Assembly (NCBI GenBank): GCA_005881575.1
Contig: VBCA01000008.1
Span: forward strand, 1 to 64,000
Reading direction: 5' to 3'
Length of the DNA: 64,000 nucleotides
Origin: Betaproteobacteria bacterium
GTDB lineage: Bacteria > Pseudomonadota > Gammaproteobacteria > Burkholderiales > SG8-39
Positions 1 to 64,000 of this stretch are shown here, piece after piece. Both the position numbers and the translations under genes were made by a program. Under the pieces are notes generated by a model. It was not told the origin of the DNA. It ran no database searches and saw nothing but the letters and a program-made list of their open reading frames with translations. How positions within the stretch are numbered: the first letter of the stretch is position 1; each line of letters begins with the position of its first letter.

Positions 1-1399
1 TCACGTTGTCGAAGATCTGAGCCATGCCGAAAATTCCGGAGCGGTGGCTGACGCCCAACCCGAAATAAGTCTCGCGCAATTCCTTCGACCCGAACAGATC
101 GCCGACGCTGACGTCGATGGTCGGGTCGACGTACTGCAGCAGCTTCGAGGTGTTGCGATTGCGCAGCGCCTGGTCCCTCGCCTCTACGAAGGGCACGCGT
201 TGCGCGTACGATAGGCCCCCGCCGAAGCCGATGCGCGTGCGCACGCGCCCGCTCCAGGGAAAGCCCCAGTAGAACGCCTTGAGATAGCCGTTGAGCTGCC
301 AGAAATCCGGCTGCAGCCCGCGCTCCTCGTGGCGCAGCAGCCCGGCGTACCAGGCGATCATCACCGGCCAGCCGTGCGGGCTCTCGATGAAGGGCCGCCC
401 GACCTCGAAGGAATCGACGCTCGTGCGGTCGTCCGTGCTGATCGACCTGCAGCGCAGCTCCATGATCGGCAGCAGGTTGCAGGGGCTCGAACGTCCGTGC
501 AGGACCTTGAAGGTGAGCGGGACGCCGTCGCGGGCGCCCTTGACCGGTGTCGGCGTGAATTCGTAGGCGAGGCCGCCGTAGGCGGCGAGCTGGACGCGGT
601 CCTCCACGATCGGGCTGCGGCGCACGCCGCTCGCCCAGAGCGTGGCGGACATGCCCGCGAAAAAATGCCAGGTGTCGCTGAGATCGTATCGCGCGTTCAC
701 ACCTACGCTTGCGTTCACGCCGGCCCCGGGCCGGTAGGCGGGACGGCCCGCTGCGGCCTCGGATGCGCTCACGCCGTAGTAGTAGCCGTTGAGCCGTGCG
801 TCGCGGGCGGACAGCATGAAGTACGGGGCGAACATCAGCCGCCCGCGCCACCACTCGATGGCGGCTCCGAGCCGCCCCTCGGTTCCGCCGGAATTGTTCG
901 ACACGTCGTGAAGGACCTCCACGAATCCATGGCCCCAATCGAAGCGCTGCTCGTAGCTCAGCCCGAAATCGGTTCCCGGAACGCGCGTGGACATTCCGGC
1001 GAGGCTCGCCGGGACACGCTCGACGGGAAAGCTCTCGAAGCGGTGCGAGAGGAAAACGGCCGCGCGCTTGCCGGACTCGAAGTCGAGCTTGAGCCCCGCG
1101 CGGTAGGTATGCAGGTAGAGGTGTTCCCCTTCGTAGAGGTACAGGGGCATGAGATCGATGCGCACCCCGTCCCCGCGATACGGCGATTGCTCGAAGCGCG
1201 TGACGATTCCCCAGCCGGCGCTGCCTTGCTCGGTGATGTCGGAGAGGAAGTCGCTCGTCGCGGCCGCCGGCGGGGCGGCGGTCGCGCTGAGGACTAGAGC
1301 GCAGGCGACGAAGACGCGCGGCAGGCGAGCGTGGCGAATGATGGGCCCGGATCGGGAGTCTGTGCGAAAAACGCCGCGGTATTCTAATATGAAAGCCAT
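1..1399 (-). CDS. MipA/OmpV-family outer-membrane protein (3' end missing)
   Basis: The minus strand is open from an ATG at 1399 to the window edge, about 466 codons, and the C-terminus lies outside. A hydrophobic signal-like stretch (VFVACALVLSATAA) is followed by beta-strand-rich sequence. The part around YYYGVSASEAAAGRPAY resembles the MipA/OmpV barrel family, which scaffolds murein enzymes or forms outer-membrane barrels. The second half (two cysteines, then GLGVSHRSGIFG) looks like further barrel strands. The ATG overlaps the start of the divergent gene at 1398 and gives an unusually long n-region, so the true start may be a non-ATG codon nearer 1339. The family call is by motif memory only. 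Confidence 0.65.
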   Translation of the reverse strand, partial: MAFILEYRGVFRTDSRSGPIIRHARLPRVFVACALVLSATAAPPAAATSDFLSDITEQGSAGWGIVTRFEQSPYRGDGVRIDLMPLYLYEGEHLYLHTYRAGLKLDFESGKRAAVFLSHRFESFPVERVPASLAGMSTRVPGTDFGLSYEQRFDWGHGFVEVLHDVSNNSGGTEGRLGAAIEWWRGRLMFAPYFMLSARDARLNGYYYGVSASEAAAGRPAYRPGAGVNASVGVNARYDLSDTWHFFAGMSATLWASGVRRSPIVEDRVQLAAYGGLAYEFTPTPVKGARDGVPLTFKVLHGRSSPCNLLPIMELRCRSISTDDRTSVDSFEVGRPFIESPHGWPVMIAWYAGLLRHEERGLQPDFWQLNGYLKAFYWGFPWSGRVRTRIGFGGGLSYAQRVPFVEARDQALRNRNTSKLLQYVDPTIDVSVGDLFGSKELRETYFGLGVSHRSGIFGMAQIFDNV

Positions 1400-2381
1400 G
1401 TCGAATCGCGGAAGGTCGCGCTGGTGCCGGACGGGTTTCGCCCTGGCCGCGTTGGCGGCGTTCTCCGCGGTAGCCGCCCAGGATTACCCGTCTCGCCTCG
1501 TGCGCGTGGTTGTTCCCTCCGCCCCGGGCGGCGGCTTCGATCTGGTGGGGCGCGTGCTCGCGCAGAAGTTGGGCGAACAGACGGGGCAGGCCTTCGTGGT
1601 CGAGAACCGCCCGGGCGCCGGCACCCTCGTCGGCACGCAATTCGTCGCGCGCTCCTCCCCCGACGGCTACAACCTCGTCGTCGGGGGACTTTCCAACATC
1701 GCGCTCAACATGGGCCTTTACAGGGAGCCCGGCTACGATGCGCTCGCCGACTTCACTTGCGCAGGCCTCGTGGTCAGCCATTCCTACACCCTGGTCGCGC
1801 GCAAGGACCTTCCGTTCGCGAGCCTCGCGGAGGTGATCGCGTTCGCGCGGGCGAATCCCGGCAAGCTCAACATCGGCACCAGCGGTCCCGGCACCGGCCA
1901 GTACATCGGCGCGGCCATCATCGCCGCGCTCACCGGCGTCGACATCGTCAAAGTGTCTTACAAGGGCGCGCAGCCGGTGTACCAGGACCTGCTCGCGGGC
2001 CGCGTGGATCTCTTCTACGACAATACGACCACCACCCGTCCCTACGTCGAGTCCGGGCAGGTCAAGGCGCTCGCGGTGTCGAGCCGCGAGCGCGCGCCGA
2101 ACATGCCGCAGCTTCCCACGCTCGCCGAAACCGGCGTGGTCGACCTGGAAATGGAGACCTGGTTCGGGCTGTTCGCGCCGGCGCGCACGCCGCGCGCCAT
2201 CGTCGAGCGCCTGCGCGCCGAGGTGGACCGCGCCACGCGCTCGGCCGAAGTGCGTTTGCGCCTGGAGATGGGCAGCGGCAGGAGCCTGCGCATCGCGCCC
2301 GCCGAGACCGAGGCGTTCGTACGCGCAGAGGTGGCCAAATGGACGGGGCTGCTTCGCAGAGCGGGAATCGAGCCCGAGTGA
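1398..2381 (+). CDS. Bug/TctC-family tripartite tricarboxylate-type binding protein
   Basis: This 327-residue periplasmic binding protein has a cleavable signal peptide ending near AVAAQ. The Bug-family features follow: DYPSRLVRVVVPSAPGG at the mature N-terminus, VVENRPGAGTLVGT, and a late PTLAETG segment. Bug proteins bind small carboxylates or similar ligands and deliver them to TctAB-type membrane subunits or act as sensors. No tctA or tctB lies nearby, so it is an orphan. An in-frame ATG at 1389 is an alternative start. The start overlaps that of the divergent outer-membrane gene, leaving no room for a separate promoter region. Confidence 0.88.
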   Translation: MSNRGRSRWCRTGFALAALAAFSAVAAQDYPSRLVRVVVPSAPGGGFDLVGRVLAQKLGEQTGQAFVVENRPGAGTLVGTQFVARSSPDGYNLVVGGLSNIALNMGLYREPGYDALADFTCAGLVVSHSYTLVARKDLPFASLAEVIAFARANPGKLNIGTSGPGTGQYIGAAIIAALTGVDIVKVSYKGAQPVYQDLLAGRVDLFYDNTTTTRPYVESGQVKALAVSSRERAPNMPQLPTLAETGVVDLEMETWFGLFAPARTPRAIVERLRAEVDRATRSAEVRLRLEMGSGRSLRIAPAETEAFVRAEVAKWTGLLRRAGIEPE

Positions 2382-2385
2382 ACGC

Positions 2386-2973
2386 ATGCCGGGTCTGGAG
2401 GATCAGCTCGCGATCTCCGCTCTCATGCAGGCGTGGGCGCTCGCGCGCGACACCGGAGACTGGGGCAAGCTGCGCGCGACCGCACACCCGGGGGCCGCAA
2501 TGACCACGACCTGGTTCGACGGGCGATTCGAGGATTTCGTCGAATCCTGCGAAGCTTCCTTCGCCAAGGGATCCCACTCGCAGCATTTCCTGGGCGGCAC
2601 CGCGGCGGAAATCAGGGGCGAGCGCGCGCTCGCGCAGACGCGCATGTCGATCAACCTGCGCTCGCGGCTCGACGGCGTCGAAGTCGACGCGGTGTGCAGC
2701 GGCCGCTTCTTCGACCGGGTGGAGAAGCGCGAGGGCGTGTGGCGAATCGCAAGGCGCTCGGTGATCTACGAGAAGGACCGCATCGACCCGGTCGATCCCA
2801 ATGCGAAGATCTCGCTCGACCCGGAGCTTCTCGCGCGCTTTCCCGAAGGCTACCGGCATCTCGCCTACCTGCAGACGAAGAACGGCGCGCACGTGAATCC
2901 GAACCTTCCGACCGCGCGCGGCGAGGCGCTCGAGAAGCTCGTCGCCGAGGCGAAGGCCTGGCTGGCAGCCTAA
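2386..2973 (+). CDS. SnoaL-like (NTF2-fold) protein
   Basis: The 195-residue protein has the layout of the SnoaL_4/NTF2-like family. An N-terminal helix (DQLAISALMQAWALARDTGDW) is followed by alternating strands and GRFFDRVEKREGVWRIARRS, a typical final strand pair in which a small hydrophobic cone holds a ligand. Members act as dehydratases, isomerases or hydroxylase-type enzymes on small organic molecules, and the substrate cannot be told here. It starts four bases after the Bug gene and precedes a dienelactone hydrolase, so the three probably form one catabolic operon. Confidence 0.72.
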   Translation: MPGLEDQLAISALMQAWALARDTGDWGKLRATAHPGAAMTTTWFDGRFEDFVESCEASFAKGSHSQHFLGGTAAEIRGERALAQTRMSINLRSRLDGVEVDAVCSGRFFDRVEKREGVWRIARRSVIYEKDRIDPVDPNAKISLDPELLARFPEGYRHLAYLQTKNGAHVNPNLPTARGEALEKLVAEAKAWLAA

Positions 2974-3003
2974 TTTCGCTTACCCACGAGGAGATTCCCG
3001 ATC

Positions 3004-3894
3004 ATGAACGAGCTGCAACGCTATCTGGTGGAGGAAGCGGTCGAGGACTACGAGGAGGGGCGCCTGTCGCGCCGCGAGGCGTTGAAGGCGATCGCCGGCA
3101 TCACGGGCGCCGCGCTCGCGGCGCAGATGCTCGAGGCGCGGGCGCAAGTCGCGCCGGCCGGAGAGGCCCCCGCGAGCTCGGCGCCGCTGGTCGCGCCCGA
3201 CGATCCCTCCATCGTCGCGGGAATCGCCGAATTTCCCGGGGAGGGCGTGCGCCTCGACGGATACCTCGCGCGGCCCGGGGGAACGGGACGCCACGCCATC
3301 GTGCTCGTCTGCCACGAGAACCGCGGCCTCACGCGCCACATCGAGGACGTCGCGCGGCGCGTCGCAAAGGCCGGCTACGTCGGGCTCGCCGTGGACCTGC
3401 TCTCGCGCGAAGGCGGGACCGCCAAGCACGATGTCGACGCGATTCCCGGGATCCTCGGCAAGGCGGCTCCCGCGCGCCACGTGCAGGATTTCAAGAGCGG
3501 CCTCGCGTATGCGAGATCGCTGCCTTGGGCGCGCGGAGACCGCGTCGGAATGACCGGCTTCTGCTTCGGCGGCGCCGTGACCTGGCGCGTCGCGGCGGGC
3601 GTGCCGGACTTGCGGGCCGCGGTGCCCTTCTACGGCGTTCCGGTGCAGGAGCCGGACGTTCCGGGAATCGGCGCGGCGGTGCTCGCGATCTACGGCGGGC
3701 TCGACGAGCGCATCAACCAGAATATTCCGGCGATCGAGGCGGCGATGGGCAAACACGGTAAGACCTTCCGCAAGATCGTCTACCCGAACGTGGACCACGC
3801 TTTCCACAACGATACCGGCGCGCGCTACAACGCCGCCGCGGCGAAGGCCGCGTGGGGCGAGGCGCTCGCGTGGTTCGCCAAATACCTGGGGTAG
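3004..3894 (+). CDS. Dienelactone hydrolase family protein, exported
   Basis: The 296-residue alpha/beta hydrolase carries the dienelactone hydrolase triad. The nucleophile is Cys187 in GMTGFCFGG, the acid is Asp234 in YGGLDERI, and the base is His265 in NVDHAFHND. The family opens lactone rings such as dienelactone in aromatic degradation. The N-terminus has LSRREALKAIAGITGAALAA, a twin-arginine-like leader that implies export, which is unusual for a cytoplasmic catabolic enzyme but seen in a subgroup. A ribosome-binding sequence (gaggag) precedes the ATG. It lies downstream of the SnoaL-like gene and upstream of an exported amidohydrolase. Confidence 0.85.
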   Translation: MNELQRYLVEEAVEDYEEGRLSRREALKAIAGITGAALAAQMLEARAQVAPAGEAPASSAPLVAPDDPSIVAGIAEFPGEGVRLDGYLARPGGTGRHAIVLVCHENRGLTRHIEDVARRVAKAGYVGLAVDLLSREGGTAKHDVDAIPGILGKAAPARHVQDFKSGLAYARSLPWARGDRVGMTGFCFGGAVTWRVAAGVPDLRAAVPFYGVPVQEPDVPGIGAAVLAIYGGLDERINQNIPAIEAAMGKHGKTFRKIVYPNVDHAFHNDTGARYNAAAAKAAWGEALAWFAKYLG

Positions 3895-3932
3895 AGAGTC
3901 ACGATGTCCGTCGTCGAGCGGAGGGAGGGAGC

Positions 3933-5900
3933 ATGGCACTGTGGAACGGATGCAAAGGTTTCGCTTGCAGTCATTCATCGTGCGGAGGAGCGCCGCGCCG
4001 GGCGATCGACTTCGGCCGGCGCGATTTCCTGATCGACGCGCTCGCGGCGACCGCGGGACTCACCGGGCTCGGCGGCTGCGCGGCGCCCGTCATGCAAGGG
4101 AGCAACCCGGCCGACACGATCCTCGTCAACGGGCGCATCGCGACGCTCAATCCAAAGGCGCCGGCAGCGAGCGCCCTCGCGATCCGCGGCGGTAATGTCG
4201 TCGCCGTCGGCTCAGCGGCCGAGATCGAAGGCCTGCGCGGCCCGGACACTCGGGTGATCGACGCGGGCGGGCGCACCGTCATCCCGGGCCTGAACGACGG
4301 GCACACCCACTTCATCCGGGGCGGTCTGACTTACACCAACGAAGTGCGCTGGGACGGCGTGCCTTCGCTCGCCGAAGCCCTGCGCCGCGTGCGCGAGCAG
4401 GCGCAGCGCACGCCCGCGCCGCACTGGGTGCAGGTGATCGGCGGCTGGACCTGGGCGCAGTTCGCGGAAGCGCGCCACCCGACGCTCGAGGAGATCAACG
4501 CGGCGACGGGCGACACGCCGTGCATGATCATGCACCTCTACGACCGCGCCTGGCTCAACCGCGCCGGGATCCGCGCGCTCGGCTGGACGAAGGACACGCC
4601 CAACATGTTCGGCGGCGCGATCGAGCGCGACGCTTCGGGCAGTCCCACGGGCCTGGTGATGTCGACGACGAGCCTCGCGAGCCTGGTCTCGGTGTGGCTG
4701 CGCATCCCGAGGCTTTCTCCGGAGGACCAGATTCTCTCGACGCGCCACTTCATGCGCGAGCACAACCGGCTGGGCGTCACCAGCGTGATCGACGCGGGCG
4801 GCGGCGGCCAGAATTATCCGGACAACTACGCCGCGATCGCGAAGCTCGCCGCGGACGGGCAGATGACGCTGCGGATCGGCTACACGCTGTTCGCGCAGGC
4901 GCCCGGCAAGGAGCTGGAGAACTACACGGCCTGGGCCAAGCTCGTGAAGCTCGGCCAGGGAACGGACTACTACCGCATGATCGGAACGGGCGAATACATT
5001 CTCTACGCGGCGGGGGACGTCGCCAATTTCGCCAAGGACTATCCGGTGCCGCCAGCGGGCGTCATGGAGAAGAACCTCTCCGCCGTCGTGAAGTTCATCG
5101 TCGGGCAGGGCTGGCCGTTCCGCCAGCACACCACCTTCGACGCGTCGGCGAGCCGCGTGCTCGACGTGCTCGAGCAGGTGAACCGCGAGATGCCGCTTAA
5201 GAATCTGCGTTGGGGGCTCGATCACTGCGAGGGGCTCAAGCCTGCGACCCTCGAGCGGCTCGCGGCCCTGGGCGGCTCGATCGACATCCAGAATCGCATG
5301 TCGCTCGACGGCGAGGCCTTCCTCAAGAAATACGGGGCGCAGGCCGCCGCCGACGCACCGCCCGTCGCGCGCATTCGCGAGATGGGGATTCCTCTCGCCT
5401 GCGGCACCGACGGCAACCGCGCGACCAGTTACAATCCCTGGATCGGCCTGCACTGGCTGGTGAGCGGCAAGACCCTGGGCGGCGCGAAGCTGCAGGGCGA
5501 CCGGAACCTTCTCGACCGCACTGAGGCGCTGCGCTTGTATACGGCGGGAGGCGCCTGGGTCTCGGGCGAGGAAGGCAGGAAGGGCACGCTGGAAGCCGGG
5601 AAGTTCGCCGACCTCGCGATCCTCTCCGCCGATTACTTCAACGTCCCGGAGGAGCGGATCAAGGACATCGAGTCGCTCCTCACCATGGTCGGCGGGAAGG
5701 TCGTGTACGGCGCGGGTTCTTATTCGCGCCTCGCGCCGCCGCTGCCGCCAGTCGCGCAGGACTGGCTGCCGGTGCGGGAATACGGCGAGTACTACAAGCG
5801 CGGGCTCGAGGATGCGCAGAACCTCGCGCGGGCGCTCGCGAGGCCGCAGCTGATCGGCGACGGAGGCTGGGGAGAGGCTTGCGGTTGCGGGGCGATTTGA
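3933..5900 (+). CDS. Tat-exported amidohydrolase, YtcJ-like
   Basis: The protein has 655 residues. Near the N-terminus are a twin-arginine motif (RRDFL, 29-33) and a possible lipobox ending at Cys49 (GLGGC), so it is probably an exported, lipid-anchored enzyme. The amidohydrolase_3 fold is shown by GLNDGHTHF (metal-binding HxH at 124-126), a later RQHTTFD, DHCEGL and ACGTDGNRAT, and a C-terminal beta-sandwich segment (GTLEAGKFADLAILS). YtcJ-like enzymes hydrolyse amide or ester bonds in small molecules, and the substrate is unknown. The ATG at 3933 was chosen over upstream starts because gagggaggga lies directly before it. Confidence 0.87.
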   Translation: MALWNGCKGFACSHSSCGGAPRRAIDFGRRDFLIDALAATAGLTGLGGCAAPVMQGSNPADTILVNGRIATLNPKAPAASALAIRGGNVVAVGSAAEIEGLRGPDTRVIDAGGRTVIPGLNDGHTHFIRGGLTYTNEVRWDGVPSLAEALRRVREQAQRTPAPHWVQVIGGWTWAQFAEARHPTLEEINAATGDTPCMIMHLYDRAWLNRAGIRALGWTKDTPNMFGGAIERDASGSPTGLVMSTTSLASLVSVWLRIPRLSPEDQILSTRHFMREHNRLGVTSVIDAGGGGQNYPDNYAAIAKLAADGQMTLRIGYTLFAQAPGKELENYTAWAKLVKLGQGTDYYRMIGTGEYILYAAGDVANFAKDYPVPPAGVMEKNLSAVVKFIVGQGWPFRQHTTFDASASRVLDVLEQVNREMPLKNLRWGLDHCEGLKPATLERLAALGGSIDIQNRMSLDGEAFLKKYGAQAAADAPPVARIREMGIPLACGTDGNRATSYNPWIGLHWLVSGKTLGGAKLQGDRNLLDRTEALRLYTAGGAWVSGEEGRKGTLEAGKFADLAILSADYFNVPEERIKDIESLLTMVGGKVVYGAGSYSRLAPPLPPVAQDWLPVREYGEYYKRGLEDAQNLARALARPQLIGDGGWGEACGCGAI

Positions 5901-5931
5901 GCGCGGCGCTCAGCGGCAGGGTTGGACTGCG

Positions 5932-6117
5932 TCATGGCCGCGGTACCCCAAGATCTTTGCAGATCTTTCTAGCCAGATGGTCGTTTATTTCGTTGTGGCG
6001 TGGAACGGCACTGCGCTTGTTCTGAGATGGGTTATGCCACCAAGAGTGGTTGCCACCTTCTCGAAGAAGCGAGCAACCATGAGACGAGAGGTGCCGCAGC
6101 AAATCGCGGCGCTTCAT
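5932..6117 (-). CDS. hicA: HicA-family mRNA interferase toxin
   Basis: This 61-residue protein matches the compact HicA double-stranded-RNA-binding-like toxin. It has an N-terminal KRRDLLRHLSSHG helix, LLREGGNHSWW with the expected catalytic His, then SAVPRHNEI and a final helix. HicA toxins cleave mRNA when freed from HicB. The start overlaps the hicB stop by four bases (ATGA), which couples translation. The GC content is lower than in the flanking genes, consistent with acquisition. Confidence 0.88.
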   Translation of the reverse strand: MKRRDLLRHLSSHGCSLLREGGNHSWWHNPSQNKRSAVPRHNEINDHLARKICKDLGVPRP

Positions 6118-6326
6118 ACCGCGATCTTGAGCTCTTCATAGTCCTTTCCGGCTGCCTTCCTGGCGTCCGCGCGGTTCATCTCCAGCGCTTCCCCCAGGGT
6201 TATTCGAAGTGATTCGAGCAAATCGTCGCGCGTGCGCTCTTGACAGTTGACACCGGGGACTTCTTCAATCCAGCCGATCCACCATTGACCGTCCTGTTTC
6301 ACTACAGCCGTGTAGGCCGGGTTCAT
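6114..6326 (-). CDS. hicB: HicB-family antitoxin
   Basis: The 70-residue protein has the partial RNase-H-like HicB fold: YTAVVKQDGQWWIGWIEEVPGVNCQERTRDD followed by one long helix. It lacks an obvious C-terminal DNA-binding domain. It should neutralise HicA by direct binding. The ATG at 6326 was chosen because ggaggt stands eight bases upstream; a TTG at 6347 would add seven residues without a better site. The order antitoxin then toxin is the less common one for hicAB loci, many of which place the toxin first. Confidence 0.85.
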   Translation of the reverse strand: MNPAYTAVVKQDGQWWIGWIEEVPGVNCQERTRDDLLESLRITLGEALEMNRADARKAAGKDYEELKIAV

Positions 6327-6399
6327 GTTGATACCTCCAAAAACCAATTGTACCTCGGCGATGGATTTGACTATTCAGCCGGAGCGCTGTGTGCGTTCC

Positions 6400-7362
6400 T
6401 CAATCCAGCTTCGCGCCGCTCTCTTTCACGAGCTTTGCGCACTTGGCGAGGTCGGCGAGCATGAATTGACGGAACTCCTCAGGCGAGCTTCCGACGGGCT
6501 CCGATCCGTCCGCCACGATGCGCTCGCGCACGTCGGGCCGGTTGAGGACTTTGACGAACTCGTCGTGAAGGCGCGCGACGATGGGCGCGGGCAGGCCCGC
6601 GGGCCCGATCACGCCGTACCAGCCGACGAATTCGAATCCGGGCAGCTCTTCCGCCACCGCGGGCAGGTCGGGCAGGGCAGCGAGGCGCTTGGGCGCTGTG
6701 ACCGCGAGCCCGCGCAGCTTGCCCGCGCGCACCTGGACTTGCGCCGGCTGGATGCCCGAGAAATTGAAGTGGTATTGCCCGGCAATCAAATCCATGAGGG
6801 CCGGCCCGGCGCCCTTGTACGGGATGTGCTCGGCCTTCACGCCGGTCATCACCTTGTAGAGCTCGCCCGCGAGATGCCCGCCGGTGCCGATGCCTGCCGA
6901 GCCGAAGTTCAGCGCTCCTTTGTAGCTCTTCGTCCAGTCGATGAACTCCCTGAGGTTCGCCACCGGCGTCGCCGGGTTCACGACCAGCATCAGTCCTGCG
7001 CTGGTGAGCTGCGTGATCGGCGTGAAGCTGTTCACCGGGTGATACGGCAGCTTCGGGTTCAGCGCCGCGTTGACGGTGTGCTGGTGGTAGGCGAGGAGCA
7101 GCGTATAGCCGTCGGGCGGCGCGTTCGCCGTCAGCTCGCCGGCGATCACGCCGGACGCGCTCGCGCGGTTGTCCACCACGACCGGCTGCTTGAGGGATTC
7201 GGTGAGATGGACTGCGAAAATGCGCGCGAGGATGTCGGACGTGCCGCCCTGCGCGGCGGCGGTGATAAAGCGGATCGGGCGGGTGGGGTAGTCCTGCGCC
7301 GGGACCGGAGCGGCGCAGGCGAGCCCCAGAGGAAGGAGAAGGGCGCGAGCGAAGCCGTTCAT
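6400..7362 (-). CDS. Bug/TctC-family binding protein
   Basis: The protein has 320 residues with a signal peptide (LLLPLGLACAAPVPAQ). The Bug hallmark DYPTRPIRFITAAAQGGTSD is followed by VVVDNRASASGVIAGE and late IPYKGAGPALMDLIAGQ and LPAVAEELPGFE segments. It is a periplasmic ligand receptor for a small, probably carboxylated, compound. No cognate TctAB genes are present. The gene starts two bases after the stop of the upstream beta-barrel gene on the same strand, so the pair is probably co-transcribed, which could link passage through the outer membrane with periplasmic capture. Confidence 0.88.
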   Translation of the reverse strand: MNGFARALLLPLGLACAAPVPAQDYPTRPIRFITAAAQGGTSDILARIFAVHLTESLKQPVVVDNRASASGVIAGELTANAPPDGYTLLLAYHQHTVNAALNPKLPYHPVNSFTPITQLTSAGLMLVVNPATPVANLREFIDWTKSYKGALNFGSAGIGTGGHLAGELYKVMTGVKAEHIPYKGAGPALMDLIAGQYHFNFSGIQPAQVQVRAGKLRGLAVTAPKRLAALPDLPAVAEELPGFEFVGWYGVIGPAGLPAPIVARLHDEFVKVLNRPDVRERIVADGSEPVGSSPEEFRQFMLADLAKCAKLVKESGAKLD

Positions 7363-7364
7363 TG

Positions 7365-7958
7365 TCAGAATCTCACGACCAGGTTCGCTCCGATGAGATC
7401 GATGTCGCCTTGGCCGCCGTTGCTGTTCGGGTCACCCACGTTCTTGTAGCGCTGCCACTCGAATCGCACGGCGGTGTTGCGGGTGAAATCGTATTTCATC
7501 CCGAGACCGTATGTCAGATCGCTTCCCGAGGAGCTCGACGATCCCACGGTGCCCGTTCCGTCATGGAAGTTCTGGTTCCAAGCGAAGACGCCGACTCGTC
7601 CGAGAAAGGAAAAGTGCCGGTCCAGCGGGAGCATTCCGATACCAGTGAATTCGACGCCCGTGGCTCCTATGCGCTGGGTGCCGAAACCGGCAAAATGCGC
7701 TCTCGCTTCCCCGAGATCAGTGTAACCGAATTCGAAGGCCGCGAATCGGTTGAATTGATATCCGCCGAAGATCTTCACTCCGGTATCCGTGTCGCGGCAA
7801 GAGTCGGGCGCCGATATACCGTCGCATGCACCGCGGAAATCGGACTGGCCGAGACCGACGCCGAAATACGGACCGAAGGCCTGTGCGAGTGCGGGCATCG
7901 GAAGAGCGAGAAGCGCCACGAAGGGAGCGGCGAGCAAAATCCTGGAATGCAAGCTCAT
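7365..7958 (-). CDS. Small outer-membrane beta-barrel protein, OmpA/OmpX-like
   Basis: The 197-residue protein has a clear signal peptide ending at ALAQA. Alternating amphipathic strands follow (YFGVGLGQSDF, VKIFGGYQFNRFAAFEFGYTDLG, LTYGLGMKYDF) and the last residue is Phe, the usual C-terminal signature for outer-membrane insertion by the BAM complex. This is the porin_OmpA-like eight-strand barrel class. A CDGISAPDSC loop may form a disulfide. The gene is followed after two bases by a Bug binding protein. The ligand or role is unknown. Confidence 0.8.
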   Translation of the reverse strand: MSLHSRILLAAPFVALLALPMPALAQAFGPYFGVGLGQSDFRGACDGISAPDSCRDTDTGVKIFGGYQFNRFAAFEFGYTDLGEARAHFAGFGTQRIGATGVEFTGIGMLPLDRHFSFLGRVGVFAWNQNFHDGTGTVGSSSSSGSDLTYGLGMKYDFTRNTAVRFEWQRYKNVGDPNSNGGQGDIDLIGANLVVRF

Positions 7959-8031
7959 GGTTTCCTTTCGTTCGGGAAAGTGGCGCAGGATACCCGATCG
8001 CCGAGCTTACAAAGGTTACCGTCTGTAACGG

Positions 8032-8994
8032 CTATTCCAGCTTCAGATGCGTGCTCTTGACGAGATTCTTCCACTTCTCGATGTCGGCGTGGAAGAATTT
8101 TATGAAGTTCGCCTGGTTGTCCTCGAAGAGCGCGACGCCGACTTTCGCCAGATTCGCGCGCGTCTCGGGCTGCTTGAGCGCGCTCTCGACATCGCGCGCG
8201 ATGCGCGCTCCTAGCTCGGGCGAAATGGAAACGGGGGCGAAGAAGCCCTGCCACAGTGTCGCCTCGTACTGAGGCAGGCCCTGCTCGGCGATGGTCGGCA
8301 CGTTCGGTGCGGCGGGGTAGCGCTGCTTGCTCGTGACGCCGAGCGCGCGCGCCCGCCCCGAATTTGCGAGCGGCAGGCCCACCGGCATGCCGGCGAAATA
8401 ATAGGCGACGCGCCCCGGAATCACGTCCTGCACGGCCGGCGCTCCGCCTTTGTAGGGAACGTGGATGGCGGTGATTCCGGCCATCATGTTGAACAGCTCT
8501 CCGCAGAGGTGGTCGGAGTTGCCGACCCCGGAGGAGGCAAAGGTCAGCTTGCCGGGCTCGGCCTTCGCGCGCGCGATCAGCTCCTGCACGTTCTTCGCGG
8601 GAAAATCGGGGCCCACGATCAGGATATGGGGCGTCGCCGCCACCGGGGCGAGCGGCATCAGGTCCCGCTCGGCGCTGTACGGCAGGTTCGGAACTGCGGC
8701 GGCGCTGATGGCGAGGCCGTTTTGCGCGAAGAGCAGAGTGTAGCCGTCGCCCGGCGATTTCGCCGCCGCCTCGGCGGCGACGTTGCCCGCCGCGCCGCCG
8801 CGGTTCTCGACGATGACCGTCTGCTTCCAGTAGGCGCCGAGGCGGTCCGCCATCACGCGCCCGACGATGTCGGTCGAGCTTCCCGCAGCGTAGCCGATCA
8901 GTAGGCGTACGGGGCGGACGGGATACTGCTGGGCGTGCGTTGCGAACGTAGCCGCAAGCGTGCAGAGGGTAGCGATACTACGGCGAAACATCAT
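8032..8994 (-). CDS. Bug/TctC-family binding protein
   Basis: This is the third Bug protein in the window, 320 residues from the ATG at 8994. It has a short signal peptide (LCTLAATFATHAQ), then QYPVRPVRLLIGYAAGSSTD, VIVENRGGAAGNVAAEA and IHVPYKGGAPAVQDVIPG. The ATG at 8994 follows ttggaga by six bases, so the longer upstream reading to 9084 is not needed. It should bind a small anionic ligand in the periplasm. It lacks neighbouring TctAB genes, as do the other two copies, which share only family-level similarity with it. Confidence 0.88.
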   Translation of the reverse strand: MMFRRSIATLCTLAATFATHAQQYPVRPVRLLIGYAAGSSTDIVGRVMADRLGAYWKQTVIVENRGGAAGNVAAEAAAKSPGDGYTLLFAQNGLAISAAAVPNLPYSAERDLMPLAPVAATPHILIVGPDFPAKNVQELIARAKAEPGKLTFASSGVGNSDHLCGELFNMMAGITAIHVPYKGGAPAVQDVIPGRVAYYFAGMPVGLPLANSGRARALGVTSKQRYPAAPNVPTIAEQGLPQYEATLWQGFFAPVSISPELGARIARDVESALKQPETRANLAKVGVALFEDNQANFIKFFHADIEKWKNLVKSTHLKLE

Positions 8995-9013
8995 GTGATT
9001 TCTCCAAAAAACC

Positions 9014-9940
9014 TCATCGTCCGATAAGCCTGCCCTCGACTGCGATTGGCGGCCGGGAATCGAGTTTCGTTGCATGAGGGTCACTGGATCCCCCCTTCGT
9101 GCGTTGCGGTAATACTTTTTGTAGATCGGCTACGAGCTTTTCGGCGGCTTCTTGAATTGCACTGTTCAGTTGTGCGGCGCGCTCCGCTGCACTGACTTTT
9201 CTGACCAGTCGCGTCAAGCCAACGTCAGATAAGCCTGTGGCGCTGCTTTTCCACGCCTGAGTTCCCGTGTCCAGAGTGATGAGCTCGGCTTCGATTCGGA
9301 CCGGGCGTGAGATCTCGTCCAAGGCCCAAAATCCAGCATAAGCTTCTAGGGTTTCCTCAATGCCTTCCTCTATGAGGTAGATACCTGCAATCGGTCGCGT
9401 CGCGGGATACGCGTAAGCGATGGCAGCAATGCCAAGCGTTGATGCAACTTCAAATATGATCACCGCATTTCGCCACGATCTTGGCGTCACCCCGTAGTCC
9501 GTGATGCGAAACCGCAGTAAGACATCCGCGTCCGATGCCGCATGCAACTGTTCAGCTATTTCCGCAGTTATGATTGTATCCGCGTTATTGATTTGCAGTT
9601 CATTGATCGCGCGTGAAACGATTTCGCTGTTGTCAATCTTGATTTCAGTTTGCGTCTCAAAAGCCTTCTGGATTTCGGCGAATGCGCGAGCCTCCGTATT
9701 ATCTACGGCATCTTTGATCGCTTGACGCGATTCAGGGGAATCCTTCGGCAAATCCGGCGCAAATAGTTTGTTGAGCACGGGATCGTCCCTCAACATGGGC
9801 GTTTGTACCAACACTGCTTTCTGCGGATAGGCAACGATACTCGGAGTGGCCGACTCGTACCCCGGAGCGCTAGCACAGCTGCATAGAACAACCCCCATCA
9901 GAACCGCCAAGGTAATTTTGTATGTTGTGATCAGTTTCAC
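9014..9940 (-). CDS. Lipoprotein of unknown function, low GC
   Basis: The 308-residue protein has a lipoprotein signal, ITLAVLMGVVLCSC, with the lipobox Cys at LCSC. After a linker there is a helical region (RQAIKDAVDNTEARAFAEIQKAFE). A mid-protein hydrophobic segment (AVIIFEVASTLGIAAIAYAYPAT) may contact membrane. The C-terminal half (AELITLDTGTQAWKSSATG) resembles the strands of peptidoglycan-associated or GNA1162-like lipoproteins, but I do not recognise the family. The GTG at 9940 was chosen because ggag lies six bases before it; an ATG at 9952 is the alternative. Base composition is visibly more AT-rich than in all flanking genes, suggesting transfer. Confidence 0.7.
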   Translation of the reverse strand: MKLITTYKITLAVLMGVVLCSCASAPGYESATPSIVAYPQKAVLVQTPMLRDDPVLNKLFAPDLPKDSPESRQAIKDAVDNTEARAFAEIQKAFETQTEIKIDNSEIVSRAINELQINNADTIITAEIAEQLHAASDADVLLRFRITDYGVTPRSWRNAVIIFEVASTLGIAAIAYAYPATRPIAGIYLIEEGIEETLEAYAGFWALDEISRPVRIEAELITLDTGTQAWKSSATGLSDVGLTRLVRKVSAAERAAQLNSAIQEAAEKLVADLQKVLPQRTKGGSSDPHATKLDSRPPIAVEGRLIGR

Positions 9941-10030
9941 AACAATCTCCATCCGATTCCCGAAAACCTGCGAATGCTGGGCGGCCAAAACCGATGTCCG
10001 GACCTCCTTCGCGGGATAACAATACGCAGC

Positions 10031-10954
10031 TCATTTATGCGCGAACATTTCCTTTCCCGGCACCGGCAGCTCGGCGGTCACGATCTCGCCGTTCAGCGAG
10101 TCGGTGATGTGGAGCACGCTGCGCTTCGCGCCGCCGTAGGCGATGTTGGTCATGAGGCGATGCGTTTTGCCCGCGTCCACGAGGTGCGTCGGCAGGCAGT
10201 TCGAGTCGAAGCGCCAGACCCCCACCCCGAGGTGGCACACCGCGAGCCCGTCCTCCTCGTCCGCTTCGATGCCGTCCGGGCCTGCGTGGCCGCCCGAGAG
10301 CTGGATCGCGACGCCGGTCTTGGAGAGCGTGCCTCCGGCCATGAGCGGAAGGCGCCAGATCTGCTGCGAACGCGTGATGGCGACGTACACGTGCGTGTTG
10401 GCCTTGTTGAGCGTGATGCCGTTGGGCGAGGGCGCGTTGTCGACCAGGCGCTGCAGCTCGCCGTTCGAGCGCAGGCGGTACACGCGCCCGCTCGGATCGG
10501 CGATGCCGGTCTGTCCCTGGTCGGTGAAATACAGATCGCCGTTGTCGGCGAAGTGCAGGTCGTTCAGTCCTTTGAAGCCCTCGCTGAACGCCGTGGGGAG
10601 GTAAGTCTCGATCTTCCCGGACTTCGCGTCGAGGAGCATCAGGCCGCGCTTGTAGTCTGCGATGAAGATCCAGCCGCCCTTGTGGATCTTCAGCCCGTTG
10701 GGCCAGCCGTCGTACTGTACGACGAGCTCCCATTCTCCTTTCGGGTCGATGCGGAATATGCGTCCGAAGGGGATGTCCACGCACCACAGGTTCCCGTCGC
10801 GGTCGAACGAAGGACCTTCGAGGAAGCTGTCCACCTGCGCTCCGCCCCGGTTGGGGTCGGACCAGGTGGTGCGGCGCTTCTTGCGGAACTTCGCGGGCAG
10901 CGAGGTGAAGGGCCGCGCCTGGATGCGCTTGATTTTCTGGAAAGGGTTATGCAT
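10031..10954 (-). CDS. SMP-30/gluconolactonase/LRE-family beta-propeller protein
   Basis: The 307-residue protein has the six-bladed propeller pattern of the SMP-30 family: EGPSFDRDGNLWCVDIPFGRIFRID, GLNDLHFADNGDLYFTDQG, and SPNGITLNKANTHVYVAITRSQQIW with the conserved metal-binding N/D positions. Members hydrolyse sugar or other lactones using a divalent metal. No signal peptide is seen, so it should be cytoplasmic. It is followed on the same strand, 13 bases upstream in coordinates, by a binding protein gene and may be expressed with it. Confidence 0.85.
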   Translation of the reverse strand: MHNPFQKIKRIQARPFTSLPAKFRKKRRTTWSDPNRGGAQVDSFLEGPSFDRDGNLWCVDIPFGRIFRIDPKGEWELVVQYDGWPNGLKIHKGGWIFIADYKRGLMLLDAKSGKIETYLPTAFSEGFKGLNDLHFADNGDLYFTDQGQTGIADPSGRVYRLRSNGELQRLVDNAPSPNGITLNKANTHVYVAITRSQQIWRLPLMAGGTLSKTGVAIQLSGGHAGPDGIEADEEDGLAVCHLGVGVWRFDSNCLPTHLVDAGKTHRLMTNIAYGGAKRSVLHITDSLNGEIVTAELPVPGKEMFAHK

Positions 10955-10967
10955 CGCATGGACCGCG

Positions 10968-12143
10968 CTACTTCTTCATCCGCTCCTTGACCGGGTCCTT
11001 GACGTTCTCGATCCTGTCGATCTCGACGTTGAGCAGCCTGCCGCCGACCTTCTCGACGCGGCGGATATAAACGGTCTGGACGATGTCGCGAGTCTCCGGA
11101 TCGATGGCGATCGCGCCGCGCGGGCTTTCCCATTTCATGCCCTTCGCGGCCGCGATGAGCGCCTCGGCGTCGGTCTTGCCGCCGGTCTTCTTCAGGGCTT
11201 CGTAGATGAGGTGCATCCCGTCCCAGCCGCCGACGCTGAAGAAGTCCGGGTTGCGCCCCCAGGCAGCGTTGTAGGCCGAGACGAATTTCGCATTCGCCGC
11301 GGACTTGTGGTTGTGGTCGTAGTGAAAGGCCGTCACGAGGCCGAGCGCGGCATCGCCCATGACCTTGAGCGCGTTCTCCTCGGTGATTTCGCCCTGGCCG
11401 AGGATGCGGGTCTTCTTCGAATCGACGCCCAGATCCACGAGCGCCTTGCCGAATGCCGCCGGCTGCGCACCCCCGGGGATGAAGACGTACATCGCCTCCG
11501 GATTGAGGTCTTTCGCGCGCTGCACGAAGGGGAAAAAGTCCGGATTCGCCACGGGGATGCGCACCGAGCCGACGATCTCGCCCCCGGCTTCCTTGAACCC
11601 GCGCTGGAACGCGCCCTCGGCGTCGTGTCCGGGACCGTAGTCCGACACCATCGTATACAGCTTGCGGATGCCGCTCCTGTAGGCCCAGGCGCCGAAAGTC
11701 TCGTTCAGCTGCGGCACGGTGAGCGAAGTGCGCGCCATGTAGGGCGACTTGGTGGTGATGATCGCGGTGGCCGCGTTCATCACCACCATGAATTTCTTCG
11801 CTTCGGCGGATACGTCCGCGGCGGCGAGTGCGTTGGGCGTGAGCACGAACCCGGCCAGGATGTCGACTCGGTCGCGCACCACCAGCTCCTGCGCGTGGCG
11901 CTTGGCGACGTCCGGCGCGACCCCGCCCGTGTCCCTGCGGATGATCTCGAGTTTCCTGCCTGCGACCGTTCCGCCGTACTCCTTCATGTAGAGCTTGATG
12001 GCGTTGTCCATCTGCGTCGCCGCGTCTGCGAACTGGCCGGAATACGGCATGATCAGTCCGATCTTGACGGGCTGTTGCGCATGCGCCGCAGACGCGGCGA
12101 AAACTGTGAGCGCTGCGAAGACCGCAGCGAAATATCGATTCAT
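10968..12143 (-). CDS. LIV-type ABC transporter substrate-binding protein
   Basis: The 391-residue periplasmic binding protein of type I fold has a signal peptide (FAALTVFAASAAHAQ) and then QQPVKIGLIMPYSGQFADAA, the usual LivK-family start. Later come VDILAGFVLTPNALA and YTMVSDYGPGHDAEGAF. Family members bind branched amino acids, amides or aromatic acids. The ATG at 12143 follows ggaggaggac, a strong ribosome-binding site, so a much longer reading frame extending upstream is not used. No permease or ATPase genes lie beside it; a full LIV system occurs at 54845-59427. Confidence 0.9.
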   Translation of the reverse strand: MNRYFAAVFAALTVFAASAAHAQQPVKIGLIMPYSGQFADAATQMDNAIKLYMKEYGGTVAGRKLEIIRRDTGGVAPDVAKRHAQELVVRDRVDILAGFVLTPNALAAADVSAEAKKFMVVMNAATAIITTKSPYMARTSLTVPQLNETFGAWAYRSGIRKLYTMVSDYGPGHDAEGAFQRGFKEAGGEIVGSVRIPVANPDFFPFVQRAKDLNPEAMYVFIPGGAQPAAFGKALVDLGVDSKKTRILGQGEITEENALKVMGDAALGLVTAFHYDHNHKSAANAKFVSAYNAAWGRNPDFFSVGGWDGMHLIYEALKKTGGKTDAEALIAAAKGMKWESPRGAIAIDPETRDIVQTVYIRRVEKVGGRLLNVEIDRIENVKDPVKERMKK

Positions 12144-12193
12144 GGTTTGTCCTCCTCCGAGAGCTACCATAGCACGCAGCATGACCGCGTCTC

Positions 12194-12730
12194 CTATTTT
12201 TTCCGCCCGAACTTCCCGGTGAGCTGCGCCTTGCCGATTGCGTTGGCGTTGATCATGTATCCGGCGAGCGAGGCACTCGCCCCGCTCGCATCGAGCCCGT
12301 CCACTTTCAGCGCGTACAAGGTGAAGTTGTAGCGGTGCGGCTTGTCGCCCACCGGCGGGCAGGGGCCGCCCCAGCCCGGACCGCCGAAATCGGTGTCGAT
12401 GTGCACGCAGCCGGAAGGCAGGTTGGAGCCGTCGACCTTGCCCGCGTCCTTTCCGAGCCGGGTCGTGCCCGCGGGAATGTTGATGACGAGCCAGTGCCAC
12501 CAGCCCGCGCCCCCGGTCGGGGCGTCGGGATCGTGCACCAGCAGCGCGAAGCTCTTCGTGCCCTCGGGCGCGCCCGACCAGCCGAGCGCGGGCGAGATGT
12601 TCCCGCCCGAGCAGCCGAAGCCGTTGAACACCTGCTCCATCGCGATCGGGCCGTTCGGCCGGATGTCGGGGCTCATGAGCCTGAACCGGGCGCGCGCGGT
12701 GCTTTTTTTTCTTGCTGTTCTTGCCGCCAT
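12194..12730 (-). CDS. YbhB/YbcL family PEBP protein
   Basis: The 178-residue protein matches the bacterial phosphatidylethanolamine-binding (Raf kinase inhibitor-like) family. The key motifs are GGNISPALGWSGAPEGTKSFALLVHDPDAP, WWHWLVINIP, and GGPCPPVGDKPHRYNFTLYAL, which line the anion-binding pocket. The biochemical role in bacteria is unsettled. It begins with a basic, Ala-rich tail rather than a signal peptide. The ATG at 12730 is preceded by ggaggttcc, which decides the start. Confidence 0.92.
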   Translation of the reverse strand: MAARTARKKSTARARFRLMSPDIRPNGPIAMEQVFNGFGCSGGNISPALGWSGAPEGTKSFALLVHDPDAPTGGAGWWHWLVINIPAGTTRLGKDAGKVDGSNLPSGCVHIDTDFGGPGWGGPCPPVGDKPHRYNFTLYALKVDGLDASGASASLAGYMINANAIGKAQLTGKFGRKK

Positions 12731-12842
12731 GGAACCTCCATCCGAGAGAGAGGCGGAAGGGGCGATTGTATCCAAGCTGCGTCCCGGGCGCATTTATAAT
12801 GCCGCGAAGCTTACATTTCGATGAATCCCGCTCGGAGGAACC

Positions 12843-13277
12843 ATGCCGAATCTCACCCTGAAGCAGGCCAATACCGTCATCGAAAAAGCGCTCGAGCGCG
12901 CGCGGGTCATGAAAATCAAGCCGCTCGCGGTAGTCGTGCTCGACGACGCCGGCAACGTCAAGGCTGCGCAACGCGAGGACGGGGCGAGCATGTTCCGCTT
13001 CGACGTGGCGCTCGGAAAGGCCTGGGCGTCGGTCGCGATGGGCGTCTCGAGCCGCGCCCTTCTCAAGCGCGCCAAGGACAATCCCAATTTCTTCGTTGCT
13101 CTCGCCGCGACGGCCAAGGGAAAATTCCTGCCGCAGACGGGCGGCGTCCTGATCAAGAACGATAAAGGCGAGATCCTCGGGGCTGCGGGGGCGAGCGGCG
13201 GAACCGGCGAGGAAGACGAGGAGGCCTGCGTTTCGGGGATTCAGGCGGCGGGCCTGACCGCGGACGCCGCGGGTTGA
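12843..13277 (+). CDS. GlcG/HbpS-family (DUF336) protein
   Basis: The 144-residue protein has the GlcG/HbpS fold pattern: LTLKQANTVIEKALERARVMKIKPLAVVVLDDAGNVKAAQREDG and later GGVLIKNDKGEILGAAGASGGTGEEDEEAC. Homologues bind haem or cobalamin, or sit in glycolate operons without a proven reaction. There is no signal peptide. A good ribosome-binding sequence (ggaggaacc) precedes the ATG. The next gene starts at or within the stop codon, so the two form an operon, perhaps with metal or haem handling as a common theme. Confidence 0.88.
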   Translation: MPNLTLKQANTVIEKALERARVMKIKPLAVVVLDDAGNVKAAQREDGASMFRFDVALGKAWASVAMGVSSRALLKRAKDNPNFFVALAATAKGKFLPQTGGVLIKNDKGEILGAAGASGGTGEEDEEACVSGIQAAGLTADAAG

Positions 13278-13285
13278 GCCGGAAG

Positions 13286-14332
13286 ATGAGGCGCGCCGCG
13301 CTCCTCCCGCTCGTCGTCGCCTGCTCGCTCGCCGCGCACGGGCCCTTGCGCGCACAGCCCCCCGACGTCGCGGTGCTGGCGCTATACGGGGGTGCGGATC
13401 GCGAGCAGCGCCTCGTCAGGGGCGCGCGGGCCGAGCGCGAGATCAACCTCTACTCCTCGCTGACGCTCGAGGACCTCAATGCGCTCGCTGCGGCGTTCGA
13501 CAAGAAGTACGGTGTGAAGCTGAAGTTCTGGCGCGCCGGCTCGGAAAAAGTGGTGCAGCGCATCGTCACCGAGGCGCGGGCCGGCCGCTTCGATTTCGAC
13601 GTCGTCGAGACCAACGGCCCCGAGCTCGAGTCGTTGCACCGCGAGAAGCTGCTGCAGAAGGCCGGTTCGCCGCATTTCCCGGATCTCATGCCCGACGCGA
13701 TCAGGCCGCACCGCGAATGGGTCGGAACGCGTCTCAACATGTTCGTCCACGCCTACAACACGAACCTGGTGAAGAAGGAGGAGCTTCCCAAGTCCTACGA
13801 GGACTTTCTCGACCCGAAGTGGAAAGGGCGCCTGGGCATCGAGGCCGAGGACGTCGACTGGTTCGCGATGGTGATCAAGGAAATCGGCGAGGACAGGGGC
13901 CTGCGGCTTTTCCGCGACATCGTCGTGAGAAACGGCCTCTCGGTGCGCAGGGGGCATACGCTGCTCGCGGGTCTAGTCGCCTCCGGCGAAGTGCCCTTCG
14001 CGCTCACTGTCTACAACCACAACGCCGAGAAATTGAAGCAGAGAGGCGCGCCGATAGACTGGTATGTGATCCAGCCGGCGATCGCCCGCGTCAACGGGGT
14101 CGCGCTCTCGAGGAAGCCGGCGCACCCGCATGCCGCGGTGCTGTTCTACGATTTCATGCTGGGCGAGGGGCAGGAGATCCTGGTCCAGGGGAATTACGTG
14201 CCGACCAACCGCAAGACCGATCCCGGCGCCGCAAGAGCGCGGCTGAAATTCGTCGATCCCGCGGTGATGATGGACGAGAGCGCGAAGTGGGAGAAACTCT
14301 ACGCCGAGATCATCACGCGCCAGTCGAAATGA
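13286..14332 (+). CDS. Iron(III)-type/family 1 extracellular solute-binding protein
   Basis: The protein has 348 residues with a signal peptide (LLPLVVACSLAAHGPLRAQ). The binding-protein type II fold is suggested by REINLYSSLTLEDLNALAAAFDKKYGVKLKFWRAG and by PKSYEDFLDPKWKGRLGIE. This is the pattern of FbpA/AfuA and related iron or phosphonate-type receptors. A TTG at 13274 overlapping the upstream stop is an alternative start. No partner permease is present. It lies between a GlcG-like gene and an AEC carrier in the same direction. Confidence 0.82.
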   Translation: MRRAALLPLVVACSLAAHGPLRAQPPDVAVLALYGGADREQRLVRGARAEREINLYSSLTLEDLNALAAAFDKKYGVKLKFWRAGSEKVVQRIVTEARAGRFDFDVVETNGPELESLHREKLLQKAGSPHFPDLMPDAIRPHREWVGTRLNMFVHAYNTNLVKKEELPKSYEDFLDPKWKGRLGIEAEDVDWFAMVIKEIGEDRGLRLFRDIVVRNGLSVRRGHTLLAGLVASGEVPFALTVYNHNAEKLKQRGAPIDWYVIQPAIARVNGVALSRKPAHPHAAVLFYDFMLGEGQEILVQGNYVPTNRKTDPGAARARLKFVDPAVMMDESAKWEKLYAEIITRQSK

Positions 14333-14355
14333 GCGCGAAGACCTGACGACAGCCC

Positions 14356-15243
14356 GTGCTCGTCCTCGAACGCATCGTTTCGGTCATAGGACCCGTCTTC
14401 CTGATCGTCGCGATCGGCTACGGCTACGGGCGCCGCAATCAGCCCGACCTGAAATCGTTCAATCACGTGTCGCTCCACGTGTTGGGCCCGCTTCTCGTCT
14501 TCACTTCGCTCGCGGGCGAGGACTTCCAGCTCGAGGGCAACGCCGCTTTCGTCGCAGGCGGAGTGGCGGTGATCCTCGTCTCGGGGCTGATCGCCTGGCC
14601 GATCGCGCTTCTCGCGCGCGTGAGCCCCCGCACCTTCGTGCCGCCGATGATGTTCAACAACTGCGGCAACATGGGCCTGCCCCTCGCGGTGCTCGCCTTC
14701 GGTCGCCCCGGCCTTGCGTCGATGGTGCTGCTGCTGGTGGCGAGCACCCTGTTGCAGTTCACTCTCGGGAGCCGCATCGTCAGCCGCCACGCCGAGTGGA
14801 AGGCGCTCGCGACTTCGCCGATGATCATCGCGAGCGTGCTGGGGCTAATCTTCAGCGGCTTCGCCTGGAAAGTGCCCTCTGCAATGATGACGGGCCTAAA
14901 GATGCTCGGCGACGCCACCCTGCCCATGATGCTGTTCGCTCTCGGAGTGCGCCTCACCGATCTGTCGAAGCGCGGCTGGCAAGTGGGCGTGCTGGGTGCG
15001 GTGGTCTGCCCGGTGGCCGGGATGGTGGGAGCCTATGTGGCGCAATTCGTTCTGCGCCTGCCGTCCGAGCAATTTGCGCAGCTCATGCTCTTCGCGAGCC
15101 TGCCGCCGGCGGCCCTCAATTATCTACTCGCCGAGCGCTATCAGCAGGAGCCGGACCGCGTCGCCTCCCTCGTGCTGATCGGCAACGCCTTCGCCATCGT
15201 TTTCGTGCCGCTGGGTCTGACGCTGGGGCTGCACCCAATTTGA
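14356..15243 (+). CDS. AEC (auxin efflux carrier) family transporter
   Basis: The 295-residue membrane protein has about ten hydrophobic segments and a paired-repeat layout. MFNNCGNMGLPLAVLAFG is the conserved N-N-x-G-N-x-G loop of the family, and LASLPPAALNYLLAERYQQ is typical of the C-terminal repeat. Bacterial AEC carriers move small carboxylates such as malate or malonate. The start codon is GTG. It is 23 bases downstream of the solute-binding protein gene. Confidence 0.88.
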   Translation: MLVLERIVSVIGPVFLIVAIGYGYGRRNQPDLKSFNHVSLHVLGPLLVFTSLAGEDFQLEGNAAFVAGGVAVILVSGLIAWPIALLARVSPRTFVPPMMFNNCGNMGLPLAVLAFGRPGLASMVLLLVASTLLQFTLGSRIVSRHAEWKALATSPMIIASVLGLIFSGFAWKVPSAMMTGLKMLGDATLPMMLFALGVRLTDLSKRGWQVGVLGAVVCPVAGMVGAYVAQFVLRLPSEQFAQLMLFASLPPAALNYLLAERYQQEPDRVASLVLIGNAFAIVFVPLGLTLGLHPI

Positions 15244-15423
15244 TGCTCGCCGGGCGGCATGCCGTGCCCTCGAATTGAATCGCTACACCGGCGGCTGGAC
15301 TCGATTTGCCGGGGATGGCATAGCGACCCGACCTCGGCAGACTCGCTCCGCCATTTTCGGTTTGTCTATTTCTCGGCTGTGCCGTATATGCATCTCAAGC
15401 TTTTCGTAATCCGTGGCGCGATC

Positions 15424-15440
15424 ATTGGACTCTGACCCCA
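15424..15440 (+). repeat. Possible REP-like element remnant
   Basis: The sequence attggactctgacccca lies at the 3' end of the phosphatase gene. The same phrase recurs, from memory, beside REP-associated tyrosine transposase elements in proteobacteria. Only one copy was seen here and no transposase is nearby, so this is a weak call. Confidence 0.2.
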
Positions 15441-15443
15441 CTT

Positions 15444-16991
15444 TCACGGGGTGACCAGCTTCTTCCTCTTCCCCGTCGATCGCCAGGCCTGAGTGTTGCG
15501 GAACTCCCGATTGCCGATCCTGAGCAAGGCGGTGATCGGCCCGAGGACAGGAGGGCTCAGCTCCCTTTCGTTGGCCTTCATGCTCATGTCAAACCGCCGG
15601 GTCTTGGCGTTGAACGTGATGCCGAGCTTCGCGTAGATGATCGGGTCCCCTTGGGTGCCGTCCTTCTTGCGCTTGAAGAGCCACTCCCGCCCCGGGCGCG
15701 TCGTCGTCCACCCGTCTCCCGCCGGGACTTTGATCTCCACGATGCGCCTATCCGCGTTGGTGAGGCTGAGGGTCACCCCGTCGCGGGGAGGGTTCATGCT
15801 ATACGGCGGAGCGACGAAGCTCCCGCGGAGGGCGACCCAGTCCTGATGCGAATGCCGGTCGCGATGGAGCTTGGCTTGGCTGAGCAGGAGGGCAGCAGAC
15901 GGACGGCGCGCAGCCGTCAGACTCGAGAACGCGTCGGACCTGATCACAAATGTGTCGATGATTTCCCCGTTGATATTCTTGAAGTAGCCCTGCGCCTTGC
16001 GTGGGTCGCCGTCGATGTTGAAGGTGATAAAGAGAGCGCCGAATGTCGCCCCCTGATCGCTGGTGTAGATCTTGGCCCATTCACCGTTGCACCCATACGG
16101 AAAGGTTGTAGGAAGGCAACGCTGCTGGCTCCTGATGCTCTCTCCGCCCAGGCCCGAGACGAAGACAAAGGATCTCCCCGGACTTCCGCTGCCGACACAG
16201 AGATTGTCAGGGCTGGAACATGAAGCATCGACGATTTGATTTTGGATGCTTGTCAGCGTCTTGGTCCGGTGATAGCTGTGCTCATGGGCAGTGGCGATGA
16301 TCGCGCCAAGGTCCTTGCAGGTTTCGTAGACCCTCCACCCCATTGCGTCGTCCTTGTCACCGACCTGCATGGCGTTCTGGTTCTTATGCCAACTGCAGAT
16401 TCTCCAGATGTGATCATCGGTCGCCAACTGGTCCTGAAGGTACGGGGCGTAGATGCCGTCGCCGTAGCTGGTCCCCTCCTGGCCGACGAAGACCATCTTC
16501 AACCCTCTGTAGGTCACGGCGTACATTTCATCGTTGAGGTTGGGGTCGTCCGGTACTGCTCCAATACGGGCCATGCGGTTCTTCAAGAACGCGGTATAGC
16601 ATCCATTGAGATTCGAGCAGCCTTCGTTCCAGCGGTCGTTGTCATGATTGCCGACTGATGCGAAGTACGGAAAATCGGGCCCCAGAATGCTGTCGATCGT
16701 CGCAAAGAACCCATTCGGGTCCTGCACATAGTCAAAGTCGCCCTGGTGCATGACCATTACGGCGCCTTCCGACTTGATGAGGCCGAGGATCCGTCTGAAA
16801 TCCTCGCCGTTCCCGCTATCGCCGATGAAGGCGACTTTCAGGTTAGGGGCCGTGGGGATCGAGCCCGACGCGCCCTGTGCATGCCCGCGTGCGGGCCCCA
16901 AGGCGGTTGCGAGGAGGGCCGTCAGGATTCCTCCGGCAATGAGGCGCGGGACCCGGTGGATGTACCGCAAGTCGCCATGAATGCTGATCAT
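15444..16991 (-). CDS. Secreted purple-acid-phosphatase-like metallophosphoesterase
   Basis: The 515-residue protein has a signal peptide ending near GHAQG. It carries the five metal-binding blocks of purple acid phosphatase-like enzymes in order: GDSG (57-60), GDFDY (84-88), GNHD (114-117), CSWHK, and AHEHSYHRT. Such enzymes release phosphate from organic phosphates at a dinuclear metal site. About 170 C-terminal residues after the catalytic domain look like a beta-sandwich of unknown role. Its ATG overlaps the phytase stop by four bases, so both are translated from one message. It probably removes phosphate from partly dephosphorylated inositol phosphates. Confidence 0.88.
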   Translation of the reverse strand: MISIHGDLRYIHRVPRLIAGGILTALLATALGPARGHAQGASGSIPTAPNLKVAFIGDSGNGEDFRRILGLIKSEGAVMVMHQGDFDYVQDPNGFFATIDSILGPDFPYFASVGNHDNDRWNEGCSNLNGCYTAFLKNRMARIGAVPDDPNLNDEMYAVTYRGLKMVFVGQEGTSYGDGIYAPYLQDQLATDDHIWRICSWHKNQNAMQVGDKDDAMGWRVYETCKDLGAIIATAHEHSYHRTKTLTSIQNQIVDASCSSPDNLCVGSGSPGRSFVFVSGLGGESIRSQQRCLPTTFPYGCNGEWAKIYTSDQGATFGALFITFNIDGDPRKAQGYFKNINGEIIDTFVIRSDAFSSLTAARRPSAALLLSQAKLHRDRHSHQDWVALRGSFVAPPYSMNPPRDGVTLSLTNADRRIVEIKVPAGDGWTTTRPGREWLFKRKKDGTQGDPIIYAKLGITFNAKTRRFDMSMKANERELSPPVLGPITALLRIGNREFRNTQAWRSTGKRKKLVTP

Positions 16992-18361
16992 CTTGGGCTT
17001 TCCCTTTCCGCATGGAAGCGTTCATCCAGTGTCGAGGATATGTTGACGAACACCGGGCAATGAGCTTTGAGCTTTTGCAATTTATCGGCCTTCTTCTTGA
17101 CTTTCGTCTTGTCATCCAGCTCCAACTTGACCACTTGCCCGTTCGCCACTGGGATGCCGTTGAGCTCCGCACGGCTCGTAACACCTGCATTGACGGTACC
17201 GCTGCAAGTTGGCGGCGAAGCGTTGCTCGCGCGGGCGACGACCCGTAGCCCCTTGCCCGGCTTCAGTCTCCGAGGATCCCGGTAGCGCGTATCGACGCGC
17301 AGATTGAGACTCCTGGCGATTTCGTCCCACTTCGTGACTTGAACCGGGTACGGCTCCCTGCGACCGTTGTGGCTAGCGAAGATTCCTGCAGGGAAGCGCG
17401 CATTAAAGGATAGATTGATGACGTCTATGCCGTCGGTCTGCGTCACGCCGTCAAGCTTAAAGACCCCGAGGAATCGATGCGGGGATTGACGCTCGTAGAC
17501 GGTAAACGTGCTGTTACCTTGGCTGGAGGCGATGAGGTAGCCTCCTCCATCGGGCAAGTAGTACATCGCCAACCCTTCTACGTCTGCCGCCAAGCCGTTT
17601 TCGCCCACGGCGGCAATTTTCGTCCCCTCAGTACGATCCTGCGGCTCGGCATCGAAGTTCCAGATGCCGACCGACTCTTCGGCTACGTAGAGCTTGCCGT
17701 GCTCATCGTCAGCGACCATGCCCTCGACGGTACTACCCAGGCGCATCTCGCGCACCGGCTTCTTGGCCGATATCCGGCCGCGACCGTTGTCGATGAGCTC
17801 AAATTGCTTGATTTGTGCCTTCGACCAAAGCGTCGACTCGGTGCTGGTAAACGCGTAAAACCTGCCTGTCTTCGGGCTCCTGTAAAGCGTGATGCCATAG
17901 CTCGGACCGGAGTCGATCCTGCCATCGTCGATCTGTTCCAGATGGCGGCTCACCACATTTACTTTGTAGACGCGGATCTTGTTCGTGCCGCGTTCGTTGA
18001 AGGCGACGATATCGACCGTCTCTTTGGCCAGCGTGAAGCGATAGCGCGTGTCGATGTTGCCGGGCTTCTGAGCAGAGACGACCTGCAGCGTCTTGCCGGC
18101 CAGATCGTAGACAAAGATTTTGTCCGCCTTCTTGTCCGACGTAATGATCGTGCTTTGCGAAAGGTCGCTCGGGTGAAGCCAGAACGTGAGGTCGTCCTGG
18201 TCTCTAGCCTCCGCGGCTTGCAGCGTCAAGCTCGGACTAATGGCCGGTTGCGTAGCGGCGAAGCCGGCGTCAAGCGCCAGCAGCAAAAAGAATACGGTGA
18301 AGCAGAACGCGGTTGTCCTGCTCGGCATCGCCCTGCCAGGTTCTCTAGCGCTACTTGTCAT
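16988..18361 (-). CDS. Beta-propeller phytase
   Basis: The 457-residue protein has a signal peptide (FCFTVFFLLLALDAGFA). The blades of the calcium-dependent beta-propeller phytase family follow: DQDDLTFWLHP, PSYGITLYRSPKTG, EGMVADDEHGKLYVAEESVG, DVEGLAMYYLPDGGGYLIASSQGN, and TDGIDVINLSF. These enzymes hydrolyse phytate outside the cell. About 90 residues after the propeller form an extra C-terminal domain with lysine-rich sequence. The ATG at 18361 was chosen because gagga lies nine bases upstream; an upstream reading to 18409 is possible. It heads a two-gene operon with the phosphatase. Confidence 0.9.
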   Translation of the reverse strand: MTSSAREPGRAMPSRTTAFCFTVFFLLLALDAGFAATQPAISPSLTLQAAEARDQDDLTFWLHPSDLSQSTIITSDKKADKIFVYDLAGKTLQVVSAQKPGNIDTRYRFTLAKETVDIVAFNERGTNKIRVYKVNVVSRHLEQIDDGRIDSGPSYGITLYRSPKTGRFYAFTSTESTLWSKAQIKQFELIDNGRGRISAKKPVREMRLGSTVEGMVADDEHGKLYVAEESVGIWNFDAEPQDRTEGTKIAAVGENGLAADVEGLAMYYLPDGGGYLIASSQGNSTFTVYERQSPHRFLGVFKLDGVTQTDGIDVINLSFNARFPAGIFASHNGRREPYPVQVTKWDEIARSLNLRVDTRYRDPRRLKPGKGLRVVARASNASPPTCSGTVNAGVTSRAELNGIPVANGQVVKLELDDKTKVKKKADKLQKLKAHCPVFVNISSTLDERFHAERESPR

Positions 18362-18543
18362 ACGGTCCATTCCTCTGTCGCAATCTAAGCCGTGGCCAAG
18401 ATCGATCATGGCAGCCGCTCACCGACCCGAAACAGCCGCAACCGTGCGCATTTCGCGGCACGGACGCGAAGGGATTTCCTATCCTTCGCCGCCGGGTATA
18501 CTTACGAAAGTCCTGTGTATCCGTGCATCGGAAGAGGAAGCAC

Positions 18544-20046
18544 ATGAACGCGATCCATACCCTGGGCTGGGCCCTCGTGCACTCGTTGTGGCAGGACGCG
18601 CTTGCCGCGGCGGGCCTGGCCTCCCTCCTCGCGCTCGTCCCTGCGCGGGCGGCTCGCGTGCGCTACGCACTCGCGGCGCTGACGCTGGCGATCATGCTGG
18701 CGCTTCCCCTGGCGACCGCACTGCGCCTCGACGCCGCGTCCGATGCTGCGATGCCGGCGCTCGCCGCTCCCGCGCTGACGTCGCTCGTCGACCGGATCCG
18801 CGCGGGGCTCGAGCCCACGCTGCCGTGGATCGTCGCCCTGTGGCTCGGCGGCGTGCTGGTGATGTCGGCGCGGCTGGCGTCGGGGTGGGCAACGACACGG
18901 CGGCTGGCGACCGCGGGAACGCGGCCGGTCTCCGACGCCTGGCGGCAGGCGCTCGCCCGTCTCGCGAGGCGGCTCCGCGTCAGCCGGCCCGTGCGGCTGC
19001 TCGCGTCGGCGTTGATAGAGGTGCCCGCAGTGATCGGCTGGTGGCGGCCGGTGATTCTCATCCCGGTGAGCGTGCTGGCGGGGGGCGGTCTCACGCCGCT
19101 GCAGCTCGACGCGCTGCTGGCCCACGAGCTGGCCCACGTGCGGCGGCACGACTACCTCGTCAACCTGCTGCAAACGGCGGTCGAGACGCTGCTCTTCTAC
19201 CATCCCGCGGTGTGGTGGGTCTCGACGCGGGTGCGCGAGGAGCGCGAGCACTGCTGCGACGACCTGGCGGTCGCCGCCTGTGGCGACGCGCGTGTCTACG
19301 CGACGGCCCTGCTCAGGACGGAGCAACTGCGCGCCGCACCGGCGCTCGCGCTCGGGGCGGGCGGCGGCTCGCTGCTCGGTCGCGTCCGCCGCCTCCTGGC
19401 ACCGGCGACGCCCGACGCCTTCCCGCGCTGGCTCGCCGGCGTCTTCGGCGGGGCGCTCGCGCTGGCGGTGGCGATCGGGAGTGGTTGGGGCCTGCATCGC
19501 TCCTTGCCGGCCTCCGCGGATTCGCTGATCGCACTCGCGACCGGGTCCCGTGATCCGGAGGTGCGCCACGATGCTGTGAAGGAGCTGGGCCAAACGAAGG
19601 ATCCGCGGGCCCGAATGACCCTCATCGCCCTCGCCCAGACTGATCCCGACGACGACGTGCGGGACGAAGCCGTCGAGAGCCTCGGCGCGGCGTTCCCCGA
19701 TGCCGAGACCGTGCGCGTGCTCGCCGCGATCGCGCGGCGCGATCCAAATGAGCACGTGATGCGCGAAGCGCTCGAGACGCTCGGCAGGATGAAGAACGGC
19801 GCCGGTCTGCCGGTGGTCATCGACATCGCCCGCACGCATCCGAACCCCGACGTGCGGCGCGAGGCGGTTGAGAGCATCCGCGACGAAGCGCCGCGGGCGA
19901 TCTCCGTACCGATCCTGCGCGAGATCGCGCGCCGGGACCGAGACCCCGACGTGCACCGCAAGGCGGCGCACGCGCTGGCGAAGTTGGACGACTCTAGGCG
20001 TCATGAAGCTCGGTCGTCGGTTGCATCGAGCAGCTTGCGGATTTGA
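18544..20046 (+). CDS. M56 (BlaR1/MecR1-like) membrane peptidase with HEAT repeats
   Basis: The 500-residue protein begins with transmembrane segments. The M56 zinc-peptidase motif HELAH (194-198) sits within LLAHELAHVRRHDYLVN, followed by EREHCCDDLAV, which supplies the third metal ligand. After another transmembrane helix, residues from about 330 to the end form roughly five HEAT-type repeats (DPEVRHDAVKELG, DPDDDVRDEAVESLG, NPDVRREAVESI). BlaR1 relatives sense a signal and cleave a BlaI-type repressor, but no BlaI gene is nearby and a HEAT tail replaces the penicillin-sensor domain. The last residues overlap the 3' end of the opposite kinase gene. Confidence 0.85.
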   Translation: MNAIHTLGWALVHSLWQDALAAAGLASLLALVPARAARVRYALAALTLAIMLALPLATALRLDAASDAAMPALAAPALTSLVDRIRAGLEPTLPWIVALWLGGVLVMSARLASGWATTRRLATAGTRPVSDAWRQALARLARRLRVSRPVRLLASALIEVPAVIGWWRPVILIPVSVLAGGGLTPLQLDALLAHELAHVRRHDYLVNLLQTAVETLLFYHPAVWWVSTRVREEREHCCDDLAVAACGDARVYATALLRTEQLRAAPALALGAGGGSLLGRVRRLLAPATPDAFPRWLAGVFGGALALAVAIGSGWGLHRSLPASADSLIALATGSRDPEVRHDAVKELGQTKDPRARMTLIALAQTDPDDDVRDEAVESLGAAFPDAETVRVLAAIARRDPNEHVMREALETLGRMKNGAGLPVVIDIARTHPNPDVRREAVESIRDEAPRAISVPILREIARRDRDPDVHRKAAHALAKLDDSRRHEARSSVASSSLRI

Positions 20047-21125
20047 TCCAGCTCCTCCGGCGTGGCCGGCCGTGTGGACAGGGCCTGCAACACGAGCTCG
20101 AGCGCCGCGCCCCTGGGCTTGAAGGCCGGCGGCTTGGCGGGCACGACCGCCTCGGACGCCAACGCGTCCTCGACCAGCCGCGCCGCTTCGGCCAGTTGGG
20201 CGTGTGCCCGCGCCAGCCAGTCGGGCTTCCGCCGCTTCACGGCGTGGACTTTGCTGGCGAGACGCAGCAGCGCCGCTGCCCGGTGCCAAGCGAGCGCGCG
20301 CTCGTCCAGGACATCGCGCGTCCCCTCGACCAGCGCAGTCAGCGCCCGCGTTGCCTCGCCGGCCAGCGCCTCATGGTCCAGGCCGAGGCGCCAGACGGTC
20401 GCCAGAAACATTCCGGCATCGAGCTCCAGTGGCCCCTGCCCGAAGCGCTCCCAATCGATGAGGCCCGCGCCGTCCCCGAGGTCGAGCACGTGGCGGGCGT
20501 AGAACGTGCCGTGGACGAGCTGTGACCTGTCTTCCCGCGGCTGCGCCTGTGCCAGCGTCGCGGCGAGCCGCGTGGCCGCGTCTCCGAGCGTCGGGTCGGC
20601 CTCACGTAGCCACGCGACCCATTCACGCGCGCGGCTCAGCATGCGAGCCGCGCCGAGCGGCAGTCCGAGCCGCACTGGGAGGGACGCGGCACATCGCAGC
20701 CATTGCGCGGCCAGCTCGCCGGCGCGCTGACCCCGTCCCTGTTTGACCAGCTCGTGCGCCGTCGGCCCCTCCAGCCAGCCGATCACGATGACCCGCAGGT
20801 CTCGGTCCCAGGCAAGCAGCGGCGGCACACGGACTCCGGAGTCGCCCGAGAGGCCGGCGGCCGCGAGGGCCCGGTACAGGACTACTTCCGGCGTCGGGTC
20901 TGCGGCGTACGCCTTCACCGCGAGGCGACGCTGCCCCACGCGAACCTCGAGTGTGGCGCGTTCGCCCGGCGAGTAGCCGACGAGATGCATGGCGACGGGA
21001 GCGTCCTCCAGCCCCAAGGCCAGGAGCGCGCGTGCAAGGCCCAGCGCGCGGGTCACGCCGAGCGCGCGCATCGCCACGATCCCGGGCAGCGCCGCGTCGT
21101 CGGGCAGATCAGTGGTGGGGTTCAT
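20001..21125 (-). CDS. APH-fold kinase with altered catalytic loop and C-terminal motif (kinD)
   Basis: The 374-residue protein has the aminoglycoside phosphotransferase/choline kinase fold: RLAVKAY with a candidate ATP-binding Lys71, VIGWLEGPT, and the metal-binding GLIDWE around residue 224. The catalytic loop reads VHGTFYARH, so the Asp expected after HG is Thr207. It may be inactive or use another base. The last 34 residues, after a Pro-rich linker, carry a motif shared with the first protein of the operon. The ATG overlaps the upstream stop by one base (TGATG). Antibiotic resistance should not be assumed from the fold. Confidence 0.8.
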   Translation of the reverse strand: MNPTTDLPDDAALPGIVAMRALGVTRALGLARALLALGLEDAPVAMHLVGYSPGERATLEVRVGQRRLAVKAYAADPTPEVVLYRALAAAGLSGDSGVRVPPLLAWDRDLRVIVIGWLEGPTAHELVKQGRGQRAGELAAQWLRCAASLPVRLGLPLGAARMLSRAREWVAWLREADPTLGDAATRLAATLAQAQPREDRSQLVHGTFYARHVLDLGDGAGLIDWERFGQGPLELDAGMFLATVWRLGLDHEALAGEATRALTALVEGTRDVLDERALAWHRAAALLRLASKVHAVKRRKPDWLARAHAQLAEAARLVEDALASEAVVPAKPPAFKPRGAALELVLQALSTRPATPEELDQIRKLLDATDDRAS

Positions 21126-22528
21126 CAGAGTGTCCCGGACGCCGTGCGGTGCGCCTCGGCGACGGCCGCTGCGACCTTTTCGGGCCAGCGCGGCTCCTGG
21201 CGCTTGAAGATGCCGCCCGCAACCTCGATCAGTGCGCCGGCGCAATGCAGGGCAAATTGGTGGCGCCATCCCGCTGGGACGTGGGCGAAGTATTCGTCAG
21301 CGAATAAATCCGCAGCACGCCGCGCCTCATCCGCCGGCAGCGCGTCGAGACCGACCCGGGCCGTGATGTGCGCGACCAGGTGGGCGGGGTCCCGCACGGG
21401 ATCGCCTAGGACGACAGAGTCGAGATCGATGAAGCACACCCGGTCGTCCGAAACGAATATGTGGTCGGTCTTCAAGTCCCGATGGATGGGGGCTGGCGGC
21501 GCCTCCGTAAGACCGTCCCCGACCGCCGCCGAGAGCGCCACGACCTGCGCTCGCAGCTCCGGACAGGCCCACTGCACGAGACTTGCCGCGCGGTTCACGT
21601 CAACGAGCTGGTCGGCTAGAGAATGGCGCTCGGTCAGCGGCAGGTCCGCTTGATTGAAGGCGGCCACGGCTCGAGCCACCGCGCGCAGGGCCGCGGACCA
21701 GTCGTCCCCGCGCAGCAGGATCTGCTGCAGCGCCGTGCCTCGAGCCTCCTCTAATGCCAGGGTGCGCAGCTCGGGCACGTAGGCGATGGGCCGCACCACG
21801 TCGTACGGCGCGCGGCCTGCCCGTGCGTTGTCGGCCAGCGCCTGCAACAGTCGGAGGGTCTGCGCCCCACGCTCGTTGCGATAGACCTTCAGGTAGCAGC
21901 GGCGGATCTCGCCCTTCCCCGTCAGCCGGTCGCGCGCCTGTAGCGTGTACCGGAGCGCGGCGCCGAGCTCCGTGCGGTAGCGCATCGGCTCGATCGTCCG
22001 TTCCTCGGCACGCCAGCGGCCGGGTTCCGGACCGGCGAGCAGCAGTGGCTCGAGCTGGTGCACGGCGCCGTCCAGCACGAGGCGCAGATTCGGGAGCTTG
22101 CGGTCGAAGGGAAAGACTTGCACCAGCATCTGCAGCTCGGGGATGAAGTCCATCGGTTCGAACACGAGCCACTGCTCCGGAATCTGCGGGCGCGGATCCG
22201 CGGCGCGCAGCTCTCGCCACAGCCGCTCGGCCTCGCCGGGCGCGGCGTACACCAGGCCGGTCACCCACTGGTCCCAGCTGCGACCGCTGCTCGGATCGAC
22301 GACGCGGAGCGTATATTGCAAGACGCAGCGCGACGTGGACTGGCGGCACCGAAATCGGAAGGGGACACACTCCTCGATGCGGTAGGCCTTCCCCGAGACC
22401 GCCTTGAGACGCTGGCGGAACACTTGGAGCATGAGCCGCGCATCGCTGGCGGTCTCGAGCTGCGGGAAATCCGGGTCCGCCGGGAACCCGTCCACGGAAA
22501 CCGCCGCCGGGAGCGCCTGTTTTCGCAC
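21125..22528 (-). CDS. APH-fold kinase with duplicated N-lobe (kinC)
   Basis: The 467-residue protein ends in a complete kinase domain: CYLKVY with the likely ATP-binding Lys214, IHRDLKTDHI as the catalytic loop, and CFIDLDSV as the metal-binding segment. Residues 69-150 look like a second, degenerate copy of the N-lobe. QYTLRVVDPSSG aligns with RYTLQARDRLTG at 193, and FIPEL with VPEL, at the same spacing; the first copy lacks the Lys. The substrate is unknown. It lies 17 bases after the ABC exporter gene. Confidence 0.78.
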   Translation of the reverse strand: MRKQALPAAVSVDGFPADPDFPQLETASDARLMLQVFRQRLKAVSGKAYRIEECVPFRFRCRQSTSRCVLQYTLRVVDPSSGRSWDQWVTGLVYAAPGEAERLWRELRAADPRPQIPEQWLVFEPMDFIPELQMLVQVFPFDRKLPNLRLVLDGAVHQLEPLLLAGPEPGRWRAEERTIEPMRYRTELGAALRYTLQARDRLTGKGEIRRCYLKVYRNERGAQTLRLLQALADNARAGRAPYDVVRPIAYVPELRTLALEEARGTALQQILLRGDDWSAALRAVARAVAAFNQADLPLTERHSLADQLVDVNRAASLVQWACPELRAQVVALSAAVGDGLTEAPPAPIHRDLKTDHIFVSDDRVCFIDLDSVVLGDPVRDPAHLVAHITARVGLDALPADEARRAADLFADEYFAHVPAGWRHQFALHCAGALIEVAGGIFKRQEPRWPEKVAAAVAEAHRTASGTL

Positions 22529-22545
22529 GGGTACGGGCTCCTGTA

Positions 22546-24354
22546 TCAGGGCGCGAGGGTCGCGGCGGGCTGCTGCAGATCGAGCGTGTACAGCTGCCGG
22601 TACCGCGCGTTCCCGGCCAGCAGCTCAGCATGCGTGCCGCGGCCGATGACCCGGCCTTCCTCAAGCACGAGGACGACATCGGCGTCCGTAATCGACTGCA
22701 GGTCGTGGGTGATCATGAGGCAGGTTTTGCCGGCCATGAGCCGATCGAGTGCCTCGCGCACGTTCGCTTCGCTCTCGGCGTCGAGGCCCGTCATCGGCTC
22801 GTCCAGAATGAGGATCGGGGCGTTGCGAATGAGCGCGCGCGCAATCGCGATCCGCTGGCGCTGGCCGCCCGAGAGGGTAGCGCCCCGCTCGCCGATGACG
22901 GAGTCATATCCGTCCTCCAGCTCCCGGATGAACTCGTCGGCGTTTGCCGCCTTGGCCGCCGCGATGATCTCCTCCAAGTCCGCGTCGGGTCGGCCATAGG
23001 CGATGTTCTCGCGAATCGTGGCTCCGAACAGAATCGATTGCTGGAGCACGAGCCCGATCTGGCGGCGCAGGGACTCCCGCCGATAGTGCTGGATGTCGAC
23101 CCCGTCGACGAGAATGACCCCCTCGTGCGCTTCGTAGAGACGCAGGATCAGGCTGACGATGGTGGACTTCCCCGCCCCCGACGCACCCACCAGGGCCAGC
23201 CGCTGCCCCGGCGACACGGCAAACGAAACGTGCCGCAGCACGTCCCGGCCGTCGCCGTAATCGAAGGACACGTCCCGGAACACGATCTCTCCGCGGAACG
23301 GGGCCGCCTCAATGGCATCGGGGCGATCCTGGATCTCGGGCGCGATGTCCAGGACTTCGGACAGCCGGTCCGCGCTGGCCATGGCCTTGGAGAAGTCGGT
23401 TGAGAGCTTGGCCAGACTCTTGAGCGGCTTGTACATGTTGGTGAGGTACGCGACGACGAGCACGAGCTCGCCGGGCAGCATCCTGCCGTTCACGACCTCC
23501 AGCGCTCCGAACAGCACTGCCGCCGCAGTCCCCAGCGCGGTGATGATCTCCGATGACCGTGTTGCCGCGGCCTCCAAGCGGGCAATGCGAATGCTTTCCC
23601 GCAGCGTCTCGCCCGTTACCGCGTCGAACCGCTCTTCCTCGTGTTTCTCTCGGGCGAAGGCCTGCACCAGCGGTATCGCCGAGAGCACCTCGCTCATGCG
23701 CGACGCCACTTGACCCTCTTGCCGTTTTTGCTTCTTGGCGGAGGCCTTCGTCTTGCGATAGAGATGCAGCAGGCTGTAACCCAGGAACGGCAGGGTCGCC
23801 AAGGCGATCAAGCCGATCCTCCAATTCATGGCGAACATGATCGCGAACATCCCGATGACCGTCAGCAGCTGTGCGGAAAACTTGAGGATCGACTCCGCGA
23901 ACACGTCCTTGAGCGTGTTCGTGTCCGCGCCGATCCTGGTCAGCAGGTCCCCCGTGCGCGCCTGGTTATGGAACGAGAGCGACAATCGCTGCAAATGCGC
24001 GAACAGCTCCCGGCGCAGCGCGTAGACCGTGGTGTAGCCGATGGAGGAGGTGATGAAGATCTGGGCATACGAGAAGAGCCCGCCACACACCGCGATCAGC
24101 ACGATCGCGCAGGACGCTGCCAGGAGGAGGGGAACCTGGCCGCTCGGGAGGAGATCCCGGACAAATGGCAAGAGATGCGGCATTGGCTTCAGCAGGATGC
24201 CGTGATCGATGATGATCTTGAGGGGCCACGGCTTCAGCAGCTCCGTGGCCGCAACGCCCACGGTACACACAGCGGCCAAGAGTAAACGCCCTTTGACCTG
24301 GCGTAGGTGAGCCAAGAAGATCTGGCGAAACCGCGTGCGTTTCCCTGGTCGCAT
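22546..24354 (-). CDS. ABC exporter, fused membrane and ATPase domains
   Basis: The 602-residue half-transporter has an N-terminal six-helix membrane domain (LLLAAVCTVGVAATELLKPWPLKI, then VLIAVCGGLFSYAQIF) and a C-terminal ATPase with Walker A GASGAGKST, signature LSGGQRQRIAIARAL, and Walker B ILILDEPMTG. It is the type IV exporter class of MsbA and lipid or drug exporters and should work as a dimer in the inner membrane. It is the only transporter in a seven-gene operon of glycosyltransferases and kinases, so it probably exports their product or a lipid-linked intermediate. Confidence 0.93.
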   Translation of the reverse strand: MRPGKRTRFRQIFLAHLRQVKGRLLLAAVCTVGVAATELLKPWPLKIIIDHGILLKPMPHLLPFVRDLLPSGQVPLLLAASCAIVLIAVCGGLFSYAQIFITSSIGYTTVYALRRELFAHLQRLSLSFHNQARTGDLLTRIGADTNTLKDVFAESILKFSAQLLTVIGMFAIMFAMNWRIGLIALATLPFLGYSLLHLYRKTKASAKKQKRQEGQVASRMSEVLSAIPLVQAFAREKHEEERFDAVTGETLRESIRIARLEAAATRSSEIITALGTAAAVLFGALEVVNGRMLPGELVLVVAYLTNMYKPLKSLAKLSTDFSKAMASADRLSEVLDIAPEIQDRPDAIEAAPFRGEIVFRDVSFDYGDGRDVLRHVSFAVSPGQRLALVGASGAGKSTIVSLILRLYEAHEGVILVDGVDIQHYRRESLRRQIGLVLQQSILFGATIRENIAYGRPDADLEEIIAAAKAANADEFIRELEDGYDSVIGERGATLSGGQRQRIAIARALIRNAPILILDEPMTGLDAESEANVREALDRLMAGKTCLMITHDLQSITDADVVLVLEEGRVIGRGTHAELLAGNARYRQLYTLDLQQPAATLAP

Positions 24355-24356
24355 GA

Positions 24357-25340
24357 TTAGCGCGCGCTCGCCAGCAGGTCGATCGCCTCGGCCTGCCGCC
24401 GCTGGATCGCCTCGGCCTCCGGATGGCGAGTCCGGTCAAACGTGAGTGAGTGGATCTTCCGCGCGAGAGCGATCTGCTCGTACCAGGCGACCCGCTGCGC
24501 TAAGCCCGGAGCGTCGGGGGAGGAGCGCCGGTAGGCATCGAGGATCGTGGCCCGCGCCGCGGCGAAGTCCGGCAGCTTCTCCGGCTTGCGCAGGGTGAGC
24601 CGGCGCAGCTGGGTCAGCAGATTGCCGAGGTCCAGCGCCGGATCACCGCGCGTGCAATCGTCGAAGTCGAGGAAGACGATCGTGCCGGCTTGCCACCGGA
24701 GCTGCACCAGCCCCAGGTCGCCGTGCAGAAACGACGGAGCGGCCGGCGGCGGCGCGGCCTCACGCTGCAGCCGGTCGCGCCAGCGCTGCAACGACGCGGC
24801 CTCCGCGGGAAACCGGCTGCACAGCTCCACAATCCTTCCTTGCAGGTCGGCGAGCACGGCGGCAGGACCCGTCACCGACGCCAGCGTAACGGGCGCGGCA
24901 TGCAGGGCGGCCAGCGCGCGTCCCATCGCGGCCAGCACGTGGGCACCGTCTGCGGCGATCGCCTTGACGACTGACTCGCCCGGCTCGTAACTCAGAAGGA
25001 GCAGGCGACGCGGGGCGTGGTAGGCGAGCACCCTCGGAACCACGAAGCCGCCACGGGCGCCACACCGGGAGGCGGTCAGCTCTCGCAGCGTCGTCGCAAC
25101 GCCGCAGGCATCCCCGTCGCGCTCGTAGAATTTGCCCACCCACTGGTGGTGTTGTACCTCAGCGCCACCGGGCATGCGGGCCTGGACGTCGTACCGCACC
25201 ACGCGGTGTTTCCCGCGCTTGGAGAGGGGATGCTCGCTCCAGGTGTCGACCACCCCGTCGGCACCGTGAACCGCGCGAAGCGCCGCAGCGAGGGCGACGC
25301 CGAGGTCCGCACCACTCAGTGTGGTGGGCGGCGCGTTCAT
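24357..25340 (-). CDS. APH-fold kinase (kinB)
   Basis: The 327-residue protein has the phosphotransferase fold. WVGKFYERDG carries the likely ATP-binding Lys, FLHGDLGLVQL is the catalytic loop, and VFLDFDDCTRGDPALDLGNL is the metal-binding segment. The Asn usual after the catalytic Asp is Gln here, as in several APH relatives. The gene overlaps the kinA stop by four bases (ATGA) and ends two bases before the ABC exporter gene. The acceptor is unknown; a sugar, lipid or nucleoside produced by the adjacent glycosyltransferases is possible. Confidence 0.8.
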   Translation of the reverse strand: MNAPPTTLSGADLGVALAAALRAVHGADGVVDTWSEHPLSKRGKHRVVRYDVQARMPGGAEVQHHQWVGKFYERDGDACGVATTLRELTASRCGARGGFVVPRVLAYHAPRRLLLLSYEPGESVVKAIAADGAHVLAAMGRALAALHAAPVTLASVTGPAAVLADLQGRIVELCSRFPAEAASLQRWRDRLQREAAPPPAAPSFLHGDLGLVQLRWQAGTIVFLDFDDCTRGDPALDLGNLLTQLRRLTLRKPEKLPDFAAARATILDAYRRSSPDAPGLAQRVAWYEQIALARKIHSLTFDRTRHPEAEAIQRRQAEAIDLLASAR

Positions 25341-26341
25341 CGCGGTTGCCCCGAGGGCACCACGTCCTCAAGTGCCGCCCGCGCCCGCGCGGCGAGCTGA
25401 GGCGCGAGCCGCGCGCGGTCGGCCGTCTGCTTGCGATAGATCGTGTAGATCTTGCGCACGAGCGTGAGGCCCTGGTAAAACGACACGTTGCGTGGGGATA
25501 CCTGGGGCATCGCGCTCAGGTAGGCGTCGCGGAAGCAGGCGAGCCAGTGGTCCGCATGCGCCGAGAGTGTGCGATCCCACAAGCACCGTCGCTCGAGCTG
25601 CGCCAGAAAATGGCCGGCGTCGTACGCCGGGTCGGCGTACCCGAACATGTCTAGGTCGAGCAGGACGAGGCGATCGCCCGTCCAGAGGAACTGCCCCGCT
25701 GCCAGGTCGCCGTGCACCGGCGCGGGCTCGGACGGATCGAGCAGGGGCGCGGCGTGCTGGATCGCCACCAGGAGCGGCTCGATGACCGCGGTCGTCTCGG
25801 GCCAGCGGTGCCGCAGACGGTCGCACCGCCCCCGCGTCTCGGCGACGAACATCTGAGGCGTCGTTGGCGGCTCCGGAACGACGGGCAGGCGGTGCAGGGT
25901 CGCGGCCAAGCGGGCCGCGCGGCGCAGCAACTCCGGTTTTCGGTCGTCGACGATCTCGGACAGAAACGACCCGTCCACCCATGGGAACACCAGCGCGCGC
26001 TCTCTCGACACGTACCGCAACGGCAGGCTAGGTCCGTCGTGGTTAGGCTGCAGCCCGCCCGCCAGGGCCTGCGAATGCGCCCACACCTGCTCTCCGAAAT
26101 CATCCGCGTACACTTTCACGGCGTAGGCCCGTTCCTGCCCGGTGGGTGAGCGCACCAGGACGCGAAGCACGAAGCGGTCGGAATGCGCGCTTTGCAGGGC
26201 GCTGGCCGTGTCGGCCGCATGGAAGTCCGCCGGCAACGCGGGGCCAAGTATCTCGAGCGCCGGGCCCGGTTGCTCGAGACGGGCCAACTGGGCGCGCACC
26301 GCGGCGCGTTGCGCCGGCGTGGGCTTGAACCGGATGCGCAT
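25337..26341 (-). CDS. APH-fold kinase (kinA)
   Basis: The 334-residue protein has the phosphotransferase fold. YAVKVYADDFGEQ holds the likely ATP-binding Lys, PVHGDLAAGQFLW is the catalytic loop, and VLLDLDMFGYADPAYDAGHFL is the metal-binding segment. These residues appear intact, so catalysis is expected. An ATG at 26341 overlaps the upstream glycosyltransferase stop by one base (TGATG). The conserved K-x-Y N-lobe motif is also present in kinB, kinC and kinD, consistent with duplication within the operon. Confidence 0.82.
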   Translation of the reverse strand: MRIRFKPTPAQRAAVRAQLARLEQPGPALEILGPALPADFHAADTASALQSAHSDRFVLRVLVRSPTGQERAYAVKVYADDFGEQVWAHSQALAGGLQPNHDGPSLPLRYVSRERALVFPWVDGSFLSEIVDDRKPELLRRAARLAATLHRLPVVPEPPTTPQMFVAETRGRCDRLRHRWPETTAVIEPLLVAIQHAAPLLDPSEPAPVHGDLAAGQFLWTGDRLVLLDLDMFGYADPAYDAGHFLAQLERRCLWDRTLSAHADHWLACFRDAYLSAMPQVSPRNVSFYQGLTLVRKIYTIYRKQTADRARLAPQLAARARAALEDVVPSGQPR

Positions 26342-27552
26342 CAGTCCCCACCGAGCCAGCGCGAGAGGTACGCGGTGAGCCGGGTGGCCCCGTCGAACGA
26401 CGGAATGATCTGGTCTACGAGTCGCGCGTGCGCTTGCCGATCGCACCGCAGCGCCCACTCTACGGCCTCGGCGAGACCCGGGCCCGTCAAGTCCTTGGGG
26501 TGAATGCACCGGGCCAGCCCACGCGCGGCCAGCGTTTCGGCGCGGATCTGCTGCTCGACCTTATGCGTGGCTCGGGGCACGATCACGAGCGGTCGCGCCA
26601 CCGCCAGGGCTTCGCACACGCTGTTGTAGCCTCCCATACTGACGACGGCGTCCGCCGCAGCCATCAGCTCGAACGTATCGGCGCTGGGTACCACGCGACA
26701 TGCGTCCGTGGCCCGTGCCTGTAGCATCGCCTGCTGATCGGCAGGCATGAACGGCCCCGTCACCAGGATCGCGCGCAGATCGGCAACCTTCGCCTGCAAC
26801 CTTTGGACGGCAGCCCGCGCGGCGTCCAGCACCGGATACCCGTCGCTGCCGCTCCCCACCGTCGCGAGAACGAACGGCGTGTTCTCGGCCAGCCCCAGGC
26901 GCCGACGCACCATGCCAGGATCAACCGCGGGCCGAGCGCGCACGACGTACCCGCAGTAATGGAGCTTGGGCTGGACCGATGCGGGGATGGCATAGGCCTG
27001 CGCGACATCATAGAGGTCAGGGGAGCCGTACACCGCGATCCCGTCGTACAGGTTCTCGAGCGCGTCGTACGCGCCAAGCTCTTCCCATGCGGCACGAATG
27101 CGCGCGGCGTCGTCCATGATGTCGCGCAGACCGAAGACGAACCTGGTCTCGGGATGCTGCGCCTTAAGGGCCCACAGACCCTCGCGAAACTCACCCTTGG
27201 AGCCCAAGGGCTCGTGATCCACCAAGACGAGGTCGGGCGCGAGTCCGAGCGCGGCGTCCCGCAGGATCTCACCGCGCACTCTCCGGAAGTGTTGTTTCGC
27301 CGCCTCTTCTTCCGCCGCGGTCGGCCGGGCGGTGCCGGCGGTGAGGAGGGTGGGCAGCTTGATGTAGTCGCACCGCTCGGGAAGCGTGAACCCGGCGAGA
27401 GGAGATTTGGTCGCGATGTAGGCGATGCAGTCCGGATGGCGCGCCAGGACGTGGCGGGCGAGTGTCAGAGTCCGGGTGACGTGCCCCAGCCCTTGGTTGT
27501 CCTGCGCGTACAGCAACAGTGTACGCGTCTGGGCCGACGCGGATGGCTTCAT
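26341..27552 (-). CDS. GT28/MurG-like glycosyltransferase (gtB)
   Basis: The 403-residue protein has a two-domain GT-B layout. AQDNQGLGHVTRT is a glycine-rich N-terminal loop like that of MurG, DLVLVDHEPLGSKGEF lies in the first domain, and ADAVVSMGGYNSVCEAL and RPLVIVPRATHKVEQQ form the nucleotide-sugar end. It should transfer a sugar from a nucleotide donor; donor and acceptor are unknown. It overlaps gtA by four bases (ATGA). It shares the same ordered blocks with gtA, so the two are paralogues from a tandem duplication. Confidence 0.82.
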   Translation of the reverse strand: MKPSASAQTRTLLLYAQDNQGLGHVTRTLTLARHVLARHPDCIAYIATKSPLAGFTLPERCDYIKLPTLLTAGTARPTAAEEEAAKQHFRRVRGEILRDAALGLAPDLVLVDHEPLGSKGEFREGLWALKAQHPETRFVFGLRDIMDDAARIRAAWEELGAYDALENLYDGIAVYGSPDLYDVAQAYAIPASVQPKLHYCGYVVRARPAVDPGMVRRRLGLAENTPFVLATVGSGSDGYPVLDAARAAVQRLQAKVADLRAILVTGPFMPADQQAMLQARATDACRVVPSADTFELMAAADAVVSMGGYNSVCEALAVARPLVIVPRATHKVEQQIRAETLAARGLARCIHPKDLTGPGLAEAVEWALRCDRQAHARLVDQIIPSFDGATRLTAYLSRWLGGD

Positions 27553-29009
27553 ACCGTCGGTGTGCCGGTGACGGCGCCGTTCAGCAGATCGGCTAGCAAG
27601 GTCGGTATGCGGGTGAGGCCACCCACATCGACGCGGCTGCGGTGAGTCGGCAGGGGACCCAGATCGCGCGCCAGCCACTCACTCAGCGCGCGCGGGCTCA
27701 AGTCGTCGGGATGCAGCACGTCGATCAGCCCAAGATCCCGCAGGCGTTGTGCGCGAATCCATTGCTCGGGCTCGGGGTGCACGCGCGGCACGATGAGGGC
27801 GTGCTTCTCGAACGAGAGCACTTCGCAGATAGTGTTGTAGCCGCCCATCGCGATGATGCGGTCGGCCCGGTTGATGAGGGGCACCGGGTCGGGGACGAAT
27901 TCGAGCACCTCGCAGCGCGGGTTACGCTGCGCACTCTCGAGCAGGCGATGCCGAGACTCTGGGGGCATGTATGGACCGGTCACGATCATGCCGGTGGTGT
28001 CGGATCCGAGGTCGGCGGCGACGAACGCCTCGGCTAGGGCATACCCGTCCACGCCACCACCCACCACGCACAACGCAAGTTTGGCCGGCGGTGGAGGTAG
28101 GTTCGTCACGAGCTGCGTGGCCTGAGCCCCGGCGAGCTCGAGCCGTTGACGCTGATCCAGATACCCCGTATAGCGCACCTTGCTCGCGACGCCATCGAAG
28201 ACCCCATACTCGCGAACGGGATCGAACACGGCAGGATCACCGTAGATCCAGATGGCGTCGTAGTAGTCCCGCATCGCGTCCAGCCAACCGTCGGTGCTCC
28301 ACGTGCGGCGCACCGTCTCCGGATCCTGCAGCACCTCGCGCAACCCTAGCACACAGCGCGTGCGCCCGTGTTTACGGACGCGTTCGAGCGTGCGGACGAG
28401 CTCCCCTCCGGCGCCGAGCGGCAGGTAGTCGACGAGCAGCACGTCCGGTTGGAACGTCTTGATCGCTTTGCGAATCACTTTGCTGCGCAGCGTGATCAGC
28501 TCCTGGTCGGAGACGTCCAGGAAACGGGCGTTCAAGCCGCCATTGGCCTCTTTGCGCAGCCCCGGAAGGGTCACGCAGTCCACGCCTTCGGGCATCGGGA
28601 TGGCGCCAGCTTGCCACGCTTCGGCAATCATGAGGATCACCGCTTGCGTGCCCGCGTCGCGCAGCGCGTGCGCGATCGTGGCGTTGCGGCGAATGTGTCC
28701 AAACCCATGCATCCCCTGGGAATACGTGGCGATCCGAGGGAGAGGGGGCTCACGAGCGGAGAGCGGCGGCAGGTGTGATCGCGGCGGCGTGACGGGCTCG
28801 ACCGCCCGCAGCGCGGGCGACGTCCGCATCCCGTCGAGCAGCCTCCGGATCTCGGCCAGCTCTTCTGGCGTGGCCGACGACGCGGAGAGGGCGCGCAACG
28901 CGAACTCGAGCGTTTCCACGATTTTCGGCACGTCGCCATCGCCCGAAGACGTCGCTGGCGGCGCCATCGCCACGATGGCCGCTTCGGCTCTAAAGTCGAG
29001 CTTCTTCAC
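27549..29009 (-). CDS. GT28/MurG-like glycosyltransferase with N-terminal extension (gtA)
   Basis: The 486-residue protein heads the operon. The catalytic part starts near residue 90 (YSQGMHGFGHIRRN) and contains DVLLVDYLPLGAGGEL, CVLGLREVLQDPETVRRTW, and ADRIIAMGGYNTICEVL, matching gtB block by block. Residues 1-90 are extra. Within them, residues 32-60 match the C-terminal tail of the last kinase (ATPEELxxIRxLLD core). The start is GTG at 29009 behind gggaggaggg, a strong ribosome-binding site. It should be a cytoplasmic or membrane-associated transferase; the product is unknown. Confidence 0.82.
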   Translation of the reverse strand: MKKLDFRAEAAIVAMAPPATSSGDGDVPKIVETLEFALRALSASSATPEELAEIRRLLDGMRTSPALRAVEPVTPPRSHLPPLSAREPPLPRIATYSQGMHGFGHIRRNATIAHALRDAGTQAVILMIAEAWQAGAIPMPEGVDCVTLPGLRKEANGGLNARFLDVSDQELITLRSKVIRKAIKTFQPDVLLVDYLPLGAGGELVRTLERVRKHGRTRCVLGLREVLQDPETVRRTWSTDGWLDAMRDYYDAIWIYGDPAVFDPVREYGVFDGVASKVRYTGYLDQRQRLELAGAQATQLVTNLPPPPAKLALCVVGGGVDGYALAEAFVAADLGSDTTGMIVTGPYMPPESRHRLLESAQRNPRCEVLEFVPDPVPLINRADRIIAMGGYNTICEVLSFEKHALIVPRVHPEPEQWIRAQRLRDLGLIDVLHPDDLSPRALSEWLARDLGPLPTHRSRVDVGGLTRIPTLLADLLNGAVTGTPTV

Positions 29010-29089
29010 GGGAGCCCTCCTCCCTTAAAAAATTATGATGTGTCGCTGTGGCGGGCCGGGGCACCGCGTGAACACGGTGGCAGTACATT

Positions 29090-29114
29090 ACAATGGCATT
29101 ACATAATGGCTCGA
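29090..29114 (-). promoter_or_regulatory. Direct repeat upstream of the glycosyltransferase-kinase operon
   Basis: Two near copies of cattaca, spaced 12 bases apart (cattacaatgg and cattacataatgg on the plus strand), lie about 80 bases upstream of the operon's first start codon. They sit where a promoter or operator would be expected. An inverted repeat (caccg/cggtg) follows between them and the gene. This is a pattern call without further support. Confidence 0.25.
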
Positions 29115-29152
29115 TTCGGCGTAGCCCTTTGGGTTCATCCGCACTTCCGTAT

Positions 29153-29177
29153 TGGAGGCGGGGGTGGGAATCGAACC
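29153..29177 (-). other. tRNA 3'-end-like sequence, possible attachment site remnant
   Basis: On the minus strand the sequence runs from ggttcgattcccac through cccccgcctcca. It matches the T-loop, acceptor strand and CCA end of a tRNA gene. No matching 5' acceptor strand exists about 70 bases upstream, and the T-stem does not pair on its 5' side, so this is not a whole tRNA gene. Elements that integrate into tRNA genes leave such 3' ends behind. It lies 90 bases from an eroded integrase. Confidence 0.5.
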
Positions 29178-29266
29178 GGCATAACACTGCCTTGCAGGAC
29201 GAGTGCTACTGTCTTCGCGCCCTAAGTCATCGAAAAGATTTATCAGAGAACCGATTCTTTGCAGGG

Positions 29267-29509
29267 CTACTCCGGTGGTGAGTCATCGATGCCTGCAGGC
29301 GGACAGTAGCGCTTCAGCGTATTCGGCGTCCTGTGCCCGGTCATGCTCGCGACCTCGACCGCGGACGGCCCTTCTCGAAGAAGTTTGGACGTCGCCTCGT
29401 GACGCAGGTCACGGAGACGCACGTTCTTGATGCCGGGCTTATCGCACGCCCGCAGCACTGCTTTGTGGACTGTCTTTTCGTCGCGGTAGCGCCCAAGCGC
29501 TTCGCGCAA
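29267..29509 (-). pseudogene. Tyrosine recombinase (integrase) remnant, C-terminal part only
   Basis: Eighty codons remain of a phage-type integrase: the C-terminal catalytic piece RLRDLRHEATSKLLREG and MTGHRTPNTLKRYCP with the nucleophile Tyr. A full enzyme is 300-400 residues; the core-binding domain and the first catalytic Arg block are absent. The first His of the HxxR box appears to be Arg. The fragment begins at a TTG with no convincing ribosome-binding site. It marks a former integrative element beside the tRNA-end sequence and the glycosyltransferase-kinase operon. Confidence 0.75.
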
Positions 29510-29605
29510 GATCGTGGATTTTACGTCAACGTTCGAGGGAAACAGAACAGAACGCGCTTGCTCACGTCCCCCTTTTCGTTTGCCTTTCTTCCCGAGCGCC
29601 GCCTG

Positions 29606-30199
29606 CTATCTCGCGCTCTGCGAGACAGGCGCCTGCTGAGCACCCGGGTTCCCCGGGTCGGGCGCGGGCTGCTGCGGGATGGGCACCGGCTGAGTTCCCG
29701 GACCAGGCGCGGGGAGCTGCTGCGCGATGGGCACCTGCTGAGCCCCCGGAGTGTAGATGAACTTCCAGTCCGAATATTTGGAGGCGCCTTCGAATTCCCT
29801 GTTCGCGAAGCCGAAATTCGCGACTTTCTTGGGACTATCCTCCGAAAGGCTGTAGACGCCCATGATTCCGCTGTCGGGCGCTTTTACCAGCCCCCATTCG
29901 TTTTTTCCGGTCAGCGGGTCGAAGTAGAGCTTTCTCAGGTAGCGCTCGGTGCCTGGCTTGCGCGGGTCTTTCAGCAGGTCCTGGAGCGCCCTGGGAAACT
30001 GCCTCGGCCCGTTGAGGTAGTATCTCTCGATCGCGCGCCGGTACTGGTTGCCCGCATAGAGCAGCTCCGTTTCCCTGTCCCGCGCGAGCGCGGTACGCCA
30101 GACCTCTCCGGTGAGGGCGAGGCCCAGGCTCATGAAGGCGATCGCGAAGAGGACCGCCACGTAGGTGAAGCCTCGTTCGCGCGGGTTCACGATCACCAT
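29606..30199 (-). CDS. Pseudopilin-like protein with Pro/Gln-rich tail
   Basis: The 197-residue protein has a prepilin leader: RERG followed by FTYVAVLFAIAFMSLGLALTGE, to be cleaved after Gly. Position 5 of the mature protein is Ala, not the usual Glu, which in GspK-type minor pseudopilins is associated with a tip position. The last 50 residues are repeats rich in Pro, Gln and Ala (PIAQQLPAPGPGTQP). It is the last gene of the secretion operon. Its ATG overlaps the stop of the preceding pseudopilin gene. Confidence 0.75.
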   Translation of the reverse strand: MVIVNPRERGFTYVAVLFAIAFMSLGLALTGEVWRTALARDRETELLYAGNQYRRAIERYYLNGPRQFPRALQDLLKDPRKPGTERYLRKLYFDPLTGKNEWGLVKAPDSGIMGVYSLSEDSPKKVANFGFANREFEGASKYSDWKFIYTPGAQQVPIAQQLPAPGPGTQPVPIPQQPAPDPGNPGAQQAPVSQSAR

Positions 30200-30567
30200 T
30201 CGGCGTAGACGCTTCCGTCGCTGGCCTTGCCCTGCGCGCCGCTCTTCACGTCGTACACGCCGCCTTTCTGCGGGTCCTCTGGAGGGACGATCACCCAGGT
30301 CGCGGTGCTCTCGGTGATGGGATCGACGGGAACCTTGCGCAGGTATTTTTCCGAGGCGAGCGCTTCGAGCGACTCGGGGTACTTGCCCTTGTCGCCGTAG
30401 TATTTTCCGATCGCGTCGCGCAGCTGAAAGAGATCTTCCCGCAGCACGGCTTCTTTGGACCTCTCGAGGCTCCCGAAATAGCGCGGGATGGCGAGCGAGA
30501 GCAGAAGGGCGATGATCGCCATCACCACCAGCAGCTCGATCAACGTGAATCCGGAACGGGGCCGCAC
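30193..30567 (-). CDS. GspG-like pseudopilin
   Basis: The 124-residue protein starts at a GTG four bases after the upstream stop. The leader MRPRSG is followed by FTLIELLVVMAIIALLLSLAIP, with the conserved Glu5 of type IV pilin-like proteins. The globular part (RDAIGKYYGDKGKYPESLEAL, KYLRKVPVDPIT) resembles the GspG calcium-binding loop region. It would be processed by a prepilin peptidase, which is not encoded in this window. Confidence 0.82.
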   Translation of the reverse strand: MRPRSGFTLIELLVVMAIIALLLSLAIPRYFGSLERSKEAVLREDLFQLRDAIGKYYGDKGKYPESLEALASEKYLRKVPVDPITESTATWVIVPPEDPQKGGVYDVKSGAQGKASDGSVYAEW

Positions 30568-30571
30568 CGCT

Positions 30572-31069
30572 TCACCAATCCCGATAGGGCTGGCCGTTGA
30601 TGCCCTTTCCCTGCGCGAGCGAGAAGACGTCGAAGACATCGTCGCCTTCACTGGGATCGTCGGGCGGGCTCGCGTAGCTGCGCTTTCCCCAGGTGGCCGC
30701 GGCGGAAAGCGTGGGATCGGCGTTCAAGGGATCGCGCGGGATGCGGCGCAGGAAGTAGATCTTCGTCTTCTTCGCGCTCTTCTGGTCGTCGACGCCCTCG
30801 GCGAGGTCCTCGAGTTTCTTGGGATAGCCCGAGTCGCCGACCGACTTCTGGATCAGACCCTCGTCCGAAGCCTGCTTGTACGAATCGATCGCCTCGCGGA
30901 TCTGGCGCAGCGTGCGGCGCAGCTCCTGCTCCTTGGTGCGCTGCACGGCGAGCTCGCTGACGGGCAGCGCGACCGATGCGAGCAGCGCGACGATCGCCAC
31001 GGTGATGACGAGCTCGATGAGGGTGAAGCCCCGGCGGTCGCCTACTCGCGAAACGCGACAGCCGGCCAT
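30572..31069 (-). CDS. GspG-like pseudopilin
   Basis: The 165-residue protein has leader residues VGDRRG and the mature FTLIELVITVAIVALLASVALP with Glu5. A long helix (RTKEQELRRTLRQIREAIDSYKQASDEG) and LRRIPRDPLNADP follow. It belongs to the same family as the next gene and as GspG at 37752, so the operon holds several paralogous pseudopilins. It starts 17 bases after the secretin stop. Confidence 0.85.
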   Translation of the reverse strand: MAGCRVSRVGDRRGFTLIELVITVAIVALLASVALPVSELAVQRTKEQELRRTLRQIREAIDSYKQASDEGLIQKSVGDSGYPKKLEDLAEGVDDQKSAKKTKIYFLRRIPRDPLNADPTLSAAATWGKRSYASPPDDPSEGDDVFDVFSLAQGKGINGQPYRDW

Positions 31070-31086
31070 AGGATGCGGGCCCTCCG

Positions 31087-32997
31087 CTACTGCGGCTGCA
31101 CGCCGCCGAAAGGCACGATCGTACCTCCCGGCGGCGCGGCGCCGGGGAGCGCCGCAGGGGCGGGCGACAGCGGGGTCGCGGGCTGGGTCTGGATCGGGGC
31201 GAATGAGGACGGCGAGGAGGCCGCCCCGAGCGGGCCGCCGCTCGATGAAGCTTCAGTGCCTGCGGCAAACTCGGTGGTACGCGCGTCGGGCCGCACGATC
31301 GTGCGCATCAGCCTCGGGGTGATGAGGAGGACGATCTCGGTCTTGGCGATGGTGTCGCTCGTGGACGAGAACAGGCGACCCAGCACCGGGAAGTCGCCCA
31401 GGCCCGGAACGCGGCTGGCGTTGCGCTGGTCCTGGTCGTTGATGAGGCCGGCGAGGATCTGGGTTTCGCCGTCCCGCAGGCGCAACACCGTGCTGGTCTT
31501 GCGCGTGCCGATCTGGTAAACGAGGCCCCCGCCGGTTTGGGGGATGGTGTTGGTGATGTTGCTGACCTCGAGTCCGACCTTGATGCCGACATCGTCCTCG
31601 AGATAGATCAGGGGCTCGACCTCCAGCTGCAGGCCCACGTCGAGGTAGCTCACCGATTGGGAAACAAAGCCCCCCGCCACCGCGGCAGTCGTGGTGATCA
31701 CAGGGACGCGGTCGCCGATGTGGATCTTCGCCTTTTCCTTGTTCTTCACGCGGATGCGGGGATTGGCGAGCAGGTTGGTCCGGCTGTCGGTCTGCCTGAG
31801 CGAGAAGAGAAAGAGCGGATCGGTGAAGGTGAGGCGCACGAGGTTCTGATCGCGCGAGCGCAATTCGGGCAGGGTGAGAGTGCCGGGCGTTCCGGCGGCC
31901 CCGGACGTGGCGGCGCCGCCGACGAGGCTCACGGCCGCCGAGCCCGGGAAGCGCACACCCAGCTCCAGCAGCCGGTTGTAGCCGATTTCCAGCACCTCGA
32001 CTTCGAGCATCACCTCCGGCTCGGCGATGTCCTGCGCCGCGATCAGCTTTTCCGCGAGGCGAATGGCGTTCGGCGTGTCCTTCATCACCAGGAGGTTCAG
32101 CTTTTCGTCGATGAAGATGTCGCGCGTCTTGAGGATGGTGCGAATCAGGTTCGCGGTCTGCCTCACGTCCGCGTTGGCGATGTAGAAGCTTTTGACGACG
32201 AGATCCTGGTATTCGCGCAGCTTCTGAGGCGTGTTCGGGTAGATGAGCGCAGTGGTCTCGTTCAAGACTTTCTGCTCGAGCTGGTTGGTGGCGAGGATCA
32301 GCTTGATGACGTCCTCGACCTGCGCGTCGCGCACGACGATCGTAGTCCTCTGGTCGGCGCGCACGTCCTTGTCGAACAGGAAGTTGAGGTTCGCCGCGCG
32401 CGCGATCACGTCGAACACGGTGCGCAAGGGCACGTCCTTCAGCTCCAGGGAGATGGGCTTGGTTACCGAGCTCCTCAGCTGGAGGAGGGCGACCGCGGGC
32501 TTGGTCGTCTTCTCCTCGATCAGCCGCTGCAGCTGGCGCGCCTCGCGCTGAATCGGATTCTCCGCGAGCACCGTCGCGAGCAGCTCGCGCGCGTCGCGGT
32601 ATTTTTCCGCCTTCACGAGCTTGTCCGCTTCGGCCACCAGCCCCCGATGACGCCTGTCGAGCTCGACTTGCGCGAGGCCCTGGCTCGCCCGCTCATTGAC
32701 CGCATCGTACTTGAGTACGCGGCGGTAGAGCTCTTCGGCCGCCTCGAGCTGCGCGGCAGTCCTCAGGGATTCCGCCTGGACGAGCCACTGCCCGACGGCG
32801 AACTCGCGCAGGCGGAAATACTCCGAGCGGTAGGCGTGGTTCTGAGGATCTTCCCGCGTCGCTTTTTCGTACGCCGCGAGAGCCTCTTCCGTGCGGCCTT
32901 CGTTCAGCAGCGCCCGTGTGTCGTTCATCAGAGGGTTGGCGCAGGCTGCGACGAGCGACAAGGTGAGCGCCGCATAAAGGGTCTTAGAGGGTTTCAT
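31087..32997 (-). CDS. gspD: TPR-containing secretin, GspD/PilQ/MshL-like
   Basis: The 636-residue protein starts with a lipoprotein-type signal ending LSLVAACAN. Tetratricopeptide-like helices (20-150) lead into an STN/N-domain region (ISLELKDVPLRTVFDVIARAANLNFLFD, near 185). Then comes the secretin pore (VMLEVEVLEIGYNRLLELGVRF, RDGETQILAGLINDQDQRN, KTEIVLLITPRLM). The tail is rich in Ala, Pro and Gly. It should form the outer-membrane channel. A TPR head is unusual for classical GspD and may replace a separate pilotin or TPR partner. Confidence 0.9.
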   Translation of the reverse strand: MKPSKTLYAALTLSLVAACANPLMNDTRALLNEGRTEEALAAYEKATREDPQNHAYRSEYFRLREFAVGQWLVQAESLRTAAQLEAAEELYRRVLKYDAVNERASQGLAQVELDRRHRGLVAEADKLVKAEKYRDARELLATVLAENPIQREARQLQRLIEEKTTKPAVALLQLRSSVTKPISLELKDVPLRTVFDVIARAANLNFLFDKDVRADQRTTIVVRDAQVEDVIKLILATNQLEQKVLNETTALIYPNTPQKLREYQDLVVKSFYIANADVRQTANLIRTILKTRDIFIDEKLNLLVMKDTPNAIRLAEKLIAAQDIAEPEVMLEVEVLEIGYNRLLELGVRFPGSAAVSLVGGAATSGAAGTPGTLTLPELRSRDQNLVRLTFTDPLFLFSLRQTDSRTNLLANPRIRVKNKEKAKIHIGDRVPVITTTAAVAGGFVSQSVSYLDVGLQLEVEPLIYLEDDVGIKVGLEVSNITNTIPQTGGGLVYQIGTRKTSTVLRLRDGETQILAGLINDQDQRNASRVPGLGDFPVLGRLFSSTSDTIAKTEIVLLITPRLMRTIVRPDARTTEFAAGTEASSSGGPLGAASSPSSFAPIQTQPATPLSPAPAALPGAAPPGGTIVPFGGVQPQ

Positions 32998-33533
32998 GGG
33001 GTTTCGCCTTCGTTGGCGGGACGGAAGTAGATGGTCATACGCAACTGGGCTTCGAGTTGAGAATCGCCCGCTTTTTTGCGCTCGAAGCGCAGCGCATCAA
33101 GCGAGGCGATCGGCATGCTCTTCAGGGCGGCGGCGACGAATTGCCGGATCTGCGGGTAAGTTCCGCGGATAGGCAGGGTGATGCGGTAGAACGCGATTCC
33201 GAAAGGAGGCTTCTCGAGGCGGTATTCGCCCTGCAGCAATTCGAGTTTAGCGGAGCGCGCGAGAGCGTACACGCGCTCGAGCTCGTCCGGAAGTCTCTCC
33301 AGCGGGGGAAACAGGCCGTAGAAGCGGCGCAGTTCGTCCGCGCGGCCTTCGCTGGCAACGGGCTGGAAAGGAGTGCGCGAGCGCAGCCGCTCGGCGACCG
33401 AGCGCTGCGCCTGCAGCTCGCGCTCGGCCGGACTGACTGCCGACAAATAAAACGGGACGCAGAAAATGAGGACCCCGACGCCGAGGACTCCGGCCGGCCC
33501 CAGCGCGTGCAGCCATTTCTGGGCGCGCTTCAA
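32994..33533 (-). CDS. PilO/GspM-like assembly protein
   Basis: The 179-residue protein has a short cytoplasmic N-terminus, one transmembrane helix (AGVLGVGVLIFCVPFYLSA) and a coiled-coil plus alpha/beta periplasmic part (LQAQRSVAERLRSR, YPQIRQFVAAALKSMPIASLDAL). This is the layout of PilO and GspM. A TTG start at 33533 overlaps the PilN-like stop (TTGA), and the stop overlaps the secretin start. It probably pairs with the PilN-like protein in the inner-membrane platform. Confidence 0.75.
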   Translation of the reverse strand: MKRAQKWLHALGPAGVLGVGVLIFCVPFYLSAVSPAERELQAQRSVAERLRSRTPFQPVASEGRADELRRFYGLFPPLERLPDELERVYALARSAKLELLQGEYRLEKPPFGIAFYRITLPIRGTYPQIRQFVAAALKSMPIASLDALRFERKKAGDSQLEAQLRMTIYFRPANEGETP

Positions 33534-34054
33534 CGGTTGTTCCTGAAGGCCGCCTGCACGCCGAACTGGATCGGGCGCGAGGGATCTTCGACCTGGACGT
33601 GGTGATTGACCAGATGTACTCCGGAAAGGACCCGGGTCTCGCCGAGTCGGCGAATGTACCTGAGCATGGCCTCCCGGTTTCTCGCCTCCGCCGTCAGGCG
33701 CAGGTTGCGCTGCTGCGTTTCCGGCTGCAGCTGCAGCACGGTCACCTCGCCGGTCGAGGCCGCCTCCACCGCCTCGATCATCTGCGCCCACGGAATGCTG
33801 AGCTGCCGCACCGCCGCGTCGATGATCTTCGCTTCCTCGTCGAGCCGTTCCTTGGACAGCGCGCGCGGCGGCCGCCGGTTGGCGCTGAGCAGGCCCTGCG
33901 CCGCATCGACTGCGGCGAGCTCGTTCAGGGCGTTGCGATAGCGTAGAACCATGTCGCCCGAGAGCGCGAGCGCGAGGATCAGCACCGACACGCCTATCCA
34001 CTCCGGACGGCGCGGGGCGGCGACGTAATCGAGCTCGATTCGATGCGGGCTCAT
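33530..34054 (-). CDS. PilN-like assembly protein
   Basis: The 174-residue protein has a short N-terminus, one transmembrane helix (WIGVSVLILALALSGDMVL) and a periplasmic ferredoxin-like part (IEAVEAASTGEVTVLQLQPETQQRNLRLTAEARNREAMLRYIRRLGE). This is the PilN/GspL periplasmic layout. It overlaps the PilM-like stop by four bases (ATGA). Together with the PilM-like protein it corresponds to a split GspL. Confidence 0.75.
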   Translation of the reverse strand: MSPHRIELDYVAAPRRPEWIGVSVLILALALSGDMVLRYRNALNELAAVDAAQGLLSANRRPPRALSKERLDEEAKIIDAAVRQLSIPWAQMIEAVEAASTGEVTVLQLQPETQQRNLRLTAEARNREAMLRYIRRLGETRVLSGVHLVNHHVQVEDPSRPIQFGVQAAFRNNR

Positions 34055-34884
34055 AGTGCGCAGAGCGCCATGGCGAACGGCTCCGACTCCGCGGGAGCGA
34101 GGCCCTCCGCCGGGGCGAGCGCAAGACTCCTGAAGGTCCACCCCTTTCCTTCGACCGAGAGCGAATTCCCGTTCCGGGGCGCGTGGACGTAGACGCCTTC
34201 GGACGACTCGGCACCGCCGACCCGATGCCGCTCGCGATCGAGCAGCCCGGCCCATTGGCCCGGCTCGTCGAAGTTTCCCCGGGTGTTGCGCACGGCCGAC
34301 CACCGCCCGCCTTCGAGGCGGGCGAGGCAGGCGCGCTGCGGCTCGACGAGCAGAAACCACACCCGCTCACCCTTGATGTCCTTGCGCCACCGGTTGAAGG
34401 CCGACATCAGATAGGGCTGGACCGACACGAGCCTCGCCCTGGCGGTCGTGGGAAACGCGGCGCGCACGGCCTGCACGAGTGACGAGTCGATTGCGCTCGC
34501 GATCCGCGCCGAGCCGCTCGGGGTCGGGTTCAGCCGCAGGTCCCAGTCCTTGCTTCGCTCGCCGTGGACCTTGGCAAAACAGTACCGGACGAAAGCGGCC
34601 TCTTCCTCGGCGTTTCCCAGGCCCTCGCTCCAGGGAACGAGGATAAAGCGCGCGAAGTGGTTGGAGAGCACGACGGTCACCGCCGCATTCGCGTCTCTGG
34701 TTTCTGAGGCGAGTTCTCCCAGGGCCGCCGCGGCACCCTGCCAGGGCGCCGTGCCGAGAGCCGGGTCGCACGCGATCGTGAGCTTTTCGCTCACGCGGGG
34801 CCGAGCCCCGCCCGAAACCCGCAGGAGCGCAAGCGAGTCGGGGGCGAGCGCGATCAGGATACGGTCGCTAGATAAACGTAACAC
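34051..34884 (-). CDS. PilM/GspL-cytoplasmic-like protein
   Basis: The 277-residue protein is predicted soluble and resembles the actin-like cytoplasmic part of GspL or MshI/PilM (SSDRILIALAPDSLALLRVSGG, then LSNHFARFILVPWSEGLGNAEEEAAFVRYCFAKVHG). It should link the ATPase to the inner-membrane platform. The GTG at 34884 was chosen because ggaagag lies six bases upstream; a GTG at 34911 is possible. It overlaps the end of the ATPase gene. Confidence 0.72.
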   Translation of the reverse strand: MLRLSSDRILIALAPDSLALLRVSGGARPRVSEKLTIACDPALGTAPWQGAAAALGELASETRDANAAVTVVLSNHFARFILVPWSEGLGNAEEEAAFVRYCFAKVHGERSKDWDLRLNPTPSGSARIASAIDSSLVQAVRAAFPTTARARLVSVQPYLMSAFNRWRKDIKGERVWFLLVEPQRACLARLEGGRWSAVRNTRGNFDEPGQWAGLLDRERHRVGGAESSEGVYVHAPRNGNSLSVEGKGWTFRSLALAPAEGLAPAESEPFAMALCAL

Positions 34885-36550
34885 GGTTGATCTCTTCCAA
34901 GGTGGATTCACCGTTCTTCACGGCCGCGAGCGCGGCATCGCGCAGGAAGCGGGTGCCGCTTGTCCGGGCGGCTTCCTTCAACTGGCGCACCGGGGCACGC
35001 GCGGTGATCAGCTCGCGCAGCTCGTCGTTGAGGATCATCAGTTCGGCGATCGCCTTGCGTCCCTTGTAGCCGGAGCCGCGGCATTCGCGGCAGCCGCGCC
35101 CGGTGCGGAAGCGGAACGAGGCCGCCTGCGCTTCGGTGAGGCCGGACTCCTTGAGCAGGGCCGCGTCGGGCCGACTGTCCTCGCCACAGTGCGGGCAGAC
35201 GAGCCGCACCAGCCGCTGCGCCAGGATCGCGTTCAGTGCGGAGACGAAGCTGAACAGATCGACGTTCATGTGCATGAAGCGGCCGATCACGTCGAATACA
35301 TTGTTCGCGTGGACGGTGGTGAAAACCAGGTGCCCCGTGAGCGCGGATTGCACGGCGATGTTGGCCGTCTCCGGGTCGCGTATCTCGCCCACCATGATCT
35401 TGTCGGGATCGTGCCGCAGGATGGAGCGCAGCCCCCGCGCGAAGGTGAGCCCCTTTTTCTCGTTGACCGGGATCTGCAGGACGCCCGCGAGCTGGTATTC
35501 CACCGGGTCCTCGATCGTGACGATCTTGTCCTGGCCGTTGTTGATCTCCGTGATAGCGGCGTAGAGCGTGGTGGTCTTGCCGCTGCCGGTGGGCCCGGTG
35601 ACGAGCAGCATCCCGTAGGGCTCGTGCGACAGGCGCCGCAGCGCCCGGATGTCGTCCGTCTCGAACCCGAGGCTGTCCAGCGAGAGCTGCTGCTTGGTGC
35701 TCTCGTAGAGCGACTGCTTGTCGAGGACCCGCAGCACCGCATCCTCGCCGTAGATGTTGGGCATGATCGAGACGCGGAAATCGACCGCGCGCCCGCGGTC
35801 GAGCGCCTTGAAGCGTCCGTCCTGGGGAACGCGCCGCTCGGTGATGTCGAGCTCGGCGAGAACCTTCACGCGGGAGATGGCCTGCTCGGCCTGCTTGGCG
35901 TCCTGGATGAACTTGATCTGCGAGAGGATGCCGTCGATGCGGAACTTGATCACCAGCCCCGCGGCGATCGTTTCCATGTGAATGTCGCTCGCGCCTATCA
36001 TCAACGCGTCGCGCAGGGTCGAGCGCACCAGCCGCACGACCTCGCTCGACTCCTCGCTGATCGCCTTGAGCGAGAGATCCTCGATGCCACGCGTCTCTTC
36101 GCTCACGATGGTCGCTCCCGCGCGCACCGCGTCGAGCGCGCGCAGGGTCTCCTCGTGACTTGCGAGAAACGCCACCAGATCGCCGCGGTGCACCAGGCGC
36201 CAGGAGAACTCCTGGGGAATGCGTTCCTCCGCCCAGGCCTGCTGCTCTCCGGAGAAGGGGTCGTCGGTCACGAGCCACAGCGCACCGGACTCGCCGCGCA
36301 CGAGAGCGCAGCCGCGCTGGGAGCCTTCGCTGAAGGGCAGCACGTCGAAGGCGGGCGCCGCGCCGCGCAGCTCCTCCATGCGCATGACCTGCATCTTGAG
36401 CGTCGCGCCGAGCCGCGCTACGAACGCGTCCGGGTCCAGGCCGAGCTTCGCCTCGAGGACTTCGACGAGCCGCCGTCGCGTGGCGGTCGCCGCGGAGCGG
36501 GCCTCCTCGATTTCGAGCGAGCTGATCTGCTTCGCCTCGGCGAGACTCAC
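34868..36550 (-). CDS. gspE: Type II secretion/type IV pilus assembly ATPase, GspE-like
   Basis: The 560-residue protein has an N-terminal domain, then Walker A GPTGSGKTT (319-327), Asp box DKIVTIEDPVEYQ, Walker B DKIMVGEIRDPETA, His box TGHLVFTTVHANN, and a zinc-type tetracysteine motif (CPHC then CREC). It is the hexameric motor that drives pseudopilus assembly. It starts at a GTG overlapping the gspF stop (GTGA). The intact Cys block argues for a GspE/PilB-type extension motor rather than PilT. Confidence 0.93.
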   Translation of the reverse strand: MSLAEAKQISSLEIEEARSAATATRRRLVEVLEAKLGLDPDAFVARLGATLKMQVMRMEELRGAAPAFDVLPFSEGSQRGCALVRGESGALWLVTDDPFSGEQQAWAEERIPQEFSWRLVHRGDLVAFLASHEETLRALDAVRAGATIVSEETRGIEDLSLKAISEESSEVVRLVRSTLRDALMIGASDIHMETIAAGLVIKFRIDGILSQIKFIQDAKQAEQAISRVKVLAELDITERRVPQDGRFKALDRGRAVDFRVSIMPNIYGEDAVLRVLDKQSLYESTKQQLSLDSLGFETDDIRALRRLSHEPYGMLLVTGPTGSGKTTTLYAAITEINNGQDKIVTIEDPVEYQLAGVLQIPVNEKKGLTFARGLRSILRHDPDKIMVGEIRDPETANIAVQSALTGHLVFTTVHANNVFDVIGRFMHMNVDLFSFVSALNAILAQRLVRLVCPHCGEDSRPDAALLKESGLTEAQAASFRFRTGRGCRECRGSGYKGRKAIAELMILNDELRELITARAPVRQLKEAARTSGTRFLRDAALAAVKNGESTLEEINRVTFI

Positions 36551-37737
36551 TTCAGGCTCCCGGCAAGCTCGAAGATCGGCATGTACATGAGAACGACGAT
36601 CGCGCCGATCACCAGGCCGATCGCCGCCATCAGGAGGGGTTCGAACAGCCGCGCGAACCAGTCGACCCAGCGCGAGATTTCTTCGTCGTGAAATGCGGCG
36701 ATCTGCTCCATCATCTCGCCCATGTTGCCGCTTTTCTCGCCGACCGCCAGCATTCGCACGGCGATGATCGTGGTGAGGTCGTTGGCTTCCATCGCTTCGG
36801 AGACGGGACGGCCTTCGTTGACCGCCCGGCTCGCCATCGCTAGTCGCGCGCGCAACAAAGGATGCAGCAGCTCCGCGCCCATGCGGAGCGCGGTCGGGAG
36901 CGGCGTCCCGCCCTTGAGGAGCATCCCGATGGTGCGGTAGAAACGCGCAAGCTGGTACAGCTTGAGGCGCTCGCCGATCGCGGGTAGTTTCCACAGCAGG
37001 TTCCCGATCCGGGCCTTGACTTGAGCGTTCCGCAGCGCGTACGCCGTCGCGATCACGAGGCCGGCAAGGATGCCCATCACCAGAGCCCCGTGGCCCTCCA
37101 CCAGCTGGCCCCACGAGAGCAGGAGCTTCGAGAAGATCGGGAGATCGACGTTGCGCTCCTCGTAGATGCGGCTGAAGCGCGGCACGACGTAGAGCAGCAG
37201 GAACAGGCTCACCAAGCCCCCCACGCCGATGAGGAGCGCGGGATAGATGGCCGCGTTGACCAGACGTTTGCGGATCGCTTCGAGCTGGTTCTGGTAGGCG
37301 ACGTAGCGCCCGAGCGCCGGAGCGAGGTCGCTCGTCTTTTCGCTCGCCTGCACCGTGGAGACGTAAAGAGGCGGAAAGGCCAGGGGAAACTGCTGGAGCG
37401 CTGAAGAGAGGGAATTTCCCTCGCGCAGGATCGAGGCTACGCTCGCGAGCAAGGCGCGGAATTCACCGCGGCGCTCGCGCTCGCCGAGCGTTTCGATGGA
37501 TTCGACCAGGGGAAGTCCCGCCTTGAGCAGGACGAGCAACTCCTGGCTGAACAGCACGAGCGGGAAGCGCGCCTGTCCACCGCGCCAGGGCGCGGCGAAG
37601 CCGGCGCGGGCACGCACCCCGAGCACGGTGTAGCCGCGGCTCTCGGCCTGCCGGATCGCGCTCGCCTGGTCGAGTCCGTGCAGGGCCAGCGACTCGACCC
37701 GTCCATCCGGGCTGACCGCCTTGAGCTCGAAGCGCAT
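36547..37737 (-). CDS. gspF: Inner-membrane platform protein, GspF-like
   Basis: The 396-residue protein has the GspF two-domain repeat. The first domain includes LVLFSQELLVLLKAGLPLVESIETL, and the second RFYRTIGMLLKGGTPLPTALRMG. Three transmembrane helices are visible (LLIGVGGLVSLFLLLYVVP, ALVMGILAGLVIATAYAL, and PLLMAAIGLVIGAIVVLMYMPIF near the end). It anchors the ATPase to the growing pseudopilus. It lies between gspG and gspE. Confidence 0.93.
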   Translation of the reverse strand: MRFELKAVSPDGRVESLALHGLDQASAIRQAESRGYTVLGVRARAGFAAPWRGGQARFPLVLFSQELLVLLKAGLPLVESIETLGERERRGEFRALLASVASILREGNSLSSALQQFPLAFPPLYVSTVQASEKTSDLAPALGRYVAYQNQLEAIRKRLVNAAIYPALLIGVGGLVSLFLLLYVVPRFSRIYEERNVDLPIFSKLLLSWGQLVEGHGALVMGILAGLVIATAYALRNAQVKARIGNLLWKLPAIGERLKLYQLARFYRTIGMLLKGGTPLPTALRMGAELLHPLLRARLAMASRAVNEGRPVSEAMEANDLTTIIAVRMLAVGEKSGNMGEMMEQIAAFHDEEISRWVDWFARLFEPLLMAAIGLVIGAIVVLMYMPIFELAGSLK

Positions 37738-37751
37738 CGTCCGGTGCCGCT

Positions 37752-38174
37752 CTAGTGGTTGGTGATGTCGGCGTTTTCGCCGGTTCCCCCCGGCTGGCCG
37801 TCCTTGCCGAAGGAGAGGATGTCGTAGTCGCTGCGCTCGCCGGGTTGTTTGTACACGTAGGCCTTACCCCAGGGATCGAGCGGCACGTCTTTGCGCAGGT
37901 ACGGGCCGTTCCACTTAGGCTCGTTCGCCGGGCGGTTGACAAGCGCCGCGAGTCCCAGCTCCGTCGACGGATAGCGGCCCGTGTCCAGACGGTACTGGTC
38001 GAGCGCCTTTTCGAGCGCGTCTATCTGGGCCTTGGCCGTGGTGACTTCCGACTTTCCGACCTGGCCGAAATAGCGCGGCGCGACGTATCCGACCAGGAGC
38101 CCGATGATGACGACGACCACCAGCAACTCCAACAGGGTGAAGCCACGAGGGCGCGAGGAAGCGGCCGAATTCAT
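37752..38174 (-). CDS. gspG: Major pseudopilin GspG
   Basis: The 140-residue protein has the leader MNSAASSRPRG, then FTLLELLVVVVIIGLLVGYVAPRYF with Glu5, then the GspG signature region: LDQYRLDTGRYPSTELGLAALV, WNGPYLRKDVPLDPWGKAYVY, and YDILSFGKDGQPGGTGENADI, the calcium-binding loop. The start at 38174 was preferred over a GTG at 38186. It is the first gene of the operon that runs to 29606. No gspC, gspN or prepilin peptidase is in the window. Confidence 0.92.
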   Translation of the reverse strand: MNSAASSRPRGFTLLELLVVVVIIGLLVGYVAPRYFGQVGKSEVTTAKAQIDALEKALDQYRLDTGRYPSTELGLAALVNRPANEPKWNGPYLRKDVPLDPWGKAYVYKQPGERSDYDILSFGKDGQPGGTGENADITNH

Positions 38175-38365
38175 AGGGTGAACCACCGGGGTCAGGATCG
38201 CGTATGGACGTTGCAGCTTACTCTACCTAGTGAATGTTATATCGCAAGCTGGGGCCGCGCGGGGTACAGCTTGAGGACGGGAATGGAGATTTTACATATG
38301 AAAACAGCGAGGTGAGCGCGCACCGGGCGGCCCTACGGCACCCGGCCCCCGCGCCTGCAAGCTTC

Positions 38366-39970
38366 CTATTGCTGCCCTGCGGGAAGGAGGGACGCGACGA
38401 CGTTTTGCTTCGGCTGAGCGGCCGAGATCTTGACCGGATTGACGGGTTTGCGCGCCTTCGCGCGCGCGCGATAGATGATGAGCCTCTGGCCGGTAGTGAG
38501 GACACCGACGTGGTTCCAACGGAGCAGGCTGTCGGTGCTGACGCGGTAGCGCCGCGAAATTCCGTAGAGCGTTTCGCCTTTCCTCACGACGTGCACCAAT
38601 CCGCCTCTGCGCGGCGCGCTATGGACCGGAGGTCGGAATACCGCAGGCAGCGGCTGCGCGCCGACACCTGACCCCTTGAGGGGCAGCAGCAGCTGAAAGC
38701 CCGGGCCGACTCTCGTACGCGAGGTGATGCCGTTCGCGAGCTTGAGCTTGGAGAGCGCGATGGCGTGCTTGGCAGCGAGCCGGTCGAGGCTGTCGCCCCC
38801 CTTCATCGTGTACGGCTGCCAGGAGGTGAGCGGCTGGTCGTACGCGTCGATGTTCCTCTGGAACGCGTCCACGCGGTCCGCGGGCAGCACCAGCGTCTGC
38901 GTGTGCGGGCCCGAGATCATGGGGCGATTGAGGGCGGGGTTGAGCGCGATCAACTCGTCCACCGACATCTCCGCGAACGTCGCCGCAAGGCGGATATCGA
39001 TGGCGCTGGGCGTGGGAACGGTCACGAAGTAGGGCTCGTTCGGGATCGGCTCGAAGCTCGCGCCGAAAGCCTCCGGATTCAAGATGATGTTTTTCAGCGC
39101 CTGGAGCTTGGGCACGTAGCCGCGCGTCTCGGGCGGCATCTTGAGGCTGAGATAATCGGTCGGCAGGCCCCTCGCGCGGTTTCGTTCGATCGCACGCGCC
39201 ACGCCGTTTTCACCGTAGTTGTAGGAGGCGAGGGCCAAGTGCCAGTCACCGTGCAGTTCGTACAGCGCTTGCAGATAGTCGAGCGCGGCATTGGTGGAGG
39301 CGATCACGTCGCGGCGCGAGTCCGCCCACCAGTTCTGGCTCAGCTTGAAAGTCTTGCCGGTCGAGGGAATGAATTGCCACAAGCCCGAGGCGTGCGAGCG
39401 CGAATACGCCATGGGATTGAACGCGCTCTCGACCATGGGCAACAGCGCGATCTCGGTAGGCATGCCGCGCTTTTCCACCTCCTCCACGATGTAGTAGAGA
39501 TAGAGCTTGCTGCGCTCGATCATGCGCTTCAGATATTCGGGCTGGCTCGCATACCACCGTTCGCGAACGCCGACGAGCGGGCTCTCCAAGTCGGCCATCG
39601 CGAAACCCTTGCGGATGCGGTCCCACAGATCGTCCGCGGGGCGGGCCAAGTCGATTGAGTGCGCAGGCTCAGGCTCCTTGGTCTCCTGCGGCGTCACCAC
39701 CGGCGGCACGGGGACAACGGGTGTCGGCCTGGCCGCGGGGAGCAGCGCGACCGGGGCCGGAGCAGGCGCGGCCGCGGACGCAGCGACAGCGGCCGGGGCG
39801 GGGGCGGAGACGGCGGGCGCCGCAGCCGGAGATGTCTCTTCGTTACGGGCCGAGCCGGGATCGGAATTCCAAGGGATCTGCGAGCATGCGGCAGCCGACA
39901 CGCACATTGCCGCCGCCGCCAGGAGCTTGCTCAAGTTCTCGGTCAATGGCTCAACCTTTTTCATTTGCAA
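38366..39970 (-). CDS. mltD: Membrane-bound lytic transglycosylase D with LysM domains
   Basis: The 534-residue protein has a lipoprotein signal (AAMCVSAAAC), then an Ala/Pro-rich linker (about 45-100). The SLT family 1E catalytic domain follows, with MVESAFNPMAYSRSHASGLWQFIPSTG (catalytic Glu in VESAF) and LALASYNYGENGV. Two LysM-like peptidoglycan-binding segments end the protein, the last being HVVRKGETLYGISRRYRVSTDSLLRWN. It cuts glycan strands from the outer-membrane side. It lies upstream of the secretion operon, and could open the wall for it, though mltD is normally a housekeeping gene. Confidence 0.93.
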   Translation of the reverse strand: MQMKKVEPLTENLSKLLAAAAMCVSAAACSQIPWNSDPGSARNEETSPAAAPAVSAPAPAAVAASAAAPAPAPVALLPAARPTPVVPVPPVVTPQETKEPEPAHSIDLARPADDLWDRIRKGFAMADLESPLVGVRERWYASQPEYLKRMIERSKLYLYYIVEEVEKRGMPTEIALLPMVESAFNPMAYSRSHASGLWQFIPSTGKTFKLSQNWWADSRRDVIASTNAALDYLQALYELHGDWHLALASYNYGENGVARAIERNRARGLPTDYLSLKMPPETRGYVPKLQALKNIILNPEAFGASFEPIPNEPYFVTVPTPSAIDIRLAATFAEMSVDELIALNPALNRPMISGPHTQTLVLPADRVDAFQRNIDAYDQPLTSWQPYTMKGGDSLDRLAAKHAIALSKLKLANGITSRTRVGPGFQLLLPLKGSGVGAQPLPAVFRPPVHSAPRRGGLVHVVRKGETLYGISRRYRVSTDSLLRWNHVGVLTTGQRLIIYRARAKARKPVNPVKISAAQPKQNVVASLLPAGQQ

Positions 39971-40087
39971 AAGCCGCGATAGTACCCATGGTTCCCGCGT
40001 GGGTCAAGCAAGTTGGCGATTCAGAAGGACTTTTTCCGCTTGCCATCGTCCGAACAACGCACGAGGGCGCAAACGGTGTCAGCTTAT

Positions 40088-40864
40088 TCAGAATTGGTTC
40101 TTCCACTGCCGCAACGCGGCGAATACTCCGGCCGGATCGCTGACGCGTTTGCCCAGATACTTGTTCGCGGATTCGATGACCGCAGGCCGCATCACGCGCA
40201 GAAACGGGTTGGTGGCTTTCTCGCGGGCTATCGTCGAGGGAAGCGTCGGGAGGTTGTCGCCCCGCAGGCGCGCATCGCGAGTCTCGCGCTCGAGCAGCGC
40301 GGAATTTGCCGGCTCGACGGCCTTGGCGAAACCGATGTTCGCCAGAGTGTACTCGTGCCCGCAATATACGAGCGTGTCATCGGGCAGCGCGGCGAGCTTC
40401 TCGAGCGACGCGTACATCTGCTCGGGAGTTCCCTCGAATACGCGCCCGCACCCGCAGGCGAACAGCGTATCGCCACAGAACAGCATGTTTGAACCATAAT
40501 AAGCAATGTGCGCGCGCGTGTGCCCGGGTATGTCGAGAACTTGGAACGAAAGCCCCAGTTCCGAAAGCGCGACCTTGTCGCCGCCGCCAACGGGATGGGT
40601 GAGCGTGGTGATCGGCTCGCCGCGCGGCCCGTACACCGGAACCGCGTGAGTTTGCAGAATCTCCGCGATGCCTCCGACATGATCCTGGTGATGATGGGTG
40701 GCAAGGATCGCGACCAGCCGCAGCTTTTCGGCGGCGAGATAGTCCAACACCGGCCGGGACTCCCCCGGGTCGACTACCACCGCACAGCGCGCGTTGCGCA
40801 GCGTCCAGACATAGTTGTCCTTGAACGCGCGCAGGGGGATGACTTGAAATTCGTTTTCGGGCAT
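40088..40864 (-). CDS. gloB: Hydroxyacylglutathione hydrolase (glyoxalase II)
   Basis: The 258-residue metallo-beta-lactamase-fold protein has the metal site THHHQDHVGG, then VLDIPGHTRAHI, MLFCGDTLFACGCGRVFEG, and VYCGHEYTLANIGFA. It hydrolyses S-lactoylglutathione, completing methylglyoxal removal. It diverges from the methyltransferase gene with only 11 bases between start codons. The gloB-methyltransferase-rnhA-dnaQ order is typical of betaproteobacteria. Confidence 0.95.
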   Translation of the reverse strand: MPENEFQVIPLRAFKDNYVWTLRNARCAVVVDPGESRPVLDYLAAEKLRLVAILATHHHQDHVGGIAEILQTHAVPVYGPRGEPITTLTHPVGGGDKVALSELGLSFQVLDIPGHTRAHIAYYGSNMLFCGDTLFACGCGRVFEGTPEQMYASLEKLAALPDDTLVYCGHEYTLANIGFAKAVEPANSALLERETRDARLRGDNLPTLPSTIAREKATNPFLRVMRPAVIESANKYLGKRVSDPAGVFAALRQWKNQF

Positions 40865-40875
40865 CTTTGTCCGGC

Positions 40876-41604
40876 ATGTTAGCCGATTGGTTCGAGACTC
40901 CCAAGGGTGACTACGTGCTCGCCTGGGAACGCGGGCAATTCGACGCGGCGGTCGAGGACGTGTTCGGCTACAACGCGGTGCAGGTCGGCCTTCCGGGCCT
41001 CGACTTCCTGCGCGAGTCGCGCATCCCGCTCAAAGTCCGCGCCGGGCTCGAGCCTGGCTGCGGTCTGCGCTCCGAGCCGGTGCAGTTGCCCCTCGCGGCG
41101 CAAAGCATCGACCTGCTGGCCTTGCCGCACGTGCTGGAATTCAGCGCTCAACCCCACGCGATCCTGCGCGAGGCCGAGCGTGTGTTGATGCCCGAGGGCA
41201 GCATCGTCATTTCCGGATTCAATCCCCTGTCGCTGTGGGGTGCGGCGCGCGCGCTCCGACGGGAACGGCGACAGGTTCCCTGGTGCGGCAGGTTCATCGG
41301 TCTGCTGCGGCTCAAGGATTGGCTCGCGCTGCTTGGATTCGAGCTGACCGGCGGTCGCTTCGGCTGCTACGCCCCGCCGTTCTCCCAGCGCCGCTGGCTC
41401 GAGCGCTTTGGGTTCATGGAGAAGGCGGGCGACCGCTGGTGGCCGATTTGCGGCGGGGTCTACGTCGTTCGCGCGATCAAGCGCAACGTGGGCATGCGCC
41501 TGGTCCTCCCGGAATGGCGCGACAAACGCGCTCCCAAGAAGGCCCTGGCTCCGGTGACGCAGAGGCAAAACGGACTGCATGTCGAAAAGCGCGAGCGGCG
41601 TTAA
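40876..41604 (+). CDS. Class I SAM-dependent methyltransferase
   Basis: The 242-residue protein contains a type 11 methyltransferase core: [37 protein letters not shown] and [27 protein letters not shown]. The SAM-binding glycine motif is poorly conserved (no clear GxGxG), as is usual for this rnhA-linked family. The substrate is unknown. The ATG at 40876 was chosen; a TTG at 40867 is also in frame. The stop lies inside the start of rnhA. Confidence 0.8.
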
Positions 41605-42043
41605 CGTCGGGCCGGTACGCATCTACACCGATGGCGCCTGCAAGGGGAATCCCGGGCCGGGAGGCTGGGGCGCCGTTCTGCAAATGGACGGCGAAGAAAA
41701 GGAGCTGTTCGGCGGTGAGCCGCAAACGACCAACAATCGCATGGAGCTCACCGCGGTCATTCGCGCGCTGGAGTTGCTGGAGCGCCCTTGCCAGATCGAG
41801 GTCTACACTGATTCGCAATACGTGCAGAAAGGCATCAGCGAGTGGCTGCTCGACTGGAAGCGCCGCGGCTGGCGGACCGCCGACAAAAAGCCGGTGAAGA
41901 ACGTCGACCTGTGGCGCGAGCTCGATCGCCTCGCCGGCCTGCACCGCATCGCGTGGCATTGGGTGAAGGGACACTCCGGACACCCGGAGAACGAGCGCGC
42001 CGACGCGCTCGCGAATCGCGGGGTGGAAGAACTATCGCACTGA
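41579..42043 (+). CDS. rnhA: Ribonuclease HI
   Basis: The 154-residue protein has all four catalytic acids of RNase [39 protein letters not shown], and ERADALAN. The basic handle region [20 protein letters not shown] is present. It removes RNA from RNA:DNA hybrids. It overlaps the methyltransferase gene by 26 bases. Its 3' end overlaps the convergent efflux lipoprotein gene by 12 bases. Confidence 0.96.
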
Positions 42044-43453
42044 GTCCTCCTTCAGACTCGGCCGCTCCGCCGACCATCCTCCCCCGAGCGCTTTCATCAA
42101 ATCCACGGTCGCCGAGAGCAAGGACTGCCGGTTGCGCAGCGCGGCGAGCTCGCTCGTGTTGGCCGTGCGTTGCGCGTCCAGCACTTCCAGAAATGGAGAA
42201 TAGCCGGCTTCATAGCGCATCCGCGACAGGCGCAGTCCCCTGCGCGCCGCGGCTACGCTCCCCCGAAAGTCCTCTTCCGACGAGGCGGTCAAGCGCACCG
42301 TGACGAGCGCATCGGCGACCTCGCTAAATCCGGTTTCGACGGCCTTTTGATAGCTTGCCACGGCCTGGTGCTGGCGTGCGATCGCTGCGTCGGTGAGCGC
42401 CCGATAGCGTCCGGCATCGAACAGGGGCAGGTTCAGGCCGAAACCGACCGACCAGATCCCCGAGTTCCTGTTGTCGAGTAGGGTCGAGAGGTTCGCGCTT
42501 TCTCCCCCGGCGAATCCGGTCAGGGAGATCGTCGGAAACATCGCCGCCTTGGCGACGCCGATCTGCGCATTGGCGGACACGAGCTGCTGTTCGGCCCGCT
42601 GGATGTCCGGGCGGCGCTCGAGCAGCGCGGAGGGCAGGCCCGACGGAGGAAGAGGAGGCATCGGCAGCGTTCGCAGGTCGCCGACCGCTACCACGAGGTC
42701 GAGCCGGCCGGTGAGGGCGGCGAGCTGGTGCTCGATGAGGGCGCGCTGCCTCTGGAGGTCCTTCAACTGGGTAGCGATGTCCGCCTGCGCGCCTTCGGCC
42801 TGCGCGACTTCCAGCTCGGAGGCGACGCCGCCTTTCGCGCGTGCCCGCACGTAGGCGAGCGCCTCGTCGCGGGTGACCATGGTTTCGCGCGTGACGATGA
42901 TCTGCGCGTCGATTGAGCGCAGCGCGAAGTACGCTTGCGCCGTGAGCCCTTGAAGCGTGAGGGCGACCACATCCCTCGCATAGCGTGTGGCGAGCATCTG
43001 CGCGCGCACCGATTCGACGCCGCGGCGCAGGCGTCCCCAGAAATCCAGCTCGAACGAGGTCGAGAGCGCGAGGCGCACGTCGTTGCGCACCGCCGGAATC
43101 CCGGGAGGAGAAGGCAAGACCGTCGTGGTGCTGGAGCGGGTGCGGTTCGCGTTGCCTCCCAGATCGATCTCGGGGAGGAAGGCTGCGTTGGCCACGCGCA
43201 GATTGGCGTCGGCCTCCTCGATGCGGGCGACCGCAAGACGGATATCGGCGTTCCGTTCGAGCACCGCAGCGACGAGCTCGTCGAGTATCGGGTCGTCGTA
43301 GAGCGTCCACCAGTCGGAGCGCAGCGCGGTCGCTCCGACGTCCTGCTCGGGGTAGGCCGCTGGGAGCTCCATCGCGGGCCGCTCGTAGTCCGGCCCGACC
43401 GCGCAGCCTGCAAGCAGGAGGGCGCAGGCGAGCGGAAACTTGCGCGCGCTCAT
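42032..43453 (-). CDS. NodT-family RND efflux outer-membrane lipoprotein
   Basis: The 473-residue protein has a lipoprotein signal ([18 protein letters not shown]). It shows the TolC-like double repeat of coiled hairpins: [41 protein letters not shown] and the second copy [32 protein letters not shown]. It forms the outer-membrane channel of the tripartite pump encoded directly upstream. Its start overlaps the RND gene stop by four bases. Confidence 0.93.
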
Positions 43454-46400
43454 GCGCCGCTTTCTCCGGCTTGCGCCGCTCCCTTCGCCTGCCGCGCCTT
43501 GCGGCCCGTGAGGAGGATGAAAAACAGGGGGACGAACAGCGTCGCGACGAAAGTCGCGGCGAGCATGCCGCCCTCCACCCCGGTGCCCATGGAACGGCGC
43601 GCGGCGGCACCCGCGCCCGAGGCGATGGCAAGGGGCAGCACGCCCAGCACGAACGCAAGCGAAGTCATCACGATCGGCCGGAAGCGCTGGCGCGCCGCGG
43701 TGACCGCGGCGTCGAACGCGGACATCCCCTTCCCGGCGTTCTGCGCGGCGAACTCGACGATGAGAATCGCGTTTTTCGCGGCGAGCCCGATCAGCGTCAC
43801 CAGGCCTATCTGGAAGTAGATGTCGTTATTCATGCCGCGCACGAGCACCGCGACGAGGGCGCCGAGTATGGCGAAGGGCACCGAGAGCAGCACCGCCACG
43901 GGGAGCGACCAGCGCTCGTAGTTGGCCGACAGGATCAGGAACACCATGATCAAGGCAAAACAGAACGCGATGATCGCGGCCTTGCCGGCGCGTTTTTCCT
44001 GGAACGCTTGGCCTACCCACTCGAGGAAATAGCCGCCGGGCAGAGCCTCGCGCGCGACCTGCTCGACGGCCGCGATGCCCTGTCCTGAGCTGACTCCGGG
44101 GACGGTGGCCGCCAGCACTTTCGCCGCGACGAAACCGTTGAAGCGGTCGATCTGGTCGGGTCCGACGACCGGTTGGATCTGCAGCATGCTCTTCAGCGGC
44201 AGCATCTCCCCGGTAGTGCCGGAACGCACGTACACGTTGCCGAGGTCCTCCGGGCGCACGCGGAACTGCGGCTCTGCCTGCATCTGGACGCGGTAGGTTC
44301 GCCCGAACTTGTTGAAGTCGTTGACGTAGAGCGCGCCCATCGTACTCTGCAGCGCGTCGAAGATGTCCGAGATCGGCACGCCGAGCGAGAGCGCCTTCTC
44401 GCGATCCACTTCGACGAAGAGCTGCGGAACGCTGGCGCGGAAAAAACTGTTGGTGGCCGTGAGATCGGGCCGTTTCCTGAGATCGCCGAGAAACTGCTGC
44501 ACGGTTTCAGCGAGCTTTTTCGCGTCGGCATTGGCGCGGCTCTGCAGGAACATCTCCATGCCTCCCGCGGTGCCCAGGCCCCGGATCGGCACCGGGCTGA
44601 AGGCGAAGACCAGGCCCTCGCTCACCGCCGTACCCTTGGCCCCTACGAACTTGACGATGTCCTCGGCGCTGGCCCTGCGCTCGTCCCAGGGTTTCAAAGT
44701 AATGAAGAGCGTCGCCGAGCTGGTTTTGTTGCCGCCGCCGATCAGGTCGAAGCCGTTGATCATGAAGACGTGCTCGACCGCCGGGTGCTCCGTGAGAATC
44801 TTCTGCATCGCCGCACCGACCTTGCCGGTGCGCGAGAGCGTCGCCCCGTCGGGAAGGACCACGGCCCCGAACAGGTAACCCTGGTCCTCCGGCGGCACGA
44901 GGCTGCCTGGCACGAGCCTCAACAGCCCTGCGGTGCACGCGATGACGAGCGCGAAGATCCCGAACGCGATTAGGGCGTGGTTCGCGACCCAGCGCACGCC
45001 GTTCGTATACAGGGAGACGATCCAGGCGAAACCCTGGTTGAATGGCCTGAAAATCCGCGATTCCTCGTGAGAGGGTTTGAGCAGCAGCGCGCACAGGGCG
45101 GGCGTGAGCGTCAGCGCCACCACTCCGGAGATGACAACCGCGGTGGTGACGGTGACGGCGAACTGCTGATAGAGCCGGCCAGCGAGGCCGCCGAGAAACG
45201 CCACCGGGACGAACACCGAGCACAGCACCAGCTCGATGGCGATGATGGCGCCGGTCACTTCACGCATGGACTCTATCGCGGCCTCCTTGGGCGAGAGGCC
45301 CTTGTCGGCCATGAGCCGCTCGACGTTCTCCAGTACGACGATGGCGTCGTCGACGACGATGCCCGTAGCGAGCACGATCGCGAACAGCGTCAGCGTGTTG
45401 ATCGAGAAGCCGAATGCGTACAGGCCGGCGAACGACCCGATGAGCGAGATCGGCACTGCGATGAAGGGAATGAGCGTGGCGCGCCAGCTCTGCAGGAAGA
45501 CGAACACCACCGCGAGCACCAGGAGCGCAGCGATGAACAGCGTGTGGATCACTTCCTTGATCGAGGCCTGCACGAAGCGGGTGGTGTCGAAGGGGATCAG
45601 GTAGCTGACGCCCGCCGGGAAGCCCTTGGCGATCTCCTCCATGGTCTTGCGCACCGAGTTGGCGACGTTGAGCGCGTTCGCGCCCGACTGCAGGAAGACG
45701 GCGGTGCCGATGGTCGGCCTGCCGTCCACGGTGGTGTAGGCGTCGTAGCTGACCGCGCCCAGCTCGATGCGCGCGATGTCCTTCACGCGCAGCACGCCGC
45801 CCGGACCGCTCGAGCGCAGCACGATGTTGCCGAACTCCTCCGGCTGGATCAGGCGTCCCTGGGCGGTGACGGTGTAGATCAGGGCCTGGCTGTCCGGAGC
45901 GGGGTCCTGGCCGATCTTGCCCGCCGCGTACTGATTGCTCTGCGCGCGGATGGCGCCGGCGACGTCGGTCGCGGTGATGCCGAGCTGCGCCATCTTGTCC
46001 GGCCGCAGCCAGATCCGCATCGAGTAGTCGCGCGCGCCGAAGATGGTCGCGTCGGCCACGCCCGGGACGCGCTTCAGCACGTCGAGCGCGTTGATCGTCA
46101 TGAAGTTCGAGAGGTAAAGCGTGTCGAAGCGCGGATCGGTCGATGTCACCGCGACGAAGAGCAGGATGTCGAGCGAGCGCTTCTGCACCACCACGCCGGT
46201 GCGCTTGACGTCGTCGGGCAGCCGCGGCAGCGCGATCTGCACGCGGTTGTTGACCTGGATGGTGGCGTTGTTGACGTCGGTCCCTACCTCGAAGGTGCAG
46301 GTGATGGTCAGCGTGCCGTTCGAGGAGGACGTGGACTGGAAGTAGAGCAGGCCCTCGACCCCGGAGAGCTGCTCCTCGATCGGCGCGGCGACGGTGCGCG

Positions 46401-46572
46401 AAAGCGTCTCGGCGCTCGCGCCGGGAAGCGTGGCGGTGATCGTTACCGTGGGCGGCGCGATCTCCGGGTATTGCGCGATGGGTAACACTTGCCAGGCGAC
46501 GAGGCCCGCGAGCGTGATGATGATCGCGATGACCGACGCAAAGATCGGGCGCTCGATGAAGAACCGCGACAT
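43450..46572 (-). CDS. RND multidrug efflux permease, HAE1 family
   Basis: The 1040-residue protein starts MSRFFIERPIFASVIAIIITLAGLVA. It has the twelve-helix RND layout with two large periplasmic loops. TLFAIVLATGIVVDDAIVVLENVERLMADKG holds the proton-relay Asp pair, and QIGLVTLIGLAAKNAILIVEFA is the matching C-terminal half. It is the drug/proton antiporter of an AcrB/MexB-type pump. A longer open frame extends upstream through the next gene but has no coding support. Confidence 0.95.
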   Translation of the reverse strand: MSRFFIERPIFASVIAIIITLAGLVAWQVLPIAQYPEIAPPTVTITATLPGASAETLSRTVAAPIEEQLSGVEGLLYFQSTSSSNGTLTITCTFEVGTDVNNATIQVNNRVQIALPRLPDDVKRTGVVVQKRSLDILLFVAVTSTDPRFDTLYLSNFMTINALDVLKRVPGVADATIFGARDYSMRIWLRPDKMAQLGITATDVAGAIRAQSNQYAAGKIGQDPAPDSQALIYTVTAQGRLIQPEEFGNIVLRSSGPGGVLRVKDIARIELGAVSYDAYTTVDGRPTIGTAVFLQSGANALNVANSVRKTMEEIAKGFPAGVSYLIPFDTTRFVQASIKEVIHTLFIAALLVLAVVFVFLQSWRATLIPFIAVPISLIGSFAGLYAFGFSINTLTLFAIVLATGIVVDDAIVVLENVERLMADKGLSPKEAAIESMREVTGAIIAIELVLCSVFVPVAFLGGLAGRLYQQFAVTVTTAVVISGVVALTLTPALCALLLKPSHEESRIFRPFNQGFAWIVSLYTNGVRWVANHALIAFGIFALVIACTAGLLRLVPGSLVPPEDQGYLFGAVVLPDGATLSRTGKVGAAMQKILTEHPAVEHVFMINGFDLIGGGNKTSSATLFITLKPWDERRASAEDIVKFVGAKGTAVSEGLVFAFSPVPIRGLGTAGGMEMFLQSRANADAKKLAETVQQFLGDLRKRPDLTATNSFFRASVPQLFVEVDREKALSLGVPISDIFDALQSTMGALYVNDFNKFGRTYRVQMQAEPQFRVRPEDLGNVYVRSGTTGEMLPLKSMLQIQPVVGPDQIDRFNGFVAAKVLAATVPGVSSGQGIAAVEQVAREALPGGYFLEWVGQAFQEKRAGKAAIIAFCFALIMVFLILSANYERWSLPVAVLLSVPFAILGALVAVLVRGMNNDIYFQIGLVTLIGLAAKNAILIVEFAAQNAGKGMSAFDAAVTAARQRFRPIVMTSLAFVLGVLPLAIASGAGAAARRSMGTGVEGGMLAATFVATLFVPLFFILLTGRKARQAKGAAQAGESGA

Positions 46573-46577
46573 GGCGC

Positions 46578-47741
46578 TTACTTTGCGGCCGGCGCAGCGG
46601 CCTTTGCTTCGGCGGGAGATTGCGGACTCACCGCGCTCCCCGGCCGGACCTTGAGCAGGTTGTCGAGAATCACCCGGTCGCCGGGATTGAGGCCCCCGAG
46701 GATCATCCAATCGTTGCCGACCCAGTCGCCCACCTGGACCGGGCGGGACTCGGCCTTGTTTTCCTTGTCGAGGGTGAACACCAGAAACGTTTTCTCGGTC
46801 TGGATGACTGCGGTCTGGGGCACGAGGAACACGTTGCCGCGCTCGCCCGCCGCCAACTGGACGCGCACGAACTGGCCGGGAAGCAGCTGCACGCGCGGAT
46901 TGGCGAAAGTCGCGCGCAGCTCCTGCGTGGCGAGCCTGGGATCGATCTGGGTGGCGGCGAAATTGAGCCGACCGGCCAACGGATAGCGCGAGCCGTCGGG
47001 GAGGGAGAGACGCACCTCCGCGGACTTGATGCGATCGAGCCTCCTGTCGGGAAGCTTCGCGAGATCCGACTCGGAAAGGCTGAACCGGATCCAGACGGGA
47101 TCCACCTGATTCATCGTCGTGAGCAGGCTGCTGTCCTGTCCCGCCGTCACCAGGCTGCCCTCGGAGCGGGCGATGCGTCCGGCGACGCCCGACACCGGCG
47201 CGGTCACTCGCGTATAGGACAGGTTGAGCTCGGCCTGGCGCAGATTCGCCTGGGCGGCCTGGAGCGTCGCGTCCGAGAGCTTTTGCGCCGACATCGCGTC
47301 GTCGAATTCTTTCTGACTGATAGCCTTTTCGTCGGCGAGTGTCTTGAGCCGCGCGGCTTCGCGCCGCGTCTGCTCCTGGCGCGCGCGCTCCTGCGCCATC
47401 TGCGCATTGGCTTGGGAGAGGGCTATCTCGTAAGGGACGGGATCGATTTGGAAGAGGGGAGCGCCTTCGCGCACGAAATCCCCCTCGTTGTAGAGGCGCT
47501 TGAGAAGGATTCCCGAAACGCGTGCGCGCACCTCGACTTCCTTGGACCCTTGCACCTGGCCCACCGCCTCGAGAACGATGGGCACGCGCTGCGGCGCGAC
47601 CAGGAGGACCCTGGCCGGAATGCCTGTCGCGACCGGGTTGGATGCGGGAGTGTTGGCCCCGCCCTGCTCGCATCCCGCGAGCAAGGCCCCAGCCAGCAAT
47701 CCGGTAAGGTAGAAGGCCGGCCGAGCGTAAATGAACGCCAT
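46578..47741 (-). CDS. RND periplasmic adaptor (membrane fusion) lipoprotein
   Basis: The 387-residue protein has a lipobox (LLAGALLAGC), a lipoyl-like split domain (VEVRARVSGILLKRLYNEGDFVREGAPLFQID and YTRVTAPVSGVAGRI) around a coiled hairpin, and a beta-barrel part ending in NVFLVPQTAVIQ. It is the AcrA/MexA class. It is the first gene of the pump operon. The ATG at 47741 is the natural start; an upstream in-frame start at 47798 would place coding sequence across the operator. Confidence 0.93.
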   Translation of the reverse strand: MAFIYARPAFYLTGLLAGALLAGCEQGGANTPASNPVATGIPARVLLVAPQRVPIVLEAVGQVQGSKEVEVRARVSGILLKRLYNEGDFVREGAPLFQIDPVPYEIALSQANAQMAQERARQEQTRREAARLKTLADEKAISQKEFDDAMSAQKLSDATLQAAQANLRQAELNLSYTRVTAPVSGVAGRIARSEGSLVTAGQDSSLLTTMNQVDPVWIRFSLSESDLAKLPDRRLDRIKSAEVRLSLPDGSRYPLAGRLNFAATQIDPRLATQELRATFANPRVQLLPGQFVRVQLAAGERGNVFLVPQTAVIQTEKTFLVFTLDKENKAESRPVQVGDWVGNDWMILGGLNPGDRVILDNLLKVRPGSAVSPQSPAEAKAAAPAAK

Positions 47742-47785
47742 TGGAGATCGTCTCTGGTCGATGAATTTGATTTGAGCGGGGCCAG

Positions 47786-47809
47786 TATATACAATCACGA
47801 ATGTATGTC
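47786..47809. promoter_or_regulatory. AcrR-type operator between efflux operon and TetR gene
   Basis: An imperfect palindrome, tatatacaatc then acgaatgtatgtc, matches the E. coli AcrR box at most positions (half-sites tacatac and gtatgta). It lies 44 bases upstream of the adaptor ATG and 20 bases upstream of the regulator start. TetR-family binding here would repress both directions, the known arrangement in acrRAB and ttgR loci. Confidence 0.7.
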
Positions 47810-47829
47810 AACGATGCTGCGTCTCCGAC

Positions 47830-48474
47830 TTGCGTAGAACGAAACGGGAATCCGAGCGCACCCGGCAGGGCATCCTGCGTGCGGCGCGCAAGGTTTTCGC
47901 CCGCCAGGGAGTGATCCGCACGACGCTCGGGGAGATCGCTGCCGCGGCTGGCGTGACGCGCGGGGCGATCTACTGGCATTTCGCCGACAAGAACGAGCTG
48001 TTCTTCGCCATGCGCGAGCAGGTGGCCGTACCAATGATCGACCAGATCGATCTTGCGCTGCGGCGCGCCGACAGGTCCGATCCCGTTGCGGGGGTCGAGC
48101 GCTTTTTGCTCGGCATTCTGGAAGCGCTCGAGAGCGACGCCTCGGTGCGCCAGACGTTCCAGATCATGGGCTTCAAATGCGAGTACGTCGGGGAGTTCGA
48201 ACGCGAACTCGCGCTGCAGCGCTTGCGATGTTCCGAGCTCATCTCCAAGCTCACGCAGGCCTACGGGCGCGCGCAGCGCGCCGGAAGCTTGCGGGCCGGA
48301 CTGAGTCCGCCGATGGCTGCCGTCGAAACCTGCAGTTTCCTGATGGGTCTCACGCGGCTGTGGCTCCTCGACGCCAAGCGCTCGCTCGTGCGCCGGGCTA
48401 CTCGCCGACTGATCTTCGCTCACGTTGCCGGCCACCGGCGCGGAGGCAGGGAGAGGAATCCGCGAAACCTTTGA
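47830..48474 (+). CDS. TetR-family repressor, AcrR/TtgR-like
   Basis: The 214-residue protein has an N-terminal TetR helix-turn-helix (RTKRESERTRQGILRAARKVFARQGVIRTTLGEIAAAAGVTRGAIYWHFADKNEL, in pieces at residues 3-56) and a C-terminal domain of the AcrR/TtgR ligand-binding class (FKCEYVGEFERELA). It is divergent from the efflux operon and should repress it until a drug binds. The start is a TTG at 47830. No ATG fits before the helix-turn-helix. Confidence 0.9.
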   Translation: MRRTKRESERTRQGILRAARKVFARQGVIRTTLGEIAAAAGVTRGAIYWHFADKNELFFAMREQVAVPMIDQIDLALRRADRSDPVAGVERFLLGILEALESDASVRQTFQIMGFKCEYVGEFERELALQRLRCSELISKLTQAYGRAQRAGSLRAGLSPPMAAVETCSFLMGLTRLWLLDAKRSLVRRATRRLIFAHVAGHRRGGRERNPRNL

Positions 48475-48543
48475 TTTATTTTCGCGGGGACGCTACTCTC
48501 ACCGGGCAGAGCTGCGAGTTGCGGCCTGGAGGGGCTAGAGCCG

Positions 48544-49272
48544 ATGCGAAGTGTCGTCCTGGATACCGAAACCACCGGCCTGAACGCGGGTCTCGGCGAC
48601 CGGATCATCGAACTGGGCTGCATCGAGGTCCTGAGCCGGCGCGTCACGGGAAACCACTTCCACCGCTACATCAATCCCGAGCGCGAGAGCGAGGAAGGTG
48701 CGCTCAAGGTGCACGGCATCGATCACGAGTTCCTGCAGGACAAGCCCAAGTTCCGCGAGATCTCGGCCGAGTTCCTGGACTACATTCAGGGCGCCGAGCT
48801 CGTGATCCACAACGCCGCTTTCGACGTCGAATTCCTGAATCTCGAGCTGGGCAGGCTCGGGCTCCCGCCGATCGAGGCGCACTGCGCGGGGATCGTCGAT
48901 TCCCTGAAGATCGCACGCGAGCTGCACCCCGGGAAGAAAAACTCCCTGGACGCCCTGTGCGAGCGCTATCAGGTAGCTCACGCCCACCGCACCCTCCACG
49001 GCGCGCTGCTCGACGCGGCGCTCCTCGCGGAGGTCTATCTGGCCATGACCCGCGGGCAGGAAAGCCTTGCGATCGAACTCGGTCAGCCACGCCCCGCTCT
49101 GGGGAGGGCTGCGGCGACCGAGGGCGAGCGGCCCCCGCTCATCGTCCTCCGGCCGAGCGCGGAAGAGCTCGCCGAGCACGCCAGTCTGCTCGCCGACATG
49201 GAGGCCGAGAACAAGACGCAATGTGTATGGCGCCGCTTCGAGACCGCTGTGGAGATGCTCGATCGGGTATGA
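48544..49272 (+). CDS. dnaQ: DNA polymerase III epsilon subunit (3'-5' proofreading exonuclease)
   Basis: The 242-residue protein has the DEDDh exonuclease motifs: VVLDTETTGL (Exo I, Asp and Glu), VIHNAAFDVEFLN (Exo II), and HRTLHGALLDAALLAEVY (Exo III with His and Asp). The short helical C-terminal tail that contacts the polymerase follows (RFETAVEMLDRV). It proofreads replication. The partner rnhA lies 6.5 kb away because the efflux locus separates them. Confidence 0.95.
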   Translation: MRSVVLDTETTGLNAGLGDRIIELGCIEVLSRRVTGNHFHRYINPERESEEGALKVHGIDHEFLQDKPKFREISAEFLDYIQGAELVIHNAAFDVEFLNLELGRLGLPPIEAHCAGIVDSLKIARELHPGKKNSLDALCERYQVAHAHRTLHGALLDAALLAEVYLAMTRGQESLAIELGQPRPALGRAAATEGERPPLIVLRPSAEELAEHASLLADMEAENKTQCVWRRFETAVEMLDRV

Positions 49273-49307
49273 AAGCGAGCAACGCAGCACGGCGGGGTCG
49301 AACGGCG

Positions 49308-50960
49308 ATGTCGGGCGCGGACAAGGCGAATCCGTACGAGCTCGATCTCGACAGGAACCCGGCCAACTACGCGCCCCTGACGCCGCTGGGATTCATCGAG
49401 CGCGCCGCCACCGTCTATCCCGGACGCCTCGCAGTCATCCACGGGGCGCGACGCGCCACGTGGGCCGAGACCTATGCGCGTTGCCGGCGTCTCGCCTCGG
49501 CGCTTGCGCACCGCGGCATAGGCGTCGGCGACACGGTCGCGGCGATGCTCGCGAATACCCCTGAAATGCTCGAGTGTCATTTCGGCATTCCCATGACGGG
49601 CGCGGTCGTCAACACGCTGAACACGCGCCTCGACGCCGAGGCGATCGCCTTCATGCTCGGGCACGGCGGGGCCAAGGTCCTGATCGCCGACCGCGAGTTC
49701 TCGGGTACCGTCACGCGCGCTCTCGCCGCCCTCGAGGAGAAACCGTTCGTGATCGACGTGGACGATCCCGAGTACTCGGGCGCGGGCGAGCGCATCGGCC
49801 AGGCGGAGTACGAGCGCTTCATCGCCGAAGGCGATCCGGAATTTCCGTGGCAGCCTCCCGCCGATGAATGGAACGCCATTTCGCTCAACTACACCTCGGG
49901 TACCACCGGCGACCCCAAGGGCGTGGTCTACCATCACCGCGGCGCCTACCTGAACGCGATCTGCAACATCGTGACCTGGGGCATGCCGCATCACGCGGTA
50001 TATCTGTGGACGCTGCCCATGTTCCACTGCAACGGCTGGTGCTTTCCCTGGACCATGGCCGCCAACGCGGGCACCAACGTATGCCTGCGCAAGGTCGAGG
50101 CGAAGCTCGTCTTCGACGCGATGCGGGAGCACGACGTGACCCACTATTGCGGCGCGCCGATCGTGCATTCGACGCTGATCAATGCAGACCCTGCGCTGCG
50201 CGAGGGCCTAGCCCACAAGGTGCACGCCATGGTCGCCGCCGCCGCGCCGCCCGCGGCCATGATCGAGGGCATGGAGCGAATGGGCTGGGAGCTCACCCAC
50301 GTATACGGTCTCACCGAGGTCTACGGACCGGCGACCGTGTGCGCGAAGCAGGAGGAGTGGAAGAGTCTCGATATCGGCGCTCGCACCGAGCGCAACGGCC
50401 GCCAGGGCGTACGCTACCTCATGGAAGAGGGCCTGACGGTGATGGATCCGCAGACCATGCAGCCGGTTCCCGCGGACGGCGAGACCATGGGCGAGATCAT
50501 GTTCCGCGGAAACATCACCATGAAGGGCTACCTGAAGAACCGCAAGGCGACCGAGGACGCCTTCGCGGGCGGTTGGTTCCATTCGGGCGACCTCGCGGTG
50601 ATGCAGCCCGACGGCTACCTCAAGATCAAGGACCGCGCCAAGGACATCATCATCTCCGGCGGCGAGAACATCTCGTCGCTCGAGGTCGAGGACGTGCTTT
50701 ATCGGCACCCGGCGGTCCTCGCGGCGGCCGTGGTGGCGAAGCCCGACCCGAGGTGGGGAGAAACGCCGTGCGCCTTCGTTGAGCTGAAAGCCGGCGCAAG
50801 GGTCACGGAACAGGAACTCGTCGATCACTGCCGGGCTCACCTCGCGCATTTCAAGGCGCCGCGCCACGTCGTGTTCAGCGTGCTGCCGAAGACTTCCACG
50901 GGCAAGATCCAGAAGTTCGTGCTGCGGCAGCAGGCGAGATCGGCCTCGGCGATAGAATGA
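49308..50960 (+). CDS. Acyl-CoA synthetase (AMP-binding)
   Basis: The 550-residue enzyme has the adenylate-forming motifs: NYTSGTTGDPKGVVYHHRG (P-loop), YGLTEVYGPATV, YLKIKDRAKDIIISGGENIS, and KTSTGKIQKF with the catalytic Lys. It activates a carboxylic acid to its CoA thioester through an acyl-adenylate. The N-terminus MSGADKANPYELDLDRNPANY is typical of the short/medium-chain group. An ATG at 49269 overlapping the dnaQ stop is an alternative start. An enoyl-CoA hydratase follows. Confidence 0.93.
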   Translation: MSGADKANPYELDLDRNPANYAPLTPLGFIERAATVYPGRLAVIHGARRATWAETYARCRRLASALAHRGIGVGDTVAAMLANTPEMLECHFGIPMTGAVVNTLNTRLDAEAIAFMLGHGGAKVLIADREFSGTVTRALAALEEKPFVIDVDDPEYSGAGERIGQAEYERFIAEGDPEFPWQPPADEWNAISLNYTSGTTGDPKGVVYHHRGAYLNAICNIVTWGMPHHAVYLWTLPMFHCNGWCFPWTMAANAGTNVCLRKVEAKLVFDAMREHDVTHYCGAPIVHSTLINADPALREGLAHKVHAMVAAAAPPAAMIEGMERMGWELTHVYGLTEVYGPATVCAKQEEWKSLDIGARTERNGRQGVRYLMEEGLTVMDPQTMQPVPADGETMGEIMFRGNITMKGYLKNRKATEDAFAGGWFHSGDLAVMQPDGYLKIKDRAKDIIISGGENISSLEVEDVLYRHPAVLAAAVVAKPDPRWGETPCAFVELKAGARVTEQELVDHCRAHLAHFKAPRHVVFSVLPKTSTGKIQKFVLRQQARSASAIE

Positions 50961-50970
50961 CGGAGGACGC

Positions 50971-51774
50971 ATGAACGCTCCATCCAAGACCGAAGTCGAA
51001 GCACCCTACGTTTTGCGCGAGGACAAGGACGGCGTGGCGACGCTGACGCTCAACCGCGGCGATCGCATGAACCCGCTCTCGACTGCGATGCTCTCGGCGC
51101 TGCAGGCCGAACTCGGCCGGCTCGCCAAGGACACGGCGGCCCGCGTGGTCGTGCTCGCCGGCGCGGGTCAGCACTTCTGCGCCGGTCACGACCTGCGCGA
51201 AATGCGCTCGCACCCCGACAAGGCCTGGCAGAAGGCTCTTTTCGAGCAGTGCAGCGAGATGATGCTGTCGCTCGTGCGCCTGCCTCAGCCGGTGGTCGCG
51301 CGCGTTCAGGGCGTCGCGGTCGCCGCCGGCTGCCAGCTCGTGTCGATGTGCGATCTGGCCGTAGCGAGCGAGGTCGCGCAGTTCGCTCTGCCGGGGATCA
51401 AGAGCGGGATTTTCTGCACCACTCCGGGCGTGGGTGTCGCGCGCAACCTCGGGCGCAAGCACGCACTCGAGATGCTCTTCACGGGCGACCTGATCGACGC
51501 GAAGACCGCGCTCGCCTGGGGCCTGGTGAACCGGGTCGCGCCGCTTGCCGAGCTCGATGCCGAGGTGGACAGGCTCGCCCGCAAGATCGTCGCGCACAGC
51601 AGCGCCGTGGTGAGCCTGGGCAAGCGATTCTTCTACGAGCAGGCGGAGAAAGGACTGGCGGACGCCTATTCGCTTGCGACCGAGGGCATGGCCTGCAACA
51701 TGATGCTGGAAGATGCCGGCGAAGGGATTGACGCCTTCATCCAGAAACGCAGGCCCGACTGGCGCGGGCGCTAG
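50971..51774 (+). CDS. Enoyl-CoA hydratase/isomerase family protein
   Basis: The 267-residue crotonase-fold protein has VVLAGAGQHFCAGHDLREM (oxyanion hole), VVARVQGVAVAAGCQLVSMCDLAVASE, and ALAWGLVNRVAPLAEL. It should hydrate or isomerise an enoyl-CoA. Position and direction after the acyl-CoA synthetase (10 bases) suggest they act on the same acid. The usual catalytic Glu pair is not clear in the second block, so a variant reaction is possible. Confidence 0.9.
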   Translation: MNAPSKTEVEAPYVLREDKDGVATLTLNRGDRMNPLSTAMLSALQAELGRLAKDTAARVVVLAGAGQHFCAGHDLREMRSHPDKAWQKALFEQCSEMMLSLVRLPQPVVARVQGVAVAAGCQLVSMCDLAVASEVAQFALPGIKSGIFCTTPGVGVARNLGRKHALEMLFTGDLIDAKTALAWGLVNRVAPLAELDAEVDRLARKIVAHSSAVVSLGKRFFYEQAEKGLADAYSLATEGMACNMMLEDAGEGIDAFIQKRRPDWRGR

Positions 51775-51798
51775 AGGTAGCGCGCCGGCAGGGAAGAC

Positions 51799-54700
51799 AT
51801 GCCGACGGCGCAGCCCCGCGACGCCGCACTCGACGCGGCGGCGGCCGACAGCCGCGCCCTCCGTGCCGCGCTGGGCGAAACCGCGTCGTGGAGAGCACAG
51901 GCCGAAGCGCTTGCGCGCGAGCTGGTGGAAGCGACGCTGGATTCGCGCGGGCCCCTGTTCGAAGTGCAGCGCGCCTTCGCGATATTTCCACCGGGATCTC
52001 CGGCGGGCGACTCCCTTTTCCGGCTCGCCGAAGCCTTGCCGCGAATCCCCGACCGGCCTTCCCGGATCGCAATGCTTGCCGACCGTGTGCCCGCATTGCG
52101 CGGCTGGAAGGCCGCGGCTGCCCTGCCGTTCGCGAGCGTCGCGATGCATGCGATCGGGCGGCAATTCGTCTACGCGGAGACCATCGCCGCGGCGCTGCGG
52201 CGCGCCGAGCGCGACGCGCGCGGCCGGCCGGCAAGGCGCTTCTCCTTCGACATGCTGGGGGAAGGTGCGCGTACCGCCGCGGACGCCGATCGCAATTTTC
52301 GGCGATATATGGACGCAATCCGCGCCATGGAGCGGGCGGTGAGCGCGCGCGAAGCGGTCTGGCGCGAACGCCTCGAAGTTTCCGTGAAGCTCTCCTCCAT
52401 TCACCCCCGTTACGACGCAGCGAGCTACGCGCGGGATCGCGGCGAGCTGCTCGATCGCCTGAAACAAATCTCCGGTCGCGCCGCCGCGGCCGGTATCGGG
52501 CTCACGATCGACGCCGAGGGAACGGAAAGCCTGTCCCTGCAGCTCGATCTGTTCGAGGCACTGGCCTCGGATCCGGCGCTCGACCGCTGGGGAGGGCTGG
52601 GCCTTGCGATGCAGGCCTATCAGCCGCGGGCGCCGGAGACGGTGGACGCATTGCTGGAGATCGCGGATCGCCGCCGTAAGCGCGGCGGCATGCCGATCGC
52701 CGTGCGGCTGGTGAAGGGCGCCTATTGGGACGCCGAGGTCAAGCGGGCGCAAGAGCTCGGCCTTGCGCGCTATCCGGTATTCACCGACAAGCGGCTCACC
52801 GACCTGTCGTATCTCGCCTGCGCCCGGCGTCTCTCGGTCGGACCGGACGGCGTCCGTCCCCAGTTCGCCACGCACAACCCCGTGACGCTCGCATGCGTGC
52901 TCGCGCTTGCCGATCGGCCCGGCGGCGCCTCCGCGTCGCCTTTGCGATTCGAGTGGCAGCGCCTTCACGGAATGGGAGGAGCGCTGTACCGCGCGCTCGC
53001 AGCTACGCACCCGCACCTGCCGGTGCGCACGTATGCACCGGTCGGCGAGAAGCGCGAGCTGCTTGCGTACCTCGTGCGCCGGCTGCTCGAAAACTCGGCG
53101 AGCACTTCCTATGTGCGCCAGGCGGCGCGCGCGAAACGATCCGACGATTTGCTGCGCACCAGTTTCGAATTTCTCGACGCGGGCCCGCGCCCGCGCGAGA
53201 TTCCCTTACCAACGGAGCTGCACATGCCGCAACGACGCATCGCAAAGGGCTACGACCTCGGGGATTCCGCCGTGCTCGCCGCATGGACGAAATCGGTGAA
53301 CGAAGCGCGGCGCACATGGACCGCGGAATCTCTCGTGAACGGCGAGCGCAGGCCCGGTCCCGTGCGTGCGGTTGCCTCGCCTGCCCGGCCCGACGTTGCC
53401 ATCGGCGAGGTGAGCGAAGCGACACCGGACACGGTGCGGTCCGCAGTCGACTGCGCGCACGCGGCGCGGATCGCGTGGTCCGCGGTGAGCGTGCCCGAGC
53501 GCGCGGCGGCCCTCGATCGGCTGGCCGATCTGCTGGAAGCCGACATGGCCGGCCTGATGGCCCTGTGCGTATGGGAGGCGGGGAAGACCTTGCCCGACGC
53601 CATGGCGGACGTGCGCGAGGCAGTGGATTTCTGCCGCTACTACGCGCAACAGGCGCGCGAGCAGCTCGGCGGGCCGATTGCGCTGCGAGGACCGGTCGGC
53701 GAGAGCAACGTGCTGACGCTGCACGGCCGCGGTGTGTTCGCCTGCATCAGCCCTTGGAACTTTCCGGTCGCGATTTTCACGGGGCAGGTCGCGGCCGCGC
53801 TGGTCGCCGGCAACACGGTGGTTGCGAAGCCGGCGCAGCAGACGGCACTCACCGCATACCGCGTCGCCGAGCTGATCCTGAAGGCCGGGATCCCGCCCGG
53901 CGCCTTTCATCTTCTGCCTGGCGACGGCGCGATCGGGCGGGCTCTGGTCGCCGATCCGAGGATCGCGGGCGTCGCCTTCACCGGTTCGACCGCCACCGCT
54001 CGCGCAATCCAGCGCGTTCTCGCGGAGCGCGAGGGCCCCATCGTGCCGCTGATCGCCGAAACCGGCGGCCTGAACGCCATGATCGTGGATTCGAGCGCGC
54101 TTCCCGAGCAGGTCGTCGACGCGGTGATGGCGAGCGCGTTTCGCTCGGCCGGCCAGCGCTGCAGCTCGCTTCGCGTCCTGTACCTGCAGGAGGAAATCGC
54201 GCCCGCGGTGCTCGACATGCTGCGCGGTGCGATGGCCATGCTGCGTGTCGGCGATCCCGCCGATCCGGCGACCGACATCGGACCGGTGATCGACGCGCAG
54301 GCGCGCAAGGAATTGGCGCAATACGTTTCCGATCTGCGCTCGCGCGCCAAGCTGATCGCGGAGTCCGGCCCAGTCCCGCCTGCCGGTACCTATGTCGCTC
54401 CCGTGGCGTTCGAAATCGGTTCGATACGCGAGGTTCCCGGGGAGCGCTTCGGCCCCATCCTTCACATCGCACGGTTCCCGCTCGAAGACCTCGACCGGAT
54501 AGTCGACGACATCAACGCCACCGGATACGGACTCACGATGGGTGTGCACACCCGTATGGACTCGCGCGCCGAGCGCATTCGCGAGCGCTCTGCGGTCGGC
54601 AATCTCTATGTCAACCGCAACATGATCGGCGCGGTGGTGGGCGTGCAGCCGTTCGGCGGCGAGGGGCTGTCCGGCACCGGGCCCAAGGCCGGCGGCCCGA

Positions 54701-54801
54701 ATTACCTCGTGCGATTCGCGACCGAACGCGTCTTTACAGTGAATACCGCGGCGGCCGGAGGCGATCTCGGCTTGCTGGCCGGGGCCGGCGCCGCGACGTG
54801 A
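51799..54801 (+). CDS. putA: Bifunctional PutA (proline dehydrogenase/P5C dehydrogenase), short form
   Basis: The protein has 1000 residues. The proline dehydrogenase barrel covers about residues 70-450 (RRFSFDMLGEGARTAADAD, VRLVKGAYWDAEVKRAQE, FATHNPVTLACVLALA). The aldehyde dehydrogenase covers about 490-960, with Glu in PLIAETGGLNA and catalytic Cys in SAGQRCSSLRVLY. It oxidises proline to glutamate through a channelled intermediate, using FAD and NAD. The N-terminal ribbon-helix-helix repressor domain of trifunctional PutA is absent. The LIV-type transporter genes follow 44 bases later. Confidence 0.95.
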   Translation: MPTAQPRDAALDAAAADSRALRAALGETASWRAQAEALARELVEATLDSRGPLFEVQRAFAIFPPGSPAGDSLFRLAEALPRIPDRPSRIAMLADRVPALRGWKAAAALPFASVAMHAIGRQFVYAETIAAALRRAERDARGRPARRFSFDMLGEGARTAADADRNFRRYMDAIRAMERAVSAREAVWRERLEVSVKLSSIHPRYDAASYARDRGELLDRLKQISGRAAAAGIGLTIDAEGTESLSLQLDLFEALASDPALDRWGGLGLAMQAYQPRAPETVDALLEIADRRRKRGGMPIAVRLVKGAYWDAEVKRAQELGLARYPVFTDKRLTDLSYLACARRLSVGPDGVRPQFATHNPVTLACVLALADRPGGASASPLRFEWQRLHGMGGALYRALAATHPHLPVRTYAPVGEKRELLAYLVRRLLENSASTSYVRQAARAKRSDDLLRTSFEFLDAGPRPREIPLPTELHMPQRRIAKGYDLGDSAVLAAWTKSVNEARRTWTAESLVNGERRPGPVRAVASPARPDVAIGEVSEATPDTVRSAVDCAHAARIAWSAVSVPERAAALDRLADLLEADMAGLMALCVWEAGKTLPDAMADVREAVDFCRYYAQQAREQLGGPIALRGPVGESNVLTLHGRGVFACISPWNFPVAIFTGQVAAALVAGNTVVAKPAQQTALTAYRVAELILKAGIPPGAFHLLPGDGAIGRALVADPRIAGVAFTGSTATARAIQRVLAEREGPIVPLIAETGGLNAMIVDSSALPEQVVDAVMASAFRSAGQRCSSLRVLYLQEEIAPAVLDMLRGAMAMLRVGDPADPATDIGPVIDAQARKELAQYVSDLRSRAKLIAESGPVPPAGTYVAPVAFEIGSIREVPGERFGPILHIARFPLEDLDRIVDDINATGYGLTMGVHTRMDSRAERIRERSAVGNLYVNRNMIGAVVGVQPFGGEGLSGTGPKAGGPNYLVRFATERVFTVNTAAAGGDLGLLAGAGAAT

Positions 54802-54844
54802 GGCGCTTTCGTCGCGCCGCGCGCGTGCTATTCTCGCCGCACCC

Positions 54845-55600
54845 ATGGCGGAAGACATCATTCTCGAAACGCGCGGCCTGAGGAAGGAGTTCAAGGGCTT
54901 CGTCGCCGTCGGCGACGTCAGCCTCAAGGTCAGGCGCGGACGCATCCACGCGCTCATCGGCCCCAACGGCGCGGGCAAGACCACCTGCTTCAACCTGCTC
55001 ACGCACTTTCTTTCCCCGACGCGCGGCCAGATCTTCTACAACGGGCGCCAGATCACGGGCTCCAGCCCCGCCGCGATCGCGAGGCTGGGGCTGGTCCGGT
55101 CTTTTCAGATTTCGGCGGTGTTTCCGCATCTCACGGTCCTAGAGAACGTGCGCATCGCGCTTCAGCGCAAGCGCGGCCGCTCGTTCGATTTCTGGCGAAC
55201 GGACCGGAGTTTGCGCCACCTGAATTCGCGCGCGCGCGAGCTGCTGGACGCCGTTGGCCTGTCGGCATTCGAAGAGTCGATCGCGGTGGAGCTGCCCTAC
55301 GGGCGCAAGCGCGCACTCGAGATCGCGACCACGCTCGCGCTCGATCCGGAAATGATGCTCCTCGACGAGCCCACTGCCGGCATGGCGCACGCGGACGTCG
55401 AGCGCATCGCGGCGCTTATCCGGCGCGTGGCAGCCAATCGAACGGTGCTCATGGTCGAGCACAACCTCGGCGTCGTGGAAAACCTCTCGGATCAGATCAC
55501 GGTGCTCTCGCGCGGCGAGATCATCGCCGAGGGCGACTACCGGTCGGTGTCCGCTCATCCGGAGGTGATCAAGGCCTACCTGGGCTCCGAGCATGCCTGA
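54845..55600 (+). CDS. livG: LIV-type ABC transporter ATPase (LivG-like)
   Basis: The 251-residue ATPase has Walker A IGPNGAGKTT, Walker B EMMLLDEPTAGMAH, and the late HAPEVIKAYLG-type C-terminal tail (HPEVIKAYLGSEHA) usual for LivG. The signature reads ELPYGRKRALEIA rather than a canonical LSGGQ, a pattern known in this subfamily. It powers import of branched amino acids or related compounds. Its stop overlaps the livF start. Confidence 0.93.
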   Translation: MAEDIILETRGLRKEFKGFVAVGDVSLKVRRGRIHALIGPNGAGKTTCFNLLTHFLSPTRGQIFYNGRQITGSSPAAIARLGLVRSFQISAVFPHLTVLENVRIALQRKRGRSFDFWRTDRSLRHLNSRARELLDAVGLSAFEESIAVELPYGRKRALEIATTLALDPEMMLLDEPTAGMAHADVERIAALIRRVAANRTVLMVEHNLGVVENLSDQITVLSRGEIIAEGDYRSVSAHPEVIKAYLGSEHA

Positions 55601-56300
55601 GACCGCGCTGCTTTCCGTCGCCGACCTGAACGCATGGTACGGGGAATCCCACATCCTGCACGGCGCGCAGTTCGAGGTGCGCCGCGGGGAGGTGGTGACG
55701 CTTCTCGGCCGCAACGGCGTCGGCAAGACCACGACTCTCAAGGCCATCATGGGCATGGTCGCCCGCCGGGAGGGCTCGATCCGCTTCGACGGCACGCAGC
55801 TCGTGGCGCTGCCCTCCGATCGCATCGCCCGCCTCGGAGTCGCGTTCTGCCCCGAGGAGCGCGGCATCTTTGCGAGTCTCGACGTCCGCGAAAACCTCCT
55901 GCTTCCGCCGGTGGTGCGCGCGGGCGGGCTGTCCCTAGCTCAGGTTTTCGACCTGTTCCCGAACCTTAAGGAGCGCCTCGCGAGCCAGGGGACGAAGCTC
56001 TCGGGAGGCGAGCAGCAGATGCTCGCGATCGGCCGCATTCTGCGCACCGGGGCGCGGCTGCTGCTTCTCGACGAGCCGACCGAAGGCCTCGCTCCGGTGA
56101 TCGTTCAGCAGATAGGCCGCACCATCTCGCGGCTCAAGGCGGAAGGGTTTACCATCCTCCTGGTCGAGCAGAATTTCCGGTTCGCCTCGCGAGTCGCCGA
56201 TCGCCACTACGTCATGGAGAGCGGACGAGTTGTGGACATGATCCCGAACAGCGAGCTAGAGTCCAATCTGGAGAAGGTTCACGAATACCTGGGCGTGTAG
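55593..56300 (+). CDS. livF: LIV-type ABC transporter ATPase (LivF-like)
   Basis: The 235-residue ATPase has Walker A LGRNGVGKTTT, the signature LSGGEQQMLAIGRIL, and Walker B RLLLLDEPTEGLAP, with the usual LivF ending VHEYLGV. It pairs with LivG as the second nucleotide-binding subunit. Four genes follow in the same operon direction. Confidence 0.94.
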   Translation: MPETALLSVADLNAWYGESHILHGAQFEVRRGEVVTLLGRNGVGKTTTLKAIMGMVARREGSIRFDGTQLVALPSDRIARLGVAFCPEERGIFASLDVRENLLLPPVVRAGGLSLAQVFDLFPNLKERLASQGTKLSGGEQQMLAIGRILRTGARLLLLDEPTEGLAPVIVQQIGRTISRLKAEGFTILLVEQNFRFASRVADRHYVMESGRVVDMIPNSELESNLEKVHEYLGV

Positions 56301-56337
56301 CCCGAATCCAATCACCCCAAAGAGAAGAGGAGCTCCC

Positions 56338-57540
56338 ATGTTCTCCAATCGCAGCATATTCGCGGCGGCGCCGCTTGCCGTGGCCGCGTCGCTCGCCCAG
56401 GCGCAGATTTCCGACGGCGTGGTCAAGATCGGCGTGCTGTCCGATATGTCGAGTCTTTACTCGGACATCGGGGGAGGCGGATCGGTGGTAGCTGCGCGTA
56501 TGGCGATCGCTGATTTTCCGACGAAGGGAATGAAAGTGGAGCTGCTTTCCGCCGATCACCTCAACAAGCCCGACGTCGGCTCGAGCATCGCGCGCCAGTG
56601 GTATGACGTCGACAAGGTCGACGTCATCGTCGACGTGCCGACCTCTTCGGTGGCGCTCGCCATCAACCAGGTCACGCGCGAGAAAGGCAAGGCCTTCCTC
56701 GTTTCAGGCGCGGCCTCATCGGACCTCACGGGCAAAGCGTGCTCGCCCAACACCATCCACTGGACCTACGACACCTGGATGCTCGCCAACGGAACGGGCA
56801 ACGCGATCGTGAAGACGGGCGGCGACAGTTGGTACTTCATCACCGCGGACTACGCCTTCGGACTTGCGCTTGAGCGCGATACCGAAGCGGTGGTGCTGAA
56901 GAACGGCGGCAAGGTACTCGGAAAGGTGCGGCACCCCCTGAACGCGCAGGACTTCTCGTCGTTCCTCCTCCAGGCGCAGGCTTCCAAGGCGAAGATCATC
57001 GGTCTCGCCAACGCCGGCGGCGACACCACCAACGCGATCAAGCAAGCGGCCGAATTCGGTATCGTCAAAGGCGGTCAGAATCTCGCCGGCCTGCTGGTGT
57101 TCCTCTCTGACATCCACGGCCTTGGACTGGACAAGGCACAAGGGCTGATCTTCACCGAGACTTTCTACTGGGACTTGAACGATCAGACCCGGGGGTTCGC
57201 CAGGCGCTTTGCCGCCGCCAACAGCGGCAAGTATCCGACCATGGTCCAGGCCGGCGTGTACTCGGCGATCACGCACTACCTCAAGGCGGTGACGGCGCTG
57301 AAGGGGGACGACGGCACCAAGGTGATCGCCAAGATGAAGGAGCTCCCGACCGACGATCCGCTGTTCGGCAAAGGCACGGTGCGCATCGACGGCCGCGCGC
57401 TTCATCCGGCCTACCTGGTCGAAGTGAAGAAACCCTCGGAGTCCAAAGGACCCTACGACTACTACAAGATCCGCGCGACCATCCCTGCCGATCAGGCTTT
57501 CCGGCCGCTGAGCGAAGGCGGCTGCCCGCTGGTGAAATAG
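56338..57540 (+). CDS. LIV-type ABC transporter substrate-binding protein
   Basis: The 400-residue periplasmic protein has a signal peptide (AAAPLAVAASLAQAQ), then GVVKIGVLSDMSSLYSDIGGGGSV, DVPTSSVALAINQV, and GKACSPNTIHWTYDTW. It belongs to the LivK-like class but to a subgroup often associated with aromatic or urea-type ligands, so the ligand is open. It sits between the ATPase and permease genes of one operon. The ribosome-binding sequence agagaagagg precedes its ATG. Confidence 0.92.
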   Translation: MFSNRSIFAAAPLAVAASLAQAQISDGVVKIGVLSDMSSLYSDIGGGGSVVAARMAIADFPTKGMKVELLSADHLNKPDVGSSIARQWYDVDKVDVIVDVPTSSVALAINQVTREKGKAFLVSGAASSDLTGKACSPNTIHWTYDTWMLANGTGNAIVKTGGDSWYFITADYAFGLALERDTEAVVLKNGGKVLGKVRHPLNAQDFSSFLLQAQASKAKIIGLANAGGDTTNAIKQAAEFGIVKGGQNLAGLLVFLSDIHGLGLDKAQGLIFTETFYWDLNDQTRGFARRFAAANSGKYPTMVQAGVYSAITHYLKAVTALKGDDGTKVIAKMKELPTDDPLFGKGTVRIDGRALHPAYLVEVKKPSESKGPYDYYKIRATIPADQAFRPLSEGGCPLVK

Positions 57541-57567
57541 GGCAGAGCGGACGCTGAAGCGCCGCTC

Positions 57568-58452
57568 ATGGAAATCTTCGGGATCCCGACCCAGGCGCTG
57601 TTCGGGCAGTTGCTGATCGGGCTGATCAACGGCTCGTTCTACGCGCTGCTCTCGCTCGGGCTCGCGGTGATTTTCGGGCTGCTCAACATCATCAACTTCA
57701 CCCACGGCGCCCAGTACATGATGGGCGCGTTCTGCGCTTATTTCCTGCTCACGAAGCTCGGAATCGGTTACTGGTGGGCGCTCGCGGTCACACCGCTCGC
57801 GGTCGGAATCATCGGCATGGTCATCGAGCGGCTGATGCTCGCGAGGCTCTACAAGCTCGACCACCTGTACGGCCTCTTGCTCACGTTCGGCCTCGCGCTC
57901 ATCATCCAGGGGCTGTTCCGCAACGAATACGGCACCTCGGGAATTCCCTATGCCCTGCCGCAGGAGCTCGCGGGCGGGCACAACCTCGGTTTCATGTTCC
58001 TGCCGAACTACCGAGCATGGGTCATCCTCGCCTCGATCGTCGTGTGCCTCGCGACCTGGTTCATGATCGAGAAGACCCGGCTGGGCGCGTACCTACGCGC
58101 GGCGACCGAGAACCCGCAGCTGGTGCAGGCTTTCGGCATCAACGTCCCGAGAATGATCACACTCACCTACGGTTTCGGCGTCGCCCTTGCCGCGTTCGCG
58201 GGCGTGATGGCGGCGCCGATCTACCAGGTCAATCCGCTCATGGGGGCGGATCTCATCATCGTCGTCTTTGCGGTGGTGGTGATCGGAGGCATGGGCTCGA
58301 TCATGGGATCGATCGTGACCGGCTTTGCGCTCGGGCTGATCGAGGGCCTGACCAAGGTGTTCTATCCCGAGGCGTCGAACACGGTGATCTTCATCATCAT
58401 GGCGATCGTGCTGATGATCAAGCCGGCGGGTCTCTTCGGCACGCAGCGCTGA
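57568..58452 (+). CDS. livH: LIV-type ABC permease (LivH-like)
   Basis: The 294-residue membrane protein has LivH features: LLIGLINGSFYALLSLGLAVIFGLLNIINFTHGAQYMMGAF (residues 11-51) and GGMGSIMGSIVTGFALGLIEGL at the C-terminal side. It has about eight transmembrane helices. With LivM it forms the translocation path. It starts 27 bases after the binding protein. Confidence 0.94.
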   Translation: MEIFGIPTQALFGQLLIGLINGSFYALLSLGLAVIFGLLNIINFTHGAQYMMGAFCAYFLLTKLGIGYWWALAVTPLAVGIIGMVIERLMLARLYKLDHLYGLLLTFGLALIIQGLFRNEYGTSGIPYALPQELAGGHNLGFMFLPNYRAWVILASIVVCLATWFMIEKTRLGAYLRAATENPQLVQAFGINVPRMITLTYGFGVALAAFAGVMAAPIYQVNPLMGADLIIVVFAVVVIGGMGSIMGSIVTGFALGLIEGLTKVFYPEASNTVIFIIMAIVLMIKPAGLFGTQR

Positions 58453-58467
58453 GGGTGTTCTAGGATC

Positions 58468-59427
58468 ATGTCGGCCGTGCACGAACTTGCACCGCGCGCC
58501 GGCGGGTTTGCGCATCAGCGCATCGCCGCCGCGGTGATGATCGCGTTCTTTGCGCTAGCGCCGCTCGTCGCGTATCCGGTGTTCCTCATGAAGGTGATGT
58601 GCTTCGCGCTCTTCGCCTGCGCCTTCAACCTCCTGATCGGCTACGGGGGTCTCTTGTCCTTCGGGCACGCGATGTTCCTCGGAACTGCAGGTTACGCTTC
58701 CGCGCACGCCGCCAAGGTGTGGGGCTTCCCGCCCGAGTTCGCGATCCTCTTCGGTACGGCGTGTTCCGCGCTGCTCGGCCTCGTGACCGGCCTGCTCGCG
58801 ATCCGCCGGCAGGGCATCTACTTCGCGATGATCACGCTCGCGCTCGCGCAGATGGTGTACTTCTTCTACCTGCAGGCGCCGTTCACGGGCGGCGAGGACG
58901 GCATCCAGGCCGTGCCGCGTGGCAAGCTCTTCGGCCTGCTCGACCTCGACAGCGTGTGGGCGATGTATGCGCTGGTGTTCGCGGTGTTCGTCGGCGGATT
59001 TCTTCTCATCCATCGCGCGGTGCACTCGCCCTTCGGGCAGGTGCTGAAAGCGATCCGCGAAAACGAGGCGAGGGCACTCTCGCTCGGCTACGACGTCAAC
59101 CGCTACAAGCTGCTCGCCTACGTGCTATCGGCGACGCTCGCGGGACTCGCCGGAGCGACCAAGGTGCTGGTGTTCGAGCTCGCTTCGCTCACCGACGCGC
59201 ACTGGACCATGTCGGGCGAGGTGGTGCTGATGGTGCTGCTCGGCGGGCTCGGGACCGTGTTCGGGCCGGTGGTGGGCGCCCTTATCATCATTTCGATGGA
59301 GAACTACCTCGCGCAGATCGGCTCCTGGGTGACAGTCGTCCAGGGCGTGATCTTCGTGATCTGCGTTCTCACTTTCCGCCGCGGCGTGATCGGCGAGCTG
59401 GGGAGGCTGATCGGGAAGCCTCTGTAG
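58468..59427 (+). CDS. livM: LIV-type ABC permease (LivM-like)
   Basis: The 319-residue membrane protein has LivM features: LFACAFNLLIGYGGLLSFGHAMFLGTAGYASA and GPVVGALIIISMENYLAQIGSWVTVVQG, with the EAA-like region RENEARALSLGYDVNRYKLLAYVLSATLAGLAGA. It completes the transporter. The next gene is convergent, with 50 bases between the two stops. Confidence 0.94.
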   Translation: MSAVHELAPRAGGFAHQRIAAAVMIAFFALAPLVAYPVFLMKVMCFALFACAFNLLIGYGGLLSFGHAMFLGTAGYASAHAAKVWGFPPEFAILFGTACSALLGLVTGLLAIRRQGIYFAMITLALAQMVYFFYLQAPFTGGEDGIQAVPRGKLFGLLDLDSVWAMYALVFAVFVGGFLLIHRAVHSPFGQVLKAIRENEARALSLGYDVNRYKLLAYVLSATLAGLAGATKVLVFELASLTDAHWTMSGEVVLMVLLGGLGTVFGPVVGALIIISMENYLAQIGSWVTVVQGVIFVICVLTFRRGVIGELGRLIGKPL

Positions 59428-59454
59428 GAATCAAGCTTTCCCCCGCTCGCTGGC

Positions 59455-59471
59455 CCACGCAGTCCGCGTGG
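59455..59471. terminator. Possible bidirectional hairpin between convergent genes
   Basis: The sequence ccacgc-agtcc-gcgtgg forms a six-base-pair stem with a five-base loop between the livM stop and the DUF5666 gene stop. No run of T follows on either side, so it may be only a weak or factor-assisted terminator. Confidence 0.3.
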
Positions 59472-59477
59472 ATGTCG

Positions 59478-60521
59478 TCAGCTTGGAGGCGGTGGCGTGA
59501 ACTTCTTCACCTCTTTGGCGAGCAGCGAACCGTCGGCCTGTTTGATGACTTCGGCGAAGGCGAAGTCCCCTACCTTGAGATCGGCGAGACTCTGGAAGCC
59601 GCTCCCTTCGAACTCGGTCCTGGCGTCGGTGATGATCTTGGTATCGCCGATGGTGAGGGTGTTGGCGTCCACCGCCGTGACCTTGCCGGACACGTGCATC
59701 TCCTCCTCGGGCTCGTCCTCGCGCTGCAGCACGCGGATGCGCGTGGCGTTGATGCTCTTGTCGGACTGGACGGTGCCGCGGACCAGCAGTTGATCGCCGA
59801 CCATGAGGTCGGCCAGCGCGAGAGTGGTGTCGCCTTTCACGATCACGGTGGCAGAGCTGACGTTGACCGTTAGACCGCCTACGCTCAGCGTGCTCCCGGT
59901 TATCTGCGTGAGTGTGCCGACGAAGGCGGTGCGGTCGGCATCGTTCCTGTCCTCGATGCGGATTTCGTTGGCGGTGACGGTGCCATCGGCGTTCAGGGTG
60001 CCCTCGACCTCGACCGGCGTGCCTAGCGTGAGGTCGGCGAAGGTCGCAGCAGCATCCTCCTCCTTCCTGATCGTTGTGGCGTCGGTCACGGCCACCTTGC
60101 GGCCCGCGACGGTGAGCACCTTGCCGTCGATAGCGTCGACGGTGCCTTCGAATTCGGTCTCGGTTTGCTCGTTTTGCTCGGTGACGCTGGTGCCCGAAAG
60201 ACTGAGCGTCAGGTGCCGGAACTCTCCCGGGACCACCGGCGCCGTAGCCAAGTTTGCGTTCCGGCCCCCGCCGCTGAAATGCAGGACGGTCGCACCTTTT
60301 GGCACGTTGGCCAGGACAAAACCGCCGGTTGTGTCGGTGGTAGTGGCGGCGCTGCTGCTCGGCACCTCGACGAGCATGCTCTGCGACCCGCTGCCCATTA
60401 CGGCGCCCTGGAAAACGCCGCTGCCGCTCGAAGCCGGCATGTCAGTTTGATCGCTGGACATGCCGCACGCCGCGACCAGCACCACTGTCAGAACGCTTAG
60501 CGATCTCGTGGGAATCTGCAT
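59478..60521 (-). CDS. Lipoprotein with three DUF5666 repeats
   Basis: The 347-residue protein has a lipobox (LTVVLVAACG) and a Ser/Thr-rich linker, then an immunoglobulin-like strand region (SGVFQGAVMGSG to EFRHLTLSLSG). Three tandem DUF5666 units follow, beginning FEGTVDAIDGKVLTVAG, FVGTLTQITGSTLSVGG and VSGKVTAVDANTLTIGD, each ending in a strand with a conserved N-A-T/E-I-R pattern. The family is surface- or periplasm-exposed with no known function. Low-complexity repeats with OB-like strands suggest binding rather than catalysis. Confidence 0.8.
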   Translation of the reverse strand: MQIPTRSLSVLTVVLVAACGMSSDQTDMPASSGSGVFQGAVMGSGSQSMLVEVPSSSAATTTDTTGGFVLANVPKGATVLHFSGGGRNANLATAPVVPGEFRHLTLSLSGTSVTEQNEQTETEFEGTVDAIDGKVLTVAGRKVAVTDATTIRKEEDAAATFADLTLGTPVEVEGTLNADGTVTANEIRIEDRNDADRTAFVGTLTQITGSTLSVGGLTVNVSSATVIVKGDTTLALADLMVGDQLLVRGTVQSDKSINATRIRVLQREDEPEEEMHVSGKVTAVDANTLTIGDTKIITDARTEFEGSGFQSLADLKVGDFAFAEVIKQADGSLLAKEVKKFTPPPPS

Positions 60522-60754
60522 GGGTTGCCTCCTTAGGTGATCAGGCCCGATCCCAGAGCTGCGGACAGAGGCCGCCTTGGTATACGTGTAACGAAGGCGA
60601 CGTATTCCTAAACTCCGGGGAAGCCAGCTAATAAGCCAAGACCCGCCCCCGCTTTGTCGCTTCTAGGCGACAGTCTGGGGGAATCGCGCACAAGATTTGA
60701 GCAATCCGTCCGAACACTCCGTTTCTCGCAGAACGCGGGCGGAAACCCTGCAAG

Positions 60755-60788
60755 GTATACACAGGCTATGCACAGATTTTGTGGATAA
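60755..60788. promoter_or_regulatory. Cluster of three DnaA-box-like 9-mers
   Basis: Within 34 bases there are gtatacaca and ctatgcaca, 11 bases apart, each one mismatch from ttatncaca, followed by a perfect reverse DnaA box (tgtggataa, whose complement is ttatccaca). They lie just beyond the 3' end of the CoA-transferase gene. DnaA could bind here as a regulatory or titration site. No origin-type AT-rich unwinding element is evident. Confidence 0.4.
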
Positions 60789-60801
60789 GCCTGAAACAGG
60801 A

Positions 60802-62025
60802 CTAGATGATTTTTTGCGCCGCGAGCTGATCGAGCTCTTCGCGGCGCATCCCCAGCAGATCGCCGAGCACTTCGCGCGTATGCTGCCCGAGGACCGGTGG
60901 AGGCAGCTCGTACTCGACGGGCGTTTCCGAGAATCGCATCGGGCTCGCGACCGTCGGAGAGGGCACGCCCGCCTGGTGCGGAATTTCGATTTTCAGTCTG
61001 CGGTGCTGCACCTGCGGATCTTCGAATACCTGCCGGTAATCGTTGATCGGACCGCACGGAACGTTTGCGGCCTCGAGCTCGGTGAGCCATCGCGCGCCCG
61101 GTCGCTCGCGGAGTATTTCTCGCAGCAGAGGGATGAGGGTCGCGCGATTCGTGATGCGCCCGGGCATGGTGGCGTAACGCGGATCGCCGGCAAGCTCCGG
61201 CCGGCCCGCGACCCTGCAGAAGCTCGCGAATTGGCTGTCGTTGCCGACCGCGAGGATGAGGTGGCCGTCGGCGGTGGCGAACACTTCGTAGGGCACGACG
61301 TTCGCGTGCGCGTTGCCGTAGCGTCCCGGGATCTTTCCCGAAGTGAAGTAGTTCAGGATCTGGTTTGCGCCGAAGGCGACGACGGCGTCGAACAAGGCGA
61401 GGTCGATGTACTGCCCGACGCCGGTGCGCTCGCGGTGCGCGATCGCCGCCGTGACGGCGAGGCTCGCGTACATCCCGGCGAGGACGTCGGTGACGGCGAT
61501 GCCGACTTTCTGCGGACCGCCTCCTGGCTCGCCGTCGCGCTCGCCGGTGATGCTCATGAGGCCACCCATGCCCTGGAAGATGAAGTCGTAGCCGGGGCGG
61601 TGCGCGCTCGGGCCGGACTGGCCGAACCCGGTGATCGAGCAGTAGACGATGCGCGGATTGATTTTCTTCAGATCGTCGTAGGCGAGGCCGTATTTCGCGA
61701 GACCGCCGACCTTGTAGTTCTCGAGCAGCACGTCGCACTTCGCCGCGAGCGCGAGCGCGATGCGCTGGCCCTCGGGCTTCGCGATGTCGAGCGTCACCGA
61801 CTTCTTGCCGCGGTTCACCGAGAGGAAGTACGCCGACTCGCGCGTCTCTCCGCCGTCCTTGTCCTTGAGGAAAGGGGGGCCCCAGCTGCGCGTGTCGTCG
61901 CCCACCCCGGGGCGCTCGATCTTGAGCACTTCCGCCCCGAGATCGGCGAGATTCTGCGATGCCCAGGGGCCGGCGAGAACACGCGAGAGATCCAGAACGC
62001 GTATGTGGGAGAGCGGGCGCGGCAT
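60802..62025 (-). CDS. CaiB/BaiF family CoA transferase
   Basis: The 407-residue class III CoA transferase starts MPRPLSHIRVLDLSRVLAGPWASQNLADLGAEVLKIERP. It has the catalytic Asp in RPGYDFIFQGMGGLMS and the later GPINDYRQVFEDPQV and LGQHTREVLGDLLG. It moves CoA between carboxylates such as oxalate, carnitine or aromatic acids; the acid is unknown. The ATG at 62025 removes a 31-residue upstream extension that lacks conserved sequence. It is divergent from etfB. Confidence 0.93.
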   Translation of the reverse strand: MPRPLSHIRVLDLSRVLAGPWASQNLADLGAEVLKIERPGVGDDTRSWGPPFLKDKDGGETRESAYFLSVNRGKKSVTLDIAKPEGQRIALALAAKCDVLLENYKVGGLAKYGLAYDDLKKINPRIVYCSITGFGQSGPSAHRPGYDFIFQGMGGLMSITGERDGEPGGGPQKVGIAVTDVLAGMYASLAVTAAIAHRERTGVGQYIDLALFDAVVAFGANQILNYFTSGKIPGRYGNAHANVVPYEVFATADGHLILAVGNDSQFASFCRVAGRPELAGDPRYATMPGRITNRATLIPLLREILRERPGARWLTELEAANVPCGPINDYRQVFEDPQVQHRRLKIEIPHQAGVPSPTVASPMRFSETPVEYELPPPVLGQHTREVLGDLLGMRREELDQLAAQKII

Positions 62026-62096
62026 GGCGGGAGCGATCGCGAACCGGCCGATTATATCGGTGAGCGCCGGGAGCTGGGGCGCTGCGCGCCATGGCT

Positions 62097-62102
62097 TATA
62101 AT
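62097..62102 (+). promoter_or_regulatory. Candidate -10 element upstream of etfB
   Basis: A perfect tataat lies 34 bases before the etfB ATG, between divergent genes. No clear -35 is seen at 17 bases. The leader also contains ccgcct (62103-62108) complementary to aggcgg (62122-62127) over the ribosome-binding site. Confidence 0.35.
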
Positions 62103-62130
62103 CCGCCTGTATTTCCACGAGAGGCGGTGA

Positions 62131-62883
62131 ATGAAAATCCTGGTCGCGGTCAAGCGCGTCGTCGATTTCAACGTCAAGGTGCGCGTCAAGGGCGACGGCT
62201 CGGGCGTCGAGACGTCCAACGTCAAGATGTCGATGAATCCCTTCGACGAAATCGCGGTCGAGGAAGCGATACGCCTGAAGGAAGCCGGGACCGCGTCCGA
62301 GATCGTCGCGGTATCTTGCGGTTTGCAGGCCAGCCAGGAGACCCTGCGCACGGCCCTCGCGCTCGGCGCCGACCGCGCGATCCTCGTCGAGACCGGGGTG
62401 GAGCTGCAGCCGCTCGCGGTCGCCAAGCTCCTGCGCGCGATCGTGGAAAAGGAGAATCCGGCGATCGTCATCCTCGGCAAGCAGGCGATCGACGACGACT
62501 GCAACCAGACAGGCCAGATGCTCGCGGCGCTGCTCGGCTGGCCGCAGGCGACCTTCGCTTCGAAAGTGAAAATCTCGGACGGCAGGGCCGAGGTGACGCG
62601 CGAGGTGGACGGAGGCCTGGAAACGATCTCGATCAAGATGCCGGCCGTGGTGACCACCGACCTGCGCCTGAACGAGCCGCGCTACGTCACGCTGCCCAAC
62701 ATCATGAAGGCGAAGAAGAAGCCCCTCGAAGTGCTGAAACCCGACGCGCTCGGCGTCGACATCGCGCCGCGGCTCAGGACCCTGAAGGTGGAGGAGCCTT
62801 CCAAGCGCAAGGCAGGAGCCAAGGTGCCCGACGCGAGGACCCTAGTCGCGAAGCTTCGCAACGAAGCCAAGGTGATTGCATGA
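62131..62883 (+). CDS. etfB: Electron transfer flavoprotein beta subunit
   Basis: The 250-residue protein has the EtfB start [26 protein letters not shown], then [48 protein letters not shown], and [25 protein letters not shown]. It carries the AMP site of ETF, which takes electrons from acyl-CoA dehydrogenases. Its stop overlaps the etfA start by four bases (ATGA). Confidence 0.97.
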
Positions 62884-63824
62884 GCGTGCTCGTCGTCGCG
62901 GAGCACGACAACCAATCGGTCAAGTCGGCGACGCTCAATACCGTCGCCGCCGCGGCCCAGATAGCAAAAAGCGTCGGCGGCGATGTCATCATCCTCGTCG
63001 CCGGCTCGAACTGCGGCGCGGCGGCCGAAGCGGCCGCCGCGGTCGCGGGCGTCAAAAAGGTCCTCTCGGTCGATGCGCCGCATTACCAGGACCAGCTTGC
63101 GGAAAACATGGCGCCGCTGGTGGGAGGCCTCGCCGGCGGGTATACGCACGTTCTCTTGCCGGCGAATTCCTTCGGAAAGAATCTCGCGCCGCGCATCGCG
63201 GCGCTGCTCGATCTCGCGCAGATCTCCGACATCGTCGCGGTCGTGAGCGCCGACACTTTCGTTCGTCCGATCTATGCCGGCAACGCCCTCGCAACCGTGC
63301 AATCGAAGGACAGGATCAAGATCATCACCGTGCGCACGACGGGTTTCGACGCGGTTTCCGCAAGCGGCGGCTCGGACGCAGTGGAAGCTCTCCAGGCTGG
63401 CGCGGATGCTGGCCTGTCGTCGCTCGTCGGCCGCGCGCTCACCAAGTCGGAGCGCCCCGAGCTGACTTCCGCGCGCGTAGTGGTGTCGGGCGGGCGCGGC
63501 ATGGGCTCGGGGGACAACTTCAAGATCCTGGAACCGCTCGCCGACAAGCTGGGCGCGGCGATGGGAGCTTCGCGTGCCGCAGTGGACGCGGGGTTCGTGC
63601 CGAACGACTGGCAGGTCGGGCAGACCGGCAAGATCGTTGCGCCGGAGCTCTACATCGCCGTGGGCATCTCCGGCGCGATCCAGCACCTAGCGGGCATGAA
63701 GGACAGCCGCGTCATCGTCGCCATCAACAAGGACGAGGAAGCGCCTATATTCCAGGTGGCGGACTACGGGATCGTGGGAGACCTGTTCCAAATCGTTCCG
63801 GAATTGGTGAAAGAGCTGGGATAA
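62880..63824 (+). CDS. etfA: Electron transfer flavoprotein alpha subunit
   Basis: The 314-residue protein has [63 protein letters not shown] (FAD-binding domain), and [33 protein letters not shown]. It binds the redox-active FAD and passes electrons to ETF-ubiquinone oxidoreductase. It is followed after 21 bases by an acyl-CoA dehydrogenase, one of its expected partners. Confidence 0.97.
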
Positions 63825-63845
63825 ACGGTTTTTACAGAGGCACCT

Positions 63846-64000
63846 ATGAGCGAATACAAGGCACCGCTTCGCGACATGCACTTCGTGCTGCAGGAATTGG
63901 CCGGCCTGGCCGAGGTCGCGAAGCTGCCCGGCTTGGAGGAGATCAACGCCGAACTCGTCGACCAGATCCTCGAGGAAAGCGCGAAGTTCGCAAGCGGCGT
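63846..64000 (+). CDS. Acyl-CoA dehydrogenase, N-terminal fragment (runs off the window)
   Basis: Only the first 51 residues are visible: MSEYKAPLRDMHFVLQELAG and an ensuing helical stretch ending EESAKFASG. This is the typical N-terminus of the larger acyl-CoA dehydrogenase group found with etfBA. A ribosome-binding sequence (agagg) precedes the ATG. The active-site region lies outside the window, so substrate class cannot be judged. Confidence 0.85.
   Translation, partial: MSEYKAPLRDMHFVLQELAGLAEVAKLPGLEEINAELVDQILEESAKFASG

Follow-up and report, generated by a model that had tools for sequence, protein, structure and literature searches.

BlaI-type tails on two proteins of a predicted envelope-glycan operon beside a BlaR1-type M56 peptidase with HEAT repeats

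In the window (the whole stretch of 64,000 nucleotides that was analysed), a BlaR1-type M56 peptidase with HEAT repeats, M56-HEAT, lies beside an operon in which two proteins, K1 and GT2, carry a short segment that is, with near certainty, homologous to the tail of BlaI repressors. Our preferred reading, to which we give a probability of roughly 0.57, is that the peptidase has been re-aimed from BlaI to the proteins of the adjacent operon by way of this transplanted segment; cleavage of the K1 and GT2 tails by M56-HEAT is put at about the same level. Evenly balanced, in our judgement, is the wider proposition that the cleavable BlaI segment acts as a portable tag, on an APH-type pseudokinase and in the linker of a GT fusion, through which a BlaR1-type sensor would control an envelope-glycan pathway by proteolysis, the repressor having been lost in the window lineage so that no transcription factor would take part.

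The peptidase gene encodes 500 residues, which matched the Pfam profiles Peptidase_M56 (E = 1.3e-29) and HEAT_2 (E = 3.6e-33), both above cut-off. An AlphaFold2 model (mean pLDDT 90) was calculated from a 45-row alignment that comprised the window protein, L005 and 43 of the 75 proteins with coordinates. It has three N-terminal helices, the protease, a further helix and then ten helices that make up five HEAT repeats (Table 1). No penicillin-binding domain was matched by Pfam in this protein, in agreement with the earlier note, which had described the sensor as replaced by about five HEAT repeats. The zinc site that the note gave as an intact HELAHxxxxD reads HELAHVRRHD, unbroken, and H194, E195, H198, E235 and D239 did not vary among the 45 rows. 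In a profile alignment these residues fell on H201, E202, H205, E242 and D246 of S. aureus BlaR1, whose roles are those given in section 7 of PMC9834060. In a Foldseek search of the PDB, structures of S. aureus BlaR1 took the first three places (E 1.4e-4 to 3.5e-4; TM-scores of 0.30–0.35 over the whole chain), and the remaining good matches were artificial HEAT-like (alphaRep) proteins that fitted the HEAT tail.

The profile score, the HExxH...E zinc site and the membrane scaffold place the protein in peptidase family M56. It falls outside the BlaR1/MecR1 class of beta-lactam sensors, scoring 71 bits against a cut-off of 400 for the NCBIfam model blaR1_generic. The consensus of the M56 subfamily also has small residues in the loop opposite the BlaR1 autocleavage loop in the alignment, the aligned structure itself being an F284A mutant. 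The topology of BlaR1 is N-out/C-out according to PMC9834060, and on homology the HEAT part of M56-HEAT should likewise lie outside the cytoplasm.

Table 1. Features of the peptidase gene and the adjacent operon in the window.
Feature	Coordinates	Strand	Remarks
M56-HEAT peptidase	18544..20046	+	Helices 1-3 at residues 2-123, M56 about 126-262, helix 4 295-314, five HEAT repeats 325-499
K1, APH-type, probable pseudokinase; disordered linker and C-terminal BlaI-type tail	20001..21125	-	Likely start ATG 21125; ORF to 21269
K1 BlaI-type tail, ALELVLQALSTRPATPEELDQIRKLLD	20025..20105	-	Residues 341-367 of 374; E 1.9e-13
K2, APH-type	21125..22528	-	Catalytic Asp kept (HRD)
ABC exporter	22546..24354	-	Nearest NCBIfam model MsbA, below its cut-off
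K3, APH-type	24357..25340	-	HGD kept
K4, APH-type	25337..26509	-	HGD kept
GT1, glycosyltransferase	26341..27678	-	GT28 C-terminal domain, no tail
GT2, glycosyltransferase	27549..29009	-	GT28 C-terminal domain, N-terminal BlaI-type tail
GT2 BlaI-type tail, LEFALRALSASSATPEELAEIRRLLD	28833..28910	-	Residues 34-59; E 2e-8

M56-HEAT converges on K1 and overlaps it by 46 bases, as the earlier note had it. The two genes do not overlap in L005, and the overlap was set aside as a functional feature; only 22 bases of the K1 tail (20025–20046) fall within it. K1 matches the APH fold family but reads HGT for HGD in all 11 rows of its alignment, and K2–K4 keep the aspartate. HGD is the APH kinase motif with the catalytic aspartate, and with this substitution K1 is probably a pseudokinase. 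Together, an MsbA-like exporter, two glycosyltransferases and three apparently active APH-type kinases suggest that the pathway makes a phosphorylated glycolipid or envelope glycan. Scanned against PADLOC-DB, the eight operon proteins gave matches only on the ABC exporter, via its ATPase part or below E 1e-3; an anti-phage defence system was set aside.

A PF03965 search of the window's genome (G000) found no BlaI, as the earlier note had stated for the DNA at hand, although seven of 14 control genomes were positive in the same search. With an assembly completeness of 96.6%, the absence is likely rather than certain. The search was also empty in G009, a genome of another genus, and 18 of the 20 genomes in that search have a BlaI above cut-off; the repressor of a BlaR1–BlaI system, linked or not, was thus found in neither G000 nor G009. 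One M56 protein of G000 passed the family cut-off and one more match was sub-threshold (E = 6.4e-4), and on these genome-wide profile searches the possibilities of another M56 and of an unlinked BlaI were set aside. The M56-HEAT gene occurred in only two of 61 genomes searched, its own included (G000 and G009). Its closest full-length relatives elsewhere, at about 50% identity, are in soil Gemmatimonadetes MAGs (L006–L011) and have BlaI directly upstream. BlaI is normally linked: it lay directly upstream of M56 in 76 of the 77 relative loci with upstream DNA (of 80 loci), the exception being L031.

The BlaIs adjoining this M56 subfamily share a conserved C-terminal segment with the consensus FxGSAxxLVMQALxxxxASxxELAEIRxLLDxxExG, derived from 41 of 44 extracted tails (L055, wrongly extracted, L078 and L060 were dropped). 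An HMM of whole BlaI, built from 80 seeds that included no K1, matched the last 34–39 residues of K1 from the window, L005, L008, L010 and L011 (E 2e-8 to 2e-7). With an HMM of the BlaI tail, which at this stage still included the L055 row, a search of 11,652 ORFs returned K1 of the window at 1.9e-13 and GT2 at 4e-8 (window) and 1.8e-7 (G009); the best match beyond these was a BlaI of another type, at 4e-3. The tail profile was also run genome-wide on ten genomes (G000, G009 and G061–G068; E ≤ 0.1). It gave exactly two matches in G000, the C-terminus of K1 and the N-terminus of GT2 (E-values in Table 1), K1 and GT2 only in G009, K1 only in G061 and the BlaI only in G068. Thus, of the two things that the earlier note proposed to look for in the genome, a matching BlaI was not found and candidates for another M56 substrate were.

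In G062–G067 there were 17 tail matches at E ≤ 1e-5: six to the cognate BlaI, three to K1, two to a further K1-like protein located at a contig end, and six to frames of 762–1230 residues that have the segment between an ATP-grasp-like domain and the GT2 domain. (The ATP-grasp-like domain of the Gemmatimonad fusion is a weak match, with a Pfam E of 0.0038, below cut-off.) Five more matches (1e-3 to 0.03) all fell in frames of 109–146 residues. In soil Gemmatimonadetes that share this M56-HEAT, BlaI is retained next to it, and the segment occurs on K1, inside the ATP-grasp-like/GT2 fusion, or both. The Gemmatimonad GT2 tail (L139) is nearest the BlaIs of the M56-HEAT clade, agreeing at 17–18 of 27 positions with L008–L011 and at 14–15 with L006–L007 (median 11). 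The window tails are not specially close to that clade: the K1 tail agrees at 15–18 of 27 (median over all BlaIs 15) and the GT2 tail at 12–15 (median 13; best 17, with L034 and L016).

The K1 tail is the best-preserved part of its protein. Among seven tailed K1 proteins, mean amino acid identity was 91% in the tail, 66% in the core and 36% in the linker, with third codon positions agreeing at 67%, 56% and 62%, respectively. Between G000 and L005, where the M56 gene does not overlap, the last 37 codons of K1 differ by six synonymous and no nonsynonymous changes. In a model of K1 (11 rows; mean pLDDT 68, linker below 50), the tail forms two helices, residues 339–351 and 356–373, at low confidence (about 50–60). 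The corresponding region of S. aureus BlaI (1sd4) aligned with the tails without gaps, and the BlaR1 cut mapped in that protein is N101–F102, according to PMC9834060 and PMC3305447. This bond aligns with His-Ala in L015 and with Gln-Ala in most tails. The Ala-Leu pair that is invariant in the 41 tails would be P1'–P2' and is kept in both window tails, the aligned site being LVLQ-ALS in K1 and FALR-ALS in GT2. A segment like that around the BlaI cut site is thus present on K1 and GT2 in place of a repressor. P1' Phe is almost invariant in BlaI where cleavage has been mapped (PMC9834060); with Ala here, the pocket or the bond must differ, which leaves the exact bond uncertain.

In 50 further M56 genomes, all 76 tail matches at E ≤ 1e-6 were in BlaI-sized frames of 129–267 residues. 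(These genomes represent 50 of 72 loci, the others being L014, L032, L033, L038, L039, L040, L044, L045, L047, L048, L053, L054, L057, L058, L059, L064, L068, L069, L071, L072, L073 and L075.) Orthologues of GT2 (58–100% identical to that of the window) carry the tail in all eight M56-HEAT genomes in which GT2 was seen (G000, G009 and G062–G067, with only the first part of GT2 in G066 and with G061 outside the GT2 search) and have a plain linker in both genomes without M56-HEAT. The latter two, G255 and G291, hold the closest untailed orthologues (70–72%), with the same fusion, the same operon order and a plain linker at the position of the tail, and no match to M56-HEAT was found in either. 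None of 22 more distant GT relatives (32–39%) from other genomes of the family and order has a tail, and M56-HEAT was absent from all 16 of their genomes searched (the search covered 17 of the 24 genomes with GT matches, not G000, G090, G093, G101, G103, G104 or G110). The fusion was matched in 15 of 200 genomes of the Gemmatimonad phylum, with at most five candidates scored per genome, and farther GTs (41–55%) without a tail were seen in G192, G214 (two), G304, G312, G325 and G333. In G371 there are two tailed copies of GT2 and one untailed, together with a fragment of M56-HEAT on the edge of a contig; the K1 beside the untailed GT2 gave a match only to about residue 144.

Ten genomes gave a substantial M56-HEAT match, and in nine of them (G000, G009 and G061–G067) one or more of the operon proteins are tailed, which supports a tie of the peptidase to the operon, for whose co-occurrence the earlier note suggested looking. 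The tenth, G315, has M56-HEAT and BlaI but no GT2, K1 or tailed enzyme. The note also named a pattern that would speak against it, a gene spread widely without the operon and always with an unlinked BlaI; with BlaI linked as described and these nine genomes, the outcome was a different one. Conversely, among the 11 genomes with tailed proteins, G291 lacks M56-HEAT and G371 has only a piece. The genomes with M56-HEAT or tails are few and related, and no probability is attached to the association. Several observations count against a re-aimed protease, among them the Ala at P1' and the window tails that are not specially close to the BlaIs of the M56-HEAT clade. The K1 of G291, at a contig end, is tailed (E = 3.4e-10), yet neither M56-HEAT nor a cognate BlaI was found in that genome, whose completeness is unstated; the single M56 and the single further tail match (9e-4) of G291 are both on contig C42. 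G062 and G063 each have two K1-like proteins that stop short of the linker and are untailed, despite the presence of M56-HEAT and a tailed GT2.

That two operon proteins are tailed and that the GT2 tail tracks M56-HEAT makes a substrate other than BlaI plausible. The earlier note had suggested cleavage of a different regulator: the tie to the operon and the idea of a non-BlaI substrate survive, but the proteins that carry the tail, a predicted glycosyltransferase and a probable pseudokinase of APH type, are not transcription factors. On the preferred reading, the HEAT domain, at the position of the extracellular sensor of BlaR1, would sense an extracytoplasmic cue, possibly the exported product, its topology being taken from homology. 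The cytoplasmic M56 domain would recognise the BlaI-type helix hairpin at the C-terminus of K1 and the N-terminus of GT2, or, in Gemmatimonadetes, the GT2 hairpin between the ATP-grasp-like and GT domains. A cut at or near (Q/H/R)-Ala-Leu, the site aligned with BlaI N101–F102, would change the activity, assembly or stability of the pathway and so turn it on or off without transcription. Gemmatimonadetes would then have two outputs, BlaI derepression and the tailed proteins, and the window lineage, with no detectable BlaI, would have the latter.

The main rival to proteolysis gives the tail an assembly role: the BlaI α5–α6 hairpin would join K1 and GT2 (and BlaI where present) in a complex or let them report to BlaI, and M56-HEAT would cut none of them or BlaI only. 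BlaI dimerises through this tail region, which would allow the tail a contact function, and the occurrence of the same hairpin on two proteins of one operon fits such a role, as does the tailed K1 retained in G291. However, GT2 is untailed in G291, leaving K1 partnerless there, and binding to BlaI cannot explain the tails kept in G000 and G009. The helix before the tail segment takes part in the BlaI dimer and is missing from the tails. The GT2 tail, moreover, tracks M56-HEAT. We consider an assembly role unlikely, although it is the alternative that fares best.

Less likely again is that M56-HEAT is an orphan left after the loss of BlaI and has moved with the operon in transfers, and that the tails are remnants of BlaI gene fusions with no present link to the peptidase. 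The empty BlaI searches of G000 and G009 agree with this, and so does the evidence for transfer. G009 has the identical gene order phosphatase, phytase, M56-HEAT, K1, K2, ABC, K3, K4, GT1, GT2, and window positions 16169–19991 match its contig C57 (L088) at 98.7% over 3.8 kb in blastn, across two genera. When G000 was compared with G009, no amino acid changes (dS < 0.01) were found in the phytase and the available part of the phosphatase, and dS is 0.014 for the M56 part (residues 1–322), 0.13 for the HEAT part and 0.17–0.32 for K2, K4 and ABC. The near-identical start and the diverged HEAT part and operon point to a recent exchange of the phosphatase–phytase–M56 block between the genera, with its edge inside the M56 gene. 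The dN/dS of M56-HEAT (0.43 to L005; 0.66 to G009 over the whole gene) is also above that of the operon genes (0.16–0.31). It is nevertheless below 1, the zinc site and reading frame are intact, and the tail is the part of K1 that is conserved best. M56-HEAT is, furthermore, kept beside a tailed K1 in G000, G009 and L005, the last a 3.1-kb contig of a Chloroflexi MAG (CF_170) with M56-HEAT, K1 and K2 ordered as in the window.

Chance or convergence of short amphipathic helices, which might be entertained for a helical segment of just 26–27 residues and in view of a marginal match (E = 1.1e-3) to a protein of G013 that looks by eye like a coiled-coil porin, is strongly disfavoured by E-values several orders from the next matches in each genome, by the restriction to BlaI-sized frames in the 50 control genomes, by tails that recur independently at the corresponding place in relatives and by the Gemmatimonad GT2 tails, which match the FxGS start of the BlaI segment as well.

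The system resembles BlaR1–BlaI and MecR1–MecI of S. aureus and B. licheniformis in its M56 gluzincin, four-helix membrane scaffold, zinc residues and domain after the last helix, and in a substrate segment that aligns with the part of S. aureus BlaI holding the cut bond. It differs in having HEAT repeats for the penicillin sensor, no BlaI found, the segment on pathway proteins and Ala at the aligned P1'. The M56–BlaI pairs of Acidobacteria, Planctomycetes, Myxococcota and Gemmatimonadetes (80 loci) belong to the same M56 subfamily (33–56% identity; 43 aligned besides L005) and have the same tail sequence on BlaI and, in some (L006, L010, L011), HEAT repeats too; unlike the window, they have BlaI almost always directly upstream, and the 50 genomes tested gave no enzyme-sized tailed frame. 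Degron tags such as ssrA are recognised by bacterial proteases. If our reading of a re-aimed protease is right, the BlaI segment would likewise be a short portable piece that makes unrelated proteins substrates of one protease, but one derived from a repressor and read by a BlaR1-type membrane sensor. To our knowledge, M56 sensors act by cutting a BlaI-type repressor, and a search of titles and abstract openings in the open literature with narrow terms found neither M56-HEAT fusions nor BlaI tails on enzymes. The arrangement would then be a one-step envelope-sensing switch, with a naturally occurring protease tag that can be transplanted, and M56 substrates could be sought by scanning genomes for BlaI tails on non-BlaI proteins. 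The tails turn an orphan peptidase gene into a testable claim.

Several observations were made on the island itself. The L005 proteins are 81–92% identical to those of the window, and the contig is either misbinned or the result of a recent transfer. Operon copies 85–95% identical to the window's were seen in G371, of the Gemmatimonad phylum (L222 and L223, on contigs C383 and C189), and reflect either mixed binning or a recent transfer. G009 has a second, paralogous operon without a tail (L147; G009:C139:12000-31000), with ABC at 62%, GT2 at 47% and K2 at 46% identity. The N-terminal, ATP-grasp-like part of the Gemmatimonad fusion found no match in the window when used as a query; in G009, a separate ATP-grasp-like gene, 47% identical to it, lies on the operon contig (L087, positions 5105–5914 on C57). 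The phytase (16988–18409, minus strand; Pfam E = 1.6e-75) had as best NCBIfam model the ‘myxosortase-dependent phytase-like phosphatase’, at 178.9 bits against a cut-off of 440. Just upstream of the operon, a short frame on the minus strand (29267–29509) resembles, by eye, the end of a tyrosine recombinase.
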